In this document: in pieces, positions 1 to 64,000 of the stretch
Position numbering within the stretch: the stretch's first letter is position 1
Layout of the letters: each line of letters starts with the position of its first letter
Assembly (NCBI RefSeq): GCF_016653315.1
Contig: NZ_NHSH01000057.1
Location: forward strand, 1 to 64,000
From: Halochromatium roseum
GTDB taxonomy: Bacteria > Pseudomonadota > Gammaproteobacteria > Chromatiales > Chromatiaceae
Reading direction: 5' to 3'
DNA length: 64,000 nucleotides
The notes under the pieces: model-generated
Seen by the model: only the letters and a program-made list of their open reading frames with translations
Databases searched by the model: none
What the model was told of the DNA's origin: nothing
Translations under genes and position numbers: made by a program

Positions 1-272
1 TGCCAAAGGCATCAAGGTCAGTACACGAGAAATGGCGACACTGAACATCCGGCGACGACGGCTCTGCCCCAACCTGAACTACACAATCAGGCCAAACAAA
101 TCGGGAAGTAGTTAATGGACACTTACTAAGTTGGGAGATGAGTTGCTGCAGGTCTGAGCAGCTTTGCCAAAAGAACCCTTACAATCCAATTTCGTTTGTG
201 GGTAGCTTTGTGGGTACAGCACAGGGGAGACTTCCTTTTCTCCTTTAGATTCAGTGCCTTGACTTTCTAAAA
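1..272. other. Gene-free flank downstream of tmRNA; possible integrase/att remnant
   Basis: No convincing gene is visible here. Read on the minus strand, as continued downstream from the tmRNA 3' end, the stretch around 190-220 contains two closely spaced copies of TACCCACAA. From memory, similar spaced motifs occur near integrases that use tRNA or tmRNA genes as attachment sites. A short open frame runs through them and stops near 115. I see no duplicated copy of the tmRNA 3' end, so an old attachment-site scar is only a possibility. Confidence 0.25.
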
Positions 273-632
273 TGGTGGAGGCGGCGGGAATCGAACCCGC
301 GTCCGCAAGCCCTCCGCCGTCGGTCCTACATGCTTAGCCCGTTCTATTGTTTTTAGCCTTCCACCGCCCGAAGGGCAGGGCGATTGGTCAGCGAGCCCGA
401 ATTAGGTTTTAGCGATCTCGGTCCAGGCCCCCGGTATCGCGATCCTGTGTGATGTTACCCCACGAATCCGCCGCCCACAGGCAAGTGACGGTGTGAGGCC
501 CACTGGGTTTAAGCAGCGAGAGCGTAGTTGTCGTCGTTGGCAACTATAGATTTGCGGTTGGATTTACGAGGTCGCCCGCACCTCGGCATGCACCTCGGGT
601 TTTGTGACCCACGTCGAAGCCATGTCGCCCCC
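273..632 (-). ncRNA. ssrA: tmRNA (transfer-messenger RNA), SsrA
   Basis: This is the one-piece tmRNA that rescues stalled ribosomes with SmpB and tags the nascent peptide for proteolysis. On the minus strand the 5' end reads GGGGGCGACATGG followed by a TTCGACG-type acceptor region, and the 3' end carries the T-arm GGTTCGATTCCCGCC and an encoded CCA at 273-275. The resume frame at 512-541 encodes ANDDNYALAA followed by TAA at 509-511, one residue away from the E. coli tag ANDENYALAA. The length of 360 nt is typical of gammaproteobacteria. tmRNA 3' ends are frequent integration sites for islands. Confidence 0.97.
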
Positions 633-692
633 AAGTAACAGGTAGACACGCTATCACCCTGTGGGGTTCCCTGGCAATGCCAGAAAAGCAAA

Positions 693-721
693 CCGGGCCG
701 ACCTCGGTGTCGTCGGCCCGG
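693..721 (-). terminator. Rho-independent terminator of the 48-residue peptide gene
   Basis: A perfect 10-bp GC-rich stem (693-702 paired with 712-721, 9-nt loop) is followed on the minus strand by TTTGCTTTT. It lies 38 bp beyond the stop codon of the small gene at 759-905 and ahead of the tmRNA gene, so it separates the two transcripts. Confidence 0.8.
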
Positions 722-758
722 TAGCTTGAGAAGTCTCCGAGCGGATTCGCTGGTGGAC

Positions 759-905
759 TTACTCGGCGGCGGTGCTAAAGGTGTCGACCGTCTGGACCTC
801 GACGACCTGAGCTTGGTTGCTCTTGGCGACGTCTGTATCCGAAACGACCAGAGCGGCTTGGGTGCCACCGATCAACAGTGCGACGATTGCGAGTGGTGCT
901 AACAT
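759..905 (-). CDS. Small exported peptide of unknown function (48 aa)
   Basis: I do not recognise this protein. It is 48 residues long, beginning MLAPLAIVALLIGGTQA, a hydrophobic segment that could be a signal peptide or an uncleaved N-terminal anchor, followed by an acidic, Ser/Thr/Val/Gln-rich tail ending STAAE with no cysteine. The case for a real gene is the full expression cassette: a near-consensus sigma-70 promoter at 951-978, the strong Shine-Dalgarno AGGAGG seven bases before the ATG, and a perfect terminator at 693-721. It is therefore probably a monocistronic and well-expressed gene. It has no lysine/arginine-rich nisin-like or toxin-like features. What it does is unknown. Confidence 0.75.
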   Translation of the reverse strand: MLAPLAIVALLIGGTQAALVVSDTDVAKSNQAQVVEVQTVDTFSTAAE

Positions 906-950
906 GTTGAACCTCCTATTGGTTCATGGTGGAGCTGAAGCTTGAGAATT

Positions 951-978
951 AGTATATAAGCAAACTCTAATTCGTCAA
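951..978 (-). promoter_or_regulatory. Sigma-70 promoter for the 48-residue peptide gene
   Basis: On the minus strand TTGACG (-35) is separated by 16 bases from TATACT (-10). The predicted start of transcription is near 944, about 40 bases before the ATG at 905. A 7-bp inverted repeat (946-952 with 967-973) overlaps the -10 and spacer and could be an operator. Confidence 0.7.
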
Positions 979-1112
979 GGGCATCTCGACGAATTTTGAC
1001 GTGGGTCAGGCGCAGGCGTTTTTCGGCGGCGCTTGCGAAAGCTCAAACAGCTGTCTTGATCCGGCTCCGTTCACCTCCCGTTCACCTCGACGGTTACGCG
1101 CAGGCAGAATTC

Positions 1113-2441
1113 ATGGCGACGAAAAGCATCCCTAAGGTGGGTTTCATCAGTCTCGGCTGTCCCAAGGCAACGGTCGATTCCGAGCGCATCCTGACGCGCT
1201 TGCGGGCCGATGGGTATGCGATCGCGGCGGATTACGCCGGGGCTGATCTGGTAGTGGTCAATACCTGTGGCTTTATCGATGCGGCGATCGAGGAGTCGCT
1301 CGATGCGATCAGCGAGGCGCTGGACGAGCACGGACGGGTGGTGGTGACTGGTTGCTTGGGCACGCGTGCGGAGATGATCCGCGAGGCACATCCGGATGTC
1401 TTGGCGGTGACCGGCCCCCAGGCCGAGGATGCTGTGCTGGAGGCGATCCACACCCATCTGCCGCCGCCTGAGCACAATCCCTTTGTCGATCTGATGCCGC
1501 CGCAAGGGATCAAGCTAACGCCGGATCACTTCGCCTATATCAAGATTAGCGAGGGCTGCAATCATCGCTGTAGCTTCTGCATCATCCCGAGCTTGCGGGG
1601 CGACCTGGTCAGCCGGCCGATCGGCAGTGTGCTGGATGAGGCGCATCGCTTAGTCGACGCCGGAGTGCGCGAGCTGCTGGTGATCTCTCAAGACACCAGC
1701 GCTTATGGGGTTGATTTGCGCTATCAGGCCGACTTTTGGAGGGGCAAACGGCTAACGACCGATATCGAGACCCTGGCCCGTGGCTTGGGTGAGCTGCAGG
1801 CCTGGATCAGATTGCACTATGTGTATCCCTATCCGCAGGTGGATCGGCTGATCCCGTTGATGGCCGATGAGCTGATCCTGCCGTATCTGGATATGCCGCT
1901 GCAGCACGGCAGTCCGTCAGTGCTGAAGGCGATGCGGCGACCGGCGGCGACCGAAAAGGTGCTCGATCGTCTCGTGGAGTGGCGCCGCATCTGCCCTGAG
2001 CTGGTGCTGCGGAGTACCTTCATCGTTGGCTTCCCCGGTGAGACCGATGCCGATTTCGAGCAATTGCTGGCGTTCTTGAGCGAAGCGCAGCTGGATCGGG
2101 TCGGCTGTTTCAGCTACTCGGCGGTTGCTGGTGCCGCGGCCAATACGCTGGCCGACCCGGTGCCAGAGGCGCTGAAGGAGGAACGCCGGCAGCGCTTCAT
2201 GGCCCTGCAGGCCGAGATCAGTCGCGACAAGCTCGCGCAGCGTGTCGGCAAGCGCGAGATCGTGCTCGTCGATGAGGTTCACGAGGAGCAAGTGATCGCA
2301 CGCAGCTATGCCGATGCCCCGGAGATCGACGGCACTGTGATCATCGATGGCGCCTGGGAGCTTGAGCCGGGTTACTTCATTGAGGTTGAGATCACGGCAA
2401 CGGGTGAGCACGACCTGTTTGCAGTGCCGGTCGCTGAGTAG
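1113..2441 (+). CDS. rimO: Ribosomal protein uS12 methylthiotransferase RimO
   Basis: A radical-SAM enzyme that adds a methylthio group to the conserved aspartate of ribosomal protein S12. It has 442 residues, matching E. coli RimO (441). The N-terminal MTTase domain shows the three cluster cysteines at about 16, 52 and 81. The radical-SAM CxxxCxxC motif is C149, C153 and C156 (CNHRCSFC). A TRAM-like domain occupies the last ~65 residues. The frame stays open upstream to 996, but the ATG at 1113 starts exactly where the family starts ([18 protein letters not shown]), so the 39 upstream codons are not counted. pbpC follows 47 bp later on the same strand. Confidence 0.96.
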
Positions 2442-2488
2442 TCATGAGTCGTCAACCGATGCCAAGGCGGAGCCGTTGTGTTGGCTGA

Positions 2489-4738
2489 GTGATGGACTCG
2501 AGGGGCTCGGTGGCGATTCGGCGGGCGGGGCTAAGCGTTGCCCTGTTGCTTGGTACTGCCGCGTTGCTGCTGGCCGCCGTGGCACTGACGCTGTACGGGC
2601 TGCGCGCCAGCCAGCCGCCAGATCTCGCAGCTGAGACCTCGCCGCTGGTACTGGACCGCAACGGCCAGCTCCTGCGTGCATTTACGGTGGACGATGGGCG
2701 CTGGCGGCTGGCGGTGAGTCTGGACGAGGTTGATCCGCTGTATCTGCGGATGTTGCTCGGTTACGAGGATCGGCGTTTCTGGCAGCATGCGGGGGTGGAT
2801 CTTTGGGCTTTGCTGCGGGCGGCCTGGCAGGCCTTGGGCCAGGGCCGGATTGTCTCCGGGGGCTCGACGCTGACCATGCAGGTGGTGCGGCTGCGGCTGG
2901 GGCTCGCGACGGGCTCGCTTGAAGATAAATGGCGACAATTCGGCGGGGCGCTTGCGCTTGAGCGCGTTGAGGATAAGCATCAGGTGCTCGAGGCCTATCT
3001 GAACCTGGCCCCGTTTGGCGGCAACCACGAGGGTGTGCGGGCGGCTTCATTGGCCTGGTTCGACCGAGAGCCGCGGCGACTGACACCGGCGCAGGCGGCG
3101 TTGCTTGTGGCCTTGCCGCAATCGCCGGAGCAGCGTCGGCCGGATCGCTCGCCGGATGCAGCGCGGCGCGGGCGCGATCGGGTCTTGGCGCGGGCTGAAG
3201 CGCTGGGGTTGATCGATGCCGATACTGCAGCCGCGGCGCGGCGCGAGCCGATTCCGACCCGGCGACGGCCATTTCCGATGCTGGCGCCGCATCTGGCGCG
3301 TCGCGCGCGGGCGCTCTCGCCAGCGGCTGGTGTGCATCGGCTGACCCTAGATGCACGCCTGCAAGCGCGTCTGCAGACGTTGGCCGCTGAGCGTGCCGAG
3401 CAACTGCCGGATGCGGTTTCGGTTGCGATCTTGGTCGCCGATCATGGCAGCGGGGAGGTCTTGGCCAGCGTCGGCTCGGCCGGGCTGCTGGAGTTTGAGC
3501 GCGATGGCTTTGTCGACATGACGCGTGCCGCGCGCTCGCCAGGCTCGACGCTGAAGCCACTGATCTATGGGCTGGCGTTCGAGCTCGGGCTGGCGCATCC
3601 GGAAAGCCTGATCGACGATCGTCCGCGCGCCTTCGGTGGCTATGTGCCGGAGAATTTCGATCGCGGCTTTCAAGGTACAGTGACGATTCGCGCAGCGCTG
3701 CAACAGTCGCTGAATGTCCCTGCAGTGACGCTGCTGGAACGGGTCGGGCCGGCGCGGCTGCTGGCGCGGTTGCGGCGGGCGGGGGCCGAGCCGCGCCTGC
3801 CGGAGGCAGCGGTTGGCGCTGGGCTGGCGATTGGACTCGGTGGGGTGGGGCTTAGCTTGACCGATCTGGTGAGCGTTTATGCGGCGATTGCTCGCGGTGG
3901 TGATCCTGTCATGCTGCAGGATGGACTGAGAGACCCAATAGGCCCTGATCGCGCAAGGGTCTCTGCGGACGCAACCGTTTCTTCGGACCCGAGGCTTTCC
4001 GCGGAGCGAATGCGTTCTGCGGGCGCTGCGACACACCCGGACTCCTCGGATTATGCGAGGCGGAGCGGAGCTTCCGGCATGCACATCCGAACAAGTGCGG
4101 TGGCTGAACGCAACCCGGTGCTATCGCCACGCGCGGCCTGGTATCTCGCTTCGATCCTGTCGGGGGCGCAACGCCTCGATCTGAGCGGCGGTGCAATCGC
4201 GCTGAAGACCGGAACCTCCTATGGCTACCGGGATGCTTGGGCGCTTGGCTTTGATGGCCAGCAGGTGATCGGGGTTTGGGTGGGGCGACCGGATGGCGCC
4301 GCGGTGCCGGGGCTGACTGGCACTGAGGCGGCGGTGCCGATCCTTTACGATGCCTTTTCGCGTCTCGATGAACGGATGCCGCTGCCAGGGCCACCATCGG
4401 CGGTGCTGATGGCCGTGAGCGCCGAGTTGCCCCTGCCGCTGCGTCGCGTGGGCGGTAATCCCTCGAGTGAACCTGATGATCAGCTCGAGATCGCCTTTCC
4501 GCCAGATGGCGCGGTGGTCGATCTTGGGCTGGGGCTCGGACTGGGGGGCGGGGCGGAGCTGACGCTGAAGGTGCGCAATGGCTCGCCGCCGTTTCAGTGG
4601 CTGGCGAATGGCAGGCCGATTGCGCAGGCGCCTTACGCCCGCAGTGTCCAATGGCGCCCCGAGGGGCCTGGTTTCGCAACCATTGCCGTGATCGATGGAA
4701 AGGGCCAGTCCAGCCGCGTCAGTGTCAGCTTGCAATGA
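2489..4738 (+). CDS. pbpC: Penicillin-binding protein 1C (peptidoglycan glycosyltransferase/transpeptidase)
   Basis: A bifunctional class A type penicillin-binding protein of the PBP1C family, anchored in the inner membrane and acting in the periplasm. It has one N-terminal transmembrane helix (about residues 12-38), a GT51 glycosyltransferase domain (EDRRFWQHAGVD near 93, GGSTLTMQ near 125), and a transpeptidase domain with S353-xx-K356, an SLN motif and KTG at 573-575, then the C-terminal PBP1C-specific beta-rich domain. A GTG start at 2489 is directly followed by an ATG at 2492; either could be used. Unusual: residues ~478-540, between the SxN and KTG motifs, are a low-complexity, Ser/Ala/Arg/Asp-rich segment not expected in the family, yet the frame is intact. 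Confidence 0.93.
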   Translation: MMDSRGSVAIRRAGLSVALLLGTAALLLAAVALTLYGLRASQPPDLAAETSPLVLDRNGQLLRAFTVDDGRWRLAVSLDEVDPLYLRMLLGYEDRRFWQHAGVDLWALLRAAWQALGQGRIVSGGSTLTMQVVRLRLGLATGSLEDKWRQFGGALALERVEDKHQVLEAYLNLAPFGGNHEGVRAASLAWFDREPRRLTPAQAALLVALPQSPEQRRPDRSPDAARRGRDRVLARAEALGLIDADTAAAARREPIPTRRRPFPMLAPHLARRARALSPAAGVHRLTLDARLQARLQTLAAERAEQLPDAVSVAILVADHGSGEVLASVGSAGLLEFERDGFVDMTRAARSPGSTLKPLIYGLAFELGLAHPESLIDDRPRAFGGYVPENFDRGFQGTVTIRAALQQSLNVPAVTLLERVGPARLLARLRRAGAEPRLPEAAVGAGLAIGLGGVGLSLTDLVSVYAAIARGGDPVMLQDGLRDPIGPDRARVSADATVSSDPRLSAERMRSAGAATHPDSSDYARRSGASGMHIRTSAVAERNPVLSPRAAWYLASILSGAQRLDLSGGAIALKTGTSYGYRDAWALGFDGQQVIGVWVGRPDGAAVPGLTGTEAAVPILYDAFSRLDERMPLPGPPSAVLMAVSAELPLPLRRVGGNPSSEPDDQLEIAFPPDGAVVDLGLGLGLGGGAELTLKVRNGSPPFQWLANGRPIAQAPYARSVQWRPEGPGFATIAVIDGKGQSSRVSVSLQ

Positions 4739-4752
4739 AACGCTTGTTGCTG

Positions 4753-4771
4753 AGCCTGTAGCCGACAGGCT
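4753..4771. other. Perfect 7-bp hairpin after pbpC
   Basis: AGCCTGT and ACAGGCT flank a 5-base loop between the convergent pbpC and sucrose-phosphate synthase genes. There is no T-run on either side, so it may be a transcript-end stabiliser rather than a terminator. Confidence 0.35.
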
Positions 4772-4906
4772 TGCCTAGCGGGCTGCGTAGACGGGCTGCC
4801 TAGACGGCGTTCGAAGCCGCAGGGTTGCTAGGTTGCCGAGCGCCTGCTCAAGCTCACTGATGGCATTCGTTGCTCTGCAGGCTCAAAACGCGGATTACTC
4901 GGCGGA

Positions 4907-7081
4907 TTACTCGAGCGATTTGTCATCTTCCGGCCGCACCGGCACCCGACAGGCATCGAAGAACCGATAATGCTCAATCGCCTCAAGGATGCCGGCCGCA
5001 AACGGCTGTTCGGCAAAGTAGATGCTCTCGGTATCGGTGAGCTGTGAGAGTTCCTCGTGATGGCGGTTGGCGACGACCACGGCCAGGGTGTTGCCGCGCA
5101 TCATGTCCTCATCGGCGCCCGAGCCGCCAGCGGTCAGACAGTGCTCGATCGGGATGCCGAACTGGTCGGCCACGTAGCGCAGGGCCAGGCCCTTCGAGGC
5201 GCGTGCTGGTACCACGTCGAGGAATTGGCCAAACGACAGATTGAGATGCACGTTCAGGTCGGCCTGATGCAAGATGCTGCCGATCTCGTCCAGGCAGGGG
5301 GCGTGCTCAGGGTCGATGTAGAAACTGACCTTAAACCGGCTCTGCTCCGACTTGGGCTGGCGCTTGATGCCAGGCAGGTCGGCGAGCACGTCGCGCACCC
5401 GGCGCGGGTACCAGAGGTGGTCGATGTGCCTAGCCCAAGCATCGTCGGCGGTCAGCTGCGGGGCGTAGTAGATCTCGGTGCCCAAGGCGGTGATGAGGAC
5501 ATCGGGGCGCGGGATGCCGTAGCGACGCATCACCGCCAGTGCCGAGTCGAGCCGTCGCCCAGTGGCGATGCCGAAGCTGGTGCAGCGATGGTTCTCACGC
5601 ATGATGCGCAAGAAGTCGGCGAGCGAATCCGGATCACCGAGCAGGTTCTGATCGAGATCGGTGAAGATGGCGCGATCGTGATAGAGCATCGGCCGCCGCG
5701 CGACTGGGGCCATTGGCGGTGGTTCGACCTGTTCGAGTAGGGGCCTGATCGCCTCCATGTAGCTCTCGGCATGGGCCTGCCAGGAATAGTGTTCCTTCAC
5801 GCCACGGAGGCCATTCTTGCACATGCTGCGCCAGCGCGAGGCATCGCTCACCACCTTCAATAACGCTTTGGTGATGTCCTGCTTGTCGAGCGGATCGATC
5901 AGAATGCCGTTCTTACAGTGGCCAATGATATCGATCGGGCCACCATCTTCGGTGGCGACAATCGGTAGGCCACTGGCGGCGGCCTCGATCAGCGTCAGCC
6001 CAAATGGTTCGGTGAGCGCCGGGTTGATGAAGACCCCGCGCGAGGCTGCGGCTAGCTGATACAGGACTGGCACCTCGTCGGCCCGATGGTGTTTTGGGTA
6101 GGCGACCTTGCCGTAGAGGTCGTAGAGGTCGATCAGGATCAGGATGTCGGTCAGAACCTGCTGGGCGCCGCTATCGAGATCGCGGATGTCGTCGCGGTTG
6201 CCGGCGATGATCACCAGGTTGGCATTGCGCTGCAGCTCTTCGGACTCGCCGAAGGCATCGACCAGGGTGGCGATGTTCTTGCGCTCGTCGGGCCGCGATA
6301 GGGCGAGGATGATCGGCTTCTTCGGGTCACGCAGAAAGCGCGCCAGCTCCTGCTTGATCGACGCCTTTTGCTCGCTGCCATCCGGCGGATGGAAGCGGGT
6401 CAGGTCGGTACCGGGTGCGATGACCGACATGCGCTCGGGCTGGTAGTGGTCGTAGAGTCCGTACTGCTCTTGGATCTCCTGGCTGGTGCTGGTGACGACC
6501 AGGCTGGCGGCGCCAAGGGTTTCTTCCTCGGCATCGATGCGCCGATCCATGCGATAGCGTTCATCGATGATCTCTTGCTTGACACCGGAGGCGAGCAAGC
6601 GGCGGCGCTTGACGCGTCCGAGCGAATGTCCGGTATGCACCAGCGGCACACCGAGCTGGCTCGAGACCCGGGTGCCAACATAGCCAGCGTCAGCGTAGTG
6701 GCTGTGGATCAGGGTCGGTGCGATGTCCTGATCACGCAGGAAACTGAGCATATTGTCAGCGAAGGTGTCGAGATGATCCCAGAGTTGCTCTTTTGGCAGA
6801 TACTCGGCTGGACCCGCCTCGATGCGCACGATACGCGCTTTGGGGCCGATGTCCTCGGCGGGCTGCTGATAGTCTGCGCTGACATGCGAGTCGACGACTA
6901 GGCGCGTGAAGAGGTCGACCCGGTCGACGTCGTCACGTTGGGCTAGGGCGCGGGCGAGTTCGACGACATAGAGCGTCTGTCCACCGGTGTCGGCATCGCG
7001 ACCGAGCTCGAGGTCATGGCCGCGTATGAGTCCGTGGACGCTGATCAAGACGATGTAGCGGGAGTCTGGTTGTGGTGTCAT
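4907..7081 (-). CDS. Sucrose-phosphate synthase with fused phosphatase-like domain
   Basis: Makes sucrose-6-phosphate from UDP-glucose and fructose-6-phosphate, the committed step in sucrose synthesis as a compatible solute. The 724 residues comprise a GT4 glycosyltransferase (GRDADTGGQTLYVVELARAL near residue 30, SHYADAGYVG near 125, HTGHSLGR near 148, E(x)7E-type region EPFGLTLIEA near 360) and a C-terminal HAD-type sucrose-phosphatase-like domain from about 475. In that domain motif I is DLDQN rather than DxDxT and motif IV is GGSGADED rather than GDSGND, so phosphatase activity is uncertain. The ATG has only a weak ribosome binding site. No separate sucrose phosphatase is seen in the window. 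Fructokinase and sucrose synthase lie 15 kb away. Confidence 0.92.
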   Translation of the reverse strand: MTPQPDSRYIVLISVHGLIRGHDLELGRDADTGGQTLYVVELARALAQRDDVDRVDLFTRLVVDSHVSADYQQPAEDIGPKARIVRIEAGPAEYLPKEQLWDHLDTFADNMLSFLRDQDIAPTLIHSHYADAGYVGTRVSSQLGVPLVHTGHSLGRVKRRRLLASGVKQEIIDERYRMDRRIDAEEETLGAASLVVTSTSQEIQEQYGLYDHYQPERMSVIAPGTDLTRFHPPDGSEQKASIKQELARFLRDPKKPIILALSRPDERKNIATLVDAFGESEELQRNANLVIIAGNRDDIRDLDSGAQQVLTDILILIDLYDLYGKVAYPKHHRADEVPVLYQLAAASRGVFINPALTEPFGLTLIEAAASGLPIVATEDGGPIDIIGHCKNGILIDPLDKQDITKALLKVVSDASRWRSMCKNGLRGVKEHYSWQAHAESYMEAIRPLLEQVEPPPMAPVARRPMLYHDRAIFTDLDQNLLGDPDSLADFLRIMRENHRCTSFGIATGRRLDSALAVMRRYGIPRPDVLITALGTEIYYAPQLTADDAWARHIDHLWYPRRVRDVLADLPGIKRQPKSEQSRFKVSFYIDPEHAPCLDEIGSILHQADLNVHLNLSFGQFLDVVPARASKGLALRYVADQFGIPIEHCLTAGGSGADEDMMRGNTLAVVVANRHHEELSQLTDTESIYFAEQPFAAGILEAIEHYRFFDACRVPVRPEDDKSLE

Positions 7082-7233
7082 ACGGCTGACTGCTGCTATC
7101 GAGGTGGCGGCTTTACAGATCGTGAGAATATCCGATCCGCGATCACCTTGCCCGGAGCGATCAGCCTTGCAGCGCCGGGCAGGCGAAAACCTGCTGTCAA
7201 CTGCGACCTGATTTCACGTAGAATCCCCACCCC

Positions 7234-8235
7234 ATGGACCTGAACTTTCTCGAATTTGAACAACCGGTCGCCGAGCTTGAGGCGAAGATCGAAGAGCTTC
7301 GGCATCTCGGTGCGACCTTGGGCGCCCGTCATCTTGGCCGTCATGGCCCGGGTGATGAAGAAAACGGCATCAATATCGCCGACGAGATCGAGCATCTCGA
7401 GACCAAGAGTCGGGCGCTGACCGAGCAGATCTTCTCGTCGCTGACGCCGTGGCAGATCTCGCAGCTGTCGCGACATCCGCTGCGGCCGTATTTTCTCGAC
7501 TATGTCGACCGTATCTTCGACGGCTTCCAAGAGCTGCATGGTGACCGCGCCTTTGCCGACGACCGCGCCATTGTGGGTGGCTTGGCGCGGCTCGACGGCC
7601 AGTCGGTGATGGTCATTGGCCACCAGAAGGGCCGCGACACCAAGGAGAAGATCCAGCGCAATTTCGGTATGCCGCGGCCCGAGGGCTATCGCAAAGCACT
7701 CCGGCTGATGCAGATGGCCGAGCGCTTCGGGCTGCCGATCCTGACCTTTATCGACACCCCCGGGGCCTATCCCGGCGTTGGCGCCGAAGAGCGCGGCCAA
7801 AGCGAGGCGATCGCACGCAATCTGCAGGTGATGGCGGGGCTGCGGGTGCCGATCATCGTCACCGTGACCGGCGAAGGCGGTTCCGGCGGCGCCTTAGCGA
7901 TTGGCGTCGGCGACCGCCTGATCATGCTCCAGTTCAGCACCTACTCGGTGATCTCGCCAGAGGGCTGCGCGTCGATTCTGTGGAAGAGTGCGGAGAAGGC
8001 ACAACTGGCGGCTGAGGCCATGGCGATCACCTCAGACCGGCTCTACGAGCTTGGCTTGGTCGATGCCGTGGTACCGGAGCCGCGCGGTGGCGCGCATCGC
8101 AATATCGACGACACGGCCTCGTCGCTAAAGATGGTGCTGGTGGATGAACTCGCGCGGGTCGCGAGCCAGCCCGTTGATCAGGTCGTCGAGGCGCGCTATC
8201 AGCGCCTGCGCGGCTACGGTCATTTTAAGGGCTGA
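7234..8235 (+). CDS. accA: Acetyl-CoA carboxylase carboxyltransferase subunit alpha
   Basis: The alpha half of the carboxyltransferase that, with AccD, moves CO2 from biotin to acetyl-CoA in the first step of fatty acid synthesis. The 333-residue protein begins [19 protein letters not shown], the classic AccA start, and carries the crotonase-fold core with [20 protein letters not shown] and [16 protein letters not shown]. The loop near residues 30-45 is somewhat longer than in E. coli AccA (319 residues). It starts 152 bp from the divergent sucrose-phosphate synthase gene and is followed closely by tilS. Confidence 0.97.
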
Positions 8236-8288
8236 GGCGACCCCGCTGGCAACGGGTATCGAGCCATATCCATCGCTGTGCCGGCGCC

Positions 8289-9725
8289 TTGCCCTCCTTG
8301 CCTGATGCCGCCTTCTCCGCTGATCGACTGAGGCCGCTGCTGGCGGCCGCGTTGGCGCGGTCGCCGCGTTCTCAGCGGCTCTGGATCGCCTATAGCGGCG
8401 GCTGCGATTCCCACGTTCTCCTGCATGCCTGTGTTGAGCTGCGCGCTGAGCTTGATGTGGTACTGAGTGTCATCCATGTCGACCATGGCCTGCATCCAGA
8501 GTCCGGTGCTTGGGCGCGCCACTGCGGCAGCGTCTGTGATCAGCTGGGTGTCGATTTCCATGCGCGGCGGGCGCAGATCGAGCGTCGTCGGGGCCAAAGC
8601 CTAGAGGCGCTGGCACGCGCGACGCGCCGACGCCTGTTTGCCGATTGCCTTGGCCCTGGCGACTGGCTTGCGACCGCGCAGCATCGCGACGATCAGGCCG
8701 AGACCCTGCTGCTCGCGTTGCTCCGCGGCAGCGGTGTCCACGGCTTAGCCGCAATGCCAGCGTGCGCAGCACTGGGAGCTGGAACCCTCATCCGCCCGTT
8801 GCTCGGGTTCGCACAGGCCGATTTGCGTGCCTACGCCGAGCAGCATCGGCTGTGCTGGCTCGAAGATCCGTCGAATCAGGATCTCGACTTCGATCGCAAT
8901 CTGCTGCGCCATCAGATCATGCCGGTCTTGCGCCAGCGCTGGCCATCAGCGTCAACCACCATCGCCCGCAGCGCCGCCCACTGCGCTGAGGCCGCTGTGC
9001 TGATCGATACGCTGGCTGATGAACTGCTGCCAACGGTTGCCGGCTCGCGGCCGACGACACTTTCGGCCGCGCGCCTGTCGACGCTAGCATCCGAGCGCGC
9101 CCGCGCAGTGTTGCGGCGCTGGTTGGCGCGGCAAGGCTTTCGAGCGCCAAATCGGCCGCGCTTAGAGAGGATTTTGAGCGAGGTCGCTCAGGCCCGCGCC
9201 GATGCCCAGCCCCTGGTCGCCTGGGAGGGATGCGAACTGCGTTGCTACCGCGATGATCTGTTCGCGCTGGCGCCCTTGCCGCCGCGCCCCGCGACCGAGT
9301 TGAGTTGGGATGGGCGGCAGCCACTGCAACTGCCGCTGGGCTTGGGCAGGCTGCGCCTCGAGGCCGATGACTCGGCGTGCCCAGTGGGGAGCGCAGCATC
9401 CTGCCAGAGGTTGCCTCATGTGCCTGCCATGATCGTTCGCTTTGGCTCGCCTGGCCTGCATTGCCGGCAACCGAATCGACCGAGTCGAACACTCAAGAAC
9501 CTGTTCCAGCAGGGCGGTGTTCCCGCCTGGCTGCGAGCCTATGTACCGCTGCTTCTCGATGGTCAAGGCGAACTGCTTGCGGTTGCCGGTGTTGCGGGCT
9601 GCGGTTGGGAGGGTGACTCCAAGCGCGGGCAGCGGCCGTTGTGCTTGTGGTGGGAAGGGCATCCCTGGGCGCAGTTTGGCTGGTTCACCGAGCCCTTGGT
9701 GCTCAGGCGGGTCGGGCCTGGATGA
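8289..9725 (+). CDS. tilS: tRNA(Ile)-lysidine synthase
   Basis: Adds lysine to C34 of the CAU-anticodon isoleucine tRNA, changing its decoding from AUG to AUA. The protein has the PP-loop ATP pyrophosphatase motif SGGCDS at residues 36-41, the following VIHVDHGLHPES segment, the middle TilS domain and a C-terminal domain containing RTLKNLFQQGGVPAWLR, which is diagnostic of TilS. The reading frame opens with TTG at 8289, 53 bp after accA. Other TTG codons nearby are possible and the exact start is uncertain. It ends convergent to cnoX. Confidence 0.94.
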   Translation: MPSLPDAAFSADRLRPLLAAALARSPRSQRLWIAYSGGCDSHVLLHACVELRAELDVVLSVIHVDHGLHPESGAWARHCGSVCDQLGVDFHARRAQIERRRGQSLEALARATRRRLFADCLGPGDWLATAQHRDDQAETLLLALLRGSGVHGLAAMPACAALGAGTLIRPLLGFAQADLRAYAEQHRLCWLEDPSNQDLDFDRNLLRHQIMPVLRQRWPSASTTIARSAAHCAEAAVLIDTLADELLPTVAGSRPTTLSAARLSTLASERARAVLRRWLARQGFRAPNRPRLERILSEVAQARADAQPLVAWEGCELRCYRDDLFALAPLPPRPATELSWDGRQPLQLPLGLGRLRLEADDSACPVGSAASCQRLPHVPAMIVRFGSPGLHCRQPNRPSRTLKNLFQQGGVPAWLRAYVPLLLDGQGELLAVAGVAGCGWEGDSKRGQRPLCLWWEGHPWAQFGWFTEPLVLRRVGPG

Positions 9726-9823
9726 CGACGCGCTGGCCAAGCTCCCCAGCAGATCGCTGTACACCGCGTCCATGGGGCGGAGATCCGGAACATCAGGCCA
9801 TCAGTTCACTGTAACGGCAGGCT

Positions 9824-10687
9824 TCAGTACAGACTGCTCAACATCTTCGCCCGATAGCCTGTCACCAGCTCGTCATGACTCCCCAGGAGATCGAAGATCG
9901 CGACCATGCCTTTGCGTGCTGCATCGTCGCCATACTGACGGTCACGCTTTAATAACGTCAGCAGATTCTCCAGTGCTGCCTCGTTGTCACCGGCCAACAC
10001 TTGATGGGCCGCCAGCTGATATCGTGCAGCACTATCTCCAGGGGTCGCTTCGAGGGTTGCCTTCAGTGCTGCGGCAGGTGGTGCATCAGCGACCGCTGCG
10101 CTGAATGCCAGCCGCCCGCGCAGTGCCGCGAGTTCTGGATCAGCAGCCAGATCGAGTGGGGTGTGCTCCAGCAGCGCGAGTGCGCCTTGGGCGTCGCCCT
10201 CTGCTGCCCTCAGCTGGACCTTGGCGATGAAGACGCGGCTGTTGCTTGGATCATCACGCTCGGCTCGGTCGACCAGTGCCGCTGCTGCTGTCAGATCGCC
10301 TGTGGCGATCGCCTGACGTGCCTGTTCGAGCAGCCGATCGGAGGCGCGAAGGATGTGCCGTGATAGGAACTCGCGGATCTGCGCCTCGGGTAACGCGCCC
10401 ATGAACTGGTCGACTGCTTGGCCGTCCTTGAATAGCTGTACCGTCGGCAGGCTGCGGATTCCAAACTGCGCGGCCAGTGCCTGCTCGGCCTCGGTGTCGA
10501 CCTTGGCGAGGAAGAATTGACCTTTGAATTCTTCGGCGAGTCGCGACAAGATCGGCATCAGTTGCCGGCAAGGTGCGCACCAGTCGGCCCAGAAGTCGAC
10601 CAGTACCGGACGTTCAAAGGAGCCCTGGATGACGATGCGCTCGAAGTCGGCAGCCGTAACGGCGGCCGTATGGGTAGAGTCGGTCAT
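9824..10687 (-). CDS. cnoX: Thioredoxin-fold co-chaperone CnoX (YbbN family)
   Basis: A cytoplasmic holdase that protects proteins under oxidative stress and hands them to GroEL and DnaK. The 287 residues comprise an N-terminal thioredoxin domain with an intact WCAPC active site (Cys37 and Cys40) and a C-terminal TPR region (about 130-287), with the family-typical tail LLTLLKRDRQYGDDAARKGM. E. coli CnoX has lost the CxxC pair; this version keeps it, so it may be redox-active. ATG at 10687 has GAGAGA upstream. It runs divergently from trxC. Confidence 0.92.
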   Translation of the reverse strand: MTDSTHTAAVTAADFERIVIQGSFERPVLVDFWADWCAPCRQLMPILSRLAEEFKGQFFLAKVDTEAEQALAAQFGIRSLPTVQLFKDGQAVDQFMGALPEAQIREFLSRHILRASDRLLEQARQAIATGDLTAAAALVDRAERDDPSNSRVFIAKVQLRAAEGDAQGALALLEHTPLDLAADPELAALRGRLAFSAAVADAPPAAALKATLEATPGDSAARYQLAAHQVLAGDNEAALENLLTLLKRDRQYGDDAARKGMVAIFDLLGSHDELVTGYRAKMLSSLY

Positions 10688-10985
10688 AGTGTCTCTCGAT
10701 GTGGTCTAAGGCGCGCAAGGCCTTGGCGAGTTGGGCCGCTCAGGCACCTGCGCGGAGTCGCCAGCGCGAAGTCGCATTGGCACTTGGGTCTTGCCTGGAA
10801 AATAATTGTCGCAACGGCCTCAATCAAGCGGGCGTTGGTTCGAATCGGCATCGGTACTCGGCGAGCGAGGTTTTTCCGATCGGCCTTTCCGAACGGCCTT
10901 TCCGATCACCTTGTCCGGTCACGCTGATCGCCCGACTCCTGAGAGCTGCCACCCAACATTTCGGAACCTCACTGGAGGCATACCA

Positions 10986-11420
10986 ATGACAACGCCCATC
11001 CACATCGTCTGCCCGCACTGCGATGCGGTCAATCGGCTTCCACCACAGCGCCTCGCTGACGGCGGGCGCTGCGGTCAGTGCCATCGCGCCCTGTTTGACG
11101 GTCAACCGCTCGCGCTTAGCCAGGCAAGCTTCGAGCGCCACGCTAGCCGCAGCGACATCCCGCTGGTGGTCGATTTCTGGGCCGCTTGGTGTGGTCCCTG
11201 CAAGATGATGGCGCCAGCCTTCGAAGCGGCAGCGTCCCGGCTCGAGCCGCGGGCTCGATTGGCTAAGGTCAACACGGAACAAGAGCAGGGGCTGGCGATG
11301 CGTTTTGGTATCCGCAGCATTCCGACCCTGGCGCTCTTTGTCGGTGGTCAAGAACGCGCGCGGCAAGCCGGGGCCATGGATACTAACGGTATCGTGCGCT
11401 GGGTCGAGACCAATCTATAA
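10986..11420 (+). CDS. trxC: Thioredoxin 2 (zinc-binding thioredoxin TrxC)
   Basis: A cytoplasmic disulfide reductase. The 144 residues have an N-terminal zinc finger (Cys9, Cys12, Cys29, Cys32) and the canonical WCGPC active site at 69-72, which together define TrxC. The ATG at 10986 has GGAGG seven bases ahead and gives the family-typical start MTTPIHIVCPHCD; the upstream open frame to 10806 is not supported. It sits 298 bp from the divergent cnoX, so two thioredoxin-fold proteins share one control region. Confidence 0.94.
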   Translation: MTTPIHIVCPHCDAVNRLPPQRLADGGRCGQCHRALFDGQPLALSQASFERHASRSDIPLVVDFWAAWCGPCKMMAPAFEAAASRLEPRARLAKVNTEQEQGLAMRFGIRSIPTLALFVGGQERARQAGAMDTNGIVRWVETNL

Positions 11421-11948
11421 CGTCGTTCGCGCTACCGATCCCTGTCATCTGTCGATGGAACTGACCCCGGGTTGCGCCATGACGACCTCGAGATCTAGTG
11501 CTCAAGAGCACCGCTCCTCGCGCGTCAACGGACAAAGCGTCGCACATTTTGTGACGCAGTTGTTGCGCTGCAGCACTAACCATGGACAGCGGCGGAGGCT
11601 TTCGCTAACATCCTGGCCGTTTTGTACGGCGACGGCTTAACGGTTTTCACGAGCGGACTGCGGTCTTAGTGCGGGCATGTTTGATGAGCCCTCGCCAGCG
11701 CTCGACTTGAAGCGTACACCCTTTGCCTGAGTGGGTACGCCACGGTCGTCGTCTACCACATTGTTGCTGGGTCGCATGTGTCACTGCAACAAGGGTCGCA
11801 TTGGGCGGCCATTGATGGTCGGGCATTTCGCCCGGCAGGCAGCATGGATAAGCCTGTGCTGCCTCAGGCGCAATTGGTGACATCGATTGATTCCATCAAT
11901 TCATGACATCAGCCGCGTTCTGCACCACCGACTGCCTCGGAGGCTGCG
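11421..11948. other. Gene-free stretch upstream of carA
   Basis: I see no convincing gene here. A 78-codon minus-strand frame (11647-11883) has no recognisable protein features. In gammaproteobacteria carAB is often controlled from long upstream regions by arginine and pyrimidines, but I could not identify a specific ArgR or PepA site by eye. Confidence 0.4.
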
Positions 11949-13100
11949 TTGACTATTCCTGCGGTTTTGGTCCTGCAAGACGGCTCTGTCTTTCGCGGGA
12001 CATCAATAGGCGCCCGCGGCCAAAGCGTTGGTGAGGTCGTGTTCAACACGGCCATGTCGGGCTATCAAGAGATCCTGACCGACCCGTCTTATCGGCGGCA
12101 GCTGGTCACCCTGACCTATCCGCACATCGGTAATACCGGTACCAACGAGGAGGATGAGGAGTCGCCCGCGATCCAGGCCGCTGGCCTGATCATTCGCGAT
12201 CTGCCGGTGCTCGCGAGCAATTTCCGCCGCAACGAGACCCTGAGTGCGTATCTCGAGCGTCAGGGGGTGGTTGGCATCGCCGACATCGATACCCGACGTC
12301 TGACCCGACTGCTGCGCGAGAAGGGGGCGCAAAACGGATGCTTAATGGCCGGCGATGATCTCGACGAGCAGGGCGCCCTGGTCGCGGCTACCGCCTTTCC
12401 TGGACTCAAGGGCATGGATCTCGCGCGTGAGGCCGGCGTCAGCAGCGCCTATCGCTGGACTCAGGGCACTTGGAGCCTTGAGCAAGGATTGCCCGAGCCG
12501 CTCGCCTGGGATGACGAGCGCTTGCGACACCATGTCGTCGCCTACGACTTTGGCATCAAGCGCAATATCCTTCGGCTGCTGGTCGACCATGGCTGTCGGA
12601 TCACGGTGGTGCCGCCGCAGACCTCGGTTGCCGAGGTGCTCGAACTGTCCCCGGACGGCGTCTTCCTCAGTAACGGTCCTGGCGACCCCGAGCCCTGCGG
12701 CTACGCGATTGAGGCCATTCGTGAACTGCTGGCGCGTGATGTGCCGCTGTTCGGCATCTGTCTCGGGCATCAGCTGCTTGGTCTCGCCTGCGGCGCGCAG
12801 AGCGTGAAGATGAAGTTTGGTCATCATGGTGCCAACCATCCGGTACAGGACTTGACGACCGGACAGGTCATGATCAGTAGCCAGAATCACGGCTTTGCCA
12901 TCGATGAGCAGAGCCTGCCGGCTGCGGTCGAGGCGACCCATCGCTCGTTGTTCGATGGCTCGCTGCAGGGGCTGCGCCACCGTGCGCATCCGGCCTTTAG
13001 CTTCCAGGGGCATCCTGAAGCGAGCCCGGGCCCGCATGACGTTGAGCCCTTGTTTGCCCAGTTCGTCAGCATGATGGACGCGCGCTCGGGCGGGCAGTGA
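11949..13100 (+). CDS. carA: Carbamoyl-phosphate synthase small (glutaminase) subunit
   Basis: Hydrolyses glutamine and channels ammonia to CarB for carbamoyl phosphate, the precursor of arginine and pyrimidines. The 383 residues comprise an N-terminal CarA domain ([11 protein letters not shown]) and a class I glutamine amidotransferase domain with nucleophile Cys271 in [13 protein letters not shown] and the HPEASPGP catalytic histidine/glutamate. The start is TTG at 11949, supported by CGGAGG upstream and by alignment of the first residues with the family. carB follows 127 bp later, beyond a heptamer repeat. Confidence 0.96.
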
Positions 13101-13102
13101 GC

Positions 13103-13144
13103 AGAGTGGAGAGTGGAGAGTGGAGAGTAGAGAGTAGAGAGTGG
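13103..13144. repeat. Six tandem heptamers between carA and carB
   Basis: Six head-to-tail copies of AGAGTGG/AGAGTAG, starting 3 bases after the carA stop codon and followed by degenerate copies to about 13156. On the other strand it reads as CCACTCT repeats. It lies inside the carA-carB transcript. Confidence 0.9.
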
Positions 13145-13227
13145 ATAGAGGGTAGGTGAATCGCGCAAGATTCACGTTAAACAAACACAACCTTTTTACG
13201 TAGCAGATTTCGGACGCCTCTCAGCCT

Positions 13228-16200
13228 ATGCCCAAGCGCACAGACATCCAGAGCATCTTGATCATCGGCGCTGGGCCGATCGTGATCGGGCAGGCCTGCG
13301 AGTTCGATTACTCCGGCGCCCAGGCCTGCAAGGCGCTGCGCGAAGAGGGATTCCGCGTGGTGCTGGTGAACTCGAACCCGGCGACGATCATGACCGATCC
13401 GGAGATGGCCGATGCGACTTACATCGAGCCCATCACCTGGCGGGTCTTGGAGCGCATCATCGCCCATGAGCGCCCGGATGCGCTGCTGCCGACCATGGGC
13501 GGACAGACGGCGCTGAATTGCGCGCTGGATCTGGTCACCGAAGGCGTGCTCGAGCGCTACGGCGTGGAGATGATCGGCGCCTCGCGCGAGGCGATCGACA
13601 AGGCCGAGGATCGCGATCTGTTCCGCCAGGCGATGCGCCGTATCGGCCTCGACATGCCACGCTCGGCGATCGCGCATAGTCTGGAAGAAGCGATTCAGGT
13701 GCAGGCGCAGATCGGTTTCCCGACCATCATCCGGCCCTCGTTCACCATGGGCGGCAGCGGCGGTGGCATCGCGTACAACCATGAGGAGTTCGAGGAGATC
13801 TGCACCCGCGGGCTGGATCTCTCGCCGGTCAACGAGCTGCTGATCGAGGAATCCGCACTGGGTTGGAAAGAGTACGAGATGGAGGTGGTGCGCGACCACA
13901 AGGACAACTGCATCATCATCTGCTCGATCGAGAACCTGGACCCGATGGGTGTGCACACCGGCGACTCGATTACGGTGGCCCCGGCGCAGACGCTGACCGA
14001 CAAGGAATACCAGCGCATGCGCGATGCCTCGCTCGCCGTGCTGCGCGAGATCGGCGTCGATACCGGCGGCTCGAACGTCCAGTTCGCGATCCATCCCGAC
14101 GATGGGCGCATGATCATCATCGAGATGAACCCGCGCGTCTCGCGCTCCTCGGCGCTGGCATCCAAGGCCACCGGCTTCCCGATCGCCAAGGTCGCCGCCA
14201 AGCTCGCGGTTGGCTACACCCTTGATGAGCTGCGCAACGAGATCACCGGCGGCGCGACCCCGGCCTCGTTTGAGCCGGCGATCGACTACGTGGTCACCAA
14301 GATCCCGCGCTTTGCGTTCGAGAAATTCCCGCTCGCCGATGCCCATCTGACCACGCAGATGAAATCAGTGGGCGAGGTGATGGCGATCGGCCGCACCTTC
14401 CAAGAGTCACTGCAGAAGGCGCTGCGCGGGCTCGAGACCGACAAGGACGGTCTCAACGAGATGTTGAACCTGTCCGATCCGCAGTCGCTGAGCCGACTGC
14501 GCACCGAGCTGCGCCAGCCGGGCGCCGAGCGCATCTTCTACTTGGCCGATGCCCTGCGCGCCGGGATGACCCTGGACGAGGTGCAGGCGCTGACCAAGAT
14601 CGATCCCTGGTTCCTGGCGCAGATCGATGAGCTGGTGGCGATCGAGCATGAGGTTCGGGTGCAGGGGCTTGCAGCGTTGGATGCAGCGCGCCTGCGCGGG
14701 CTGAAGCGACGCGGATTCTCGGATCGGCGTCTGGCTGCGCTGACCAAGCAGACCGAGGAGGTGGTCCGCGAGCGCCGGCGTGAGCTTGGTATCCGGCCGG
14801 TGTTCAAGCGCGTCGATACCTGCGCTGCTGAGTTTGCGACCAGCACGGCGTACCTGTACTCGACCTATGAGGAAGAGTGCGAGGCGGTGCCAACTGACGC
14901 CAAGAAGATCATGGTGCTCGGCGGTGGTCCGAACCGGATCGGGCAGGGCATCGAATTCGATTACTGCTGTGTTCACGCCGCCTTCGCGCTGCGCGATGAT
15001 GGTTTCGAGACCATCATGGTCAACTGCAATCCGGAGACCGTCTCGACCGACTACGACACCTCCGATCGACTCTATTTCGAGCCGCTGACCACCGAGGATG
15101 TCCTCGCCATCGTCGACACCGAGCGCCCCTATGGCGTGATCGTCCAATACGGCGGGCAGACACCGCTGAAGCTGGCGCGCGACCTGGAGGCCGCCGGGGT
15201 ACCGATCATCGGTACCTCACCTGACAGTATCGACCATGCCGAAGACCGCGAGCGTTTTCAGCGTCTGATTACGGAGCTGGGTCTGAAACAGCCGCCGAAT
15301 GCGACTGCGCGCAGCGAGAGCGAAGCGGTGGAGCGGGCGGCTGAGATCGGCTATCCGTTGGTAGTGCGTCCCTCCTATGTGCTGGGCGGGCGGGCGATGG
15401 AACTGGTCTATGATGAGCAGGATCTGCGCCGCTATATCCGCACCGCGGTCAGCGTCTCGAACGCGGCACCGGTGCTGTTGGACCGTTTCCTCGAGGACGC
15501 GATCGAGGTCGATGTCGATGCCGTCTGCGACGGCGAGTCGGTGCTGATCGGCGGCATCATGGAGCACATCGAGCAAGCCGGGGTGCACTCGGGTGATTCG
15601 GCCTGCTCGCTGCCGCCCTATACCCTGAGCGCCAAGCTGCAAGACCGCCTGCGCGAGCAGATGGCGGCCATGGGGCTGGCGCTCGGCGTGCGCGGGCTGA
15701 TGAACGCCCAGTTTGCGATCAAGGGTGAGGATATCTACGTGCTTGAGGTCAACCCAAGGGCTTCGCGCACGGTACCCTTTGTTTCCAAGGCGGTCGGTGT
15801 TCCGCTCGCCAAGGTCGGTGCGCGCTGCATGGCCGGGCGCTCATTGGCTGAGCAGGGCATGCTGCTTGAGGTCGCGCCGAATCGCTACTGCGTCAAGGAG
15901 GCGGTGTTTCCCTTCGTCAAGTTTCCTGGTGTCGATACCCTACTCGGGCCGGAGATGAAGTCGACCGGCGAGGTGATGGGGATCGGCAAGACCTTTGCCG
16001 AGGCCTTCGGCAAGGCGGTGGAGGCGGCCGGGATGGCGTTGCCACGTCCGGGAAAGGCCTTGCTCAGCATCCGCGATGCGGATAAGGCACGGATGTTGGC
16101 GGTCGCCCGCAAGCTCCTCGAGCTGGGTTTTACGCTCTACGGCACCCACGGCACGGCACGGGCGATCCAGGATGCCGGGATGGACTGTGTTGGGGTCAAC

Positions 16201-16434
16201 AAGGTCAAGGAAGGGCGCCCGCACATCGTCGATATGATCAAGAACGGGGAGGTGCGCTTTATCGTCAATACCACGGAGGGGGCGGAGGCGATCGCCGATT
16301 CGGCAGCGATCCGGCGCGCGGCCTTGCAACACAAGGTCAGCTATACCACGACCATCTCTGGTGCTGAGGCCACCTGCCTCGCCTTGCAGGCAGGTGACCT
16401 TTTGGAGATTACCCAGTTACAGACGCTTTACTGA
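13228..16434 (+). CDS. carB: Carbamoyl-phosphate synthase large subunit
   Basis: The synthetase subunit that makes carbamoyl phosphate from bicarbonate, ammonia and two ATP. Its 1068 residues match the family (1073 in E. coli). The two homologous halves each carry an ATP-grasp domain ([10 protein letters not shown] and [12 protein letters not shown] nucleotide loops) and start with paired Rossmann-like segments ([17 protein letters not shown] and [15 protein letters not shown]). The C-terminal MGS allosteric domain (about 935-1068) contains [14 protein letters not shown] long minus-strand open frame (13177-14346) is only its GC-rich shadow. Confidence 0.98.
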
Positions 16435-16678
16435 GCGCTTGTGCGCGGTTAGTCTCTGCGATGTTGTCTCGTCCCGCTTACCGCGGGGCCTCGTCATCAT
16501 AATCCCTACGCGTCGATCGATCGGTGGGTCCCCCATCGAGCGCACCGCTTCCTAAACCAACCTTCGACAACAACGCTATCCAAGATGGCGCGCGTTTGCC
16601 CACTGTTGCCGCAACGCGTGCTGACCGACGTATTCAGTGGGCGCGCCATGGTGCGCCCCAGTGTAAGAGGATGCCCGC

Positions 16679-17155
16679 ATGAATAGAGTCCCTCTCACGG
16701 CGAAAGGCGCCGAGCAGTTACGCACAGAGCTCGAGCAGCTCAAGCGCGTTGAGCGCCCACGCGTGATCGAGGCCATCGCCGAGGCACGCGCACACGGCGA
16801 CCTGAAGGAGAACGCTGAGTATCACGCGGCTCGGGAGCAGCAGGGCTTCATCGAAGGCCGCATCAAGGAGATTGAAAGCAAGCTCTCGAATGCCGAGATC
16901 ATCGATGTCACCAAGCTCAATCCTGGTGGTCGCGTGGTCTTTGGCGCAACCGTGGATGTGCTTGAGATCGACAAGGACGAAGAACACACCTTCATCATCG
17001 TCGGCGATGACGAGGCCGACATCAAGCAGGGCAAGATCTCGGTTGGCTCGCCGATTGCGCGTGGCCTGATCGGTAAGAGCGAGGGTGATACCGCGCTGGT
17101 CGAGGCGCCCGGTGGCAAACGTGAGTTCGAAATCCTCGAAGTACGTTATGAATGA
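16679..17155 (+). CDS. greA: Transcription elongation factor GreA
   Basis: Rescues backtracked RNA polymerase by stimulating cleavage of the nascent transcript. It has 158 residues, as in E. coli, with the N-terminal coiled coil containing the acidic-tip motif [16 protein letters not shown] and a C-terminal FKBP-like domain ending [22 protein letters not shown] lies 8 bases before the ATG. It is 244 bp downstream of carB; the carAB-greA order is also seen in E. coli relatives and other gammaproteobacteria. Confidence 0.97.
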
Positions 17156-17225
17156 GGGCGCTGCATGCCGTTGCGGAACCAGTGCTGGAGCCGGTGACGA
17201 GTGTCATCGAGCGTGCCACCAGGGT

Positions 17226-17261
17226 GCGATCAGGGACGCGATCAGGGACGCGATCAGGGTG
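17226..17261. repeat. Three tandem 12-mers downstream of greA
   Basis: Three copies of GCGATCAGGGAC (last copy ends GTG), followed by degenerate GATCAG-containing relatives to about 17285. They sit between greA and the DUF2845 gene. Confidence 0.8.
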
Positions 17262-17374
17262 TGATCAGAGGCGCGCGATGAGAGGTGCGCTGAGAATCGG
17301 CCTATAATCCCTGACCGGCCGACAGCGAAGACTTGCTTTCGCTCGGCACGATAAGCCCTGGAGAGGAGGTATCC

Positions 17375-17698
17375 ATGCGCCATCTGGCTCTGATCGGTTG
17401 TCTGCTGCTTGCGGCAGCTCCAGCTCACGCACTGCGCTGTGGCAACAGCGTGATCTCGGAAGGTGACAGTACCTTACGGCTGAAGCGGTTTTGCGGCGAG
17501 CCGGCCCAGGTCGAGCAGCACGAGGATCGGGTTGCAGTGGAGCGTTACGATTCGTCGCGGCAGCATGACTACATAGATTATGTGGGTAAGCCCTACGAGA
17601 TCTGGATCTATAACTTCGGTCCGCGCCGCTTGATCAACCGCATTGAGGTTCGCGACGGCGTCATCAAGCAGATCACGACCGGCGGTTACGGCTATTGA
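17375..17698 (+). CDS. DUF2845 domain exported protein
   Basis: A 107-residue protein of the DUF2845 family, function unknown. It has a clear signal peptide (MRHLALIGCLLLAAAPAHA) followed by a mature domain with LRCGNSVISEGD and FCGEP, whose two cysteines may pair in the periplasm. AGGAGG lies six bases before the ATG at 17375. The next gene begins 28-31 bp after its stop, so it may be cotranscribed with the polyamine-sensor pair, though a functional link is only a guess. Confidence 0.8.
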   Translation: MRHLALIGCLLLAAAPAHALRCGNSVISEGDSTLRLKRFCGEPAQVEQHEDRVAVERYDSSRQHDYIDYVGKPYEIWIYNFGPRRLINRIEVRDGVIKQITTGGYGY

Positions 17699-17729
17699 TG
17701 ACGACCTCGATGGCCATGCACTGTCAATG

Positions 17730-18851
17730 ATGGGGCTTTGGGTGAAGAACGAGTGCGGCTTACTGCGGACATCATGGCTGTTGAGCCGCGTGCTGCTGGT
17801 CCCGGTCTTATTGGCTAGCGCTGCGCTGGCTGAGGAACCACAGGGCACCTCCGCTTGGGCAACAAAGGCACCGACACGCGAACTGCGGGTGTTGACCTGG
17901 CCAGAATATCTCGATCCGGCCCTCGTCGACATGTTCGAGCGGGAATTCAAGGCGCGCGTCAGATTCGACTATTTCGAGAGTGACGATGCGCGTGATCGCT
18001 TTGTCGTGCAGAGCGATGGTCAGGGATTCGAGATCGCGGTGCTCGATAGCAGCGCCATTGCGAGCTATCAGCGACGGGGCTGGATTCGCCCCATCGACGT
18101 GGCACAGGTTCCCAACCTGCGCCATATCGACAAGGCTATCGATCAGGCCTACCCAGAGACCAGCGGTTATGCGGTGCCGTATTTCTGGGGCACCACCGGC
18201 ATTGCCTACCGGGCTGACTTGGTGCCGGAACCGCCACGGCGTTGGATGGATCTGTTTCGCCCCGATGCGGCCTTGGTTGGGCGTATCATGATGATCGCCG
18301 ACAGTTACGATCTGATCGGCATGGCCCTGAAGGCGCTGGGTTTCTCGATGAATAGCGACGATCCCGAGCAGATCGAGCAAGCCACCGCACTGCTGTTGGA
18401 ACAAAAACCCGCGTTGCGCGGCTATGGCACCTTAGAACTGGGCCCGGAATCACCGCTGATCACTGGTGAGCTGGTGGCGGCCATGAGCTACAGCGGCGAT
18501 GCGGCGATGCTGATGGAGCAGCATGACGCGATCCGCTATCGGGTGCCAGAAGAAGGTGGGCCGATTTGGATCGACTATCTGACGATTGGCGCGCAGGGCC
18601 AGTCTGATTTAGCCCTAGCCTTCATCGACTTTCTCAATCGTCCCGAGGTGGCGGCGCAGAATGCCCGCTATCTTCACTATGCAACGCCCAATCGGGCTGC
18701 CGAGGCACTGTTGCCCACCGAGTTTCTCAGCGATCCATTGATCTACCCTCCACCCGAGACGCTTGCCCGCTGCGAGCACTACAAGCCGCTGTCACCCGAG
18801 GCGGTGCGCCAGCGTGTCGAAGTCTACTCAGCGATCGTCCACGGTCGCTGA
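17730..18851 (+). CDS. PotD/NspS-like periplasmic polyamine-binding protein
   Basis: A solute-binding protein of the spermidine/putrescine (PotD) family, about 374 residues, with an N-terminal membrane/signal segment (SWLLSRVLLVPVLLASAALA). Features typical of the family are RVLTWPEYLDP, YAVPYFWGTTGIAY, the aspartate-rich binding region and the C-terminal NRPEVAAQNARYLHYATPN. No permease or ATPase genes accompany it. Instead it is followed 3 bp later by a membrane GGDEF-EAL protein, the arrangement of nspS-mbaA in Vibrio cholerae, where NspS reports norspermidine to MbaA. I infer a sensing, not transport, role. Start: ATG ATG at 17727/17730; no strong ribosome binding site decides. Confidence 0.8.
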   Translation: MGLWVKNECGLLRTSWLLSRVLLVPVLLASAALAEEPQGTSAWATKAPTRELRVLTWPEYLDPALVDMFEREFKARVRFDYFESDDARDRFVVQSDGQGFEIAVLDSSAIASYQRRGWIRPIDVAQVPNLRHIDKAIDQAYPETSGYAVPYFWGTTGIAYRADLVPEPPRRWMDLFRPDAALVGRIMMIADSYDLIGMALKALGFSMNSDDPEQIEQATALLLEQKPALRGYGTLELGPESPLITGELVAAMSYSGDAAMLMEQHDAIRYRVPEEGGPIWIDYLTIGAQGQSDLALAFIDFLNRPEVAAQNARYLHYATPNRAAEALLPTEFLSDPLIYPPPETLARCEHYKPLSPEAVRQRVEVYSAIVHGR

Positions 18852-18854
18852 TCC

Positions 18855-21335
18855 GTGCGCCTGCAAGCGAAATTAGCCTTAGCGCTGGTGCCCTTGATTG
18901 CGCTGCCGCTGCTGGCCTCTGGCTGGCTGAGCTGGAACTATTCAGGCGCTGATCTGCAGCGCAAGGCCGAGCAAAGCCTCGATGCGGCGCTGCACCGCGT
19001 TGAGCAGGCGACCGAAGCGCTACTCGAGAATGCGAACGCGAGCCTTGATCTGCTCGCGATCGCCCCAGAGACCGAGCGCTACGCGCGCAGCAACAATCCG
19101 GAGGATCGCTACTCGCTGTTCCAATCGCCGCTGCTGAAGCTCTTTCAAGACTATCGGCGGACGTACCCCGAGTATCTAATGGTTCGCTTTCTGATGCCCG
19201 ATGGCCGCGAGGACGCACGCGCGGCGGGGGTGGTGAGCGGTGTGATCGGGGTCGACTCAGCGGTCGAAGCGGCCTTGTTGAGACAGCTTCCGATCCCAGA
19301 GTCGCAACTGCTCGACCTGGACAACGATAGCCTCATCTTCTATCGACCCGTTCGGCTTTCGCTCGGCTATAGCGATGCCACAGAGGGTGCTTATCGCTTG
19401 CGCGGATTCATCGCGCTGACGGTGTCGCTCGCGGGGCTCTACGCACAGGTCAACGAGCTGCGACCGAACCTCGGGTGGCTGTTCTTGGTGTCTCGCGACG
19501 GCCAGATGCTTTTTGGCGCTGGTGATGCGGCTGCGGCTGGTCATGCGGCGGCTACGGATGACGCGCTCCTAGCGCGGATCTTGGAGATCGCGACGAGCGC
19601 AGAGGCGCCGCAACTCGAGCCGCTCAAGATCGATTGGGAGGGTGGTCATCGGCTGCTGCAGGTGCGTCCCGTCGGGGCGGGTTTGACCGCCGTTGCGCTC
19701 TTGCCCGCTGATGCCTTACTGGAGCCACTGCAAGACCTGGCGTTGAAGATTGTGGCCATCACGCTGGCTTCAGGTCTGTTGTTGGCGCTGGTCCTGTACC
19801 TTTCGTTACGTCGGCTCGTGCTGACACCGCTCGCGCAGCTGCGCAAGGCGGCACAGGCGATTGGTGCCGGCAGCCTGACCCCAGCGATTGATGTGCGCTC
19901 CAATGACGAGATGGGCCTCCTCGCTGACGATGTGCGCGAGATGGGCCAGCGCCTGAGTACCTATCGCAAGCAGATCGAAGATTTGGCATTCAATGATCAG
20001 TTGACCGGTCTTCCCAATCGACACCTGATCCGCGAACTGCTGCAAACCCATCTGCAGCACTGTCAAGCCGCTGGCGAGCCGCTCGCCGTGCTCTTGTTCG
20101 ACCTCGATAACTTCAAGCAGATTAACGACAACCTTGGCCATGCGAGCGGCGACCGGCTGCTGCGGATCTTGGCCGAGCGGTTTAGAACCCAGCTCGATGT
20201 CGAGGCCTTGCGCGGCCGAGCGCAGCTGGCGCGGTTTGGCGGTGATCAACTGCTGCTCGTGATCGGCGGGCTGCTTGACAACGACGAGTCGGCGCGCCTG
20301 GCCGAGCGGATCTTGGCGGAAACGGCGAAGCCGTTCGACCTGGGCGTTGGCCATTACGTGGTCACCGCCAGCGTTGGTGTCGCCGAGTTTCCGCGCGATG
20401 CCAACAATGCCGAGGGCTTGATCCGTTGTGCTGACCTGGCGATGTACCGCGCCAAGGCGGATGGTCGTAATACCTATCGGTTCTTCTCGCCCGATCTCGA
20501 CAGCAAGGCTTCGGAACGGCTCCTGCTCGAACATCGCCTGCGGCTGGCTGTGGTCGAGCGCGCCTTTCAGGTCTACTACCAACCGCTGTTTACCATCGAA
20601 GGGATGCAGATCGCTGGATTCGAGGCCTTACTGCGCTGGACCGATCCTGAGCTCGGCGTGATCTCGCCAGCGCGCTTTATCCCGATTGCCGAGCATACCG
20701 GGCTGATCGAGGAGCTTGGCGACTGGGTCATGCGTGAGGTCTGCGCGCAGCTCGCGCGCTGGGCGGCGGTGGGGCTAAAGACGGTGCCCGTGGCGATCAA
20801 CATCTCGCCGCTGCAATTGCTGCGCGGTTCGTTGATCGAGCGCCTTCAAGGCTATCTGCAGCAGTTCCAGCTGGCGCCCAGCCAACTCCATATCGAGATC
20901 ACCGAGTCGGTGCTGATGGACATCAGCCCAATCAACAGCGCGCGTCTCGAGGCCTTGGCCGAACTCGGGATTGCGCTGCACATCGATGATTTTGGCACCG
21001 GCTACTCGTCGATCAACTATCTGCGCCGTTTCAAGATCGATTGCATCAAGATCGATCGAAGCTTCGTCGGCGACATGTGCACCTGCGATGAAGATCGCGC
21101 CCTGGTGGCGGCGATGATCGCGATGTCCAAGGCCCTGGGGATGCAAGTGGTCGCCGAGGGCATCGAGACCCAAGAACAGCGGGATCTGCTGCATGACCTT
21201 GGCTGCGATCTCGGTCAAGGTTATCTGTTCGCTCGCCCCTGTGGGGCTACCGAGGCCATGCGCTTCTTGGCTCGGCCTGCTGCAGTGGCTGTTGAACCCG
21301 TCATGCCTGCTGCAGCAGATGCGGAGGTGGATTGA
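18855..21335 (+). CDS. Membrane GGDEF-EAL cyclic-di-GMP protein, MbaA-like
   Basis: An 826-residue inner-membrane signalling protein. Order: transmembrane helix 1 (about 7-27), periplasmic sensor domain (~28-290), transmembrane helix 2 (~297-318), HAMP (~320-372), GGDEF (~376-545) and EAL (~555-810). The GGDEF active-site loop reads GGDQL at about 462-466, so cyclase activity is probably lost. The EAL domain keeps EAL at 589-591 and DDFGTGYSS near 711, so phosphodiesterase activity is likely. GTG start three bases after the upstream binding-protein gene. I infer that the binding protein docks on the periplasmic domain to control cyclic-di-GMP breakdown, as in NspS-MbaA. Confidence 0.88.
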   Translation: MRLQAKLALALVPLIALPLLASGWLSWNYSGADLQRKAEQSLDAALHRVEQATEALLENANASLDLLAIAPETERYARSNNPEDRYSLFQSPLLKLFQDYRRTYPEYLMVRFLMPDGREDARAAGVVSGVIGVDSAVEAALLRQLPIPESQLLDLDNDSLIFYRPVRLSLGYSDATEGAYRLRGFIALTVSLAGLYAQVNELRPNLGWLFLVSRDGQMLFGAGDAAAAGHAAATDDALLARILEIATSAEAPQLEPLKIDWEGGHRLLQVRPVGAGLTAVALLPADALLEPLQDLALKIVAITLASGLLLALVLYLSLRRLVLTPLAQLRKAAQAIGAGSLTPAIDVRSNDEMGLLADDVREMGQRLSTYRKQIEDLAFNDQLTGLPNRHLIRELLQTHLQHCQAAGEPLAVLLFDLDNFKQINDNLGHASGDRLLRILAERFRTQLDVEALRGRAQLARFGGDQLLLVIGGLLDNDESARLAERILAETAKPFDLGVGHYVVTASVGVAEFPRDANNAEGLIRCADLAMYRAKADGRNTYRFFSPDLDSKASERLLLEHRLRLAVVERAFQVYYQPLFTIEGMQIAGFEALLRWTDPELGVISPARFIPIAEHTGLIEELGDWVMREVCAQLARWAAVGLKTVPVAINISPLQLLRGSLIERLQGYLQQFQLAPSQLHIEITESVLMDISPINSARLEALAELGIALHIDDFGTGYSSINYLRRFKIDCIKIDRSFVGDMCTCDEDRALVAAMIAMSKALGMQVVAEGIETQEQRDLLHDLGCDLGQGYLFARPCGATEAMRFLARPAAVAVEPVMPAAADAEVD

Positions 21336-21349
21336 GGCCGATCGACAAA

Positions 21350-21440
21350 GTACAAATCGATGGTACAAATCGATGGTACAAATCGATGGTACAAATCGAT
21401 GGTACAAATCGATGGTACAAATCGATGGTACAAATCGATC
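21350..21440. repeat. Seven tandem 13-mers (GTACAAATCGATG)
   Basis: Seven head-to-tail copies, essentially perfect; the last ends ATC instead of ATG. The array begins 14 bp after the stop of the GGDEF-EAL gene. Each unit contains ATCGAT, and the 13-bp length means it could not encode a constant peptide repeat. Confidence 0.97.
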
Positions 21441-21472
21441 GTCGAGATCTAGGGCGACTGGAAACCTTCGAT

Positions 21473-21508
21473 CTCTCGGTCGTCCTCTCGGTCGTCCTCT
21501 CGGTCGTC
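21473..21508. repeat. Three tandem 12-mers (CTCTCGGTCGTC)
   Basis: Three perfect copies, 32 bp beyond the 13-mer array and in the same gene-free stretch between the GGDEF-EAL gene and the convergent DUF2189 gene. Confidence 0.95.
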
Positions 21509-21630
21509 GTTGGTCATGGTTTGGCGATCGGCGATGACCATGCTTGATCTGCCTCAAGGGTGGCAATGCCGATCGCACTGGACCGAGTTGTTGGGCGCCA
21601 TCCGTTGGCGCAAGCGGGGCGGGCTGTCGA

Positions 21631-22434
21631 TCAAGCGGCCTCGCCGACCAAGTCACGATAGGCATACCAGCTTGCGTAGCCGAGCAGCGGAAAGATCAGG
21701 ATCATGCCAACGAAGGCCGTTAGCGCACCGATGATCATCAGGCCGAGGATCAAGCCAGCCCAACGCAACATCGGTGCGGGGTTGAGGCTGACGGCGCGCC
21801 AGCTGGCTTGAACACCGGCGATCGGGCCGGCATCGCGATCGACGATCAAAGGCACTGCGACGACACTGGCTGCGAACACCGCCGCGCCTAGCAAGGCACT
21901 GCTGGCCAAGGTGAAGAGCATCATCAAGGGGTCCATGCCGCCGCCCAGCAGGGTGACATAGCCGCTGGAGGTTGGTGCCAGGGTGGTTACCTTGATGGCA
22001 AAGATCACCACCGATGCCAGCGTCCAAAAGGCGACGACGAACATCAGCAAGAGTCCGAACAAGGCCAGGCTGGAGCGCCGCTGGCCAAAGAGCGCCAGGC
22101 TGGCACGAATCCCGATCCGCTCGCCGGCCAGATGTTGACGCGCGGCGACATAGAGCCCCGCGGCCAGGAATGGCCCCAGAAGCAAGAGCACGATCAGAAA
22201 TTTCAACGTCAAGCCTGGCATTGCGCGGCTCATGGTCAGCGCCGCGAAGCCAGCGAGCGCGCAGAGCGAGCCGTAGAACAGACTGATCAAGGGTGTTTTC
22301 GTCAGGGTACCCCAACCTTGCGCGAGCCACCGCAGGGGCGCATTGACCGCCACCTGCCGGATCTCGAGTGTATCGCCTTGCACGGCGTCCCGATGAGCAT
22401 CGGTTGAGGACAAGGTCATCGATTCTGTATTCAT
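21631..22434 (-). CDS. DUF2189 integral membrane protein
   Basis: A 267-residue inner-membrane protein of the DUF2189 family, function unknown. After an N-terminal soluble stretch with IRQVAVNAPLRWLAQGW, about six hydrophobic helices follow, and the C-terminal segment GYASWYAYRDLV is typical of the family. The frame is open to 22491, but the ATG at 22434 has GGAG upstream and starts where a soluble tail would be expected. It is convergent with the GGDEF-EAL gene and divergent from fructokinase; no functional link is evident. Confidence 0.82.
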   Translation of the reverse strand: MNTESMTLSSTDAHRDAVQGDTLEIRQVAVNAPLRWLAQGWGTLTKTPLISLFYGSLCALAGFAALTMSRAMPGLTLKFLIVLLLLGPFLAAGLYVAARQHLAGERIGIRASLALFGQRRSSLALFGLLLMFVVAFWTLASVVIFAIKVTTLAPTSSGYVTLLGGGMDPLMMLFTLASSALLGAAVFAASVVAVPLIVDRDAGPIAGVQASWRAVSLNPAPMLRWAGLILGLMIIGALTAFVGMILIFPLLGYASWYAYRDLVGEAA

Positions 22435-22719
22435 TGAGAAAACTCCGGAGGGGTAGAGCGACGAGGGCGACACATCGGTGGTGCCCAGCATCGAGTCATT
22501 AACCCTTTAAAGGCGTTTGAATGTAGCTAAGTAAGAATATAAGACTTTTCTGATATACAAGCAAGCCTTCGATTGAGAATTGTTCAGTAGGAGAGGGTTA
22601 AGGATGCTGGTTGTAGGGTGATGTGTTGATTTGCTGAGACCCGCGGCTTGCGGGTGTGACCCGCACGCCCTTAGCATGATCAACCTTTTCGATCGCCACA
22701 GCTCGCGGAGTCCAGCACC

Positions 22720-23625
22720 ATGCCGTTCGATCATCAACAGCCGCCACTTGTCTTCGGCGAGGCCCTGTTTGACTGTTTTCCCGATGGCGCCGAGGTGCTG
22801 GGTGGCGCGCCCTTCAACGTCGCCTGGCATCTGGCCGCGTTCGGGCTGAATCCGGTGTTCTTGAGTCGTGTCGGTGAAGATGCCCTCGGCGAGCGGATTG
22901 ATGCGGCGATGCGCGAGCAGGGGATGACCACCCTGGGGGTGCAGCGTGATCCTGAGCATGCCACGGGTACCGTGCAGGTCTCGCTCGTCGGCGGTGAACC
23001 GAGCTACGAGATCGTTCCTGATCGCGCCTACGACCACATCGATGCGGCAGCGCTGCCGCCATTGCCGCAGCAGACGCTGCTGTATCACGGCAGTCTGGCA
23101 TTGCGGCACTCGGTGTCGGCAGATGCGCTGCGGATGTTGCGGGGGCGACTCAGCCCGTCGATCTTTCTGGACGTGAATCTGCGCGATCCCTGGTGGCGGA
23201 AAGAGCGGCTGCTTGAGCTGCTGGAGGGCGCGACCTGGGTCAAGCTCAACGCCGATGAGCTGGCGCTGCTGGCGCCTGAGGGCGACGCTATCGAGACCCG
23301 AGCACAGCGGTTGCGGGAGCGCTACGAGCTTGAGGCCGTATTTGCCACTCTCGGCGCCGCGGGCGCCTTTGCAGTGGATGTCGATGGGACTGTCAGCCGC
23401 GTGGCGCCAGCCGGCGCGATCGAGGTGGTCGATGCCGTAGGCGCGGGCGATGGCTTCGCCTCGGTGCTGATCTTAGGGCTGATCCGCAGCTGGCCGGTGC
23501 AGCAGACACTGGATCGTGCGCAGGCCTTTGCCTCGGCCATCGTCGGCCAGCGGGGGGCGACAGTGCGAGATCCCGGATTCTATGCACCCTTCCTCGACGA
23601 GTGGCGCTTGGGCGGGAGGGACTAG
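22720..23625 (+). CDS. Fructokinase (PfkB family)
   Basis: Phosphorylates fructose, here most likely the fructose released by sucrose synthase. The 301-residue ribokinase-fold protein starts [14 protein letters not shown] and has [15 protein letters not shown] near the N terminus and the PfkB signature [13 protein letters not shown] near residue 230, in which the aspartate of GAGD is the catalytic base. CGGAG precedes the ATG at 22720. It lies 4 bp upstream of sucrose synthase, so the two genes form a small operon, which supports fructose as the substrate. Confidence 0.88.
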
Positions 23626-23629
23626 GGAG

Positions 23630-26038
23630 ATGCCGATGCAAGCAGAGGTCCCCAATGCCCGCATCCCTGCGCTCGCCGCCTTTCTCTCCGAGAATCGCAG
23701 CAAGGCGCACCGGGTGATGCATCACCTGATCGGGTTGCAGCGGCCGTTCTTGCTGCAGAGTGATCTGCAAGATGCGCTCGAACAGCTGTGTCGCGACGAT
23801 GACCAGATCGCGGACACCGCACTTGCGCGAGCACTGTTGCAGGCGCAGGAGGCGGCGATCAATGCCTCTTGGGTCTATCTGGCGCTGCGCCGCAGGGTCG
23901 CGAAGTGGGATTATCTACGCATCCATCTGGAGACCATGGATCTGAATGAGGTCACGGTCTCCGAGTTTTTGCGTTTCAAGGAGCATCTGGCCACTGGTGG
24001 CAACGATGATCCGTTCGGGCTAGAGATCGATCTGCGTCCGTTCTACCGCGAGCAGCAGAAGCTCACCGAGGAGGGCTCGATTGGCCGTGGTGTCGAGTTC
24101 CTCAATCGTCGCCTCTCCAGCCGCCTGTTCGATGAGCTAGGTAAAGGCGATCAGCGCCTGCTCGGCTTTTTGCGCATGCACAGCTATCGTGGCCATCAGC
24201 TGATGCTGAACGATGCGATTAACAGCGTTGTCGAGCTGCGCAATGCCTTGCGCCAGGCGATGATCCCGCTGCGCCGTCGGCCGAGTCATGCGCCCTATGC
24301 TGAGCTCTCAGCAGACCTGCGGGGGTTCGGCTTCGAGGCCGGTTGGGGCCATGATGCCGCGCGTATCCGCGAGACCATGGGCCTGTTGCTCGACATCCTC
24401 GAGGCGCCCTCGCCGCAGTCGCTGGAGAGCTTTCTGAGCCGGGTGCCGATGATCTTTTCGATTGCGATCGTCTCGCCGCACGGTTGGTTCGGGCAGTCGA
24501 ACGTGCTCGGGCGGCCAGATACCGGTGGCCAGGTCGTCTATATCCTGGATCAGGTGCGCGCGCTTGAGCGCGAGATGCACCAGCGGCTGGCCGAGCAGGG
24601 GATCGATATCGAGCCACGCGTGGTGGTACTGACCCGGCTCATCCCCGAGTCTGAGGGCACCATGTGTAACGAGCGCCTCGAGCCGATTGCCGGGACTCGC
24701 AACGCGGTGATCCTGCGCGTACCATTCCGCAATGCTGCTGGTGAGGTGCTGCCGCACTGGGTCTCGCGCTTCCGCATCTGGCCCTATCTAGAGGCCTTTG
24801 CGCTGGATGCCGAGCGCGAACTCTTGGCCGAGCTGGGTGGCCGGCCGGATCTGATCATCGGCAACTATTCCGATGGCAATCTGGTCGCCTCGCTGCTCTC
24901 GCAGCGATTGGGCGTTAGCCAGTGCAATATTGCTCATGCGCTGGAGAAGACCAAATACCTGCTCTCGGACCTGTACTGGCGCGACAACGAGGAGCGGTAT
25001 CATTTTTCGGCCCAGTTCACCGCAGATCTCATCGCGATCAACAGCGCCGACTTCGTCATTACCAGCACCTATCAGGAGATCGCCGGCACCGACGACAGCG
25101 TCGGCCAGTACGAGAGCTACACCAGCTTCACCATGCCGGGGCTGTATCGGGTGGTCTCCGGCGTCGATGTCTATGATCCTAAGTTCAACATCGTCTCGCC
25201 GGGCGCGGATGAAGACATCTACTTTCCCTACACCGATGCTGAGCGGCGCTTGATCCATCTGCAGGATGAGATCGCGGAGCTCATCTATGGCGGTCCGCGT
25301 GAGGGTGAATCACGTGGTGTGCTAACCGAGCACGAGCGGCCGCTGCTATTCAGCATGGCACGCTTGGACCGGATCAAGAACATCACCGGCCTGGTCGACT
25401 GGTTTGGCAATAGCCCGGAGCTGCGCGAGCAGGCAAATCTGGTGTTGGTCGGCGGTCATGTCGATCCGGGCCGATCGGGTGATGACGAGGAGCGCGAGCA
25501 GATCGAGGCGATGCATTACCTGTTCGACCATCATGGGCTCGATGGGCAGGTGCGCTGGCTTGGGATTCATCTCGAGAAGCCGCTCGCCGGCGAGCTCTAT
25601 CGCAGCATCGCCGATCGCCGCGGCCTGTTTGTGCAGCCGGCGCTGTTCGAGGCCTTCGGACTGACGGTGATCGAGGCGATGAGCTGTGGCTTGCCGGTGT
25701 TCGCGACTCGCTATGGTGGGCCGCTCGAGATCATCGAGGATGGGGTGTCAGGTTTTCATATCGACCCGAACCACGGTGAAGCCTCGGCGACGCTGATCGC
25801 CGACTTCTTGCGCCGCTGCGCTGAGGACGGCGATCAGTGGTTGGCGTTGTCCGACGGTGCCCTAGCGCGCGTCGAGGAGCGTTACACCTGGCGCCGTTAT
25901 GCCGAGCGCATGATGACGCTGTCGCGGGTCTATGGCTTTTGGAAATATGTCAGCAACCTGGAGCGCACCGAGACGGCACGCTATCTGGAGATGTTCTACG
26001 GCTTGCAATATCGGCCGTTGGCGCGCTCAATCGCTTAG
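23630..26038 (+). CDS. Sucrose synthase
   Basis: A reversible GT4 enzyme converting sucrose plus a nucleoside diphosphate to NDP-glucose and fructose. The 802 residues match the family (about 800). An N-terminal regulatory region (~1-270) precedes the catalytic domain beginning [20 protein letters not shown] near 283. The C-terminal half has the E-x7-E region [15 protein letters not shown]. Its partner fructokinase is 4 bp upstream. ATGs at 23630 and 23636 are both possible; the latter is better spaced from GGGAG. The frame upstream to 23516 overlaps fructokinase and is not used. Together with the sucrose-phosphate synthase at 4.9-7.1 kb it allows both synthesis and recycling of sucrose. Confidence 0.93.
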
Positions 26039-26078
26039 TGATCCTGCCCCAGCTATGCAAGCGTTGCTCAATCACTTC

Positions 26079-26110
26079 AGTAGCCGATCAGTAGCCGGTC
26101 AGTAGCCGGC
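26079..26110. repeat. Three imperfect copies of CAGTAGCCG
   Basis: Three copies of an 11-12-base unit CAGTAGCCG(G/A)TC between sucrose synthase and the Uma2-like gene. Confidence 0.6.
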
Positions 26111-26138
26111 TATGCTGGCCTGCATCCATAGGAGTCCC

Positions 26139-27068
26139 ATGATGTCGCCCCGCGCATTTGCCGAGCATCCGCGGCCCGCCGCCCCCCAAGAGGGCGATGC
26201 CGAAAGCCAACCGCTTATCGACCCGCCAGCAGGCACCCGCGTCAGCGAAGCCGACTACTGGACCCATTACTATGAACACGAAAACGGCTACGAATGGAAT
26301 AACGGCGTACTGGAGGTCAAGCCGGTGTCTGATGCCCTCACTACCTGGATCTACCAATGGTTGCTCGGGCTGTTTCGGCTCTACCTCGATACCCACCGCA
26401 ACGCCTACCTGACCTGCCTGGAATTCGGCTTTCGCCTCAGCCTGCCGAACAAGATCGCCATCCGCAAGCCCGACCTCGGCCTGGTGCTCGACAGCAATCC
26501 TCAGCCGCTCGCAGACCAGGACCGCTCCTACCAAGGTACCTTCGACCTCTGCGTCGAAGCCCTCTCCGACAGCAGCCCAGCCGAGATTCGGCGCGACACC
26601 GAGCAAAAGCACGACGAATATCAAGCTGCCGGCGTGCCCGAGTACTACATCATCCACCATGACCCGCGCTGGCAATTGTTCTATCGGCGCAACGCCTTCG
26701 GCCTCTACGAGCCCATCCCCCGCGAAGCCGGCCTCATCCGCTCAGCGATCCTGCCCGGCTTTCGCTTTCGGCTCGAGGATCTCAGCCGCCAGCCGAGCCC
26801 AGAGGCAATGCTCGAGGACCCAGTCTACGCGCCCTTCGTGCTGCCGAACTGGCAGCGGGATCGCCAGGCGCGTGTGCAGGCCGAGCAAGCGCACCAGCAG
26901 GCCGAGCAAGCGCGTCAGCAAGCCGAGCAGCGAGCCACGACGGCCGAACGGCTCGCCGAACAGCAACGTCGTGAGAAAGCTCATGAACGCGCGGAAAAAG
27001 AACGTGAACGCGCCGAAAAAGAGGCACTGCTCGTCGAGCTGGCCCGACTTCGTGGTCAGCTGAGATAA
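26139..27068 (+). CDS. Uma2-family (PD-(D/E)XK) nuclease-like protein
   Basis: A 309-residue protein of the Uma2/DUF820 family, which has a restriction-endonuclease fold and unknown cellular role. The core shows EWNNGVLEVKP, the aspartate of RKPDLGLVLD and the distal E...K region VEALSDSSP...DTEQKHDEYQAAGVPEYYIIH, which carries the nuclease-like residues. From about residue 245 the chain is a charged Gln/Ala/Arg/Glu coiled coil with heptad-like QAEQARQQ repeats. ATGs at 26139 and 26142 follow GGAG; 26142 is better spaced. Uma2 genes are abundant in cyanobacteria and purple sulfur bacteria and often lie alone, as here. Confidence 0.8.
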   Translation: MMSPRAFAEHPRPAAPQEGDAESQPLIDPPAGTRVSEADYWTHYYEHENGYEWNNGVLEVKPVSDALTTWIYQWLLGLFRLYLDTHRNAYLTCLEFGFRLSLPNKIAIRKPDLGLVLDSNPQPLADQDRSYQGTFDLCVEALSDSSPAEIRRDTEQKHDEYQAAGVPEYYIIHHDPRWQLFYRRNAFGLYEPIPREAGLIRSAILPGFRFRLEDLSRQPSPEAMLEDPVYAPFVLPNWQRDRQARVQAEQAHQQAEQARQQAEQRATTAERLAEQQRREKAHERAEKERERAEKEALLVELARLRGQLR

Positions 27069-27134
27069 CCGGCGCTCGAACCCGCCGAGCGTTGTCCCTG
27101 ATGATCGAGGATGATCTCTTTGTTGGAGGCATTG

Positions 27135-27677
27135 ATGAACGAAACCGATCTTAGTCTGTCGTGGCGCATGCTTTCCTGCCTGCGCCCGGCTGTCCCTGCC
27201 TGTCCACTAGCGCCCGCGCTTGCGGCCTGCTTGTTGGGTTTGATGGCGCCCGTGGCGGCATTGTGGGCCGCTGACGGCTTTGAGCCAGAGCGGCTGGATC
27301 TGATCTGTGTCGAGCAGCCGATGCGCGCGGTGAGCTTTGGTGCGCCAGGCGAGCTGAGCTACGACGAGCAGGCACCTAAGGAGTCTGGCCCGATTGATGT
27401 GCTGGTCACTAAGAGCAGGCCAGGTGAAGATTTCACCTATGACTTTGCCATCATCGAGAGCAGCGCTGCTTATCTTCAGAATGAGGAGGCGATCTGGATG
27501 ACCGGCAAGCAGATCGAGGCCCAGCAGGGGCGCTTCAAGATCAATCTTTCCAACCTGATGATGACCCTGACCGAGACCGATCCGGACGGCAGCGCACGCT
27601 TCCGCCGCTTTGAGTGCGAGCAGCGCAACACAGGCAACGACGGCACCGGTCAGGACGACTCGAACAAGAATCGCTGA
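27135..27677 (+). CDS. Hypothetical exported protein
   Basis: Not recognised. The 180 residues begin with about 20 residues of cytoplasmic tail, then a long hydrophobic segment (PALAACLLGLMAPVAALWAA) that looks like a signal peptide, and a soluble acidic domain of about 120 residues with two cysteines (LDLICVEQP and RRFECEQ). The tail is Asn/Asp/Gly rich. GGAGG lies seven bases before the ATG at 27135. It follows the Uma2-like gene by 66 bp; no partner suggests a function. Confidence 0.6.
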   Translation: MNETDLSLSWRMLSCLRPAVPACPLAPALAACLLGLMAPVAALWAADGFEPERLDLICVEQPMRAVSFGAPGELSYDEQAPKESGPIDVLVTKSRPGEDFTYDFAIIESSAAYLQNEEAIWMTGKQIEAQQGRFKINLSNLMMTLTETDPDGSARFRRFECEQRNTGNDGTGQDDSNKNR

Positions 27678-27705
27678 GATCGCTGAGACGAAGACAGCTG
27701 AGACA

Positions 27706-27748
27706 AAGATCGTCCAAACAAGATCGTCCAAACAAGATCGACCCAAAC
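27706..27748. repeat. Three tandem 14-mers (AAGATCGTCCAAAC)
   Basis: Two perfect copies and a third with one inserted base, just downstream of the hypothetical exported protein gene and before the convergent trmO. Confidence 0.85.
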
Positions 27749-27872
27749 AAGCCAGGCCGGGCTGATGGTGCCCGCGTTCCGGATCGAGACCTTCGGTCGT
27801 CATGTCGCCTTGTTGCTTGATCGCTTCGATGTCTGCGGCCTTGAGGGCCGGGGGCGTAGACACCGGCTCACA

Positions 27873-28622
27873 TCAACCCGAACTCGTCAGCGGGGTGATG
27901 CGAGTCACTCGCGCACAATCGCCTTCGAGTCGCCAGTGGATCTCCAGCGCGTAGAGCTGCAATATGAACTCACGCCGATCGGGGTAGCGATCCATGTAGC
28001 CGGGGCGTGGGTCTTGGGCGATGACCTGCTCGATCAGCTCACGCAGGCGGAGCCGGTCTTGGGGGTCCTGCTCGGCGATGGCGGCTACTGCATGAGTGCT
28101 GAAGTGGACGGCAAAGCGCGGTTCGGGCCGCGCCTGGGCGAAGCCGCCTCGAGCCTCTGGGATGGCATCAGCATAGGGTACATAAGGCTTGATATCGAGG
28201 ATTGGCGTGCTGTCGAGCAGATCGGCACCGGCGACTTTGAGCATCAGCCGCTGACCTTTTCGCTCAAGCCCGTGCTGGGCGACGGCTGAGATTCCAATCG
28301 GGTTCGGCCGATAAGGCGAGCGGCTGGCGAAGACGCCGACCTTGGTTTGGGCGCCGAGCCGTGGCGGACGCACCGTTGGGCTCCATTTGGCCTCAAGGCA
28401 ATCGGCGTGGAAGATGAATACCAGCCAAACGTGGGAAAAGCCCTCGAGCGCCTGGAAGGCCTCTTCGCGATCATAGGGCGGCAGCAGCTCAATCTGCGCC
28501 TCGGCAGCGGTGACCAGCCTCGGCTGCCGCGGGATGCCGAATTTATCGGTGTAGGCTGAGCGGCAGATGCCGATTGGCTCGAACTCGAAACGCATGCTGT
28601 TGAGTGCCTTATTGACGATCAT
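27873..28622 (-). CDS. trmO: tRNA (N6-threonylcarbamoyladenosine(37)-N6)-methyltransferase TrmO
   Basis: Methylates t6A37 of threonine tRNA using S-adenosylmethionine (formerly TsaA/YaeB). The N-terminal beta-barrel shows EPIGICRSAY, FGIPRQPRLV, FSHVWLVFIFH and the signature ASRSPYRPNPIGIS, followed by LDIKPYVPYADAI and a C-terminal YaeB domain with DPRPGYMDR. The ATG at 28622 adds nine residues relative to the E. coli start; an internal ATG at 28595 (MRFEFEPIGI) aligns with the family and may be the real start. Divergent from purL. Confidence 0.93.
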   Translation of the reverse strand: MIVNKALNSMRFEFEPIGICRSAYTDKFGIPRQPRLVTAAEAQIELLPPYDREEAFQALEGFSHVWLVFIFHADCLEAKWSPTVRPPRLGAQTKVGVFASRSPYRPNPIGISAVAQHGLERKGQRLMLKVAGADLLDSTPILDIKPYVPYADAIPEARGGFAQARPEPRFAVHFSTHAVAAIAEQDPQDRLRLRELIEQVIAQDPRPGYMDRYPDRREFILQLYALEIHWRLEGDCARVTRITPLTSSG

Positions 28623-28738
28623 GGAATCTGCGCTAGCCTAGCCCAGCTGATCCAGACTTGTCGCCCAGACTCATTGCTCTAGGCTCGCGTATCATCTAGC
28701 CGTTGATTCCCGCGATCCCTGTTTTGGAGCTCGTTCTG

Positions 28739-31700
28739 ATGCGCATACTGCGCGGCGCGCCCGCCTTGTCCGATTTTCGTCTGTCCAAGCTTGAGGCGCG
28801 TTTGCGCGCGGCTGGGCTATCTGAGTGCCGCTTGGCGGCTGAGTTTGTCCACTTCGTCGATCTGACGCGGGTGCTCGAAGCCGATGAGGAGGCGGTGCTG
28901 ACGCGGCTGCTTCGCTATGGGCCGGCGGCTGAGGCTGCGCTCGGTCTTGCTGCTGAGTCGTCTGCCGCGATCGCTCAGGGCGAATGGGCTGGCGGTGGAC
29001 AGCCGTTGGCTGAGGACTCAACCCGATCCGGTGGTGTGGGCTCGCCCGCAGCAGGCAGCCTGCTGCTGGTTGTGCCGCGCCCCGGGACGATCTCGCCCTG
29101 GTCATCGAAGGCCACCGATATCGCCCAGCATTGTGGGCTGAACGCGATCCGCCGGCTTGAGCGCGGCACGGCCTATCGTCTTCGGCTGATCTCTATGGAT
29201 ACCCATCTCGATGCCGATGCCGATGTCGATCTCGACGCCAATGTCGATGTCGCGATCGATACGCTGGACGAGGCCGCGCTCGCGACGGCTGCCGCGCTGC
29301 TCCACGACCGCATGACCGAGATCGTGCTGCGCGATCCGACCGAGGCCGAGTGTCTGTTCGCCCAAGCCGAGCCGCGGCCGCTTGCTCAGGTCGCGCTGCT
29401 GGCCGAGGGTCGATCGGCACTGGATCGGGCCAACAGCGAGCTTGGCCTCGCGCTCTCCGCCGATGAGATCGATTACCTGGCCGAGCGTTTTACCGCACTG
29501 GGACGCGATCCCACCGATGTCGAGCTGATGATGTTCGCGCAGGCCAACTCCGAGCATTGCCGACACAAGATCTTCAACGCCGATTGGGTGATCGATGGTG
29601 AGCCGCAGCCGCAGTCGCTGTTCGCGATGATCCGTAACACCACCGCTTGCTCGCCGGCCGGCGTGCTCTCGGCCTACAAAGACAATGCGGCGGTGATCGC
29701 GGGCTGGCCAGGCCAACGCTTCGCCGCGTCTGGCGACGGCGATGGCCGCTATCGACGCAGCGACGAGCCGCTGCACATCCTATTCAAGGTCGAGACCCAT
29801 AATCATCCAACCGCGATCGCCCCCGATCCTGGCGCGGCGACTGGCTCCGGCGGCGAGATCCGCGACGAGGGTGCGACCGGCCGCGGCGCGAAACCCAAGG
29901 CCGGCCTCTGTGGCTTTTCGGTCTCGAATCTGCGCATCCCCGGCGCCGAGCAGCCCTGGGAGCAGGACTGGGGCAAGCCGGCGCGGATCTGCTCGGCGCT
30001 CGAGATCATGCGTGATGGACCGATCGGCGCCGCTGCCTTCAACAACGAGTTCGGCCGGCCGAATCTAGCCGGTTATTTCCGCAGCTTTGAGCAGCAGGTG
30101 CCACGGCCGGGTGGCGGTCTTGAGCTGCGCGGCTATCACAAGCCGATCATGCTCGCCGGCGGTGTCGGTGCCGTGCGCGAGACCCATGTCGAGAAGGCAG
30201 GGTTCCCTGCGGGTGCGCCGCTGGTGGTGCTTGGCGGGCCGGCGATGCTGATCGGACTCGGCGGCGGCGCGGCCTCGAGCATGACCAGCGGCGCCAGTGC
30301 CGAGGATCTGGACTTCGCCTCGGTTCAGCGTGCCAATCCGGAGATGCAGCGTCGCTGTCAGGAGGTGATTGACCGCTGCAATGCGCGCGGCGAGGCGAGT
30401 CCGATCCTGTTCATCCATGATGTCGGCGCCGGCGGCTTGTCGAATGCGCTACCGGAATTGGTCCATGACGGCGGACGTGGCGGGCGCTTCGAGCTGCGCC
30501 GGGTGCCGAACGCCGACCCCGGCATGTCGCCGATGGAGATCTGGTGCAACGAGGCGCAGGAGCGCTATGTGCTGGCGATCGATCCGGCGCGGCTGGCCGA
30601 GTTCGAGGCGATCTGCGCGCGCGAGCGCTGCCCCTATGCGCTGGTTGGCGAGGCGACTGATGACGAGCAGCTGATCCTGAAGGACAGCCAGTTTGGCACG
30701 GTTCCCATCGAGATGCCGCTGTCGTTGCTGCTCGGCAAGCCGCCGCAGATGCTGCGCGATGTCCGCTCGGTCGAGGCCGTTGGCGACGCGCTTGATCTGG
30801 CGGCGATCGATCTGGCCGATGCGGTTGGCCGCGTGCTGCGGTTGCCGACCGTGGCCGCGAAGGGCTTCCTGATCATCATCGGCGATCGCAGCGTCGGCGG
30901 CCTGGTCAACCGTGATCAGATGGTCGGTCCCTGGCAGGTGCCGGTGGCCGATTGCGCGGTGACCTTGACCGATTTCGATGGCTACCGCGGCGAGGCGATG
31001 GCGGTTGGTGAGCGCGCGCCGATCGCGCTGCTCGATGCCCCGGCGTCCGGGCGGATGGCGGTCGGCGAAGCGATTACCAACATCGCCGGCGCCAACATTC
31101 AGGGTGTCGAACAGCTGAGCCTCTCGGCGAACTGGATGGCCGCGGCCGGGCATCCTGGTGAGGACGCGCGTCTGTATGAAACCGTGCGCGCGGTTGGACT
31201 TGAGCTGTGTCCAGCGCTGGGGATCGCGATTCCGGTGGGCAAGGACTCGATGAGCATGAAGACGGTCTGGGAGCGGCCGGTATTGCGCCCGGGTGCAGCG
31301 CATTTGGCTGAGGACGCGGGCGCTGTCAACGACAGTCGATCGGCAGCCGTCAGAGGCGCTGCGCAGCATCAAGGCAGTGCAGAAGATGCAGGCGGTTCAG
31401 CCGACCGGTCTGTTGCAGAAAGTGCTGCCGTTGCTGCGAATGCAAGCGGTGAAGGAGATCCGGCTGTTGCGAAGGGTGCGAATGGCTCCAAAGAGACGGC
31501 CGGCGTTGCTGGCGGCGATGGCCGCACCGAGCGCGTCGAGATGGCCGCACCGCTCTCGCTCGTCGTCTCGGCGGTAGCACCGGTACGCGATCTGCGCCGC
31601 TGTGCGACGCCTTGGCTAAGGCTCGATCGCGGCGAGACCCTGCTGGTGCTGGTCGACCTCGGGCGTGGGCAGGATCGTCTCGGCGGTTCGGCGCTGGCGC

Positions 31701-33052
31701 AGGTCTACGGGCGGATCGGCGAGGTACCACCCGATCTGGATGATCCGGTGCTGCTCAAGGCCTTCTTCTCGGCGATGCAGGCGCTGAAGGACGACGGACT
31801 GCTGCTTGCCTATCACGATCGCTCCGATGGCGGCTTGCTCGCGACCCTCTGCGAGATGGCCTTTGCCGGGCGCTGCGGGATCGACTGCGATCTCGGGATG
31901 CTGCCGGGGCGAAGTGATCTGATCGCGGCCTTGTTTGCCGAAGAGCTGGGTGCCGTCCTGCAGGTTCCCGCAGCCGAGCTGGCGGCGGTCTTGGATCGAC
32001 TGCACCAACTTGGACTCGGCGACTGCAGCCATGCGTTCGGCCGGCCCAGCAGCGATGGACTGATCCGCATCCGCCAGTGCGATCAGCTGTTGTTCGAGGC
32101 GACCCGCGCCGAGCTGCAGCAGGCCTGGTCCGAGACCAGCTGGCAGATGCAGCGGCTGCGCGACAACCCCGACTGCGCCGATGAAGAGTTTGCGCGGATC
32201 AGTGCCGATGAGCCGGGTCTGAGCGCTGTGCTGCCCTTCGATCCCGCCCAGGATATTGACGCGCCGCTGATTGCGACCGGCGCCCGGCCCCGACTCGCTG
32301 TGCTGCGCGAGCAGGGCGTCAATGGCCAGATCGAGATGGCCGCTGCCTTTGATCGCGCCGGTTTCGACTGCATCGATGTGCACATGTCCGACCTGCTCGA
32401 GGGCCGTCTTGGGCTCGACGGTTTTCAGGGGCTGGCCGCTTGTGGTGGCTTCAGCTACGGCGACGTGCTCGGCGCGGGTGAGGGCTGGGCCAAGACCATC
32501 CTGTTCAACCCCCGCGCACGCGAGCAGTTCGAGGCCTTCTTTGCCCGTGCTGACAGCTTCGCGCTCGGTGTCTGTAACGGCTGCCAGATGCTCGCCAACC
32601 TGCGCGAGCTGATCCCCGGTACTGAGCACTGGCCGCATTTCGTGCGCAACCGCTCGGAGCAGTTCGAGGCGCGGTTGCTGATGGTCGAGGTGAGGCCCTC
32701 GCCATCGATCCTGCTGCAGGGGATGCAGGGTGCGAGGCTGCCGATCGTCGTCTCGCACGGCGAGGGTCGAGCTGAGTTCCGTGATACGGCACAGCAGCAG
32801 AGCGCCGGCCCGATGACAGCGCTACGCTACATCGAGGCCGATGGCACAGCGGCCATCCGCTACCCGGCGAACCCGAACGGCTCGCCGGAGGGCATCACGG
32901 GCCTTTGCAACAGCGATGGGCGTGTCACCATCATGATGCCGCACCCGGAGCGCATCTTCCGGACCGTACAACAGTCCTGGCATCCTGATGATTGGGGCGA
33001 AGACAGCCCCTGGATGCGGCTGTTTCGGAATGCGCGTGTTTGGGTGGGCTAG
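28739..33052 (+). CDS. purL: Phosphoribosylformylglycinamidine synthase (FGAM synthetase)
   Basis: Catalyses the fourth step of purine synthesis, FGAR to FGAM, using glutamine and ATP. The single chain of 1437 residues has the N-terminal PurS-like domain, linker, two AIRS-type synthetase halves and the C-terminal glutaminase with nucleophile Cys1279 in GVCNGCQM. The ATG at 28739 ([15 protein letters not shown]) matches the E. coli start (MMEILRGSPALSAFR) and is preceded by TGGAG; the TTG at 28703 is unlikely. It is longer than E. coli PurL (1295) because of extra segments: about residues 75-105, and especially 847-935, a Gly/Ala/Ser/Asp-rich low-complexity stretch inside the second synthetase half. 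The frame is uninterrupted. Confidence 0.96.
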
Positions 33053-33066
33053 CGGGCTAGTATTGC

Positions 33067-34776
33067 TCAAAACTGCTTCACCTTGATATTCATCGTCTGA
33101 ATCCGATAGGCGATCTGGCGCGGGGTCATGTTGAGCAGGCGCGCGGCCTTGGCCTGGACCCAGCCGGCTTGCTCCAGCGCGGCGATCACCCGCTCGCGCT
33201 CGTCGACGTCCGGGTCGTCGAAGTCGATGCCGTTGTCTCCGGCACCAGCTCCAGCACCGAAACCTGAACCCGCCGCCGAGGTCAGCGCGGCGCGCGGTTC
33301 GGGTAGGTTGCCGACATCGAGCCCGGTCAGGTCGATCACATCGCGGTCGATGATCCCGCATTCGCTCATCACCGCCGCGCGCTCCATGCAGTTCTCCAGC
33401 TCGCGCACGTTGCCGGGCCAGTCGTAGCGCATCAGCACGCGCAGCGCGCTGTCGGTGATGCTGAGCTCGCGGCCCTGCTGCTTGGCGACCTTGGCGACGA
33501 GGAACTGGGCTAGCTCGGGCACGTCTTCGATGCGTTCGCGCAGTGCTGGCATCACGATCGGCATCACGTTGAGCCGGTAATAGAGGTCTTCGCGGAACTC
33601 GCCGGCCTTGACCTCTTGCTCCAGGTTGCGGTTGGTGGCCGCGATCACGCGCACATCGACCTTCATGGTGCGGCTGCCGCCGACGCGCTCGAACTCGCCC
33701 TCTTGCAACACGCGCAGCAGCTTGGCCTGGAAGGCCGGACTGATCTCGCCGATCTCATCCAGGAACAGGGTGCCGCCGTCGGCCTGCTCGAAGCGGCCCT
33801 TGCGCAGGTTCACGGCGCCGGTGAAGGCGCCTTTTTCATGGCCGAACAGCTCGGATTCGAGCAGATTGTCGGGCAGCGCTGCACAGTTGAGTTTGACGAA
33901 GGTGCTCTGTGCGCGCGGTGAATTGTAATGGATGGCGTTGGCGATCAGCTCCTTACCGGTGCCGGATTCGCCACGCACCAAGACCGTGGTGTTCCATTTC
34001 GCGACCTGACGCACCTGCTCGAAGACGATGCGCATGCGCTGGGTGTGGCCGATGATGCTGTCGAAGCCATGGGTGCCTTTGACGTGACGCCGCAGGGCAT
34101 CGCGCTCCTCGCGCAGCGCTCGCCGCTCGGCCTCGACCGAGCGTGCCAGCAGCACCGCCTGGCCGATGAGATTGGCGACCATCTCGGTGAAACGCGCGCG
34201 CTGCTGCAAGTGTTCATCGCGCACGGGTGGCTGGATGGCGAACACGCCTGCGGCGGGGCCATCGCCGATGCGGATCGGGACGCCGATGAAGGGCAGGTCA
34301 CGGTTGAACATACCGAGCTTATCGAGAAAGCGCGGCTCATCGCTGACCCGCTCTAGCAGCCATTCTTGATTGGTCTCAAGGATGTGCCCGATGACCCCCT
34401 CGCCGCGGCGATAGCGCACCTTCTCGAACGGGGCGGCGTCGTCATCGTGCAGGGCGCTGATCAGCAGGTCGCCGGACTCTTCGTCGAGCAGGCTGACCAT
34501 GCCCAGGCACAGACGCTCGCGCTCGTGCAATGTTTGCAGCACCGCGCGCAGCGTTTCGCGCAGTTGGAGTGAGCGACTCAGAATGCGGCTGACATCGAAC
34601 AAGGCGGCGAGCTGCGCCTCAAGCAGATCGGCGCGTCGCGTATCCATTCGCGAATCCGTTCGCGAATCCGTTCGCGTATCCACTCGCATCTCTGTTCGCG
34701 TATCCGTTCCCGTTTCGGGGCGTGGCGATTCTGGTAGGTCCTTGTCGTACATTGGCACGGGGTCTAAGTCAGTCAC
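33067..34776 (-). CDS. nifA: Nif-specific sigma-54 activator NifA
   Basis: The enhancer-binding activator of nitrogen fixation genes. The 569 residues comprise a GAF domain (~60-205), a sigma-54 AAA+ domain with Walker A GESGTGKE, intact GAFTGA and Walker [10 protein letters not shown], and a C-terminal Fis-type helix-turn-helix ending in a NifA-like [16 protein letters not shown] tail. The oxygen-sensing interdomain cysteine motif of rhizobial NifA is absent, as expected when NifL is the sensor. GTG start at 34776 overlaps the end of nifL by 8 bp, implying translational coupling. Residues ~25-48 are an unusual DTRTDSR-type repeat encoded by six tandem 12-mers. Confidence 0.95.
34637..34708. 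repeat. Six tandem 12-mers inside nifA
   Basis: Six copies of CGCG(A/T)ATCCGTT with small variations, in frame within the N-terminal linker of NifA, giving the peptide repeat DTRT/DSRT. Changes in copy number would keep the frame. Confidence 0.9.
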
Positions 34777-36517
34777 GGGGCAGGGCGTTGGTTAAGGTCA
34801 CCAGGATGCGGCAACCGTCGTTGTATTCCGGGTCGATCTCGATGCTGCCACCATGCTGGTTGGCAAGCTCCTGAGCGAGTGGCAGTCCCATGCCGGCACG
34901 GCCGCGACGGTTTCGCCAGCCGATATAGAAGGGCTCAAAGGCCTTGTAGCGATCGCCACTCGGAAAGCCGGGGCCGCTGTCCTGGATGCAGACCTCGACC
35001 GCGTCATCGAGCGCGCGGGTACTGATATGCAGCTCGCGCTGGCTGCGCCCGGCTTCGCCTGTTGCTTGCAGCGCATTGTCGATCAGGTTCTTGAACAGCG
35101 AGCGCAGCTCGGTCTGGCGCGCACTGATCTCAGGCAGGACATGCGCCGGACGCCAGTCGACGGTGACGCCAGCGGCGAGCAGGGCATCGGTCTCTAGGGC
35201 AAGCACGTGCCGCACCAGTTCGTTGACATTGACACTGACACAGGCCTCGACGATCTCATCCGGGAGCGCCGCTTGCAGGGTTTTGAGCGCCTGCTCGCTG
35301 GTCTCGGTAATCTGCGCCAGGGTCGGCGCGAAGCCCTCGAGGGTGCCGGCGCCATTGGCGAACATGGCGTTCGCCGCGCGCAGCAGGTTGAGCGGGGTCT
35401 GGATCTGGTAGCTCGCGGCGGCCAGCGCTTCGCGCATGCCTTGCGCCAGTCGTTGCTCGGCGATGCGCGCGCGCAGATGCTCCAGATGCGCGCGCTCGAT
35501 TTCGCGATGGCGGGCGGTGACATCGGTGGCGAGCAGCAACAGACGGGCGTCACCGCGATTGCCGCGACCGAAATAGCTGCGAGCACTGCCGTCCTGCTCG
35601 CTGATGCGGGTGCCGGAGCAGGAGAACCAACGCGGACCGAGGCCGCCGGGTACCTCGAGGCTGACCTCGACGTTCTTGAAGTCTTCGCCGCCGCCGGTCG
35701 CGGGAACGGTGCGCTCGATGGGGTCGAAACCAGCCTGCTGACGCAGCGCGGCACGGATCAGCGGCAAGGGCTCGCGCCCGCGCAGGTCGCCGAACAGTTT
35801 TTTGTACTCCATGTTATCGAGGATGATCTCGCCCTCGGCGTCGAGCAGCACCATCACCGTTGGCGCGGCGTCGAGCACATTCTCGATACGTGTCTTCTGC
35901 TGTCTGAGCGCGGTCGCGAGTTCATGTTCGCGCGTCACGTCGCGATGCATGCCAAGGAAATAGGCAATCTCGCCGCTGCTATCGAGGACCGGTGAGATGA
36001 CCAGCTCGGCGAGGTATTCATCACCCCCTTTGCGTTGGTTCACCAGGGTTCCGGTCCAGGTTTTTTTGCGCTGGATGGTGCGCCAGAGCTGACGATAGAT
36101 GCTGTCTGGCGTTGCATTGCTGGACAGGATCGACTGGTTCTTGCCCAGCAGTTCGTCGCGCAGATAGCCGCTAAGATGCTCGAACGCGGCGTTCGCGTAG
36201 AGGATGCTGGCGGTTGGATCGGTGATCGAGATTGCCACGGGCGCTTGCTCGACGGTCTCGAAATAGAGGCGCGGTGGTAACGGCTCGGAGGCGTTTCCCG
36301 CCATCAGTCGCAACGCGGCCAGCACCTCTAGCGGGGTGTCATCGGGTGGCTCGCGCAAGAATGCCGAGATGGCATTTTGCATGAGGGGCTGTGCGTTCTT
36401 CAGGCTAGCGCTGGCAGACGTGTTGAAAGCCTGCGCTGGCGCCTGACGGGACGAGGTCGTACCCGGACTTGAATGCTGCGAAAGTGGCGCGCTGCTCTCC
36501 GGGGATGATCGAGCCAT
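34769..36517 (-). CDS. nifL: Nitrogen fixation negative regulator NifL
   Basis: A redox and nitrogen sensor that binds and inhibits NifA. The 582 residues comprise PAS1 (~85-200; FETVEQAPVAISITDPTASI, with GKNQSIL and the QRKGGDEY region of flavin-binding NifL PAS domains), PAS2 (~205-335), a linker helix and a C-terminal GHKL ATP-binding domain (NLIDNALQAT, DSGPGFP, GMGLPLAQELANQHGG). The position of the phospho-accepting histidine is occupied by Gln (SYQIQTPLNLL), so it is not a working kinase, in keeping with regulation by protein contact. GAGGAG precedes the ATG. A sigma-54 promoter candidate lies at 36645-36660. Confidence 0.94.
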   Translation of the reverse strand: MARSSPESSAPLSQHSSPGTTSSRQAPAQAFNTSASASLKNAQPLMQNAISAFLREPPDDTPLEVLAALRLMAGNASEPLPPRLYFETVEQAPVAISITDPTASILYANAAFEHLSGYLRDELLGKNQSILSSNATPDSIYRQLWRTIQRKKTWTGTLVNQRKGGDEYLAELVISPVLDSSGEIAYFLGMHRDVTREHELATALRQQKTRIENVLDAAPTVMVLLDAEGEIILDNMEYKKLFGDLRGREPLPLIRAALRQQAGFDPIERTVPATGGGEDFKNVEVSLEVPGGLGPRWFSCSGTRISEQDGSARSYFGRGNRGDARLLLLATDVTARHREIERAHLEHLRARIAEQRLAQGMREALAAASYQIQTPLNLLRAANAMFANGAGTLEGFAPTLAQITETSEQALKTLQAALPDEIVEACVSVNVNELVRHVLALETDALLAAGVTVDWRPAHVLPEISARQTELRSLFKNLIDNALQATGEAGRSQRELHISTRALDDAVEVCIQDSGPGFPSGDRYKAFEPFYIGWRNRRGRAGMGLPLAQELANQHGGSIEIDPEYNDGCRILVTLTNALPRD

Positions 36518-36644
36518 GGGTGTCTCCTCTATCGTGACCTAGTCTTTTTTCGTGTCGAGTCATTGCTGTGCCATCAGCGTATGTCATCAGCTTCTGCCAT
36601 CAGCGCAGTTCGGGGCGTTGAACCCGGACGCCGGAGCTGTTTTA

Positions 36645-36660
36645 AGCAGATTTCATGCCG
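36645..36660 (-). promoter_or_regulatory. Candidate sigma-54 promoter of nifLA
   Basis: On the minus strand CGGCATGAAATCTGCT has GG and GC separated by exactly 10 bases and matches most of the TGGCAY-R-N4-TTGCW consensus. The predicted start is about 117 bases upstream of the nifL ATG. NifA sites lie roughly 95-150 bp further upstream. NifA autoregulation is the implied consequence. Confidence 0.6.
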
Positions 36661-36751
36661 GTCTTATGCTGGCCGACGCTGTCATGCCTCTATTAAGCCC
36701 CGGCTCTTGGGGCTACAGGGATGTTTGACCGACTGGAAACGCAGATAGCCT

Positions 36752-36767
36752 TGTCGGTTTTACGACA
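36752..36767. promoter_or_regulatory. NifA upstream activator site 1 (TGT-N10-ACA)
   Basis: TTGTCG-N6-CGACAA is a perfect inverted repeat that contains TGT-N10-ACA, the NifA-binding consensus. It sits between the oppositely oriented nifL and rnfA promoters. Confidence 0.75.
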
Positions 36768-36792
36768 ATTTACTGTGGCCCAGCATGCTGGC

Positions 36793-36808
36793 TGTGTCGT
36801 CCGCGACA
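36793..36808. promoter_or_regulatory. NifA upstream activator site 2 (TGT-N10-ACA)
   Basis: GCTGT and ACAGC flank the spacer, giving TGT-N10-ACA. It lies 41 bp from site 1, close to four helical turns, so both sites would face the same side of the DNA. Confidence 0.75.
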
Positions 36809-36836
36809 GCTGACTGCATGCTTGGCAGCTAAGCAC

Positions 36837-36872
36837 AATGCCCGTCGCAATGCCCGTCGCAATGCCCGTCGA
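36837..36872. repeat. Three tandem 12-mers (AATGCCCGTCGC)
   Basis: Three copies (last base of the third differs) between the NifA sites and the rnf sigma-54 promoter, in the segment that would loop during activation. Confidence 0.9.
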
Positions 36873-36965
36873 GCCAGTCCAGTGCTGCCAAAACCCCAGT
36901 CTGATGAGGATTTCGGGCCAGGTCAGGGATCGCTCGCTGGGCTTTTCGCGAGGGCTGCGCAGCGC

Positions 36966-36981
36966 TGGCATTGAGTTTGCT
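36966..36981 (+). promoter_or_regulatory. Sigma-54 promoter of the rnf operon
   Basis: TGGCATTGAGTTTGCT matches the -24/-12 consensus (TGGCAY-N5-TTGCW) at every conserved position with the obligatory 10-base GG-GC spacing. Transcription should start near 36992, about 67 bases ahead of rnfA. Two NifA sites lie about 160-215 bp upstream. Confidence 0.85.
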
Positions 36982-37058
36982 AGATGCAACGAGTCTCGAG
37001 TGCGCGCCGCCTCGGCTGTGCGTTGTCTGTCTTCGCCGGAGAGTCCTGCTGAAGCCCT

Positions 37059-37634
37059 ATGACTGAGTCCCTGATGCTGATCCTTGCGACCGCGCTAGTG
37101 AACAACGTCGTGCTCGTCAAATTCCTTGGCCTCTGCCCGTTCATGGGTGTGTCTGGGAAGCTTGATACCGCACTGGGCATGGGGTTGGCAACGACCTTTG
37201 TGCTGACCCTGGCCGCGGCGGCCAGCTGGGTCTTGGAGCATCTGGTGCTGGCGCCGCTCGATATCGGTTTTCTGCGCATCCTGACCTTTATCTTGGTGAT
37301 TGCCGCCGTCGTTCAGTTCACCGAGATGGTCGTGCGCAAGCTCTCGCCAACCCTGTATCAGGTGCTTGGCATTTTTCTGCCGTTGATCACGACCAATTGC
37401 GCGGTCTTGGGCGTGGCCTTGCTCAACGTCCAGGAGCAGCACAGCTTTGTCGAGAGCCTGCTCTATGGGTTTGGCTCGGCGCTCGGTTTCACCTTGGTGA
37501 TGGTGCTCTTTGCCGGGCTGCGCGAGCGCTTGGCACTGGCGCAGGTGCCGGCGACCTTCGCCGGGGCACCGATTGCCTTCATCGTCGCTGGGCTGTTGTC
37601 GCTGGCCTTTATGGGTTTCGCCGGGCTGGCGTGA
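37059..37634 (+). CDS. rnfA: Electron transport complex subunit RnfA
   Basis: An inner-membrane subunit of the Rnf complex, which couples ion flow to electron transfer between NADH and ferredoxin; in diazotrophs it drives ferredoxin or flavodoxin reduction for nitrogenase. The 191 residues form six hydrophobic helices, with the paired cysteines in [11 protein letters not shown] and [15 protein letters not shown] that hold an intramembrane cluster with RnfE. First gene of the rnf operon, following a sigma-54 promoter and NifA sites, so expression with nitrogenase is expected. Confidence 0.97.
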
Positions 37635-37767
37635 GGATGGTCGTTCCAACTGATCGCCGGATGGAGCCAGCCGGCAACCCTTTAGCCCCCTTTAGCCCCG
37701 CGCGCGAGCCGATTCCAGCGCTAACTTCAGTGCGAACCTCAGCGCTCACTTTGGAGCCTTCGACATC

Positions 37768-38295
37768 ATGGTTTTTGCGATCCTGAGCTTGACCACCCTT
37801 GGCCTTGGACTTGGCGCGCTGCTCGGCGTTGCGGCGCGCTTCTTGAAGGTTGAGGAGAGTCCGCTGGTGGCCGAGATCGAGGCACTGTTGCCCGGCTCTC
37901 AATGTGGCCAATGTGGCTTTCCGGGCTGTGCGCCGGCGGCCGCGGCGATTGCCGAGGGCAAGGCGCCGGTCACCCTCTGTCCGCCCGGCGGGCGCGCCTT
38001 GGCGCAGGCCTTGGCGCAGCGCCTCGGGGTCAGTGTTGATCTGAGCGCGGTGGCCGAGCAGGCGCCGAAGGTGGCCTTTGTCCACGAGCGGCTTTGTGTC
38101 GGCTGCACCAAATGCTTCAAACGCTGCCCGACCGATGCCATCGTCGGTGCTAAGGATCAGATCCATGCCGTGTTCGAGGACGCCTGCATCGGCTGTGGCG
38201 ACTGCGCCGAGGACTGCCCGACCGAGTGCATCGAGATGCGCAGCCCAACCCAGACCCCATCGAATTGGGTCTGGCCGCAGCCGATAGCGGCCTGA
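37768..38295 (+). CDS. rnfB: Electron transport complex iron-sulfur subunit RnfB
   Basis: The ferredoxin-facing subunit of Rnf. After an N-terminal membrane helix the 175-residue protein has a 4Fe-4S domain (Cys46, Cys49, Cys54, Cys71) and two ferredoxin-type CxxCxxC motifs (CVGCTKCFKRCP and CIGCGDCAEDCP) near 109-150. It begins 133 bp after rnfA, a loose gap for this operon that contains short imperfect repeats but no gene. Confidence 0.96.
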   Translation: MVFAILSLTTLGLGLGALLGVAARFLKVEESPLVAEIEALLPGSQCGQCGFPGCAPAAAAIAEGKAPVTLCPPGGRALAQALAQRLGVSVDLSAVAEQAPKVAFVHERLCVGCTKCFKRCPTDAIVGAKDQIHAVFEDACIGCGDCAEDCPTECIEMRSPTQTPSNWVWPQPIAA

Positions 38296-38367
38296 CCCAT
38301 CTATTGAAGCTTGATCCGCTCTATTGACGCATGATCCATTCTATTCACGCTCGCTGAGGCCTGTTCG

Positions 38368-40041
38368 ATGCAACTGTTCCGAATCCGTGGCGGCGTGCAT
38401 CCCGACGACCGCAAGACCCTCGCCGCTGGTCGGCCGATCGAGCCGCTACCGATGCCGAAGCTGCTGCATATCCCGTTGCAGCAGCATATCGGCGCGATTG
38501 CCAATCCGCTGGTACAGCGACGCCAGTATGTCGCCAAGGGCGAGCGCATTGCTCAGGCTCAGGGTACGGTCTCGGCGCCGATCCATGCGCCGACCTCGGG
38601 CCGCATCGTTGGGCTGGGCCTGTATCCCGCCAATCACCCCTCCGGACTCTCGGTGCGCACCATCACCCTGCAGCCGGATGGCAAGGATCGCTGGCATAAG
38701 CGTATCCAAGGCGTTGCTGATCCCTTGGCGCTAGAGCCGGTCGAGATCGCCAAGCGGGTCGCGGATGCCGGTGTCGTCGGCATGGGCGGGGCAACCTTCC
38801 CGTCGGCGGTCAAGCTTGGGCTTGGCAAGCGCTACCAGCTGTCGACCTTGGTCATCAATGGCTCCGAGTGCGAGCCCTATCTGACCTGTGACGATCAACT
38901 GATGCGCGAGCAGGCTGAGGCGATCGTGGATGGTGCGCGCATCATGGCGCGGGCGCTTGGCGTCGATCGTCTGCTGTTCGGGATCGAGGGCAACAAGCCC
39001 GAGGCGCTAGTGGCGATGCAGCGCGCCACGGCCGAGCTTGCTGGGGCCGATGTGGTGCGACTGCCGATGCGTTATCCGATGGGCTCGGAGAAGCATCTGG
39101 TGCAGACCCTGACCGGCAAGGAGACACCGGCGCGGGGGCTGACCGCTGACATCGGCGTTGTCGTCCATAACCCGGCGACCGCCTTCGCCGTGCATGAGGC
39201 GCTCCGCTTCGGTCGGCCGCTGGTCTCGCGCGTGATCAGCATCACCGGCGGGGCGATCAGCACGCCGAAGAACCTACGCGTGCTGATTGGCACCAAGATC
39301 GAAGACCTGATCGAGCATTGCGGGCGCTTCCGCGAAGACCCCGAGCGCCTGATCGCCGGCGGACCGATGATGGGGCAGCCAATCCCGGAGCTGCGGGTGC
39401 CGGTGATGAAGGGCACTAACGGCATCCTGGCGCTGACCGCGGCCGAGACCGGCAAGCGCGAGCCGCAGCCCTGTATCCGTTGTGGCAGCTGCGTGCAGGC
39501 CTGTCCCTGTGGGCTGGTGCCGCTTGGCATGGCGGCCCATGTGCGCACGGGTGATCTCGATGGCGCGGTCGCGACCGGGCTGATGGATTGCATCGGTTGC
39601 GGCTCCTGCGCCTATGTCTGCCCGGCGCACATCCCGTTGGTGCAATTCTTCAATCATGCCAAGGGCGAGCTGGCCGCGCGCGGCCGGGCCAAGCAGAAGC
39701 AGACCGAGACCAAACGCCTCGCCGAGCATCGCGCGCGGCGGCTCGAGGCGCAGAAGCGCGCCAAGCGTGAGGCGATGGCCAAGCGCAAGCGTGAGGCCGA
39801 GGCGAAGAAACAGGCCGAAGCCAAGGCACAGGCCGAGTCAGAGAGACAGACCGAAGCTAAGGCACAGGCCGAAGCGGAGAGGCAGACCGAAGCAAACCAG
39901 CAGGTCATGGCGGCCAATGAGGCTGAGGCCAGGATCAAGCCTCGGACGGAGTCGTTGACCAAGCACGGACTCGAACAGCGGCTCAAGCAAGCGCCCGAGT
40001 CGAATCAAGACCAGGCGGTTGCGGAGGCACAAGCATGCTAG
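38368..40041 (+). CDS. rnfC: Electron transport complex subunit RnfC
   Basis: The NADH-binding, flavin and iron-sulfur subunit of Rnf on the cytoplasmic side. The 557 residues include the N-terminal biotin/lipoyl-like fold, the nucleotide-binding region (GMGGATFPSAVKL, then NGSECEPYLTCDD), an SLBB domain and two 4Fe-4S motifs at Cys369 (CIRCGSCVQACP) and Cys408 (CIGCGSCAYVCP). The last ~110 residues are a Lys/Ala/Glu/Gln-rich coiled-coil tail with QAEAERQTEAK-like repeats, common in gammaproteobacterial RnfC. Overlaps rnfD by 7 bp. Confidence 0.96.
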   Translation: MQLFRIRGGVHPDDRKTLAAGRPIEPLPMPKLLHIPLQQHIGAIANPLVQRRQYVAKGERIAQAQGTVSAPIHAPTSGRIVGLGLYPANHPSGLSVRTITLQPDGKDRWHKRIQGVADPLALEPVEIAKRVADAGVVGMGGATFPSAVKLGLGKRYQLSTLVINGSECEPYLTCDDQLMREQAEAIVDGARIMARALGVDRLLFGIEGNKPEALVAMQRATAELAGADVVRLPMRYPMGSEKHLVQTLTGKETPARGLTADIGVVVHNPATAFAVHEALRFGRPLVSRVISITGGAISTPKNLRVLIGTKIEDLIEHCGRFREDPERLIAGGPMMGQPIPELRVPVMKGTNGILALTAAETGKREPQPCIRCGSCVQACPCGLVPLGMAAHVRTGDLDGAVATGLMDCIGCGSCAYVCPAHIPLVQFFNHAKGELAARGRAKQKQTETKRLAEHRARRLEAQKRAKREAMAKRKREAEAKKQAEAKAQAESERQTEAKAQAEAERQTEANQQVMAANEAEARIKPRTESLTKHGLEQRLKQAPESNQDQAVAEAQAC

Positions 40042-41132
40042 ACAGTCCACTCCTCGCCAGCCCGCACGCGCATGCGCCGGTCAGCATCAGCCGCACCATG
40101 GGGCTGGTCCTGCTGGCGCTGCTGCCGGCGACGCTGCTCGGCCTCTGGCAATTCGGTTGGCCGGCGATTCTGTTGTTTAGCGCGACGCTGACTGCCGCGC
40201 TGTTGTTTGAGGCGCTGGCGCTGATCCTGGGCGGCAAGCCGCTGCGAGCGAGCCTGATGGATGGCTCGGCGCTGCTGACCGGCTGGTTGTTGGTGATGAC
40301 CCTGCCGCCCTGGGCGCCCTGGTGGATCGGCGTGCTGGGTGCCTTTATCGCCATCATCGTCGGCAAGCAGGTGTTTGGTGGACTGGGTCAGAACCTGTTC
40401 AATCCGGCGATGGTGGCGCGGGTGGTGCTGCTGGTCTCGTTTCCACTGGAGATGACGCAATGGATCGGCCCGCAACCGCTGTTCTTCGCGCAGACGCCAG
40501 GGCTGAATGACGGCCTGGCGATCAGTCTGGACGGGCTGTCCGCGCCCTGGGATGCGATGAGCGGCGCCTCGATCCTGGGCCAGGTCGATCTGATCCTGCA
40601 GCAGGGTGGCGATCTGGCCGCGGCGACCCCCGAGCTGTTTGCGCCGCTGACGGCACTGCTGGGTGGCATCCCCGGCAGCCTTGGCGAGACCTCGGCGCTG
40701 TTGCTGTTGCTCGGTGGGCTGTTCCTGATCCGCAAGGGCGTGATCGACTGGGTGATCCCGGTCGCGGTCCTGCTCGGCGTGGCGGTTCCGGCCAGCCTGC
40801 TGCACCTGCTCGACCCCGCCCGCTTTGCCGGCCCGCTGCTGCATCTGCTCGCCGGCGCGACCCTGCTGACCGCCTTTTTCATCGCCACTGATCCGGTGAC
40901 CTCGCCGGTCTCGCGGCTTGGACAGGCGGTGTTTGGGGCTGGGGCCGGGCTGCTGATCTATCTGATTCGAACCTTCGGCGCCTATCCCGAGGGCGCAGCC
41001 TTTGCCATCCTGCTGATGAATGCGGCGACGCCGATGATCGATCATTACATCAAGCCGCGTATCTTTGGTCGCGATCGGCACGGGCGCCCGCTGCCGGTGG
41101 CCGGGGATGCCGCCCAGGAGCGCCAGCGATGA
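40035..41132 (+). CDS. rnfD: Electron transport complex subunit RnfD
   Basis: A polytopic NqrB-type membrane subunit of Rnf that normally carries covalently bound FMN. The 365 residues contain about nine hydrophobic helices, with [17 protein letters not shown] near 110 and [13 protein letters not shown] near 285. The segment aligned by position with the flavinylation motif SGAT reads SGAS at 176-179, so serine replaces the usual threonine. Starts inside the end of rnfC and overlaps rnfG by four bases (ATGA). Confidence 0.95.
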
Positions 41133-41827
41133 GCCGATCCCTGCCACAAACCTTCACCGATCGCGATGGCATCGGTTATCAGGCGCTCTTGCTGGCGGGA
41201 TTCGCGCTCGCCGCCTCGGTGCTGCTGGTGGTCGGGAATCTGGTCACCAAAGGCCCGATCGCCGAGCGCAAGGCCGAGGATCTGCTGGCCTCATTGGAGC
41301 AGGTGATTCCCGCCGAGCTGCATGACAACGACCTGCTCGCGCATCCGCTGATGATCCCGCGCTCGAGCTTGAACTCGGGTTCGAGCCGCAGCCCGAGCCC
41401 TAGCCGTCATAGCGAGAACGCGATCATCGTCTACCGCGCACTCCAGGGGTTGGACGTGACGGCGGTCGCCTTTGAGACCCTTGGTCAAGGCTATGCCGGT
41501 CCGATCCGGGTGCTGCTCGGGATCGGTGTCGATGGACGCATCCTCGGCGCCCGGGTGCTGGCGCACAGCGAGACCCCAGGGCTTGGCGACAAGATCGAGA
41601 TCGCGCGTGACGCTTGGATTACCGATTTCACTGGCCGCGATCTCAGCGATCCGCCGCCCGAGCAGTGGGCCGTGAAGAAGGATGGCGGCGTCTTCGATCA
41701 ATTCAGTGGCGCGACCATTACCCCACGGGCGGTGGTGGCGGCGATCAAGGGCGGACTCGAGACCTTTGCCGCGCAGCGCGATGCCTTGACCGCCTCAGCC
41801 GTGATCACGACCGAGATCAGCCAATAA
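41129..41827 (+). CDS. rnfG: Electron transport complex subunit RnfG
   Basis: A membrane-anchored, periplasm-exposed flavoprotein of Rnf. The 232 residues have one N-terminal helix (about 15-35) and an FMN-binding domain with [27 protein letters not shown] and the covalent-flavin motif SGAT at 193-196. A Ser-rich insertion ([16 protein letters not shown]) lies near residues 75-92. ATGA overlap with rnfD. It is followed by a 169-bp gap before rnfE, the largest in the operon, in which I see no gene. Confidence 0.94.
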
Positions 41828-41996
41828 TCACTCCCGCTCCAAGCATTGTGGTTAAACCATGTCCAGGAGATAGAAACGTCATTGTTCCGCAGCGGGTGCG
41901 GTCAAAACTGCACATCCCAAACTGGACGCGGTTTAGAAGCTGGCTTGATACATGACCTTAAGAACATGACCCCCGATCCAATTGGAAGCGCTCGCG

Positions 41997-42707
41997 ATGA
42001 CCAAAGACCTTGACGAGACCGCCCCTGAACGCACCCCTTGGGGCCGCATCGCTCGCGATGGGCTTTGGGACAACAATGTGGTGCTGGCGCAGATGCTCGC
42101 ACTCTGCCCGCTGCTCGCGGTCACCGGTACCGCGACCAATGGCCTCGGCCTCGGACTAGCATCGCTGGTGGTGATGGTTGCTTCGGGACTTCTGGTCTCG
42201 AGTCTACGCGGGCTGATCACGCCGCAGGTGCGCATCCCGGTGTTCGTGCTCATCATCGCCACCCTGGTGACTTTGGTCGATCTGGCGATGAACGCCTGGC
42301 TGCATGATCTGCACAAGGTGCTCGGGCTCTTTATTCCATTGATCGTGACCAACTGCGCTATCCTCGGCCGCGCCGAATCCTTTGCCTCGCGTAATCGCAT
42401 CGCGCCGGCGGTCTTCGACGGGCTGATGATGGGCATCGGCTTCACGCTGGTGCTAGTCACGCTCGGCGCGATGCGCGAACTGATTGGCTCTGGAACCCTG
42501 TTCGCCAATGCCTCCTTGCTGCTCGGCGAGGCGATGGGCTTCTTGGAGATGACGCTGATCCCTGACTATCGCGGCTTTCTGTTGATGATCTTGCCGCCGG
42601 GTGGCTTTCTCGCCCTAGGGTTCTTGCTGGCTGGTCAGCGACTGCTAAAACGGTTGCCGATCTTCAAGCGCCGCGCGCAGTCGGTCTCGTTTGCGTCGCC
42701 CGGGTGA
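41997..42707 (+). CDS. rnfE: Electron transport complex subunit RnfE
   Basis: A six-helix membrane subunit homologous to RnfA, with the matching cysteines in LALCPLLAVTG and LIVTNCAILGRAE. The 236 residues start at ATG 41997 with GGAAG upstream; the TTG at 41982 is less likely. Late insertion of MTLIPDYRGFLLMILPPGGFLALG is typical of RnfE. Confidence 0.95.
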   Translation: MTKDLDETAPERTPWGRIARDGLWDNNVVLAQMLALCPLLAVTGTATNGLGLGLASLVVMVASGLLVSSLRGLITPQVRIPVFVLIIATLVTLVDLAMNAWLHDLHKVLGLFIPLIVTNCAILGRAESFASRNRIAPAVFDGLMMGIGFTLVLVTLGAMRELIGSGTLFANASLLLGEAMGFLEMTLIPDYRGFLLMILPPGGFLALGFLLAGQRLLKRLPIFKRRAQSVSFASPG

Positions 42708-42735
42708 TTGTTCAACTCAACAAGAGGCTTGATCC

Positions 42736-42996
42736 ATGCATATCGGTGTCGCGTACGCAGACAAGTTCAAACGCACCTGGTTGAGCCTCGACGTCCCGGA
42801 CGGCAGCACCGTTCGCGAGGCGATCGAGCACTCTGGCCTGCTGCGCCAATATCCGGACATCGACCTCGACATCCAGCGCGTCGGCATCTTCGGCAAGCTG
42901 AGTAAGCTCGACGCCAAGGTCAAGGAAGGTGATCGAGTCGAGATCTACCGGCCCATCACTGTCGATCCCGAGACCGTCGAGCGGCGTGAGGAGTGA
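42736..42996 (+). CDS. rnfH: RnfH family protein
   Basis: An 86-residue ubiquitin-like (beta-grasp) protein of the RnfH family, found at the end of rnf operons in Rhodobacter and relatives; exact role unknown. It begins IGVAYADKFKRTWLSLDVP and ends with the family-typical KEGDRVEIYRPITVDPE. It lies 28 bp after rnfE and closes the operon. Confidence 0.92.
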   Translation: MHIGVAYADKFKRTWLSLDVPDGSTVREAIEHSGLLRQYPDIDLDIQRVGIFGKLSKLDAKVKEGDRVEIYRPITVDPETVERREE

Positions 42997-43040
42997 TTCC
43001 CATGATCAGTCGGCTGATCAGTCGGCGCATGGGCAAAGCC

Positions 43041-47401
<4,361 letters not shown>

Positions 47402-47402
<1 letters not shown>

Positions 47403-48610
47403 CAAGCGCTGGCCTTTAACGCGTCCTGTGATGCGGCTGCTTCGGTATCGGTATTCGCGTCGGCTTTGGCAGCCGTTTCGGCACCAGCTTCGGCATCAGG
47501 ATAGCTCGCTGCGATCTCGGCGAAGCGTTCACGATTCGCCACGAAGGCGTCGACTACGGCGGGGTCGAAATGGGTGCCACGGCCCTCTAGGATGATGCGG
47601 GTGGTCTCCTCCAGGCTCATCGCCGGCTTGTAGACACGCTTATTGAGTAGCGCATCAAAGACATCGGCCAAGGCCATCAGTCGGCCGGAGGCCGGGATGG
47701 CATCACCAGCGAGCCCGGCCGGATAGCCGGAGCCGTCCCACTTCTCATGATGGCTGCCGGCGATCTCGGCGGCGATCTCGAGGAAGGCGAAGGCGTCGCG
47801 ACCCTGTCCCGCCTCCTCGGCATCGGCCTCGGCAAGGCTGGTCTCCATCGCGCAGCGAATGGCATCGGCGCCGATCCGCGCATGGGTGCGCATGATCGCC
47901 ATCTCGGCGTCGGTGAGCCGTCCGGGCTTGAGCAGGATGGCGTCCGGGATGCCGATCTTGCCGACATCGTGCAGCGGCGCCGCCTTGACGATGCGCGGAA
48001 TCCGCTCCGGGGTCAGCTCGGCCTGGAACCGCGGATGATCGGCCAGGGCCTTGGCGAGGATCTCGACATAGGCCTGGGTGCGCAGGATGTGCTGGCCGGT
48101 CTCGTTGTCGCGCGCCTCGGCCAGGTTGGCCAGCGCGCGGATGCTGAGATCCTGGATCAGCAGGTTCTCGCGCATGCGCCGCGCCACCTCGGCCTCGAGC
48201 CAGGCGTTCTGATCGCTGAGCCGATCGCGCGCGTCCTTGAGTTCAAGCTGGGTCTTGACCCGCGCCAGCACGATCGCCGGGTTGATCGGTTTGGTGATGT
48301 AGTCGACCGCGCCCAAGCTCAGCCCATGCTCCTCGTTCTGGCTGCCTTCCATCGCGGTGATGAAGATCACCGGGATGGCGGCCGTCTCGGGCGCGGCGCG
48401 GAGGCGCTCGAGCACCTCGTAGCCGCTCATGCCAGGCATCATCACGTCGAGTAGGATCAGATCTGGAAAGGGCTGTTTCTCGACCACCTTCAGCGCCCGC
48501 TCACCACTATTGGCGACCCGCACCCGATACAGCGGTTGCAGCAGCTCGCCCAGCACGGTGAGATTCTGCGGCGTGTCGTCGACGATCAGGATGCTGTGTT
48601 GTTTGCTCAT
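47402..48610 (-). CDS. HD-GYP response regulator (cyclic-di-GMP phosphodiesterase)
   Basis: A 402-residue two-component regulator. The N-terminal receiver (1-~125) has LIVDDTPQN and the phospho-acceptor Asp in [13 protein letters not shown]. After a coiled linker, the HD-GYP domain (~160-365) keeps HD ([16 protein letters not shown]) and GYP ([13 protein letters not shown]), so it probably hydrolyses cyclic-di-GMP. The tail is Ala/Asp/Thr-rich. AGGGAG precedes the ATG. It is coupled to the hybrid kinase gene and follows nifM by 54 bp on the same strand with no visible terminator. Confidence 0.93.
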
Positions 48611-48664
48611 CCGCTCACTCCCTAGACTGCAGTGAGCGCGCAGTGTGCCATAAACGACTGCCTG

Positions 48665-49693
48665 CTAGCGCGACGGCGGTGCCTTTGGTATCGCTAGGTT
48701 CGCCAGCCATTGACGTTGTTGCTCTTTACGGCGGCGCTGTTCGAGCGCGGTATGGATGCGCTGGCGAACCGCGGCGAACGGCAGCGTCTTGGCGGGATGG
48801 ATGGCCTCGCAAAGCACGATGTGGAAGCCGAGTTCGGACTCGAGCACGCCGCTGAGCTGTCCTGCCGCAAGCGCGAATAACGCGGAATCGAGGGCGGGAT
48901 AGAGCTGGCCGCGGTTGAGCCTGCCAAGCTGGCCGCCTTCCATCGCGGTTGGGCATTCGGAGCCTTTGCGGGCTTCGTCGATAAAGGCGTTGAGCAGGGC
49001 GGCTGGGGCATCGGCCTGGACGCGTTCCGGGACAGTGTTGGTCTGGTTGCGACCCTGAGTGTGGGTTTGGGCGCTGGCCTGGTTGCGTTTCTGCGTGCGG
49101 GCTTGGGCGCTGGCCTGTGCTCGCAGGCGCTCGCTGATGGCCACGATGCGTGCGCGTGCGGCACCGCGGCTGTTCTCAGGATAGTCGTCGTTAATCGTGA
49201 TCAGGATGTGGCGTGCGCTGCGGGTCTCGGGGGAGTCGAAGCGCTCGCGATGCAACTCGTAGAAGAGCCGTTCATCGGCGTCGGTGATCGGCGCATGGCG
49301 TGCACCGACGCGCTGCATTACGGCATCGAAGATCAGCTCGCGACGCAAGGCTTGGCGCAGCTCTCGGCTGTTGAGACCATTACGCTTAAGGTCGGCCTCG
49401 AACTCGCTTTGGCTCTCGTAACGCTGCTTGACTTCTTGATAGGCGCGTTGGACCTGGGTATCGGGGATCAACACATCCAGCGCTTCGGTACTCTTCAAGA
49501 CCTGCTCTTCGAGGGCGAAGCTGCGTCTGGCTTGATGCTCGGCTTCGGCAAGCTCTTCGCGTGAGAGTGCTGGGATGTTGCGTTGGAAGCGGGCCGTTGC
49601 TGCGCGCAGCAGATGGTAGCGGTAGTGCTCGGGCTCGGCGTCCTGTTGACCGGACGCTGCGGGGTTGGGGGCAATGGCCTGCGATGCGCTCAT
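48665..49693 (-). CDS. nifM: Nitrogenase maturation peptidyl-prolyl isomerase NifM
   Basis: A parvulin-type isomerase needed to make active nitrogenase Fe protein (NifH). The 342 residues have an N-terminal helical SurA-like region with YRYHLLRAATARF and a C-terminal parvulin domain with ARHILITINDDYPEN, GGQLGRLNRGQLYPALDSALFAL and ELGFHIVLCEAI. Start: ATG 49693 overlaps the nifZ stop by 4 bases; the longer upstream frame is rejected. Unusual: the parvulin domain is interrupted near residues 198-230 by a duplicated QASAQARTQKRN-like 12-residue repeat. Confidence 0.92.
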   Translation of the reverse strand: MSASQAIAPNPAASGQQDAEPEHYRYHLLRAATARFQRNIPALSREELAEAEHQARRSFALEEQVLKSTEALDVLIPDTQVQRAYQEVKQRYESQSEFEADLKRNGLNSRELRQALRRELIFDAVMQRVGARHAPITDADERLFYELHRERFDSPETRSARHILITINDDYPENSRGAARARIVAISERLRAQASAQARTQKRNQASAQTHTQGRNQTNTVPERVQADAPAALLNAFIDEARKGSECPTAMEGGQLGRLNRGQLYPALDSALFALAAGQLSGVLESELGFHIVLCEAIHPAKTLPFAAVRQRIHTALEQRRRKEQQRQWLANLAIPKAPPSR

Positions 49694-50232
49694 GGGCTCT
49701 GCTCCGCGATGGCGGTCTGATTGCTGCGACTGAGGTCGTGCGTTGCGGTGACCGTAGACGGCGAGAAGGATTCTGGGGCTGGAGCGGGCTCGAGCGCGGA
49801 CTCCGGAACCTGCAACAGGCTGCAACCTGGGAAGAGGACATGGTAGGCGACCTCGCCGGTTTCCTCGGCCGTGGCTGGCCCGCGCAACACCTTGATCACC
49901 TCGCCGATGCGGCCTTGCTCGACCAGCACGCGCCCGCCGCGGCCGAGCGCAATCCGGGCGGCGACCTTTTCGCGCGACTCGAAACGACTCGGCGTCCAGG
50001 GGTCGCTGGCCGGCTGCAGTTCCTCCTCACGGCAGCCGACGATGCGATCGCCGTCGAGGAAATGCACGCTGTAGATGATCTGGTCCTGCAGAAAGGTGCC
50101 GACATCGCGGACATAGCCGGTGCTGCCGCGGCGCACCAGCAGAGTGCCGGTTGATTGGCCAGGGAAGGTGCCATCGTTGCGCAGATTGCGTAGCACCCGC
50201 ACCTCGTCGCCGTAGTCGTAGAGCGGCCGCAT
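49690..50232 (-). CDS. nifZ: Nitrogen fixation protein NifZ
   Basis: Involved in P-cluster maturation in the MoFe protein. The 180 residues hold the NifZ motifs YDYGDEVRVLRNLRNDGT and RRGSTGYVRDVGTFLQDQ in the first half, then a related segment with RVLVEQGRIGEVIKVLRGP. The C-terminal ~35 residues are low-complexity. The start codon overlaps the nifW stop by one base and its stop overlaps the nifM start (ATGA), so nifW-nifZ-nifM are tightly coupled. Confidence 0.94.
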   Translation of the reverse strand: MRPLYDYGDEVRVLRNLRNDGTFPGQSTGTLLVRRGSTGYVRDVGTFLQDQIIYSVHFLDGDRIVGCREEELQPASDPWTPSRFESREKVAARIALGRGGRVLVEQGRIGEVIKVLRGPATAEETGEVAYHVLFPGCSLLQVPESALEPAPAPESFSPSTVTATHDLSRSNQTAIAEQSP

Positions 50233-50699
50233 CAGAGGGGTTGCTCCGTTAGTGAAGCAGGCGCATTGCGGCTAGCGCTCGCGAGGAGCTGATCGAGGCC
50301 GACGTTGACCTGCCGCGGCGCGCGCATCTTAAAGACGCGGAAGACCTTTTCGGTGCGTGCATCGGAGCCGACGAAATCTTGGTAGGCGCCGTGCAGGAGG
50401 TCGGCATAGAGCCGATAGCGGGCAGCGGCGCTATCTGGCGGCTCGTCGATCTCGCCGAGGTAGTCGTGGAAGCGTTGCAGGATGTGTAACCGATTCACAT
50501 GCACGATGCTCGGCTCGAAGGTGACGCCGAAGTAGTCCAAAAAGTCTTCGGCGGTTTCGAGCTCGTCGAGATCAACCTCGAAGGCATCGATCGAGTCCGG
50601 GATCGGATGATTGAGCGTATCGGGCATCGGATTGGTCCTCGAATTCGTCTTCGAATTCGTCTTCGAATACAACAGTGTCGATGTGTTGAGGTCAGCCAT
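50232..50699 (-). CDS. nifW: Nitrogenase-stabilising/protective protein NifW
   Basis: Protects or assembles the MoFe protein. The NifW core is recognisable by LETAEDFLDYFGV, NRLHILQRFHDYL and FRVFKMRAPRQVNVGL. The 155-residue version beginning at 50699 (with GGAG) has an extra N-terminal stretch SKTNSKTNSRTN encoded by a tandem 12-mer; an alternative ATG at 50627 (MPDTLNHPI), preceded by GAGGA, would give a normal 131-residue protein. Both starts are plausible. Confidence 0.92.
   Translation of the reverse strand: MADLNTSTLLYSKTNSKTNSRTNPMPDTLNHPIPDSIDAFEVDLDELETAEDFLDYFGVTFEPSIVHVNRLHILQRFHDYLGEIDEPPDSAAARYRLYADLLHGAYQDFVGSDARTEKVFRVFKMRAPRQVNVGLDQLLASASRNAPASLTEQPL
50641..50668. repeat. 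Tandem 12-mers at the start of nifW
   Basis: Two perfect copies of GAATTCGTCTTC plus a partial third, coding for NSKTNSKTN-type residues at the NifW N terminus. Confidence 0.8.
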
Positions 50700-50793
50700 G
50701 GCGGTCTCCGTTATCGGGTCAAGGTCAATCTGGAATCGCGTGGTATCGGCTGCGCTCCATGCGCGGCGGTCTCAATCGCTCAATTTCAATCGC

Positions 50794-51384
50794 TCAATCG
50801 CCGAGCAGATGGACATTGCCACCGGCGTTGCTGATCTCTTCGCGCCGCACCGCCTTCTCGGCCCAGCTCAGCAGTTCGCTCGTGCCGAGCTGGTCCTTTT
50901 GATCGAAGGCGCGCACTGGGGCCAGTCGCTCGATCGCGGCCTGTGGTTGATGTTGGCGCAGGAGCAGCCAAGCCGCGCCCTTAAGCGCTAGGAGCAGAAA
51001 TCGGGTGCTGGTCATTGAGTGCTGCGCTGCCCGCTCCAGGTCGGCCTGTCTGAGCTGACGCCAGTCCTCGGTCAGGCCGAGCTGTCGGCTGCTCAGCAGG
51101 ATCGCGCGATCGGCCATCATCACCGCCTCGGCATAGCGGTGGCGGTAATAGAAGAACCGATAGAGCGCGACGATCACCGAGAGATGCTCAGGGGCCTTGA
51201 GGTAGGCGCGCAGTAGCGCCCATTCCGCACTGTCGACGGAGGTCAGCTCCAGATCATCCTCGGATGAGCCGTCGAGTGCCTGTGAGCGATACTGTTGGCC
51301 GCTCTCGTCGAGCAGCTGCTGGACAGCATCCGGCAGCGGCGTCTCGAAATACATCGCCTCGTTGTCGAGATCGAGCAGATCCAT
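50794..51384 (-). CDS. TPR-like protein in the nif operon, function unknown
   Basis: A 196-residue, mostly helical protein with no signal peptide. The middle shows TPR-like paired helices (YLKAPEHLSVIVALYRFFYYRHRYAEAVMMA, split around residue 75) and a second repeat (LALKGAAWLLLRQHQPQAAIERL). I recall similar unnamed proteins between nifV and nifW in other gammaproteobacteria. Position 26 bp after nifV and 94 bp before nifW, on the same strand, ties it to the nif operon. A scaffold role in nitrogenase maturation is a guess. Confidence 0.75.
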   Translation of the reverse strand: MDLLDLDNEAMYFETPLPDAVQQLLDESGQQYRSQALDGSSEDDLELTSVDSAEWALLRAYLKAPEHLSVIVALYRFFYYRHRYAEAVMMADRAILLSSRQLGLTEDWRQLRQADLERAAQHSMTSTRFLLLALKGAAWLLLRQHQPQAAIERLAPVRAFDQKDQLGTSELLSWAEKAVRREEISNAGGNVHLLGD

Positions 51385-51410
51385 GAGGGTGCCTTGGTCC
51401 CGGTATTGGC

Positions 51411-52586
51411 TCAGGCGAGCCGTCTCTGGCCGGTCGCCGCTGGGCTCCTGGTCTGTTCGAGGAACCGCCGCAGGTCGGTGCTGGCCGGTGCGCGCTTGGT
51501 TTCGGTGACGAAGCGGCGCAGCAGCGGTAGCACCCGCTCCGCCTGCATGGCGTTGATGTCGAGCTGCAGCAGTTGCTCGTAGGCGAGCCGGATCGCCTGG
51601 CGACCAGAATGCTTGCCGAGCACAATCTGATGCTGGCGGCCGACCTCTGCGGGGTCGATCCCCTGATAGTTCAGTGGGTCTTTGAGCAGGCCGTCGACAT
51701 GGATGCCCGCCTCGTGGGTGAAGACACCATCGCCGACCAGGCTCTTGTGCCAGCCGATGGCATGGCCGGAGGCCTGCTCGACGAGCTTGGATAAGGCCTC
51801 GAACCGGGTCAGGTCAACGCCCGTTGCGATCTTCTGCACATGCTTGAGCCCCATCACGACCTCTTCGAGCGCGGCGTTACCAGCGCGTTCACCAAGACCG
51901 TGCACGGTGGTGTTCACATGGGTGGCGCCGGCGCGCACCGCGGCCAAGGTGTTCGCCGTGGCCAGGCCAAGGTCGTCATGCGCGTGCATCTCAATCTCGC
52001 AGTCGCAGACGCTGGCGAGATCGCGGATGCGCTCGAAGGTGCCGAAGGGATCGAGTAGGCCGACGGTGTCGGCGAAGCGCAGCCGGCGTGCACCAGCCTG
52101 CTGCGCGGCCTCGGCGACCTGCCTGAGCCAGTCGGGATCGGCCCGCGAGGCATCCTCGCAGCCGATACCGACCTCGAGTCCTTGCTCACGCGCGATACGG
52201 ATCTCCCGGGCGATACAGTCGAGCACCCAGGTGCGGTCGCGGCCGAGCTTGCGGCTGATCTGCTGATCCGAGACCGGGATCGAGAGATCGACCAGATCGA
52301 CGCCGAGATCGATGCAGGCATCGATATCCGCACTGCACATGCGTCCCCAGACCATCAGGCGCGCGTTGAGCCCAAGGTCAGCGACGGCCCGGATCGAGTC
52401 ACGTTCGTCTTCGCCCATGGCTGGGATGCCGACCTCCAGCTCGGGCACGCCGAGGGCATCGAGCCCGCGTGCGATCGCCAGCTTCTCATCAAGCGAGAAG
52501 GCGACACCGGCCGACTGCTCGCCATCGCGCAGCGTGGTGTCGTTGATGCAGACCCATGGGGGCGTCGAAGTCTCGGTCAGCGACAT
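51411..52586 (-). CDS. nifV: Homocitrate synthase NifV
   Basis: Condenses acetyl-CoA and 2-oxoglutarate to homocitrate, the organic ligand of the FeMo cofactor. The 391-residue TIM-barrel protein has the HMGL/LeuA signature [18 protein letters not shown] near the N terminus, the metal-binding histidines in [15 protein letters not shown], and [22 protein letters not shown] 52586 follows GGAG by nine bases; the TTG at 52601 is less likely. First gene of nifV-orf-nifW-nifZ-nifM, with a sigma-54 promoter at 52684-52699 and a NifA site at 52785-52800. Confidence 0.95.
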
Positions 52587-52683
52587 CGGTCTGAACTCCA
52601 ATGGCGGATGGTACCGGAGGCAATGTCGGAGCAGCGTCGATCCTGCTGCTTCGGCATCGCCGGTTGCGCGTTATGCGCTTTTA

Positions 52684-52699
52684 TGCAAACCATGGGCCA
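52684..52699 (-). promoter_or_regulatory. Sigma-54 promoter of the nifV operon
   Basis: Minus strand TGGCCCATGGTTTGCA has the GG-N10-GC core and TTTGCA at -12. The predicted start is near 52673, 87 bases before the nifV ATG. A strongly AT-rich stretch (52700-52730) sits just upstream and could bind IHF, though no exact consensus is visible. Confidence 0.8.
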
Positions 52700-52784
52700 G
52701 ATTAATAAATCCTTTAAAATAAATGCCTTATCGATGTGGCGTCGAAGGTTTTGGAGCGACTGCGACTCATTGTGGCCCAGGGCG

Positions 52785-52800
52785 TGTCGCAGACCCGACA
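52785..52800. promoter_or_regulatory. NifA upstream activator site of the nifV operon (TGT-N10-ACA)
   Basis: TGTCGCAGACCCGACA fits the NifA consensus exactly. It lies about 85-100 bp upstream of the sigma-54 promoter, the usual range for NifA. Confidence 0.7.
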
Positions 52801-53107
52801 GAGCAAATCGTCACAAGGCCGTACAAGATCGGTGAATCGAGCACCGATGACAGCAGCAGGCCCGCAAAGACCGCAGACTCCCGTTCCGGCTCGCAGGAGG
52901 TTCTCAGCATTCAGCACCTGGCACGGTCAGGCTTCGAACGGCCTGGCTTGTTCATAAAGAAGTGTCAAGTGCGGTTGCGCGTTATCCACTCATCGTCGAT
53001 GGTTACGGTTGATCATTTCCAGTCAGCCAGGCTGTTTCTCAGCTGATGGTTCGACATCACTTGAACGCAACGGCTTCGCAGGCGGGTTGCTCGTCAGGAT
53101 AAACAGG

Positions 53108-53695
53108 ATGCGAATACTGATCTATCTACCGATTATCCATAGCGCGGAGGAGTTGGGCGGGCTGGCCGGGACCGTTGCTCAGGCGCGGGCTAGCGCGGCC
53201 GCGCAGCAACAACATGAAGCGGCGATCAGCCTGGTCTGGGACCAGATCGAGCAGGTGTTGGAGTCGCTTCCAGTTGGCCCTTCAGGCTGGCGCCTCTACC
53301 AAGACGGCCTGCCGGTGTGTGGGCAGGAAAAGGCGATCGTCGACGAGCTTGCTGCCGGCGGCAGTCGCAATCACCGGCTCCTACAGCAGCTAATCGAGCG
53401 CGGTGCTGAACTCATGGGCACCGAGTCTGGCGACCTCTTGGTCGATGAATACCAACTGCAAAAACAGCTGCTTGCGATCAAAGTGCCGGATGCCGAGAAG
53501 GATGTCACGGCAGCGGCCTTATTGAGCCGGCGTGATGCCTGGATCGGTCATCGGATCAACCAGACGCTGCAGCAGGGTGAGGTGGGCATCCTCTTCATCG
53601 GACTGCTGCATAACGTCGAGGCCCACCTCGATGCCGATATTCAGCTGCGGTATCCGGTTGGCAAGCCGGCGCTCAGTGCGGCGGAGGTTCGATGA
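53108..53695 (+). CDS. Unknown protein at the head of the gas vesicle cluster
   Basis: Not recognised. The 195-residue protein starts with a hydrophobic strand (MRILIYLPIIHS), has a helical middle (GTVAQARASAAAQQQHE), and near the end a second buried-strand segment EVGILFIGLLHNVEAHL followed by IQLRYPVGKP. It looks like a cytoplasmic alpha/beta protein with no metal or nucleotide motif that I can see. The ATG at 53108 begins at the first strand; the frame upstream to 53009 has no support. Its stop overlaps the start of the NtrC-type regulator (ATGA), so it may act with that regulator. Confidence 0.7.
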   Translation: MRILIYLPIIHSAEELGGLAGTVAQARASAAAQQQHEAAISLVWDQIEQVLESLPVGPSGWRLYQDGLPVCGQEKAIVDELAAGGSRNHRLLQQLIERGAELMGTESGDLLVDEYQLQKQLLAIKVPDAEKDVTAAALLSRRDAWIGHRINQTLQQGEVGILFIGLLHNVEAHLDADIQLRYPVGKPALSAAEVR

Positions 53696-55161
53696 GCGCG
53701 GTTGCAGGCCCCGTCGAGGCCAGTCCGAAAGCCTTGATCGTCGATGATGATCAGGATCTTTGCGACATGCTGAGCCTGGTGCTCAGCCGTGGTGGCTTTG
53801 AGGTGCGCACGACCCACGACGGCAACAGTGCGCTGAGCTGTGTCAACCAGCGCATGCCTGATGTGATGTTACTGGATGTGAGGATGCCAGGGCCGGATGG
53901 GATGGAGGTGCTGCGGCGTGTGCACAGCAGTTATCCGCAACTGCCGGTGGTGATGATGACCTCGTTTGCCGGGGTGTCGCAGGCGGTCGAGGCCATCAAG
54001 GCTGGCGCCGCGGATTACCTGCCGAAGCCCTTCGATAACCGGCATGCGGTGAGCTTACTGAAGCAGGTGGTCAAGCAGGCTGAGGGCAGGGCGCTTGCCG
54101 GTGCCGCTAGCCAGGCATCGAGTGCCAGCGCCCAGATCAAGACCAACGCCAGCAAAGCGACCTCGCTGCAGAATCATCTCAGGGCGACGATGGGATCAAG
54201 CCCGCGCGTGCAGCGACTTGTGCGGGAGATGGCCGCGGTTGCTGAGACCAATTTCTCGGTGATCATCCAGGGCGAGACCGGCACCGGTAAGGAGCTTGTC
54301 GCGCGTACCCTGCATGCGTTTAGCGCCCGCTCGCAGGGGCCGTTTGTCGCGGTCGACTGCGGTGCCATCGCCGCGTCGCTGCTCGAGAGCGAGCTGTTTG
54401 GGCATGAGAAAGGCGCCTTCACCAGCGCCGATAGCCGCAGTATCGGCAAATTCGAGGCGGCCGCCGGTGGCACGCTGTTCTTGGATGAGATCGGCAACAT
54501 GCCACTGCAGGCACAGGCCTCGATGCTGCGGGTGCTGCAGGAGCGGGTGCTCTATCGGGTGGGCGGTCAGCAGCCGATCAAGATCGATTGCCGGGTGCTG
54601 GTGGCTACTCATGAGGATCTGCAGCAGGCCGTCGAGGACGGTCGTTTTCGCGAGGATCTCTGGTATCGGCTGAATGAGTTTCAGCTCTCTGTACCACCAC
54701 TACGTGAGCGGCGTGAAGACATCCTGCACCTCGCGGAGCAGTTTCGCCGCCAGGCCGAGATCGATCTGGCGAAGCCGGTGGGGGGCTTCTCCCCGGCTGC
54801 GCAGCAGCGCCTGCTGGCCTTCGGCTGGCCCGGTAATGTGCGCGAACTGCGAGCGGTGGTCAGGCGCGCCGCGCTGCTCGCCGAGGAGCAGATCGATGTT
54901 GAGCATATCCGGCTGCGGAGCCGAGACCGCTCGGTGTTGGCGGCGGCCGGTTCGCCGGTGACCGCCGCACAGGCGCTGCCCATCGGTGAGCGCTCGATGC
55001 GCGAGATCTTATTAGACAACAAGCAGCAATTGGAGCGTGCGCTCTTGGATAAAGCCCTGGGGTTGGCGCATGGCAATAAGGCCGAGGCGGCACGGCTGCT
55101 GCAAGTCGATTACAAGACGATCCATAACAAATTGAAACAATTCGGACTACAGCATCAGTGA
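53692..55161 (+). CDS. NtrC-type sigma-54 response regulator of the gas vesicle cluster
   Basis: A 489-residue enhancer-binding response regulator: receiver (1-~125, phospho-acceptor Asp in VMLLDVRMPGPDG), linker, sigma-54 AAA+ domain (~165-400) with Walker A GETGTGKE and Walker B LFLDEIGNM, and a C-terminal Fis-type helix-turn-helix (NKAEAARLLQVDYKTIHNKLKQFG). The sigma-54-contacting loop reads GAFTSA at 241-246 in place of GAFTGA. Because a consensus sigma-54 promoter precedes gvpA in the same cluster, I infer it is the gvp activator, paired with the kinase at 59617-61074. Confidence 0.9.
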   Translation: MSAVAGPVEASPKALIVDDDQDLCDMLSLVLSRGGFEVRTTHDGNSALSCVNQRMPDVMLLDVRMPGPDGMEVLRRVHSSYPQLPVVMMTSFAGVSQAVEAIKAGAADYLPKPFDNRHAVSLLKQVVKQAEGRALAGAASQASSASAQIKTNASKATSLQNHLRATMGSSPRVQRLVREMAAVAETNFSVIIQGETGTGKELVARTLHAFSARSQGPFVAVDCGAIAASLLESELFGHEKGAFTSADSRSIGKFEAAAGGTLFLDEIGNMPLQAQASMLRVLQERVLYRVGGQQPIKIDCRVLVATHEDLQQAVEDGRFREDLWYRLNEFQLSVPPLRERREDILHLAEQFRRQAEIDLAKPVGGFSPAAQQRLLAFGWPGNVRELRAVVRRAALLAEEQIDVEHIRLRSRDRSVLAAAGSPVTAAQALPIGERSMREILLDNKQQLERALLDKALGLAHGNKAEAARLLQVDYKTIHNKLKQFGLQHQ

Positions 55162-55167
55162 GGTGAA

Positions 55168-55689
55168 ATGATGACTGATCGATCGCAGGCGGGCGGTGGT
55201 ATCGAAGGTGTGCTGCATGGTCTCGGTGACCTGGTTGAGAAGCTAGGACAACTGGCCGAGACCGGTGAGCAGCTCAAGCGCAGTGGCCAGTTTGATCTGC
55301 AGTCCGATCATGGTCAGGACATGAAGGCCGTCTATGGGTTTTCAGTCAGGTTTGGTGCCGGCGGCGATGGCGCTACCGCCAGCGAGCCGAAGGTAGAGCC
55401 CTTTGGCAACGTGCGCCGCGATGAGCAAACCGGTGTCTCGGTGGTGCAAGAGGTGACCGAGCCGATGATCGATGTGTTCGATGAGCAGGACCACCTCAAG
55501 GTGGTCGCTGAGCTGCCGGGCATTGCCGATGAGGATGTCAAGCTGGAGCTGGACGAGGACATCCTGCTGCTGCAGGCCGAGCGTGGGGCAAAGAAGTACC
55601 GCAAGGAGATCCTGCTGCCGCGTGTCTGCGATCCGAACAAGCTGGCCTACAGCTGCCGCAACGGCATCCTCGAGATCCGCTTGACCTAA
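55168..55689 (+). CDS. Hsp20/alpha-crystallin-like protein (GvpH-like)
   Basis: A 173-residue small heat-shock protein. The first ~75 residues resemble the amphipathic front part of gas-vesicle-associated Hsp20 proteins (IEGVLHGLGDLVEKLGQLAETG), followed by an alpha-crystallin domain (VTEPMIDVFDEQDHLKVVAELPGIADEDVKLEL) that ends NGILEIRLT without the usual C-terminal IxI tail. It starts 6 bp after the regulator gene. Haloarchaeal clusters use an Hsp20-type GvpH, so a chaperone role in vesicle assembly is likely. Confidence 0.85.
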   Translation: MMTDRSQAGGGIEGVLHGLGDLVEKLGQLAETGEQLKRSGQFDLQSDHGQDMKAVYGFSVRFGAGGDGATASEPKVEPFGNVRRDEQTGVSVVQEVTEPMIDVFDEQDHLKVVAELPGIADEDVKLELDEDILLLQAERGAKKYRKEILLPRVCDPNKLAYSCRNGILEIRLT

Positions 55690-55708
55690 ATCGGGCGGGC
55701 GCGCTAAC

Positions 55709-55747
55709 GCTCATTTCACCTGCTCATTTCACCTGCTCATTTCATCA
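55709..55747. repeat. Three tandem 13-mers (GCTCATTTCACCT)
   Basis: Three head-to-tail copies, the last degenerate, between the Hsp20 gene and the CDC48-type ATPase gene, ending 13 bases before the ATPase start codon at 55761. Confidence 0.9.
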
Positions 55748-55760
55748 CATGGAGACAACG

Positions 55761-57896
55761 ATGCCCGAGCCTCTGAAGCTCAAGGTTGCCGAAGCCCTTC
55801 CCAAAGACGCTGGGCGCGGTTATGCGCGTCTCGATCCGGTCGATATCGACCGTCTCGGTTTACAGCTCGGCGATATCGTACAGATCAAGGGCGCGGGCAT
55901 GAGTGTCGCCAAGGTGATGCCGGCCTATCCGCAGATGCGTGGTCAGGGCTGTGTGCAGCTCGATGGCATCACGCGTAAAAATGCCGATGTGGCGGTGGAT
56001 GAGCAGGCGCTGGTGCAGCCGCTGCCTTGGCAGCCGGCGCGCCAGGTGGTGCTGATTCCCAATACGGTCAAGCCCGGAAAGCGCGATCTGGACTATATCG
56101 GCGGCCTGCTCGACGGGCTGCCAGTGGTCAAGGGTGATCTGGTGCGCGCCTCGCTGTTCGGTAGCCGATCGGCGGACTTTACCGTCGCCGACTGCGATCC
56201 GAGCGGGGCGGTGGTCATCAATCCGACCAGCTCGCTGGTGATTGGCAAGCGCAGTGGGAGCGCCACAGCAGCCCCGCCCAGCACCACCATGACCTACGAG
56301 GATGTCGGTGGCCTGCGCACTCAGGTACAGCGCATTCGCGAGATGATCGAGCTGCCGCTGCGTCATCCGCAGGTGTTCGAGCGGCTTGGCATCGATGCGC
56401 CCAAGGGCATCTTGCTGCATGGTCCGCCCGGCTGCGGTAAGACCCTGATTGCGCGCATCATTGCCCAGGAGAGCCACGCCAACTTCTTTAGCGTGAGTGG
56501 GCCTGAGATCGTGCATAAGTTCTATGGCGAGAGCGAGGCCCATCTGCGCAAGATCTTCGAGGAGGCGGCGCGCAAGGGGCCGAGCATCATCTTCATGGAT
56601 GAGATCGACGCTATTGCGCCGCGCCGCGATAAGGTGGTCGGCGATGTCGAGAAGCGGATCGTGGCGCAGCTGTTGGCGCTGATGGATGGCTTGACGCGGC
56701 GGCAGAATCTGATCGTGATCGCGGCGACCAACCTGCCGAATGCGATCGATCCGGCCTTGCGTCGGCCGGGCCGCTTCGATCGCGAGCTGGCGATCCCGAT
56801 CCCAGATCGCGATGGTCGCCGCGAGATCCTTGAGATCCATAGTCGCGGCATGCCGCTGAATGAGGATGTGGCGCTGGCGCAGCTGGCGGAGATCACCCAT
56901 GGCTTCGTCGGGGCGGATCTCGAGGCGCTGTGTCGTGAGGCGGCGATGAGCACCTTGCGCCGCCTGCTGCCAGATATCGGCGTCTCGCTGGCGGAGATGC
57001 CGATCGATCGGCTCGCCGGTGTGACCGTTGATATGGAGGATTTTGTCAATGCGCTGCGCGAGGTCGAGCCCTCGGCGATCCGTGAGCTGTTTGTCGAGGT
57101 GCCGGATGTGCGCTGGGACGATGTCGGCGGGCTGGATGCGATTCGACAGCGCTTGGTGGAGGCGGTCGAATGGCCGCTAAGCTATCCGCAGCTGTTTGAG
57201 CAGGCCGGCGTGCGGCCGCCGAAAGGGCTGTTATTGGCGGGGCCGCCCGGGGTGGGCAAGACCATGATCGCCAAGGCGGTGGCGAATGAGAGCGGGGTCA
57301 ACGTCATCGCCGTCAAGGGGCCGGAGCTGATGTCGCGCTACGTCGGTGAGTCTGAGGCCGGGGTGCGGGAGCTGTTTCATAAGGCGCGTCAGGCGGCGCC
57401 CTGCATCATCTTCTTAGATGAGGTGGATGCGGTGGTGCCGGCGCGCGGTGCGGGCGCGACCGATTCGCATGTGGCGGAGCGGGTGCTGAGTCAGTTCCTG
57501 GCCGAGCTGGACGGGCTGGAGGAGCTGAAGGGGGTGTTCGTGCTGGGCGCCACCAACCGCGCGGATCTGATTGATGCGGCCATGTTGCGCCCCGGTCGCT
57601 TCGATGAGGTGGTGGAGATTCCGCTGCCGGCCGAGCTGGATCGGCGCGCCATCCTGGCGGTGCATCTGCGTGGTAAGCCGGGGGCGGAGGCGGTGGATAT
57701 CGAACAGCTCGCGATCAGCACCGATGGCGCTAGCGGTGCTGAGCTGGCGGCGATCTGCAATCGCGCAGCGCTGCGGGCGATTCGCCGGGCCGTGGCGCAG
57801 GGCGGTGGTGATCCGCTGGCGGTGGCGGCGGTGCAGCTGGAGCGAGAGGACATCAACAGCGCGTTGCAGGATCTGATGGGCGCGGATGTCTGTTGA
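55761..57896 (+). CDS. CDC48/p97-type double AAA+ ATPase in the gas vesicle cluster
   Basis: A 711-residue ATPase with the archaeal VAT / eukaryotic p97 layout: N-terminal double-psi barrel (KLKVAEALPKDAGRGYARLD) and second N subdomain (~1-180), then D1 with Walker A GPPGCGKT at 221-228 and Walker B IIFMDEIDAI, and D2 with Walker A GPPGVGKT at 494-501 and Walker B IIFLDEVDAV. Both ATPase domains look intact. Such proteins unfold or remodel substrates. ATG 55761 is preceded by GGAGA; an upstream in-frame ATG at 55749 overlaps that site. Its stop overlaps the next gvp gene by one base. Confidence 0.93.
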   Translation: MPEPLKLKVAEALPKDAGRGYARLDPVDIDRLGLQLGDIVQIKGAGMSVAKVMPAYPQMRGQGCVQLDGITRKNADVAVDEQALVQPLPWQPARQVVLIPNTVKPGKRDLDYIGGLLDGLPVVKGDLVRASLFGSRSADFTVADCDPSGAVVINPTSSLVIGKRSGSATAAPPSTTMTYEDVGGLRTQVQRIREMIELPLRHPQVFERLGIDAPKGILLHGPPGCGKTLIARIIAQESHANFFSVSGPEIVHKFYGESEAHLRKIFEEAARKGPSIIFMDEIDAIAPRRDKVVGDVEKRIVAQLLALMDGLTRRQNLIVIAATNLPNAIDPALRRPGRFDRELAIPIPDRDGRREILEIHSRGMPLNEDVALAQLAEITHGFVGADLEALCREAAMSTLRRLLPDIGVSLAEMPIDRLAGVTVDMEDFVNALREVEPSAIRELFVEVPDVRWDDVGGLDAIRQRLVEAVEWPLSYPQLFEQAGVRPPKGLLLAGPPGVGKTMIAKAVANESGVNVIAVKGPELMSRYVGESEAGVRELFHKARQAAPCIIFLDEVDAVVPARGAGATDSHVAERVLSQFLAELDGLEELKGVFVLGATNRADLIDAAMLRPGRFDEVVEIPLPAELDRRAILAVHLRGKPGAEAVDIEQLAISTDGASGAELAAICNRAALRAIRRAVAQGGGDPLAVAAVQLEREDINSALQDLMGADVC

Positions 57897-58753
57897 TGAG
57901 AGAGCAGATGAGGATGCATGCCGCTAACCTGCATGCCGCTAACCTGCATGCCGCTAACCTGCATGCCGCTAATCTACCGGCAGCCGGCGAGGCCCTCTAT
58001 CTCTATGGGGTGGTGCGCGACGCCGAGCCAATGCGGTTGGATATGCCGGCAATGGATGCGATGCGGCCGTTGATGGCGCTACGCCATGCCGGTTTGACGG
58101 CGATTGTGAGCGTGGTGCCGCTAGCGGAGTTTCGTGGGCCGCAGGGCGAACAGAATCTCGCTGATCTCGGCTGGCTGGGGCCGCGCGCCTTGGCGCATGA
58201 GGCCGTGATCGAGCGCTTGATGACGCAATGCAGCGTCTTTCCGCTGCCGCTCGGCACCCTGTTTTCGTCGACCCAGGCGTTATGGGAGGCCTTGGATGCC
58301 CAGCGCCCGCAGATCGAAGCGGCCTTGGAGCGACTGCAGGGCTGTCGCGAGTGGGCGGTCCAGGGGCAATTGGATCGGGAGGCGGCATTGGATGCGCGGC
58401 TGGATGAGGCGATCGCGAGCGGGCGTTATGTGCCGGCGACCTCATTGGGGCGGCAGCATCTGGAGAAGCAGCGCCTGCGGCGTGAGCTGGCGCGCGATCT
58501 TGATGCTTGGCTGTTGACGCGCACCGCGCCTTTGGCTGAGACCTTGCGTCGGCAGTGTGCGGGCTTTTGTGAGCGGCGCCTCCTCGCCGATCAGGGATGG
58601 GTCTTCAATTGGGCGGTGCTGGTGCGGCAGCAGGAGACCGCGGACTTGCATCAGACCCTCGATGAGGCGCGTGCGATCTATAGGGTTTGGGGCTTGCGTC
58701 TGCTCTGTAAGGGGCCTTTGGCACCTTATAGCTTTTGTGGCGAGGCGTGCTGA
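57896..58753 (+). CDS. Gas vesicle protein GvpF/GvpL family (first copy)
   Basis: A 285-residue member of the GvpF/GvpL family, accessory proteins essential for early gas vesicle assembly, some of which bind GvpA. The family start is ALYLYGVVRDAE near residue 33; a second ferredoxin-like domain lies in the C-terminal half (WVFNWAVLVRQQETADLHQTLDEARAIY, split). The N terminus carries four HAANL repeats encoded by perfect 15-mers. ATG 57896 overlaps the ATPase stop by one base. Confidence 0.9.
   Translation: MREQMRMHAANLHAANLHAANLHAANLPAAGEALYLYGVVRDAEPMRLDMPAMDAMRPLMALRHAGLTAIVSVVPLAEFRGPQGEQNLADLGWLGPRALAHEAVIERLMTQCSVFPLPLGTLFSSTQALWEALDAQRPQIEAALERLQGCREWAVQGQLDREAALDARLDEAIASGRYVPATSLGRQHLEKQRLRRELARDLDAWLLTRTAPLAETLRRQCAGFCERRLLADQGWVFNWAVLVRQQETADLHQTLDEARAIYRVWGLRLLCKGPLAPYSFCGEAC
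57916..57975. repeat. Four tandem 15-mers (GCATGCCGCTAACCT)
   Basis: Four copies, the last with one change, in frame at the start of the first GvpF/L gene; each encodes HAANL, so copy changes would not shift the frame. Confidence 0.97.
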
Positions 58754-58760
58754 AACGGCC

Positions 58761-59624
58761 ATGGCACTCATGCTCTATTGCATTGGCGCCGATCTCGGCG
58801 CAATGCCGTCGCGGCGGTTGGCTGCGGATGAGACGGATGCGGCGCATGGGGCGACTGATGCAGCGAATGGGGCGATCGATGCATGGGATACCCCCTTGCA
58901 GACAGTCTCGGCGCATGGCTTGACGGCCTGGGTCGGCGAGATCGCAGAGGTGGCAAAAGATGCGCAAGCGGCACTCGCCTTCGGCCGCGTGATCGAGGCC
59001 TTGCATCAGAGGATGACCCTGATCCCGTTGCGTTATGGCTGCCTGTTTACCGATACCGCGGCCTTAGAGGCGCACCTAGGCGCACAGCAGCATCACTACA
59101 GGGCACTGCTCGAGGCGCTCAAGGGCTGCGTCGAGCTGAGTCTGCGGATTCCGGTGGCGACTGCGGAGGCTGGCTTGGATGCAGGCCCGGATGCAGGCCC
59201 GGATGCAGGCCTGGATGCGGGCTTGCGGATGGACTTGGGGCCGGCGAGGGACCAGGACTCCGACGAGGCAGCGGGTGCTGAGCTGCGGTCTGGATACTCC
59301 TATCTGCTTGAGCGCAAACGGAGGCTTGCCGCGGAGCAGGCAGCCGTGCGCGCGGCCGAGGCGCTCGATCAGCCGCTGACGGGCCTGGTGCGACGGCGCG
59401 ACATCGAATCGGGCTGGTTTGCGGGGCAGGCGATGGTCTCGACACATTATCTGGTGCCGCGGGAACAGTTGCAGCAGGTGGAGGCGGTGCTGCATGCAGC
59501 CGCGCTGCGCGGCGCTGCAGAGATCGGCTCCGCACCCTGGCTGTTGAGCGGGCCTTGGCCCCCCTATCATTTTGCTGCGCTCGCGGAACTCTCGCCAGCC
59601 GGCTCGACAGATCATCATGTCTGA
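58761..59624 (+). CDS. Gas vesicle protein GvpF/GvpL family (second copy)
   Basis: A 287-residue second GvpF/GvpL protein, different from its neighbour. It starts MALMLYCIGADLG, has the central segment VIEALHQRMTLIPLRYGCLF, YSYLLERKRRLAAEQ and the C-terminal GPWPPYHFA typical of the family. A DAG-rich repeat (residues ~138-153) from tandem 12-mers separates the two halves. It starts 7 bp after the first copy; the frame open from 58557 overlaps that gene and is rejected. Its end overlaps the kinase gene by 8 bp. Confidence 0.9.
   Translation: MALMLYCIGADLGAMPSRRLAADETDAAHGATDAANGAIDAWDTPLQTVSAHGLTAWVGEIAEVAKDAQAALAFGRVIEALHQRMTLIPLRYGCLFTDTAALEAHLGAQQHHYRALLEALKGCVELSLRIPVATAEAGLDAGPDAGPDAGLDAGLRMDLGPARDQDSDEAAGAELRSGYSYLLERKRRLAAEQAAVRAAEALDQPLTGLVRRRDIESGWFAGQAMVSTHYLVPREQLQQVEAVLHAAALRGAAEIGSAPWLLSGPWPPYHFAALAELSPAGSTDHHV
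59172..59219. repeat. Four tandem 12-mers inside the second GvpF/L gene
   Basis: Four copies of GGCCCGGATGCA with small changes, in frame, encoding GPDA/GLDA. Confidence 0.93.
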
Positions 59625-61074
59625 CCCTGGCGATCACGACAACCTACCCCTTGGCTATCAACAACTGCTCGATGGGATTCCCTCGACCGTCTTGTTGGTC
59701 AGTGAATCCTTGCGCATTTGTGCCGTCAATCAGCATTTTTTGGAGAAGAGCCGCCGCCGTGAGCGCGATACCATCGGCCGCCGGATTATGGAGGTCTTTC
59801 CGCGCGTCATCCTAGAGCGCACCGATCTGCAGACCAACATCAAGCAGGTCTTCCGCAGCGGCCAGCCGATGCGCGGGGAGCAGATGAGTTATCGTGCGCC
59901 GGGCATTTCCAGGCGGGTCTATTTCTACTCGATCGTACCCCTGTCCTGTGAGAACGGATCGAAGCGGGTGATGCTGTTCGTGGAGGATGTCAGCGAGCGG
60001 GCTCGCCTATCGGAAGAGGTGCGCCGGGTCGAGCGGCGTCTGGCATCGGTGGTCGAAAGCGCCAGTGATATCGTGCTCTCGACCGATAACGAGGGCCGCA
60101 TCCGCACCTGGAATACGGCCGCTGAGACCCTGACAGGATTATCGGCGGCTGATGTCTCCGGTCGCTGGTTTGCGCAGCTCTGTGCCGATGAAGACTGCGA
60201 GGAGGCCTCAAGGGTGCTGGCGCAGATCAAGGCCGGTAGCCAGTCGCAGACGGCGGAATGGCGATTGCCGACCGGCGCTGGACAGTCGCTGTTGGTGTCC
60301 TGGGTGTTCTCGGCGATGCGCGATGACTATGGCGAGATGATCGGCATGGTGGCGGTAGGGCGTGATCTCACCGAGCGGCGAGAGCTGGAGATGCATCTGC
60401 GCCAATCGCAAAAGCTGGCCGCACTCGGGGTGATGGCCGGTGGCATCGCACACGAGATCCGCAATCCCTTGTCAACCTGCTACTCCGCCGTGCAGTTTCT
60501 GGATGATCCGGATCTGGATGCGGATCTGCGCCGTGAATGCATCGATAAGATCAAGGCGAGTGTCGAAAAGGCCTCGGGCATCATTGAGAATCTGCTGCGC
60601 TTCGCGCGGCCCTCGGCCGATGATGAGATGCAGGAAATCGATCTCTGTGCCGTGCTACAGGATACGATCGACTTGGTTGCCAATCAGGTCAAGGTGCAGC
60701 AGATCAGTCTGACCTTGAGCCTTGAGGTTCCTCAGCTGCAGCTGCGGGGGATTCCGAATCTTCTGCAGCAGGTGTTCTTGAATCTGCTCTTGAACGCCAT
60801 TAATGCCATGCCGGATGGCGGCGAGCTGCGGGTTGAGCTGCGTCAGGTGCAGAACCTGGCCCTGGTTGATGTGACTGACACCGGTGTCGGTATTCCGAGC
60901 AGTGAGCTGCAGAAGATCTTTGATCCCTTCCATACGAGTCGACCGACACCAAACGGCACCGGGCTCGGGCTGTCGATCTGCTATTCCATCATCCAGCGCC
61001 ATCTCGGCTCGATCAGCGTGACCAGTCGAGTGGGTGAGGGAAGCACCTTTCGTGTTCAGTTGCCGATCCTGTGA
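59617..61074 (+). CDS. NtrB-like PAS histidine kinase of the gas vesicle cluster
   Basis: A 485-residue cytoplasmic sensor kinase. Two PAS domains (~10-125: LLDGIPSTVLLVSESLRI; ~140-255: VVESASDIVLSTDNEGRI) precede a kinase core with H-box GGIAHEIRNPLSTCYSAVQF (His near 283), N-box NLLLNAINAM, DTGVGIP, an F-box FDPFHTSR and GTGLGLSICYSII. No transmembrane helix, so it senses an intracellular signal. Overlaps the second GvpF/L gene by 8 bp. It is the obvious partner for the NtrC-type regulator at 53692 and for the stand-alone receiver that follows. Confidence 0.92.
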   Translation: MSDPGDHDNLPLGYQQLLDGIPSTVLLVSESLRICAVNQHFLEKSRRRERDTIGRRIMEVFPRVILERTDLQTNIKQVFRSGQPMRGEQMSYRAPGISRRVYFYSIVPLSCENGSKRVMLFVEDVSERARLSEEVRRVERRLASVVESASDIVLSTDNEGRIRTWNTAAETLTGLSAADVSGRWFAQLCADEDCEEASRVLAQIKAGSQSQTAEWRLPTGAGQSLLVSWVFSAMRDDYGEMIGMVAVGRDLTERRELEMHLRQSQKLAALGVMAGGIAHEIRNPLSTCYSAVQFLDDPDLDADLRRECIDKIKASVEKASGIIENLLRFARPSADDEMQEIDLCAVLQDTIDLVANQVKVQQISLTLSLEVPQLQLRGIPNLLQQVFLNLLLNAINAMPDGGELRVELRQVQNLALVDVTDTGVGIPSSELQKIFDPFHTSRPTPNGTGLGLSICYSIIQRHLGSISVTSRVGEGSTFRVQLPIL

Positions 61075-61097
61075 TAAGGGTCACAGCGGCTTGAGCA

Positions 61098-61505
61098 ATG
61101 CCCGAGGTCAGCGTCCTACTGGTCGATGACGAGCCCAATATTTGCTGGGCCATCAAGGCCCTCCTGCGTCCTCCAGGTTATCGGCTACTGAGTCTGAACA
61201 GCGGCTCAGAGGCCCTGTCGCGACTTCAGCAGGAGTCCTTCGAGCGCATCATTTTGGATGCCAAGCTCCAGGATATGAATGGGCTGGACTTGGCCGGGCG
61301 CATTCGCCTGCTCAATCCCAAGGCCTGGATTGTGCTGGTCTCGGCCTTCTATTACCGCGACGACCCGGCGGTGACCGCGGCCTTGAGCGAGGGCAGTATT
61401 CAGCGCTTCGTGGCTAAGCCTTTCTCGCATCAGGTGTTGCTGGACGCGCTCGATCCTGAACGGTCAGCGGCAGAGGGTGCTAGCGAGCCGCTTGCTAGCC
61501 GTTAA
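61098..61505 (+). CDS. Stand-alone receiver (CheY-like) protein
   Basis: A 135-residue receiver domain without output domain: VLLVDDEPNICWAIKALL, phospho-acceptor Asp54 (IILDAKLQDMNGLDL), VSAFYYRD and AKPF. Acidic residues, Asp54, the Ser in strand 4 and Lys are all present, so it should be phosphorylated. It follows the kinase by 23 bp. Roles could be a phosphate sink, a relay to the NtrC-type regulator or a second output. Confidence 0.9.
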   Translation: MPEVSVLLVDDEPNICWAIKALLRPPGYRLLSLNSGSEALSRLQQESFERIILDAKLQDMNGLDLAGRIRLLNPKAWIVLVSAFYYRDDPAVTAALSEGSIQRFVAKPFSHQVLLDALDPERSAAEGASEPLASR

Positions 61506-61532
61506 TAATTCTCAATCACTAGGGTTTGGTCG

Positions 61533-61556
61533 CCATACCTATGGAATCTGTTCCAT
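61533..61556. promoter_or_regulatory. Overlapping palindromes upstream of gvpA (candidate enhancer)
   Basis: ATGGAA-tctg-TTCCAT (61541-61556) is a perfect inverted repeat and overlaps CCATA-cc-TATGG (61533-61544). Dyads of this kind 110-130 bp ahead of a sigma-54 promoter are typical activator sites; the neighbouring NtrC-type regulator is the likely ligand. Confidence 0.65.
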
Positions 61557-61625
61557 GGTGTATCGATCAGTATATCAGCAGATGGTCCCGGTGAATGATG
61601 CCTATTTGGCCACCGAGTCTTTTTA

Positions 61626-61638
61626 AATCAATAGCTTG
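61626..61638 (+). promoter_or_regulatory. Consensus IHF site upstream of gvpA
   Basis: AATCAATAGCTTG matches WATCAA-N4-TTR at every position and lies in an AT-rich stretch, midway between the palindromic site and the sigma-54 promoter, where DNA bending would bring the activator to the polymerase. Confidence 0.7.
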
Positions 61639-61665
61639 TATTTTTTTTGTTACCTGCTCCGATCT

Positions 61666-61681
61666 TGGCCCATGCCTTGCT
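61666..61681 (+). promoter_or_regulatory. Sigma-54 promoter of gvpA
   Basis: TGGCCCATGCCTTGCT has GG and GC with exactly 10 bases between and TTGCT at -12. Transcription should start near 61692, 60 bases before the gvpA ATG. Confidence 0.85.
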
Positions 61682-61751
61682 CCCTTATCACTGACAGCGC
61701 AACCGCACTGTCTCTGAAGTCAAATGCGCTTTGCCGCATAGGAGTAGTTAC

Positions 61752-61970
61752 ATGGCTAACATCGCAAAATCCACTGACTCTTCAAGTCTGGCCGAAGTTG
61801 TTGATCGCATCCTCGACAAAGGTATCGTGGTTGATGCGTGGGTCAAGGTCTCGCTGGTTGGTATCGAGCTGCTCTCGGTCGAGGCCCGCGTCGTCGTGGC
61901 CTCGGTTGAGACCTACCTCAAATACGCTGAGGCCATTGGTCTGACCGCCAGCGCTGCAGCACCTGCCTGA
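61752..61970 (+). CDS. gvpA: Gas vesicle structural protein GvpA
   Basis: The main shell protein of the gas vesicle. The 72 residues contain the invariant core [39 protein letters not shown] and [15 protein letters not shown], forming the helix-strand-strand-helix of GvpA. AGGAG precedes the ATG at 61752; an in-frame ATG 21 bases earlier is not used. Only one gvpA copy lies in the window. Confidence 0.98.
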
Positions 61971-61981
61971 CAGCATGGCAG

Positions 61982-62054
61982 CCTCGGGGTGAGTTGACCT
62001 GTTTGATGCGCCCCTGAGGAAGTCCCGCGCGTCGATCCACCGACAGCGGGACTT
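61982..62054 (+). terminator. Hairpins between gvpA and the gvpC-like gene
   Basis: AAGTCCCGC (62020-62028) pairs perfectly with GCGGGACTT (62046-62054), and CCTCGGGG near 61982 can pair with CCCCTGAGG near 62011-62019. There is no T-run, so these fit a transcript stabiliser or partial terminator giving more gvpA than downstream message. Confidence 0.5.
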
Positions 62055-62086
62055 GTGGTTCCTGGATTGGCCTGAGGAGACAGACG

Positions 62087-62965
62087 ATGAGCAAGATTTT
62101 AGATGAGATGACGCATCTGCGCAGCGATATCGATCGCGCGCGAGAGGGCCGCGCGCAGGCCCAGCAGGCGCGCTCCGAGCAGCTTGCGGACCAGGCATCG
62201 CTAGTAGAAGGCCTGCTCACCGGCTTTGCCGCGGCGCGCGCCGACCAGGGTGCGGCTGACCGCGCCGCACGTCAGCAGTTTCTCGCTGGCTTAGGGCAAG
62301 ATATCAACGCCTTGAGCCAAGGCGTGCGCGACATGATGCAGGATCTGCAGCAAGCCAGGACCGAGCAGGCGGCGGCTGCGGCCGAAGAGCGCCGCGCCCA
62401 GGTCGAGGCGATTGCCGATGACATTCGCGGGACGCTTGGCGAGTTCAAACAGTCGATGATCGCTTTTCGCTCCGATTACCTGGCATCCGTCGATGAGGAT
62501 GCTTCCGCGCGTGCTGGCTTTGTCGCTGAGACCGCGCGTCAGGTTGGCGATCTGCTGAATGGCTTCAAGCAGGAGCGCAGCCAACAGGCTGCCGCCGCTG
62601 CTCAGACGCGACTTGCTTTCATGCGGGATCTCAGCAGCCAGGTTGCCGCGATTCAGAACTCGGTGGCTGAGGATCTTGCTGGGGTGCGGCAGTTGTTTGG
62701 AGCAGCCTCTGAGTCCGCTGCTCGTTCAGCCAAGCCTGTATCGAACTCGGCGCGGGCAAAAAAGCCGGCTACCGCGCCAGCATCGCCAGCACCATCGGCC
62801 GCGCCAACCAAGCAGGCGGGGACGCATGAGCAAGCCCAGCCGGTGGCCGATGAGTCGGTGACCAATGGTGGCAAGGCTCCGGCAGCCGCACACAAGCCGA
62901 GGAAGTCAAGTGCTCACCAGGAAGCAAAGGCGAAAGCGTCGAAAGAATCGATAGCAGGCGACTGA
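62087..62965 (+). CDS. GvpC-like helical repeat protein
   Basis: A 292-residue, Ala/Gln/Arg-rich, wholly helical protein. About residues 20-205 contain four to five degenerate repeats of 33-41 residues, each with a pattern like RxxFLxxLxxxVxxLxxG...LQQAR (e.g. FLAGLGQDINALSQGVRDM, FVAETARQVGDLLNGFKQE, FMRDLSSQVAAIQNSVAED), recalling cyanobacterial GvpC, which strengthens the vesicle from outside. A Lys/Ala/Pro/Ser tail (~215-292) follows. GAGGAGA precedes the ATG, and the gene sits between gvpA and gvpN, the classical gvpC place. Sequence similarity to known GvpC is by pattern only. Confidence 0.7.
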   Translation: MSKILDEMTHLRSDIDRAREGRAQAQQARSEQLADQASLVEGLLTGFAAARADQGAADRAARQQFLAGLGQDINALSQGVRDMMQDLQQARTEQAAAAAEERRAQVEAIADDIRGTLGEFKQSMIAFRSDYLASVDEDASARAGFVAETARQVGDLLNGFKQERSQQAAAAAQTRLAFMRDLSSQVAAIQNSVAEDLAGVRQLFGAASESAARSAKPVSNSARAKKPATAPASPAPSAAPTKQAGTHEQAQPVADESVTNGGKAPAAAHKPRKSSAHQEAKAKASKESIAGD

Positions 62966-63093
62966 GAGATCGATGCCTGAGCGCTGATCGCGACCTGATG
63001 GCCCGGGTTGCCAGGATCAGCGCTGACCCGTCCTGGCCCGATTTGATTGGGCCGTTTCGTTGATGTCTTGATGTGCGCTGAGCCTGGAATTGA

Positions 63094-64000
63094 ATGATGA
63101 CCCTGGAAAGTCTTCGACCCGATGTCGGTCTGAATGATGATGATCTCGTTGTCCCCGAGGCGAGCGAGACCTTTGTCTCCACACCCTATGTGGAGGAGGT
63201 GACGAATCGGGCGCTGGTCTATCTGCGGGCCGGTTATCCAGTGCATCTTGCCGGCCCTTCTGGGACTGGTAAGACGACCATGGCCTTCCATTTGGCCGCG
63301 CTCTGGGGGCGGCCGGTGACTCTGATCCATGGTAATGATGAGTTTAGCGTCTCTGATCTGATCGGCACCAATGATGCCGGCTATCGGCGCAGCAAGGTGG
63401 TTGATAATTACATCCATTCGGTAGTGCGCACTGAGGAAGAGATGCGGCAAATGTGGGTCGATAATCGCCTGACGACCGCCTGTCGCAATGGCGATACGCT
63501 GATCTACGATGAGTTCAATCGCTCACGGCCCGAGGCGAACAATGTGCTGCTCTCGGTGATGTCGGAGGGGATCTTGAACCTGCCGGGATTGCGCACGGCG
63601 GGAGAGGGCTACCTGGATGTCGGCGGCGATTTTCGTGCCATCTTCACCTCCAATCCTGAAGAATACGCCGGCACGCACAAGACCCAGGATGCGCTAGCGG
63701 ATCGCATGATCACGATCCGTCTGAATCCGCCGGATCGCGATACCGAGATCGAGATCGTCAAGGCCAAGGCCGGCATCGATGAATTTGAGGCCGGTCATAT
63801 CGTTGACATCATTCGTGAGTTGCGCGGCAGCGGCGAGAACAAGACGCGACCGACCCTGCGCGCGGGGATTGCGATTGGCAAGATCCTCGGTATGGTCAAT
63901 GGCCGAGCGCGCTTTGGCGACCGCTTCTTCCATGGCGTCTGTTATGACGTGGTCAGCACTGAAAGCGCAAAGGTCCTGCATGATGGGCAGTCGATCTTCC
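63094..64000 (+). CDS. gvpN: Gas vesicle ATPase GvpN (3' end beyond window)
   Basis: A MoxR-type AAA+ ATPase required for full-size vesicles. Visible are 302 codons with no stop: Walker A GPSGTGKT at 54-61, HGNDEFSVSDLIG, Walker B TLIYDEFNRSRPEANN near 140, sensor segment FRAIFTSNPEEYAG, and arginine-containing DALADRMITIRL. ATGs at 63094 and 63097 are adjacent, with CTGGAA upstream. It is cut at 64000, so more gvp genes (such as gvpK, gvpJ or gvpG) may follow. Confidence 0.96.
   Translation, partial: MMTLESLRPDVGLNDDDLVVPEASETFVSTPYVEEVTNRALVYLRAGYPVHLAGPSGTGKTTMAFHLAALWGRPVTLIHGNDEFSVSDLIGTNDAGYRRSKVVDNYIHSVVRTEEEMRQMWVDNRLTTACRNGDTLIYDEFNRSRPEANNVLLSVMSEGILNLPGLRTAGEGYLDVGGDFRAIFTSNPEEYAGTHKTQDALADRMITIRLNPPDRDTEIEIVKAKAGIDEFEAGHIVDIIRELRGSGENKTRPTLRAGIAIGKILGMVNGRARFGDRFFHGVCYDVVSTESAKVLHDGQSIF

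Follow-up and report, generated by a model that had tools for sequence, protein, structure and literature searches.

Gas-vesicle cluster and the region upstream of gvpA

The window (the whole stretch of DNA analysed, 64,000 nucleotides) covers positions 1 to 64,000 of a 404-kb contig of Halochromatium roseum, whose whole genome (G000) is 5.2 Mb. The plus strand carries, in order, gvrA, gvpH, a gene for a CDC48-type ATPase, two gvpF/L genes, gvrB, gvrC, gvpA, an open reading frame (ORF) without Pfam match and gvpN; the order gvrA-H-Z-F2-F3-B-C adjoining gvpA is present, and more gvp genes are located beyond the window end. The features are as follows.

53692–55161, + strand: gvrA, NtrC-type activator with receiver, sigma-54 AAA+ domain with GAFTSA loop, and Fis-type helix-turn-helix with VDYKT (domain matches)
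55168–55689, + strand: gvpH, Hsp20-like (family match)
55749–57896, + strand: gvpZ-type CDC48 AAA+ ATPase (domain matches; gvpZ assigned by position)
57893–58753, + strand: gvpF/L family member (family match; gvpF2 assigned by position)
58761–59624, + strand: gvpF/L family member (family match; gvpF3 by position; ORF 58557–59624, start placed at the in-frame ATG preceding the family match)
59617–61074, + strand: gvrB, PAS histidine kinase (ORF opens at 59572; likely start 59617)
61098–61505, + strand: gvrC, stand-alone receiver (domain match)
61533–61544, no strand: second dyad CCATA-CC-TATGG, an extra half-site overlapping the next feature (read from the sequence)
61541–61556, no strand: probable GvrA operator (upstream activating sequence) ATGGAA-N4-TTCCAT; extended form TATGGAANNNNTTCCATGG at 61540–61558
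61626–61638, + strand: IHF-type site AATCAATAGCTTG, centre 34 bp upstream of the -24 element
61666–61681, + strand: -24/-12 sigma-54 promoter TGGCCCATGCCTTGCT, 10/12 consensus positions
61691–61693, + strand: predicted gvpA transcription start, 11–13 nt after the GC at 61679–61680 (promoter rule)
61693–61712, + strand: possible stem-loop at the predicted 5' end of gvpA mRNA
61740–61744, + strand: AGGAG ribosome-binding site of gvpA (read from the sequence)
61752–61970, + strand: gvpA, major gas vesicle protein, 72 aa (PF00741, NF006874)
62087–62965, + strand: ORF, no Pfam match at E 0.001 (profile search)
63094 to past the window end, + strand: gvpN

A preliminary description of this DNA had placed an NtrC-type regulator, a PAS histidine kinase and a lone receiver in the gvpA cluster, and domain matches confirmed all three. 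RpoN, IhfA and IhfB are all encoded in the genome. A 195-aa ORF without Pfam match (53108–53695) extends into the beginning of gvrA; the gvr operon may start with this ORF. The cluster is flanked on the opposite strand by genes for nitrogen fixation, with nifV, nifW and nifZ at one end and nifS and nifU at the other (49690–52601; L004:15084–17804); the cluster of genome G119 is likewise surrounded by nifV, nifW and nifS/nifU, and that of G098 by at least nifS. A perfect CRP-like site, TGTGATAAGGGTCACA, is located at 61070–61085 between gvrB and gvrC; it is retained in the two closest relatives and absent in G137.

Sites were scored against the consensus sequences for sigma-54, IHF, NifA and CRP. 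Sigma-54 promoters have GG and GC elements 10 bp apart in a TGGCAC-N5-TTGC-like sequence. The dyad, the IHF site and the promoter reported from the sequence were all found at their positions preceding gvpA, the promoter with 10 of 12 consensus positions. Its score was reached in approximately 3.7% of shuffles of the 500 bp upstream of gvpA; nine sites with the same score were located on both strands of the window, and TGGC-N7-TTGC occurred 9 times against 3.77 expected. Because this score is modest in the window alone, relatives were examined: by itself the predicted promoter is modest evidence, and conservation makes the sequence-based case for it strong.

The dyad arms ATGGAA (61541–61546) and TTCCAT (61551–61556) are 100% complementary and 4 nt apart. 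The element had been called a 16-bp perfect palindrome; the 6-bp arms are indeed perfect, but the four central bases are unpaired and 12 of the 16 positions are palindromic. The overlapping second dyad is present as described, with 5-bp arms, and is kept in G098 and G119 and altered in G137. Among 300 shuffles of the same 500-bp upstream region, none reached the score of the main dyad. Across the 5.2-Mb genome the perfect dyad occurs in a single place, before gvpA, and no second site with fewer than two mismatches to the extended form was found. Relaxing the search did not reveal a wider GvrA regulon in this genome, the 71 sites at three or fewer mismatches (62 in the reversed control) being background. 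The loose pattern GGAA-N4-TTCC, 96–126 nt, TGGC-N8-TGC was also rejected as a regulon finder; it gave 52 matches against 23 in the reversed control over 22 gas-vesicle genomes and 1 against 2 in G000, so only the full dyad discriminates.

The IHF consensus WATCAANNNNTTR is matched perfectly at 61626–61638, as had been noted. Two matches were found in the 64-kb window against 0.43 expected, and two or more were seen in 10 of 100 shuffles.

Downstream of the predicted start, 95.8% of the cells of the stem-loop were paired and two pairs showed compensatory change (six genomes; G108, in which the stem does not fit, G098 and G119 were excluded from the count), the number of compensatory pairs being no higher than in shuffles (290/500). 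A C-A mismatch is present in the stem of two sequences, the window's among them, and the window's gvpA leader folds just slightly better than shuffles (z -1.02). The stem-loop is perhaps a stabiliser of the mRNA, with weak support in the window itself. A known RNA element in the leader was sought and rejected, with no Rfam match in four loci. Genera g35 and g23 (L065, L066, L069 and L077) have the promoter 155–197 nt before gvpA and therefore long leaders, in which some blocks look conserved by eye; three such loci gave no Rfam match.

Conservation in the Chromatiaceae and association with GvrA

From the larger family 194 genomes were drawn, and GvpA was found in 22 of them, the window's included. 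These yielded 30 gvpA loci (L061–L090, including the window's own), several copies coming from some genomes. The -24/-12 element scored at least 10/12 at 27 of the 30 loci. The dyad scored at least 11/12 at 22, and at 26 a dyad of at least 9/12 lies upstream of the promoter, which upholds the conservation of promoter and dyad predicted for related Chromatiaceae; being related, the family loci are not independent. The four misses comprise an internal gvpA copy within a tandem array and three g59 loci, whose genomes have no close GvrA. Four family dyads at 9/12 or 10/12 are spaced 115–116 bp from the promoter; the 9/12 score of L065, L066 and L083 was reached in 22–28% of shuffles.

Spacers were measured at 26 loci (L080, L081, L082 and L084 were left out; the upstream region of L081 had been defined with a start codon 12 nt inside the gene). 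The distance from the dyad centre to the -24 G was 115–119 bp in 21 of the 26, and 127, 128 and 138 bp (three loci) or 271 bp (two loci) in the remainder. The distances of 127, 128 and 138 bp correspond to 117 bp plus about one or two helical turns of 10.5 bp, and 271 bp does not fit. Between genera the upstream DNA outside the elements looks largely dissimilar by eye. Alignment of the members of the window's genus shows the dyad, the IHF site and the promoter core retained while much of the spacer has diverged, most clearly in G137, the dyad of which has two changed arm positions.

Conservation had also been expected of the IHF site, and here the outcome was divided. The site is perfect (9/9) and 33–34 bp upstream of the -24 element in 4/4 members of the window's genus, but in genus g38 a match of at least 8/9 was found in just 1/5. 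For 10 of the 17 loci in g35 and g23 the best match is on the opposite strand, 46–47 bp upstream, and scores 7/9 or 8/9 in most cases. Across the family, 8/9 or better was reached in 11 of 26 spacers, where 2.8 would be expected. Judged by these matches, IHF is likely to act in the window's genus, and its part in other genera is uncertain.

Perfect dyads were located at 35 places in 15 of the 22 genomes (reversed control, 2). Of these, 28 precede gvpA, namely 27 listed genes and one cut by a contig end. Three precede short ORFs that look homologous (L136, L137, L138; L189:2894–3136), the Thiodictyon one being annotated as 80 aa (WP_100923246.1) and lacking a Pfam match, and one precedes a coiled-coil ORF without Pfam family, which from its sequence may be read as GvpC-like. 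At the contig-edge gvpA, the three short ORFs and the GvpC-like ORF, a -24/-12 element (9/12 to 12/12) follows at 115–117 bp. The perfect dyads L135, L139 and L140 have neither a gvp gene nor a promoter at the usual spacing; that of L139 has a 10/12 match at 354 bp. A solitary gvpA on the Thiodictyon plasmid pTs485 has the dyad at 12/12 and the promoter at 11/12, spaced 117 bp, and no gvr gene is annotated in the 10-kb stretch examined around it; none is annotated in the neighbourhood of the Thiodictyon 80-aa ORF.

These results bear on how gvpA of the window is transcribed. The preliminary description had argued against a housekeeping promoter, and this is favoured by a crude scan of 53.2–63.0 kb, in which no sigma-70-like site was found. 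The claim is weakened by the position of gvrC, located on the same strand with its end 246 bp from gvpA; a search between the two genes gave no terminator-like site, and some read-through from the upstream gvr operon is therefore possible. That gvpA is expressed mainly by such read-through, or from an unrecognised sigma-70 promoter, with the sigma-54 elements of minor importance, is nevertheless most unlikely in our estimate: the dyad, promoter and spacing are conserved, and the solitary plasmid gene has the same module. In the text available for Serratia sp. ATCC 39006, in which the gene order is different, read-through between the two operons was undetectable (PMC4982088).

A GvrA of 48–100% identity was found in 19 of the 22 gas-vesicle genomes, and in 16 of them its gene shares a contig with a listed gvpA. 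The three g59 genomes have distant NtrC-type matches only (39–43% identity) and no dyad in place; the -24/-12 element of one g59 locus, L082, still scores 10/12, and no gvr genes were found in 19.5 kb around gvpA of one g59 genome. The recognition helix VDYKT or IDYKT is common to the GvrA orthologues, and GRNT occupies this place in the five NtrC-type paralogues inspected. The sigma-54-contacting loop is GAFTSA in 4/4 genomes of the window's genus and GAFTGA or GAYTGA in the remaining orthologues inspected, a departure that weighs against activation by GvrA. In NorR, serine at the same loop position gave signal-independent activity, according to the portion of the report available (PMC2941729), so, speculatively, GAFTSA need not abolish activation and might loosen control.

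A real -24/-12 promoter could be worked by another activator (NtrC, NifA or a further protein) while GvrA acts elsewhere. Candidates are at hand: counting GvrA, 10 NtrC-type matches at E 1e-60 or better were found in the genome, and the cluster sits among nif genes. One of these, nifV, has a separate -24/-12 match (minus strand, TGGCCCATGGTTTGCA, within 52684–52800) and, approximately 95 bp upstream of it, a TGT-N10-ACA NifA-type site. Upstream of gvpA, however, no TGT-N10-ACA occurs between 61086 and the gene, the nearest (61070–61085) being approximately 600 bp upstream of the promoter, and control by NifA was rejected. The dyad is also unlike an NtrC site, and within the family it tracks the presence of GvrA. 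Activation by a protein other than GvrA is accordingly considered highly unlikely.

The unlikeness to NtrC-type sites would also suit a dyad bound by a repressor or a global regulator and not a GvrA enhancer. Its tracking of GvrA in the family speaks against such a regulator, as does its position 115–119 bp upstream of the promoter, which fits an enhancer. Direct repression of gvpA does have a precedent, the quorum-sensing regulator SmaR having been described as repressing a Serratia gvpA1 reporter directly in the text available (PMC4982088). We regard a repressor or global-regulator site as very improbable and retain the GvrA operator as the preferred reading of the dyad.

Loci outside the family

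A broad survey of genome contigs gave at least 55 gvpA loci, of which 8 were without usable upstream sequence and 47 were usable; two of the 47 are family loci (L008/L071 and L015/L085 are apparently the same records). Among the matches listed, a -24/-12 element of at least 10/12 was present at 6/9 loci with a DYKT/GAFTGA-type GvrA and 5/38 without (Fisher p 0.0026), and a dyad of at least 11/12 at 4/9 and 4/38, respectively (Fisher p 0.033). The exceptions lacking GvrA are loci cut by contig ends, and one of them, L027, has a more distant GvrA. Perfect dyads at gvpA were found, among the matches listed, in a Desulfobacterales metagenome-assembled genome (MAG; L006), two Desulfomonile MAGs (L011 and L012) and a Phycisphaerales MAG (L022). 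Methylumidiphilus L013 has a perfect dyad at gvpA and no good -24/-12 element. Dyad-promoter distances outside the family (128, 131, 150, 206, 259 and 368 bp) show no common phase.

In G329, of the same class and with Serratia-like operon order, the promoter scores 12/12, GvrA shows 44% identity, and two imperfect dyads can be seen in tandem by eye. The gvpA loci of a Spartinivicinus plasmid, G322 and G230 have no GvrA in the stretch read and neither dyad nor -24/-12 element, and L039 and L049, with a more distant GvrA, have neither dyad nor promoter. Universality of the operator was rejected: plasmids of Methylocella and Methylosinus combine GvrA with a -24/-12 element but lack the dyad, and L007 and L010 bear GvrA without a dyad. 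Regulators of Bacteroidales or Bacteroidia type near gvpA (L032, L033 and L038) were also set aside, being without GAFTGA, and the gvpA upstream regions there are without -24/-12. The candidate docking sequence is conserved before gvpA in many, not all, other floating bacteria.

Proposed control of gvpA and comparison with known systems

Conservation in relatives and the Serratia 39006 precedent, as far as the available texts describe it (PMC4982088, PMC11778176), support the two-component, sigma-54 control of gvpA put forward initially. With considerable confidence we propose that gvpA is under a GvrA-activated sigma-54 promoter, with GvrA bound at the dyad, a bend induced by IHF, and control by GvrB and GvrC. 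Sigma-54 RNA polymerase would transcribe gvpA from the -24/-12 element at 61666–61681. The state of GvrA would be set by GvrB, a PAS kinase, and GvrC, a lone receiver; GvrA would bind the dyad at 61541–61556 and form a ring; IHF at 61626–61638 would bend the spacer DNA, and GvrA would loop across approximately 118 bp and open the polymerase complex. Transcription of gvpA would begin near 61692, where the small stem-loop has its foot. We infer that the dyad is occupied by GvrA, that this activator is phosphorylated by GvrB and that IHF has this role at gvpA; by analogy, the signal may be low oxygen or another redox cue.

The operator may also have a wider significance. We lean, somewhat beyond even chances, towards TATGGAA-N4-TTCCATRG as a GvrA operator that gvpA promoters have in common across purple sulfur bacteria, a Phycisphaerales MAG and several MAGs of deltaproteobacteria. 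In purple sulfur bacteria, where its spacing from the promoter is almost constant and may follow the helical phase, it would form a portable cassette, by which Thiodictyon-type solitary gvpA copies (one plasmid-borne), the GvpC-like gene and the gene for the 80-aa protein would answer to one GvrA in trans. The results for gvpA as a whole suggest that flotation in purple sulfur bacteria, and in other groups too, is under the sigma-54/GvrA control described from one enterobacterium. They also provide a concrete candidate operator that can be searched for in genomes and would help define the flotation regulon, including unlinked, uncharacterised genes.

Promoters of the NtrC/NifA type with IHF resemble the window in the order of enhancer, IHF site and -24/-12 element, and their activators have the receiver-AAA-HTH arrangement of GvrA. 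The window differs from these systems in its distinct operator, a DYKT and not a GRNT helix, and one close match to the dyad in the genome.

Literature on gas-vesicle control by sigma-54, NtrC and RpoN was searched for a GvrA operator and no description was found; the search terms were leaky, and subscription papers, supplements and theses fell outside its scope. A purple sulfur bacterium, Candidatus Thiodictyon syntrophicum Cad16T, is already recorded as having GvrA and GvrC homologues (PMC5944118). That account, in the text available, names no promoter or operator, and the module at the solitary plasmid gvpA was found here.

The closest characterised system is that of Serratia sp. ATCC 39006. 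According to the available portions of the reports, its gvpA1 has a mapped start with a sigma-54 consensus and requires GvrA, GvrB and GvrC for expression (PMC4982088), and in an rpoN mutant gas vesicles were lost and gvpA1 transcription was reduced (PMC11778176). The same portions yielded no description of an operator or IHF site for Serratia. Both organisms have gvrABC; in the window the gvr operon is directly upstream of gvpA, in tandem, and the inverted operon order has been described for Psychromonas ingrahamii and Desulfomonile tiedjei (PMC4982088, text available in part). The sigma-54/GvrABC circuit is thus already known from Serratia 39006, as far as these texts go, and the system of the window adds another case, together with a dyad that is probably the binding site of GvrA and recurs at some deltaproteobacterial and Phycisphaerales loci.
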